Shown here one piece after another: positions 1 to 10,366 of a stretch of 10,366 nucleotides of DNA; position 1 is the stretch's first letter, and the number at the start of each line of letters is the position of its first letter. Position numbers and translations under genes: made by a program. This DNA comes from a bacterium. GTDB lineage: Bacteria > T1Sed10-126. Under the pieces are notes generated by a model that worked only from the letters and a program-made list of their open reading frames with translations, did not search any database and was not told the DNA's origin. Location: the NCBI GenBank assembly GCA_003554945.1, contig PWHN01000089.1, forward strand, positions 1 through 10,366. Reading direction: 5' to 3'.

Positions 1-3000
1 ATCCTTCTGTCCCTATTACCTCCTCCTCATTGCTTCCCTCTGTTATCTCGACTCGCTTCTCTTCGCCTCCTCCCTCATCCAATACCACAAGCTCCGCTAT
101 CTCAAAATGCTCGTCCGTCGCTGTATATTCTACTTCCACATCCTCGCCTGACTGGCGGTATACTTCCTCGGCTTCCGTCGGCTCGTGTATCTCTAACTCC
201 GGCTCCGTCGAATCAACAGTAAACTCCTGGCTGACGTCCTCATTTTCATTGCCAGCCTTATCGACAGCAGTTACTTGTATTAACGCCTCTTCGGTATCGT
301 CAGCGGCAACAGTCCACTCAAACTGAAATTCGTCTCCGCCGGTGAAATCTTGCTCCTCAATTTCCGTCCAGTTTGTTCCATCATCGGCAGAATAATCGAC
401 AATGAATTCATCGTAACCCGACTCACCGGCTTCAGTTGCCGTCCACTCAATCAATTCATCGTCGTCACCAGCCCAGTATTCACCACCTTCCGGCCGATTT
501 AAAGTTACTTCCGGCTCCTCAGTATCAACCGTAATTGCTACCTCGTCGCTGCCCTGGTTGCCCGCCTGGTCGGTCGCCCGCACCTCCAGCGTCCTTTCAC
601 CATCCTCAAGCTCAAACGTATGCGACTCTTCGCTGTCGGCGACCTCCCAGTCCTCTCCGTCCACTCTCACCTCGTGCTCTCCCAGCCCGCTTTCTCCTAT
701 CGTTGGCGTCTCCCAGCTTGCTTCAACTTCGCTTGAGTTAATATATTCTCCTTCATCCGGCGCTTCTATTTCCACCACCGGCTCCTCTGTGTCTATCGTG
801 ACCGTTACCTCGTCACTGCCCTGGTTGCCCGCCTGGTCGGTCGCCCGCACCTCCAACGTCCTTTCCCCGTCTTCAAGATCAAACTGGTGGGACTCATCAC
901 TATCGGACGACTCCCAAGTTCCTCCGTCAACGCGAACCTCGTGTGTTTCCAATCCGCTCGGCCCAATCGTCGGCGTCTGCCAGCTTGCTTCCACCTCGCT
1001 TGCATCAATATATTCCCCCTCTTCCGGTGCTTCTAATTCCACCACCGGCTTCTCTGTATCTATCGTGACCGTTACCTCGTCACTGCCCTGGTTGCCCGCC
1101 TGGTCGGTCGCCCGCACCTCCAGCGTCCTTTCCCCGTCTTCAAGATCGAACAGATGGGACTCATCACTATTAGACGACTCCCAATTTCCTCCGTCAACAC
1201 GGACCTCGTGTGTTTCCAATCCGCTCGGCCCAATCGTCGGCGTCTGCCAGCTTGCTTCCACCTCACTTGCATCAATATATTCCCCCTCTTCCGGTGCTTC
1301 TAATTCCACCACCGGCTCCTCTGTATCTATCGTGACCGTTACCTCGTCGCTATTCACGTTCCCCGCTTCATCTATCGCCTCTACTTCCAACGTTTGTTCG
1401 CCGTCGGCGAGGTCCAGTCCATAGCTTGACTCGCCTGCACCAAGCTCCGCCTCTGGATTATCGTCCACGTAAACGTTATGCTCCACAATGTCACTAAGTC
1501 CCTCGCTGGAGCTATTCCACTCAAGAGTTATATCACCGTCATCAAAAATATCTCCATCACCAGGTGACGTTACCTCGATAGTAGGCGGATCGTTATCAAT
1601 TATGAACTCATCAGTTTCATCGGTATATTCGTGTCCCACACCGTCCTCGGCTGTAAGACGCACCTGGGCGTCAGCGTGGCTGGCTGAGGGAAGATCCCAG
1701 GTATAGCTCCCACTGCCACAGGCAACAGAAGTCAGATTTACCCAGCCGTGGCCGTCATACCACTCGAGCTGACAACCGTCGTATCCCGACGGACCGGGAT
1801 CAAAAGTGTTCCACTCTATCTCCAGCTCTCCACCACCCGGTTTTACCGTGTTCCCATCCGGGTTTGTCAGCTCTACCACCGGATCCGTCCCATCAACGGC
1901 CACCTGCACATAATCGGCATAACTCCCCTCCCCCTGCCCGACGTTATCCACCACGAACAAATCAAAATAGTCCTCCTCTATCTCATCCACATCCGGCACG
2001 CTCCAGAGGTAAGACTCTTCCTCAACATCAGTGGATGTAAATATTTCGTCACCGGGGGGATACTCAACATAGCCGTAATCCCAGCCCGACGGGCCGGCCT
2101 CCTCAGCATCCCATTCAACCAGGTAGTCTGTGCCGGCTTTTATAACTTCACCGTCGGAGGGAGCGACGAGACTGGCTGACGGTTCAGTAGAATCAATCGT
2201 GTGACCAATGCTATTGTCCCAGTTACCATTACCCGCATTGTCAAAAGCGTCTACATATATTGTTCCATCAGTTGTATTGTCTTCCGGTAGTTCAATGTCA
2301 GCACTTCGAGCAGCACTTCCGTAAGTCCCAAAATTTATTGAACCATACTCGTCGGATTCATAGCGAACTTGAAAATAGTCGTAGCCCGAGGGCCCCGCAT
2401 CATCAGCTGACCATTCTACCGTTATTTCTTCGCCACCAACGTATTCCTGGTAGTTGAAGGGGCTATCTACTGAAATTTCGGGATCAGACTGGTCAATCGT
2501 GAAATCAGCAGTCTGATCCTCAGCTTCAACACCCACAGCATCAAGCGCCTCGATTCTAATGCGCATCTCGCTGCTTTCAACCCATGAACCGGGGTTCCAG
2601 GAATAACTCTGATCTCCGCAGGGAACGGTGCCAATACCATTCCAGGTTCCTCCCCCGTTAGTAGAATAATTCAGAGCACACTCAGATCCCCAGCCCCAGG
2701 GATGATTCGGATCTTCTCCCCATTCTATTTCAATTGTCTCGTCAGCGTAAATATCACCGGTGGAGGGAGAACTAATGTTAAGATGGGGGGGGTCGCGCTC
2801 TATTCTTTCAATTTCACCGTCATCACCGTCACCAGAAGCATAAGCAGTTCCGTCTGTGCTCCCACCAACATATCCACTACCTCCGTCTCCACCATCCACT
2901 GAAAGATTGGCGTCAAAACTTTTATCAGCATAACGCTTAAAAATTAATCCACCACTGCCACCTCCACCTCCACCCACAACTGCCCGATTATAATATTCTC

Positions 3001-3889
3001 CATCACTACCATCTCCCCCGTCAGCAATAAGATCAGCTCCGCCAGAAGAGTTTATATATCCAGCTTCAAGCCAGAGTGACCCACCAGCTCCTCCGCCGGC
3101 TCCGCCTCCTCCACCAGCGGCGTCTGGAGCAACTCCATCTCCAGCGGAGACATTTATTTCTGAGCCCCAATCGAGTTCAATTTCCGGCGCTATAAACTGA
3201 ACAGCCGGTCCTCCATATCCCCCCCGAGAAGGATCATGCGAACCACCATCAGCATCCAGGGCAGGTGCACTACCCCCACCTCCCCCTTCCACAACGTTAA
3301 GTTCACCAGAATTATTAGTCTGACCAACTCCACCGGCTACGTATCCTTCATTATCTTCTGTAACTCCTGCGCCTCCACCACCACTAATGCTTGCCGCTGG
3401 TGCCCGGCTGACCCCGCCGGCTCCTCCAGATGCCGAAATATATACATACGTCATTGCGACACTTGCAGAATAATCCCCCCGTTCTCCCCCGTCATTCCAA
3501 TCATTACCGTCTTCCCCTTCGGTTGCATACCAGTCGGAACTCATTGTCCGGCTAATAGTCACATAATGATCATTATCAAAGCCGCCCGCTTTGCCAGTTG
3601 CATAATGATCTCCCCAATTCGGATGGCGGGTTAATTCTCCCTGGACATGTATATAATCCTCAGCCTCGACAGTCAGGTTCCCATTTATATATACCTCACA
3701 GTCGGGAATGGTGAAGCTGGAAACCTCGTAAAGACCTGAATAAAAACCGCCACAGCTTGCTTCGTAATCTTCTGCAGACAGGGGGGACGAAAAAATTAAG
3801 AAAAATAATAAAGGAAAGATAAGGTAGGCAAAAATTTTGACACAACAATCCCCGGGGTTGAACTGACCGGAAAGCGCCCGTTTATTCAT
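1..3889 (-). CDS. Giant secreted Gly-rich / Ig-like repeat surface protein (C-terminus off window)
   Basis: The frame is open from the ATG at 3889 to the left edge, at least 1296 codons, so the gene is 3'-partial here. Residues 1-39 look like a signal peptide: K3 R4 and K18, a hydrophobic core at about 19-34, and likely cleavage after S-P-L-S-A39. Residues 40-360 are Gly-rich, with GGGG and GGAGG runs between short beta-like stretches such as GGSLWLEAG, a pattern seen in extracellular beta-helical proteins. From about 368 come nine complete Ig-like domains of 89-100 residues and the start of a tenth. Most end in an A-x-D-x-A-G-N type strand followed by V-T-I-D-T, and seven carry a G-[PE]-S-G turn. 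This resembles bacterial Ig-like domains of adhesins. The product is very acidic. No good Shine-Dalgarno sequence precedes the ATG; the in-frame stop of the upstream gene limits any longer start. It is probably cotranscribed with the 561-residue gene 33 bp upstream. An adhesin or S-layer-like role is inferred; the cell anchor, if any, lies outside the window. Confidence 0.88.
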   Translation of the reverse strand, partial: MNKRALSGQFNPGDCCVKIFAYLIFPLLFFLIFSSPLSAEDYEASCGGFYSGLYEVSSFTIPDCEVYINGNLTVEAEDYIHVQGELTRHPNWGDHYATGKAGGFDNDHYVTISRTMSSDWYATEGEDGNDWNDGGERGDYSASVAMTYVYISASGGAGGVSRAPAASISGGGGAGVTEDNEGYVAGGVGQTNNSGELNVVEGGGGGSAPALDADGGSHDPSRGGYGGPAVQFIAPEIELDWGSEINVSAGDGVAPDAAGGGGGAGGGAGGSLWLEAGYINSSGGADLIADGGDGSDGEYYNRAVVGGGGGGSGGLIFKRYADKSFDANLSVDGGDGGSGYVGGSTDGTAYASGDGDDGEIERIERDPPHLNISSPSTGDIYADETIEIEWGEDPNHPWGWGSECALNYSTNGGGTWNGIGTVPCGDQSYSWNPGSWVESSEMRIRIEALDAVGVEAEDQTADFTIDQSDPEISVDSPFNYQEYVGGEEITVEWSADDAGPSGYDYFQVRYESDEYGSINFGTYGSAARSADIELPEDNTTDGTIYVDAFDNAGNGNWDNSIGHTIDSTEPSASLVAPSDGEVIKAGTDYLVEWDAEEAGPSGWDYGYVEYPPGDEIFTSTDVEEESYLWSVPDVDEIEEDYFDLFVVDNVGQGEGSYADYVQVAVDGTDPVVELTNPDGNTVKPGGGELEIEWNTFDPGPSGYDGCQLEWYDGHGWVNLTSVACGSGSYTWDLPSASHADAQVRLTAEDGVGHEYTDETDEFIIDNDPPTIEVTSPGDGDIFDDGDITLEWNSSSEGLSDIVEHNVYVDDNPEAELGAGESSYGLDLADGEQTLEVEAIDEAGNVNSDEVTVTIDTEEPVVELEAPEEGEYIDASEVEASWQTPTIGPSGLETHEVRVDGGNWESSNSDESHLFDLEDGERTLEVRATDQAGNQGSDEVTVTIDTEKPVVELEAPEEGEYIDASEVEASWQTPTIGPSGLETHEVRVDGGTWESSDSDESHQFDLEDGERTLEVRATDQAGNQGSDEVTVTIDTEEPVVEIEAPDEGEYINSSEVEASWETPTIGESGLGEHEVRVDGEDWEVADSEESHTFELEDGERTLEVRATDQAGNQGSDEVAITVDTEEPEVTLNRPEGGEYWAGDDDELIEWTATEAGESGYDEFIVDYSADDGTNWTEIEEQDFTGGDEFQFEWTVAADDTEEALIQVTAVDKAGNENEDVSQEFTVDSTEPELEIHEPTEAEEVYRQSGEDVEVEYTATDEHFEIAELVVLDEGGGEEKRVEITEGSNEEEVIGTEG
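525..1325 (-). repeat. Three 267-bp tandem repeats encoding Ig-like domains
   Basis: Three in-frame units of exactly 267 bp (89 codons) lie at 525-791, 792-1058 and 1059-1325. By eye, the second and third differ at about 11 of 267 positions. The first is clearly more diverged but keeps the block coding for A-T-D-Q-A-G-N-Q-G. A related but older copy lies on the right from 1326. The units code for Ig-like domains at about residues 856-1122 of the giant surface protein. The absence of indels keeps the frame open, and near identity indicates recent duplication or gene conversion. Confidence 0.93.
2785..2792. repeat. Homopolymer G8 tract (C8 on coding strand)
   Basis: Eight consecutive G residues on the plus strand encode D-P-P-H (residues 366-369) at the joint between the Gly-rich region and the first Ig-like domain of the giant surface protein. 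Such tracts in surface-protein genes can change length by slipped-strand mispairing. Here a change of one base would break the frame and remove all Ig-like domains. The tract is seen; variability is inference. Confidence 0.6.
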
Positions 3890-3923
3890 ATAAAGAACCA
3901 CAACACTTAAAAAATTGAAACAT
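3882..3923 (-). promoter_or_regulatory. Possible 13-codon coupling mini-ORF between two surface-protein genes
   Basis: In the 33-bp gap, an ATG overlaps the stop codon of the 561-residue gene as TAATG. It opens a 13-codon frame (M-F-Q-F-F-K-C-C-G-S-L-Y-E) whose TAA lies inside ATGAATAA, the first codons of the giant gene. The giant gene lacks a clear ribosome binding site, so ribosomes terminating here could reinitiate on its ATG. The overlap geometry is visible, but a short frame like this can arise by chance, and translation is unproven. Confidence 0.22.
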
Positions 3924-5608
3924 TATTGTAATATTACCAGGAAAAACATCGCGGATGCTTTCAACGCCTCAGTCTCTTCCAGTTGACCATGTTGCTCCTC
4001 AAGCCAGGCAAATAAAAAAGTGAGCGGAGGATTATAGTCGCCTTCAAAATATTTTGGTATGGTCACTTCATTAAAATTAATTTTCGCCAGAAGTTCCTCA
4101 AGCTGTTCCATAAGCGAGTCTTCACGTTCGATAATATTCATCGCTTGCTTACGAACTTCATCGTCCCCCCACCATTTACCAGATACTTCACCCTCAATCC
4201 CGGCCAAAACTTCGGCCGCCTGTTGCTTCTCCCCCCTGTGATTTTTGATAGCAGCCCGGTAAAGCTTAGACCAGCGCTCTAATTCTCCCGCAGCTTCTTC
4301 GATTTCGTTAAAAGACTCAAGTGCCACTTCTTCATTTTCAATCAGCATATTTATAATCCCACTAACAAAACTCAGGTTTCCCTTCTCTGCCGGCTCAAGC
4401 TCATTTGATTCAAGAAGCTGAGATTGAAACCGTTCAAAATTTTGCTTTGCCGTTTTAAATTCCCCGAGAGCGATATTTACTTTAACAATGCTAACTTTTA
4501 TATCAGCGTAATTTTTAGTTTCTAAATCCTCCAGGTTATATCCATCAACCTTCTCTAAAAATCTTTCTAAGTCTGGCTCTTCCCAGTTTTCAATAATTTC
4601 TTGCTCTAACGGTTTTATCCGCTCCCTAATCTGCTGATAGAGTGGGTCCGCCGGTTCTTCTTGCAGTCGGTCCTCGGACCTTGTTGCCACAGCTTCTTCC
4701 TGCTCAATCTCCTCGTCTTTCACGAAATCAGGACTATCGGCAGTTTTCATAGCTTCTTCCGCTTCCCCTTCAGGGGTGTCTCCCCGAAGAACCTGTCCCG
4801 GGGAATCGATTTCAGTTACTGGCCGCCGTTCGGGCCTCTCCCGGCGAGAAATTGGCAGGTAATCCAACAAGTTTTCAGGGGAAACTAAAAGTTCCAGGGG
4901 TTCAGCGTCGTAAGTGTTGCCTTTTTTGTCACTAAATTGAATCGTTAAATTCCGCTTGATTTCTTCTTCAACTCCGGCTCCTACCTCATTTTTAATTTGA
5001 CGAATAAATTCCGGTTTATCTGCAAGATCCAGTTCCCTTTCTAAATTGCCGTTTAGTTCTTCTATTTGCTTTAGCTCTAACTCGCCAAAGTAAATCCGCG
5101 CTTCCTGAAAATCATCAGTCTCTAATTCAACTTCCAGTCGGATAATATTATCTTCTATAACCTGCCCTGCCTCCGGAGCCCGGACAGTAACTTTATTAAA
5201 ATACGGGTTCCGTGCCTCTATCACTGTTCTTCCCTTACGTATACCTTCGGCTGGTGCACCCGGACGAACTGGCGCGGTTTCCGCTGCCTCGGATCTTTCC
5301 CTGGCCGGCGTTTGCATTTCTTTTAGCTGCCAGGAAACTTCAAAATCCTGTCTTTCTTCATCAAAACTGAAATTCAACCCACGAATCTGCAACCGCTCTA
5401 TCTGTCGTGGAGTAACTCTATCAGCAATAGTTCTTCCCTCGACATTTATTTGAAACCGGGCGTAACGGGGCGCTTTTTCAAATTCCTCGGGAAAACCCTG
5501 CCTAAAAAGCGTATCGCCGGCAGAAACATCTCTGACAACTAATACGCTAAAGGAAAGCAGTAGAATAATTATAAATGCTGCGCATACCACTATTTTATTT
5601 AGTTTCAT
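3923..5608 (-). CDS. Secreted acidic protein with beta-rich middle and TPR-like helical C-terminus
   Basis: This 561-residue protein is of no family I can name. Residues 1-30 form a signal peptide: K2 and K5, a hydrophobic stretch 6-25, and probable cleavage after D-V-S-A30. There is no lipobox cysteine at the cleavage site. Residues 50-95 and about 135-245 alternate hydrophobic and polar residues as in beta-sandwich domains. Residues 250-320 are an acidic, Pro/Glu-rich linker. Residues 320-510 are paired amphipathic helices with TPR-like features, for example A-L-G-E-F-K-T-A-K-Q-N-F at 380-391. The start is fixed by GAGGTG eight bases upstream of the ATG. The giant Ig-like gene follows 33 bp downstream in the same frame with no terminator between, so the two are likely one transcript. 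Helical repeats usually mediate protein contacts, so this may be an export or assembly partner of the giant protein; that is inference. Confidence 0.85.
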   Translation of the reverse strand: MKLNKIVVCAAFIIILLLSFSVLVVRDVSAGDTLFRQGFPEEFEKAPRYARFQINVEGRTIADRVTPRQIERLQIRGLNFSFDEERQDFEVSWQLKEMQTPARERSEAAETAPVRPGAPAEGIRKGRTVIEARNPYFNKVTVRAPEAGQVIEDNIIRLEVELETDDFQEARIYFGELELKQIEELNGNLERELDLADKPEFIRQIKNEVGAGVEEEIKRNLTIQFSDKKGNTYDAEPLELLVSPENLLDYLPISRRERPERRPVTEIDSPGQVLRGDTPEGEAEEAMKTADSPDFVKDEEIEQEEAVATRSEDRLQEEPADPLYQQIRERIKPLEQEIIENWEEPDLERFLEKVDGYNLEDLETKNYADIKVSIVKVNIALGEFKTAKQNFERFQSQLLESNELEPAEKGNLSFVSGIINMLIENEEVALESFNEIEEAAGELERWSKLYRAAIKNHRGEKQQAAEVLAGIEGEVSGKWWGDDEVRKQAMNIIEREDSLMEQLEELLAKINFNEVTIPKYFEGDYNPPLTFLFAWLEEQHGQLEETEALKASAMFFLVILQ

Positions 5609-5931
5609 AAAAGCTTCACCTCACCCTTTTTTACCTCGGAGGTTGAAAGTTGGGGAAAGAAATCTGGAAAAATTGGGGGCTTCCAAGAAACCGATAGTGC
5701 TGAAAAACTGTGTGAAGACAGAATCGAGGTCGTGCGGAGATAAAAGAGAAAGCTTACTCCAATACTAAAACTTAGTGAAGATATAAACAGTTTGCTTATA
5801 AAATACAACGCAAATGTTCGGACCCGTTTAAAAAAAGAGAAAAACAGTAAGCATACCGTTTTTGTAGGAATAGAGTACAAAAAAATGGAAATTGATAAGT
5901 CAAGATTTACCTTGGCAGGTAAATTTATCAA
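5605..5931 (-). CDS. Doubtful small hydrophobic ORF overlapping the next gene by ATGA
   Basis: A 108-codon frame begins at a TTG (5931-5929) placed seven bases after GGAGG (5943-5939) and ends with TGA sharing bases with the next gene's ATG (ATGA). Those two features are what a translationally coupled first gene of the operon would show. Against it, the product is Ser/Phe/Leu-rich and basic with no recognisable domain, unlike its acidic neighbours, and this kind of composition is expected from any open frame opposite a purine-rich AT stretch. The region may instead be the 5' leader of the operon. I lean towards non-coding. Confidence 0.2.
   Translation of the reverse strand: MINLPAKVNLDLSISIFLYSIPTKTVCLLFFSFFKRVRTFALYFISKLFISSLSFSIGVSFLFYLRTTSILSSHSFSALSVSWKPPIFPDFFPQLSTSEVKKGEVKLL
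5617..5622 (-). promoter_or_regulatory. Ribosome binding site of the 561-residue secreted protein
   Basis: The minus strand reads GAGGTG followed by an eight-base spacer and the ATG at 5608. This supports that start codon and the signal peptide it produces. Confidence 0.7.
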
Positions 5932-6393
5932 ATTATAACCTCCGGGAGATATCAAACGACTTGTGATGTAATCATAAAGACAAAATAGTAATTAAATAAC
6001 ACTTAACACAGAGTCGTTCTAAACCTATATCCGCTTTTGCCTCCCGACCCATTCCTATCAATACCACCAGATAACTTAGGCAGTAATTTTCTTCACATAG
6101 AAGTGTAGTAGATAACTGTGCATTTTTCAACATATTTTTTCACTTTGCAACCATATTTTCGTAAAATAAAACAAATTAAGAGGTGCAGTACAGGTGGAAC
6201 AAAGCGAGAGGACGACTTAGAGGTGAAGATCGCTTTTAGATCAAGACCATAAACCTTGTTGCGAGATACGTGTTACGTGTCGCGGGTTGAAAAACCGTGT
6301 CCACAAACATGGAGTGCAGGTCGGGGGGAGTTCTCGAAGAGGCGAGCATGCGAACAGGCGAAAGTGCGTATAGATCCAGTTCGTTTAGTACAT
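5932..6393. other. Gene-free stretch: AT-rich part then GC-richer orphan segment
   Basis: Positions 5932-6180 are AT-rich, have no credible ORF, and probably contain the promoter of the leftward operon; I see no consensus -35/-10 pair. From about 6181 to 6390 the base composition shifts to higher GC and more purines on the plus strand. This part holds a seven-base-pair stem (AAAGCGA at 6201-6207 with TCGCTTT at 6230-6236), a short symmetrical element at 6251-6273, and a small hairpin CTCG/CGAG near 6334-6347. A 69-codon frame crosses it (6256-6465) but has no ribosome binding site and runs through the terminator, so it is not called. The segment could be an unrecognised RNA, a repeat element or gene debris. 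Confidence 0.5.
6251..6273. repeat. Short imperfect palindrome containing two ACGTG words
   Basis: The element starts with GCGA and ends with TCGC, and encloses two self-complementary ACGT words separated by GTT, giving TACGTGTTACGTG in the centre. It can fold as an interrupted hairpin. Its look recalls dispersed intergenic repeats with TACGTGTTACGTG words, but only one copy is in this window, so repeat status cannot be shown here. Confidence 0.35.
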
Positions 6394-6431
6394 AAAAAAG
6401 CGACGAGCCCCGTTTGGGGCTCGCCGCTTTT
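6394..6431 (-). terminator. Strong intrinsic terminator of the 988-residue gene, possibly bidirectional
   Basis: An almost perfect hairpin pairs AAAAGCG-A-CGAGCCCC with GGGGCTCG-C-CGCTTTT around a GTTT loop; the only mismatch is A/C in the stem. On the minus strand the stem is followed by a run of six T, giving a classical factor-independent terminator 30 bp after the stop codon at 6462. On the plus strand the stem is followed by four T, so it could also stop transcription entering from the left. Confidence 0.92.
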
Positions 6432-6461
6432 GTCCGGCCTCCGGGATTCTGGTTTGTTCGG

Positions 6462-9428
6462 TTAAAAGATGCTCGTCACCGAATCCCAGGCACTTTCTGC
6501 TGTGTCGGTAACTGAATCCCAAGCACTGCCTGCGGTTTCAGCAACCGTGTCGAAAGCACCGCTAAAGTCAAGGCTACCGGCGGTTTCAAACTCAGCACCT
6601 ACACCAACGTAGGCACCGCCACCGACGTCCCAGCTGATACCGTCCCAGCCAATTTGGACGTCAAAGGTACCGCTGGCACCAAGTCCAACACCGGCTCTAC
6701 CTGTGGCTCCAACCTCACCGGTTACGCCACCAGCAGAGACACCAGTGCTAACTTCACCTTCGGCTCGTGCGCCAACAAAGGCTTCACCCTCGGCGCGAGC
6801 ACCAATCGCCTGACCATCGATAACACCGGCCATTACTTCACCTTCGGCAGAAGCACCGGCTTCGGCAGATACTTCACCTTCTGCCCAAGCTTCTACATCA
6901 TGTCCAGCGATCTGTTCTTCACGGCGAATTTCACCTTCGGCTGAAGCTTCCACGGTAGCGGAAATTTCACCAGAAGCACGCGCACCATAAACTTCGTGGT
7001 GCTCACCACCATCAGTGTAACCAGTTCGACCAAGTTCAGCCTCATAGGAACCTTCGACTCCAGCCGAGGCCTCGGCGGAACCTGAGTAATCAAAACCGGC
7101 AGCTTCGCCTTCAATTTCACCTTCCCAGCTTAGAAGTTCCTTTTCAAAGGAATCTTCGGCCAGGGTCATCAGCGTATAATCGTCAACCGGGCCATCAGCA
7201 CCATCCGTCAGCTCTCCACCGGATGATGCAAAATCCCAGTCAGTTTCCCAGTCAAGTTCACCTGAGTGTTCGAACAGACCGGTAATTTCGCCTCCGGAAA
7301 GAGCTGTCTGAACATTACTGAGCATTTCGTCACCAATATCGTAACGTTCGCCCAGTTCTCCGGCAGTTTCAACAAGAACGTCTTCTATCAGCTCCTGGTT
7401 CTGAAGCATTGCTTCTTCCATGTCGCCACTTTCAAGAAGCTCTCCAGCGACTCCACCGGTAGCTTCAACGGCTTGCTGGAGAAGAGCAGCTTCGTCATCA
7501 CCAAGGTCAGCGTTACGAATTACAGTTTGAGTTATGCGCTCGGCAGCGTCGGCAATATTATCCGACTCGTCCTGAAGCGCCTGGCCAAAATCACCAGTCT
7601 CCTGGTAGGCTGCAATAATGTCATCAGCCGTTTGCACGGTCTGGCCAACAGTTGTCTGGCTGTAACCATCAAGACCGGCATGTTCTGCCAGGGCTCTAGC
7701 ACTGCGATCAACAGTGCGGACAACACCTGTTCGATTAGCTTCTAAAGCTTCACTAACTGAATGTCCCTGCGCGACAGCAGAACCAATTTCAATCGTAGCT
7801 CTAATGCCGGCGTCAGCAGCCATTCCCTGCTGGTTGGTGCCTTCCAGATTATCTACAACCTGGCGACCAAGTCGTCCAGCAGCTATACCAATGTCCGTAG
7901 AGACATGGTGAATAGCGTCAGCCGGGGACTCGCCATCTGCAATTTCAGCTCCGGCCCGAGCCAGAGCACGACCACCGTATCCAAGGGAAGACGCGAGATC
8001 TTCATCCACACCAAGGCTTTCGGCAGACTCAGCAACTGTCTCTCGCATGAGCCAACCAAGGCTGTTCGCGTTATCTATGTAAGCTTCAACGGGGTCATCA
8101 CCTTCAAGAAGTGTCTCCGCCAGTTCAACAGCATTTCCTCCTACGGTTTCAGCAATGTTGTTAGCGTCAGACTCGCTAATTCCCTTCTGGAGAGCCAGAG
8201 CTCTAATACCTGAACTGAGAGCCTCGGCAAACTCGTCGGAATACTCCAGAATAGCTTCATCAACATCCTGATCACCTTCAGCAATCTGCTGCACCGTGTT
8301 TGCAAGGTCTAACGCGTTGTCACGGAACAGATCTTCAAGGTCTTCACTAACTTCACTGGTTATTTCATCGGAAAGTTCGGAAGCGTATACCTCAGCTTCT
8401 TGCGCAACATCCTGGTTCAACTGAGCAATCTCGTTCATTCGGTCCTGAACTTCCTGCTGAAGCTCTTCGCTTGCCGCATCCAGAGCGTCAGCCCTCTGCT
8501 CAGAAGTTTCTTCGTCCTCAGCGGCTTCATCCAGACGTTCTTCAACTTCTTCTTCTCTCTCGGCCGTGGCTGCTTCGGCGTCCTCATCGTCCACGGGCAT
8601 CTCGCCAATTTCCAACTGTTCCTCGTTGTTTTCAAGAGTTGCATCTCCAATACCGCTTACTTCTGTCAACTCATCTACGGAGGCAAAACCACCGTTAGCT
8701 TCACGATACTCAATAATACTCTCCGCTGTTGCTTCTCCAATCCCAGAAAGCTGTTCGAGCTGAGCCTGATTGGCGTTGTTCAGGTCAACCAGACCTTCAC
8801 CCTCATCAATAGAAGAAACCATAATGTTGTCTAAGTTGTTTTCAAGCGTGGCGGGACCAATACCGCTCACTTCAGTAAGCTCTTCAACGGATTCAAATCC
8901 GTCCATTTCTTCACGATACTCAACAATGTTTTCAGCGTAAGCCTCGCCTACTCCATCCAGACGGGTAAGCTCTTCAACTGAGGCGTGATTGATATCTACA
9001 TCAAGTTCACCTGCTTCAAAATCATCGCTTTCTTCATACAGATCATCGCGAATGTATCCAAGACTGGATTCAATATCTTCATCAGCCTGGATTGTCACTA
9101 CTACGTCCTCTAACGTATGCGAGGGAACGTCAAGCCCATGGTCATCGTATACCGATGTAACTGTTCGGGCCAGCGTCTCCTCTTCAATAAGACGCATAGC
9201 GTTTTCAAAATCACCAGCCGCTAGAATTTCTGCTGCTTCGTCAATCGTAGCACCACTTACCTCTAGACCAGCTGATGCTGCCTCTTGGGCCAGAAGTTCT
9301 TCGTGAGACTCGTAAGCATGCGCCGGCTGCGTCATAATAGCCGTAAAAGGCTGCAGCACAAACATGAACATCGCAAGCACCATGAAGCTCACGATCGACT
9401 TCTTCACCCTTTCTGATCTTAATAACAT
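6462..9428 (-). CDS. Secreted acidic protein: double ComEA-type HhH, helical repeats, EGE repeat region
   Basis: This is a 988-residue protein of novel-looking architecture. Residues 1-38 form a signal peptide (basic R4-K10, hydrophobic core 11-30, cleavage after A-H-A38). Two ComEA-type helix-hairpin-helix units follow at about 143-203 and 213-273, each with D-[IL]-N, an L-x-G-[VI]-G hairpin, Y-R-E, and a second S-G-I-G hairpin (G159, G189, G229, G259). Residues 280-360 are highly charged and helical, probably coiled coil. Residues 361-720 hold at least six degenerate helical repeats of 56-58 residues, each marked by G-[DEH]-x3-[EDQ]-A (G385, G443, G499, G555, G612, G668); a related unit at G72 precedes the HhH pair. 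Residues 768-948 repeat (A)EGE with Gly/Ala-rich beta-like spacers. The tail repeats S-A-W-D-S-V. There is no transmembrane anchor beyond the signal and no catalytic motif that I recognise. HhH units of this type bind DNA non-specifically in ComEA, so extracytoplasmic DNA binding is plausible. It is monocistronic, with its own RBS and terminator. Confidence 0.9.
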   Translation of the reverse strand: MLLRSERVKKSIVSFMVLAMFMFVLQPFTAIMTQPAHAYESHEELLAQEAASAGLEVSGATIDEAAEILAAGDFENAMRLIEEETLARTVTSVYDDHGLDVPSHTLEDVVVTIQADEDIESSLGYIRDDLYEESDDFEAGELDVDINHASVEELTRLDGVGEAYAENIVEYREEMDGFESVEELTEVSGIGPATLENNLDNIMVSSIDEGEGLVDLNNANQAQLEQLSGIGEATAESIIEYREANGGFASVDELTEVSGIGDATLENNEEQLEIGEMPVDDEDAEAATAEREEEVEERLDEAAEDEETSEQRADALDAASEELQQEVQDRMNEIAQLNQDVAQEAEVYASELSDEITSEVSEDLEDLFRDNALDLANTVQQIAEGDQDVDEAILEYSDEFAEALSSGIRALALQKGISESDANNIAETVGGNAVELAETLLEGDDPVEAYIDNANSLGWLMRETVAESAESLGVDEDLASSLGYGGRALARAGAEIADGESPADAIHHVSTDIGIAAGRLGRQVVDNLEGTNQQGMAADAGIRATIEIGSAVAQGHSVSEALEANRTGVVRTVDRSARALAEHAGLDGYSQTTVGQTVQTADDIIAAYQETGDFGQALQDESDNIADAAERITQTVIRNADLGDDEAALLQQAVEATGGVAGELLESGDMEEAMLQNQELIEDVLVETAGELGERYDIGDEMLSNVQTALSGGEITGLFEHSGELDWETDWDFASSGGELTDGADGPVDDYTLMTLAEDSFEKELLSWEGEIEGEAAGFDYSGSAEASAGVEGSYEAELGRTGYTDGGEHHEVYGARASGEISATVEASAEGEIRREEQIAGHDVEAWAEGEVSAEAGASAEGEVMAGVIDGQAIGARAEGEAFVGARAEGEVSTGVSAGGVTGEVGATGRAGVGLGASGTFDVQIGWDGISWDVGGGAYVGVGAEFETAGSLDFSGAFDTVAETAGSAWDSVTDTAESAWDSVTSIF
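6481..6546 (-). repeat. 33-bp duplication encoding the S-A-W-D-S-V tail
   Basis: GAATCCCAGGCAC at 6481 and GAATCCCAAGCAC at 6514 are 33 bp apart on the plus strand and start two diverged copies. They encode T-A-[GE]-S-A-W-D-S-V-T-[DS] twice at the C-terminus of the 988-residue protein, predicted to be amphipathic helices each with one Trp. Confidence 0.75.
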
Positions 9429-9436
9429 CTCAAAAA

Positions 9437-9441
9437 CCTCC
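9437..9441 (-). promoter_or_regulatory. Ribosome binding site of the 988-residue secreted protein
   Basis: The minus strand reads AAGGAGG followed by an eight-base spacer (TTTTTGAG) and ATG at 9428. It is a near-ideal site, consistent with high expression of a secreted protein, and it confirms the start codon. Confidence 0.88.
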
Positions 9442-9970
9442 TTAAAGTGATTAATTTTTCTTAAACTACACCAAATTCAATTCACCTATTAATAAAGCAG
9501 GTTCCGTTCCAGCACATATTCATTTCCTTCTATCAGGGCATATTTTCTTTTAATTCAGTTAACCAAAAAATCCTATATCGCTCTCAGAGCCTGCGTAAAC
9601 GGTAGTAAGGACAATTTTCTAATAAATACCTTGAATGGCAGGAAAATTTTTAAAGCGTTAAATATAATTTATCTTCCACAGCTTTAAACAAAGATATTTG
9701 CAGGTTTGCAACAAATTTCTAATTTTTTTCTTTTTTGCAACATTGAGTTCGTTCCGAAAACATTCCTATCCTGCCAGAGGAAATACAACGGGGGTGAACT
9801 GGATCGGCGGAGAGGATTTAGGAAGGAGGCTTAATATTCAGAAAAAAGTCAGACACAAAGAAGCCGATGAGACAAATGCTCCTGAACTATTGATGATAAA
9901 TCCTGAATTTCTCACAGTTAGTTGATATAATCGTGATATCTTACGGATTTGACTGCAATTTATTCTTAAC
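9442..9970. other. Divergent intergenic region between the 988-residue gene and acpS
   Basis: About 530 bp of mostly AT-rich DNA should carry the promoters of two divergent genes. For the leftward gene I see no good -35/-10 pair. For the rightward gene a TATAAT lies at 9926-9931. A plus-strand frame at 9793-9925 (GTG, 44 codons, ending just before that -10) follows GGGG loosely and includes an internal GGAAGGAGG at 9821-9829 with no standard start codon suitably placed after it. This could be a decayed gene or a chance frame, and I do not call it. No tRNA, CRISPR or insertion-sequence end is visible. Confidence 0.5.
9924..9940 (+). promoter_or_regulatory. Candidate acpS promoter -10 within a small inverted repeat
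   Basis: A perfect -10 hexamer TATAAT is at 9926-9931, about 50 bp before the acpS start. The -35 position (around 9902-9908) is weak. GATAT at 9924-9928 and ATATC at 9936-9940 form a 5-bp inverted repeat around the -10, which could be an operator half-site pair or chance. A separate TTGACT at 9949-9954 has no matching -10. Confidence 0.4.
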
Positions 9971-9976
9971 AGGTGA
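9971..9976 (+). promoter_or_regulatory. Ribosome binding site deciding the acpS start
   Basis: AGGTGA is followed by five bases and GTG at 9982. The alternative in-frame GTG at 9973 lies inside this site and has no site of its own. The 9982 start also gives the usual short N-terminus before G-V-D. Confidence 0.65.
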
Positions 9977-9981
9977 CTTCA

Positions 9982-10359
9982 GTGCCCATACGAACCGGAG
10001 TGGACGTGACCTCGATAAGCCGCGTGGAGGAGTTGCTCGATAAATACGGCGAGCACTTTAAGCAGCGGTTTTTTTCCCTGCCCGAGGTGGATTACGCTGA
10101 ATCGAGGGCCGACACGGGCGCCTCTTACGCCGGTCTCTGGGCGGCAAAAGAGGCAGTTTTTAAAACGCTGGGCAAGGGGAAACGGTGGAACGATGTAATC
10201 ATACATCACGAGGCCTCGGGCCGACCGCGGGTGGAAGTGACCGAACGGCTGATAAACGAACCCTATGTTCCGATTCCACCGGAGGCAGATTGGGACTGTT
10301 CTATTACCCACGACGGCGGTATTGCCGTGGCAACGGCCGCTTGTGTGTGGGGGGTGTAG
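9982..10359 (+). CDS. acpS: Holo-[acyl-carrier-protein] synthase (4'-phosphopantetheinyl transferase)
   Basis: AcpS transfers the 4'-phosphopantetheine arm of coenzyme A to a Ser of apo-acyl carrier protein in the cytoplasm, activating it for fatty acid synthesis. The 125-residue product has the normal family length. Visible family signatures are T-G-V-D8 near the N-terminus (the Asp is a metal ligand), R-F-F-S-L-P-E35 (the usual R-x-F-[ST]-x-x-E), A-A-K56-E57-A-V-F-K-T-L-G with the metal-binding Glu, A-S-G-R-P at 78-82, and S-I-T-H110-D near the C-terminus. The GTG start at 9982 is preferred over GTG 9973 because of AGGTGA five bases upstream. It is divergent from the 988-residue gene, and its stop TAG is nearly at the window edge, so any downstream partner is not visible. 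All key residues are present, so it should be functional. Confidence 0.95.
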   Translation: MPIRTGVDVTSISRVEELLDKYGEHFKQRFFSLPEVDYAESRADTGASYAGLWAAKEAVFKTLGKGKRWNDVIIHHEASGRPRVEVTERLINEPYVPIPPEADWDCSITHDGGIAVATAACVWGV

Positions 10360-10366
10360 CGCGGGG

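Follow-up and report, generated by a model that had tools for sequence, protein, structure and literature searches.

The stretch of DNA analysed here, referred to as the window, is the whole of contig C107 (10.4 kb); the genome to which it belongs has 2.2 Mb and a completeness of 93.5%. A single gene on its minus strand encodes an exported, highly acidic protein of 988 amino acids, and the following features were assigned to this gene, from its ribosome-binding site to its terminator.

9437..9443, minus strand: Shine-Dalgarno sequence AAGGAGG (consensus), 8 nt upstream of the ATG, read from the sequence
6462..9428, minus strand: gene for the 988-aa exported protein, ATG start; pI 4.05, K+R 3.8%, D+E 23.3%
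9315..9428, minus strand: signal peptide, residues 1-38, with an AHA cleavage motif at residues 36-38, read from the sequence
9093..9269, minus strand: helical repeat R0 (residues 54-112), preceding the HhH units; 10.1 bits with a leave-one-out HMM, 0/300 shuffles
8817..9002, minus strand: ComEA-type (HhH)2 unit 1, approximately residues 143-204; TIGR00426 71.7 bits, hairpins GVG/GIG intact
8613..8807, minus strand: ComEA-type (HhH)2 unit 2, approximately residues 208-272; TIGR00426 64.0 bits, hairpins GIG/GIG intact
8316..8582, minus strand: Glu/Ala-rich acidic linker, residues 283-371, probably helical as judged from its composition
7281..8315, minus strand: six tandem helical repeats of about 57 aa (R1-R6), residues 372-716, from the HMM and a model with two helices per repeat
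6678..7175, minus strand: Ala/Gly/Glu-rich beta-type region, residues 752-917, with long antiparallel strands predicted by single-sequence AlphaFold2
6468..6563, minus strand: putative C-terminal amphipathic helix, residues 956-987, from the sequence and a low-confidence AlphaFold2 model
6396..6431, minus strand: intrinsic terminator with a 16-bp stem and a U run, 30 nt past the stop codon

The gene is real, as it combines a Shine-Dalgarno sequence and a signal peptide with a strong terminator directly after it. The signal peptide consists of a basic n-region, a hydrophobic core of about 20 residues and the AHA motif, and the secreted open reading frame of the original prediction is confirmed. 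The terminator region folds with -35.9 kcal/mol over a 71-nt stretch (z = -6.1), and with this strong terminator the gene is probably monocistronic. An operon shared with the downstream genes was rejected, since both of these, encoding a 561-aa protein and an Ig-repeat protein, sit past the terminator. The 561-aa protein is exported, and its gene precedes by 21 bp that of the Ig-repeat protein (window 2-3901), an incomplete, very acidic exported protein of 1300 aa that is rich in Gly in its N-terminal part and contains many Ig-like repeats. A similar gene pair is found in the sister genome (L038), consisting of a 28% homologue of the 561-aa gene and, after it, a long surface-type gene rich in Gly; an HhH gene next to this homologue is absent.

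The identity of the HhH module is well defined. Both units exceed the curated TIGR00426 cut-off of 53.1 bits in the profile search that had been proposed along with the original prediction, and the HHH_3 profile matches the protein with E=4.3e-43. Two HhH units of the ComEA pattern at a distance of 70 residues had been predicted; pattern and register, which is exactly 70 residues, are correct, but each unit comprises two HhH motifs, giving four motifs in total. With two GxG hairpins per unit, all four hairpins are intact. The units are 59% identical to each other, and hairpin glycines and core residues are kept in both. The protein misses the cut-off of the whole-protein ComEA model TIGR01259 (127.3 vs 152.35 bits). 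ComEA proteins are further characterised by a signal peptide or membrane anchor and an extracytoplasmic function, and here a signal peptide was read from the sequence.

Outside the HhH pair, about 700 residues of helical and beta-type repeats had been predicted. The helical part was substantiated as a repeat of about 57 residues with a motif around GD..EA, which occurs six times C-terminal to the HhH pair and a seventh time, as R0, N-terminal to it. When each copy was scored with an HMM built from the others, either none or one of 300 shuffles matched the real copy, and every copy outscored all other segments of the protein. In both genomes of the family, no other protein matched the repeat profile. 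Structure prediction of residues 280-988, also proposed earlier, delivered helices and strands at low pLDDT and led to no assignment of a known fold. AlphaFold2 without alignment reached a mean pLDDT of 47 for the helical repeats, the topology of which is uncertain, and Foldseek found no solved fold matching the helical model at E<=0.001. For the beta part the mean pLDDT was 54.7, with blocks mostly at 57-80 and lower values at the end; the predicted strands are 16-32 residues long in this low-confidence model. The C-terminal helix had a pLDDT of about 40. Foldseek matches to membrane-attack/perforin-like pores were rejected as meaningless (TM ~0.1, rmsd ~40 A).

Searches with residues 280-988 retrieved no convincing relative from 98 genomes, GTDB contigs, viral contigs, plasmids and phages. 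The one weak match links the beta-type region to a protein of 438 aa encoded in an unrelated genome (L034:628-1944; E=8.7e-4), which has a similar Ala/Gly/Glu-rich beta-type region, a likeness that may be compositional. This resemblance is what could be cited for a role in delivery or translocation within a secreted toxin system of the polymorphic-toxin type; the original prediction had considered the delivery part of a larger secreted system. Such a role is very improbable, as no catalytic C-terminal domain, immunity gene or secretion gene was recognised, the gene is apparently monocistronic and the structural matches to pore proteins carry no weight. A polymorphic toxin was rejected, there being no toxin match in Pfam or NCBIfam and no recognised immunity gene.

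The orphan character of the regions outside the HhH units, the low-complexity acidic segments and the proximity of a second acidic surface-type gene with Ig-like repeats would also agree with a surface protein or adhesin that diverges rapidly and has its HhH units as mere stable spacers without a specific ligand. However, hairpin glycines and core have been kept at only 59% identity between the units, which suggests that the HhH domain is under selection, and this explanation is therefore regarded as unlikely.

The 988-aa gene is absent from the sister genome G001, the sole family-level relative, which was identified as the metagenome-assembled genome CSSed10_354m (PWOD01000096.1). The code CSSed10 belongs to a soda-lake sediment data set (PMC6146748), and the organism of the window is therefore probably also haloalkaliphilic. 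Such a life would fit the acidic exported proteins of its genome.

ComEA units had been expected to lie in short proteins that have few further domains. Among the matches listed from 241 genomes, several proteins with two to four units are indeed short (<=388 aa), but fusions are common, both in the genomes searched and in published work on ComEA-type modules joined to other exported domains (PMC4777378). The fusion partners found comprise secretin, clostripain-type peptidase, 5'-nucleotidase, PLD, Ser/Thr kinase and metallo-beta-lactamase domains. The long proteins that were examined combine one strong unit with a recognised domain (a secretin, with further weaker units, a clostripain-type peptidase or a 5'-nucleotidase), and among the matches listed no open frame longer than 400 aa other than the window protein has two units above the cut-off. 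Fusion of the module thus appears to be ordinary, and the combination in the window protein appears to be new but orphan. In other genomes, at L058:1217-3043, L057:2216-4120, L045:1376-2890 and L044:2534-3799, ComEA-type units are combined, by insertion or fusion, with a 5'-nucleotidase, a clostripain-type peptidase, a PLD protein and a Ser/Thr kinase. A metallo-beta-lactamase domain is fused to a ComEA-type unit on contig C20, and a similar protein adjoins such a unit on contig C35 (L010:157-1473; L011:2584-4140); a fusion of this type has been proposed as the donor of HhH domains to DNases (PMC4777378).

The original prediction had noted that no competence gene is visible nearby. This is true of the window, where none was found over the 10.4 kb of the contig, but not of the genome. 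In total, the genome contains 14 TIGR00426 matches in about eight or nine proteins and one 725-aa open frame, which we take to be possibly a Tex-like cytoplasmic protein. Contig C47 encodes a secretin (Secretin, AMIN), ComEC (PF03772, 2.2e-35), a triple-unit ComEA-type protein, a 349-aa protein and a double-unit ComEA-type protein that is a probable lipoprotein; the latter four follow one another in this order (L009:2314-8081), as they do in the sister genome (L039). The 349-aa protein has no Pfam match and looks metallo-beta-lactamase-like. On contig C117, a ComEA with SLBB and HhH domains adjoins a gene reading as recR, and DprA and PilT are both encoded in the genome. With this PilQ-ComEC-ComEA locus, the SLBB-HhH ComEA, DprA and PilT, the organism looks equipped for competence, as judged from its gene content.

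The secretin on contig C47, a few genes upstream of comEC, is of the type IV pilus type and itself carries C-terminal ComEA-type HhH units (L042:1556-6400; HHH_3 5e-12). Its secretin part has a 47% identical counterpart in the sister genome. HhH-secretins are also encoded by two genomes from an unrelated family, one with 2228 aa and three HHH_3 stretches and one as a 2061-aa relative (L055:6735-13418; L056:1482-7664; L061). No description of a fusion between a secretin and ComEA-type HhH units was found in a limited literature search, and a DNA ratchet within the outer-membrane pore is a testable idea for such proteins.

In a tree of 44 units, which is based on few columns and leaves many other forks unresolved, the two units of the window protein are sisters (99/87) within a 14-unit clade (95/98) that holds only units of this genome and of G001, which represents a sister genus. 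This branching shows that a duplication of the module took place within the lineage.

The residues by which ComEA grips DNA are known from two organisms. In Bacillus subtilis, the exchanges K164A and K199A reduce transformation more than 100-fold, and K193A and K197A reduce it 2-4-fold (PMC9747964). In Vibrio cholerae, DNA binding in vitro requires the lysine pair K62/K63, and R71, the sole other important residue found, is thought to be structural (PMC3879209). In the alignment, the positions of K164, K193, K197 and K199 are occupied by Y, A, N and L in unit 1 and by T, A, N and E in unit 2, and those of K62/K63 by A-Y and A-T. The arginine of the YRE motif, which is kept in both units, we take as the equivalent of R71. 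A basic residue is lacking at all four B. subtilis positions in only 4 of 43 units compared, among them the two of the window protein, which with net charges of -14 and -13 are also the most acidic of the set, whereas unit 3 of the triple-unit protein beside ComEC retains an arginine at each of the K164 and K199 positions. Canonical gripping of DNA by these units is therefore doubtful, and the extracellular DNA binding that had been predicted for them finds no support in the key residues. The other two lysine-less units come from proteins encoded at the ComEC loci of this genome and of the sister genome, and further exported proteins of this genome are equally acidic. HhH motifs also contact phosphates via main-chain atoms. 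Given the lysine-less units at the ComEC locus, the equally acidic exported proteins and the intact hairpins, charge alone does not exclude DNA binding.

These considerations bear on the main rival explanation, in which the protein is an extracellular or periplasmic scaffold for DNA capture. Its modules would bind double-stranded DNA via the intact hairpins at high salinity, and its repeats would hold the DNA at the cell surface or in a matrix; the DNA would either be fed to the competence machinery or serve as adhesive or nutrient. Membership in the ComEA module family, the intact GxG hairpins and the presence of PilQ, ComEC, ComEA, DprA and PilT in the genome speak for this explanation, and the 5'-nucleotidase and PLD fusions elsewhere fit extracellular nucleic-acid handling. 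However, the lysines required in both studied ComEA proteins are all gone (PMC9747964, PMC3879209), the units are extremely negative, and the gene is unlinked to the competence locus and absent from a sister genome with an orthologous ComEC/ComEA locus. DNA capture is somewhat unlikely. Of the extracellular DNA-binding scaffold originally predicted, export and the double ComEA-type module remain; the case for DNA binding is unproven and suffers from the loss of the key residues.

The best reading, which we hold tentatively and with slightly less than even confidence, is that of an orphan, lineage-restricted, acidic exported scaffold in which diverged ComEA-type modules would serve docking. It would be periplasmic or surface-attached. 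Its two (HhH)2 units were copied within the lineage from the ComEA-module family that also serves the ComEC locus, and have kept the fold and the GxG hairpins while losing the basic residues for gripping DNA. From this we infer that the units most likely serve docking or self-association, with at most weak DNA contacts, that the 57-aa helical repeats may act as a spacer or rod, and that the beta region and the terminal helix may form an envelope-facing or adhesive part.

This candidate scaffold can be compared with several known systems. With ComEA of B. subtilis and Geobacillus stearothermophilus (PDB 8dfk/8dss) and of V. cholerae it shares the (HhH)2 module, the hairpins and export, but it has two modules instead of one, lacks the contact lysines, has about 700 additional residues and is not encoded beside comEC; an SLBB domain was not found in it. 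The 291-aa triple-unit and 220-aa double-unit proteins of the ComEC locus belong to the same lineage-specific clade and are likewise exported and acidic, but they are short and without repeats, and in most of their units one or more of the four DNA-contact positions are still basic. Fusions of the module to metallo-beta-lactamase and to the DNaseI-like DNaseTA (PMC4777378) resemble it in joining the module to an exported domain in a salt-tolerant setting; these carry an enzyme, whereas none was recognised in the window protein. EEPD1 (PDB 9yi2), the best PDB sequence match, also has two tandem (HhH)2 units, but according to its name possesses an endonuclease/exonuclease/phosphatase-type domain, and the repeat region of the window protein is unmatched.

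ComEA-type modules may have moved from competence to a large exported scaffold, where they would assemble proteins instead of binding DNA and thereby have switched from a DNA to a protein ligand within the ComEA family of one genome, although this further step is rather unlikely. An uncultured lineage akin to a soda-lake sediment genome has expanded the ComEA module to about nine exported proteins, and the loss of DNA-contact residues in some copies would offer a natural series for testing what DNA binding at high salt demands of the HhH module. It also calls for caution, as not every ComEA-type HhH domain should be read as a DNA receptor.
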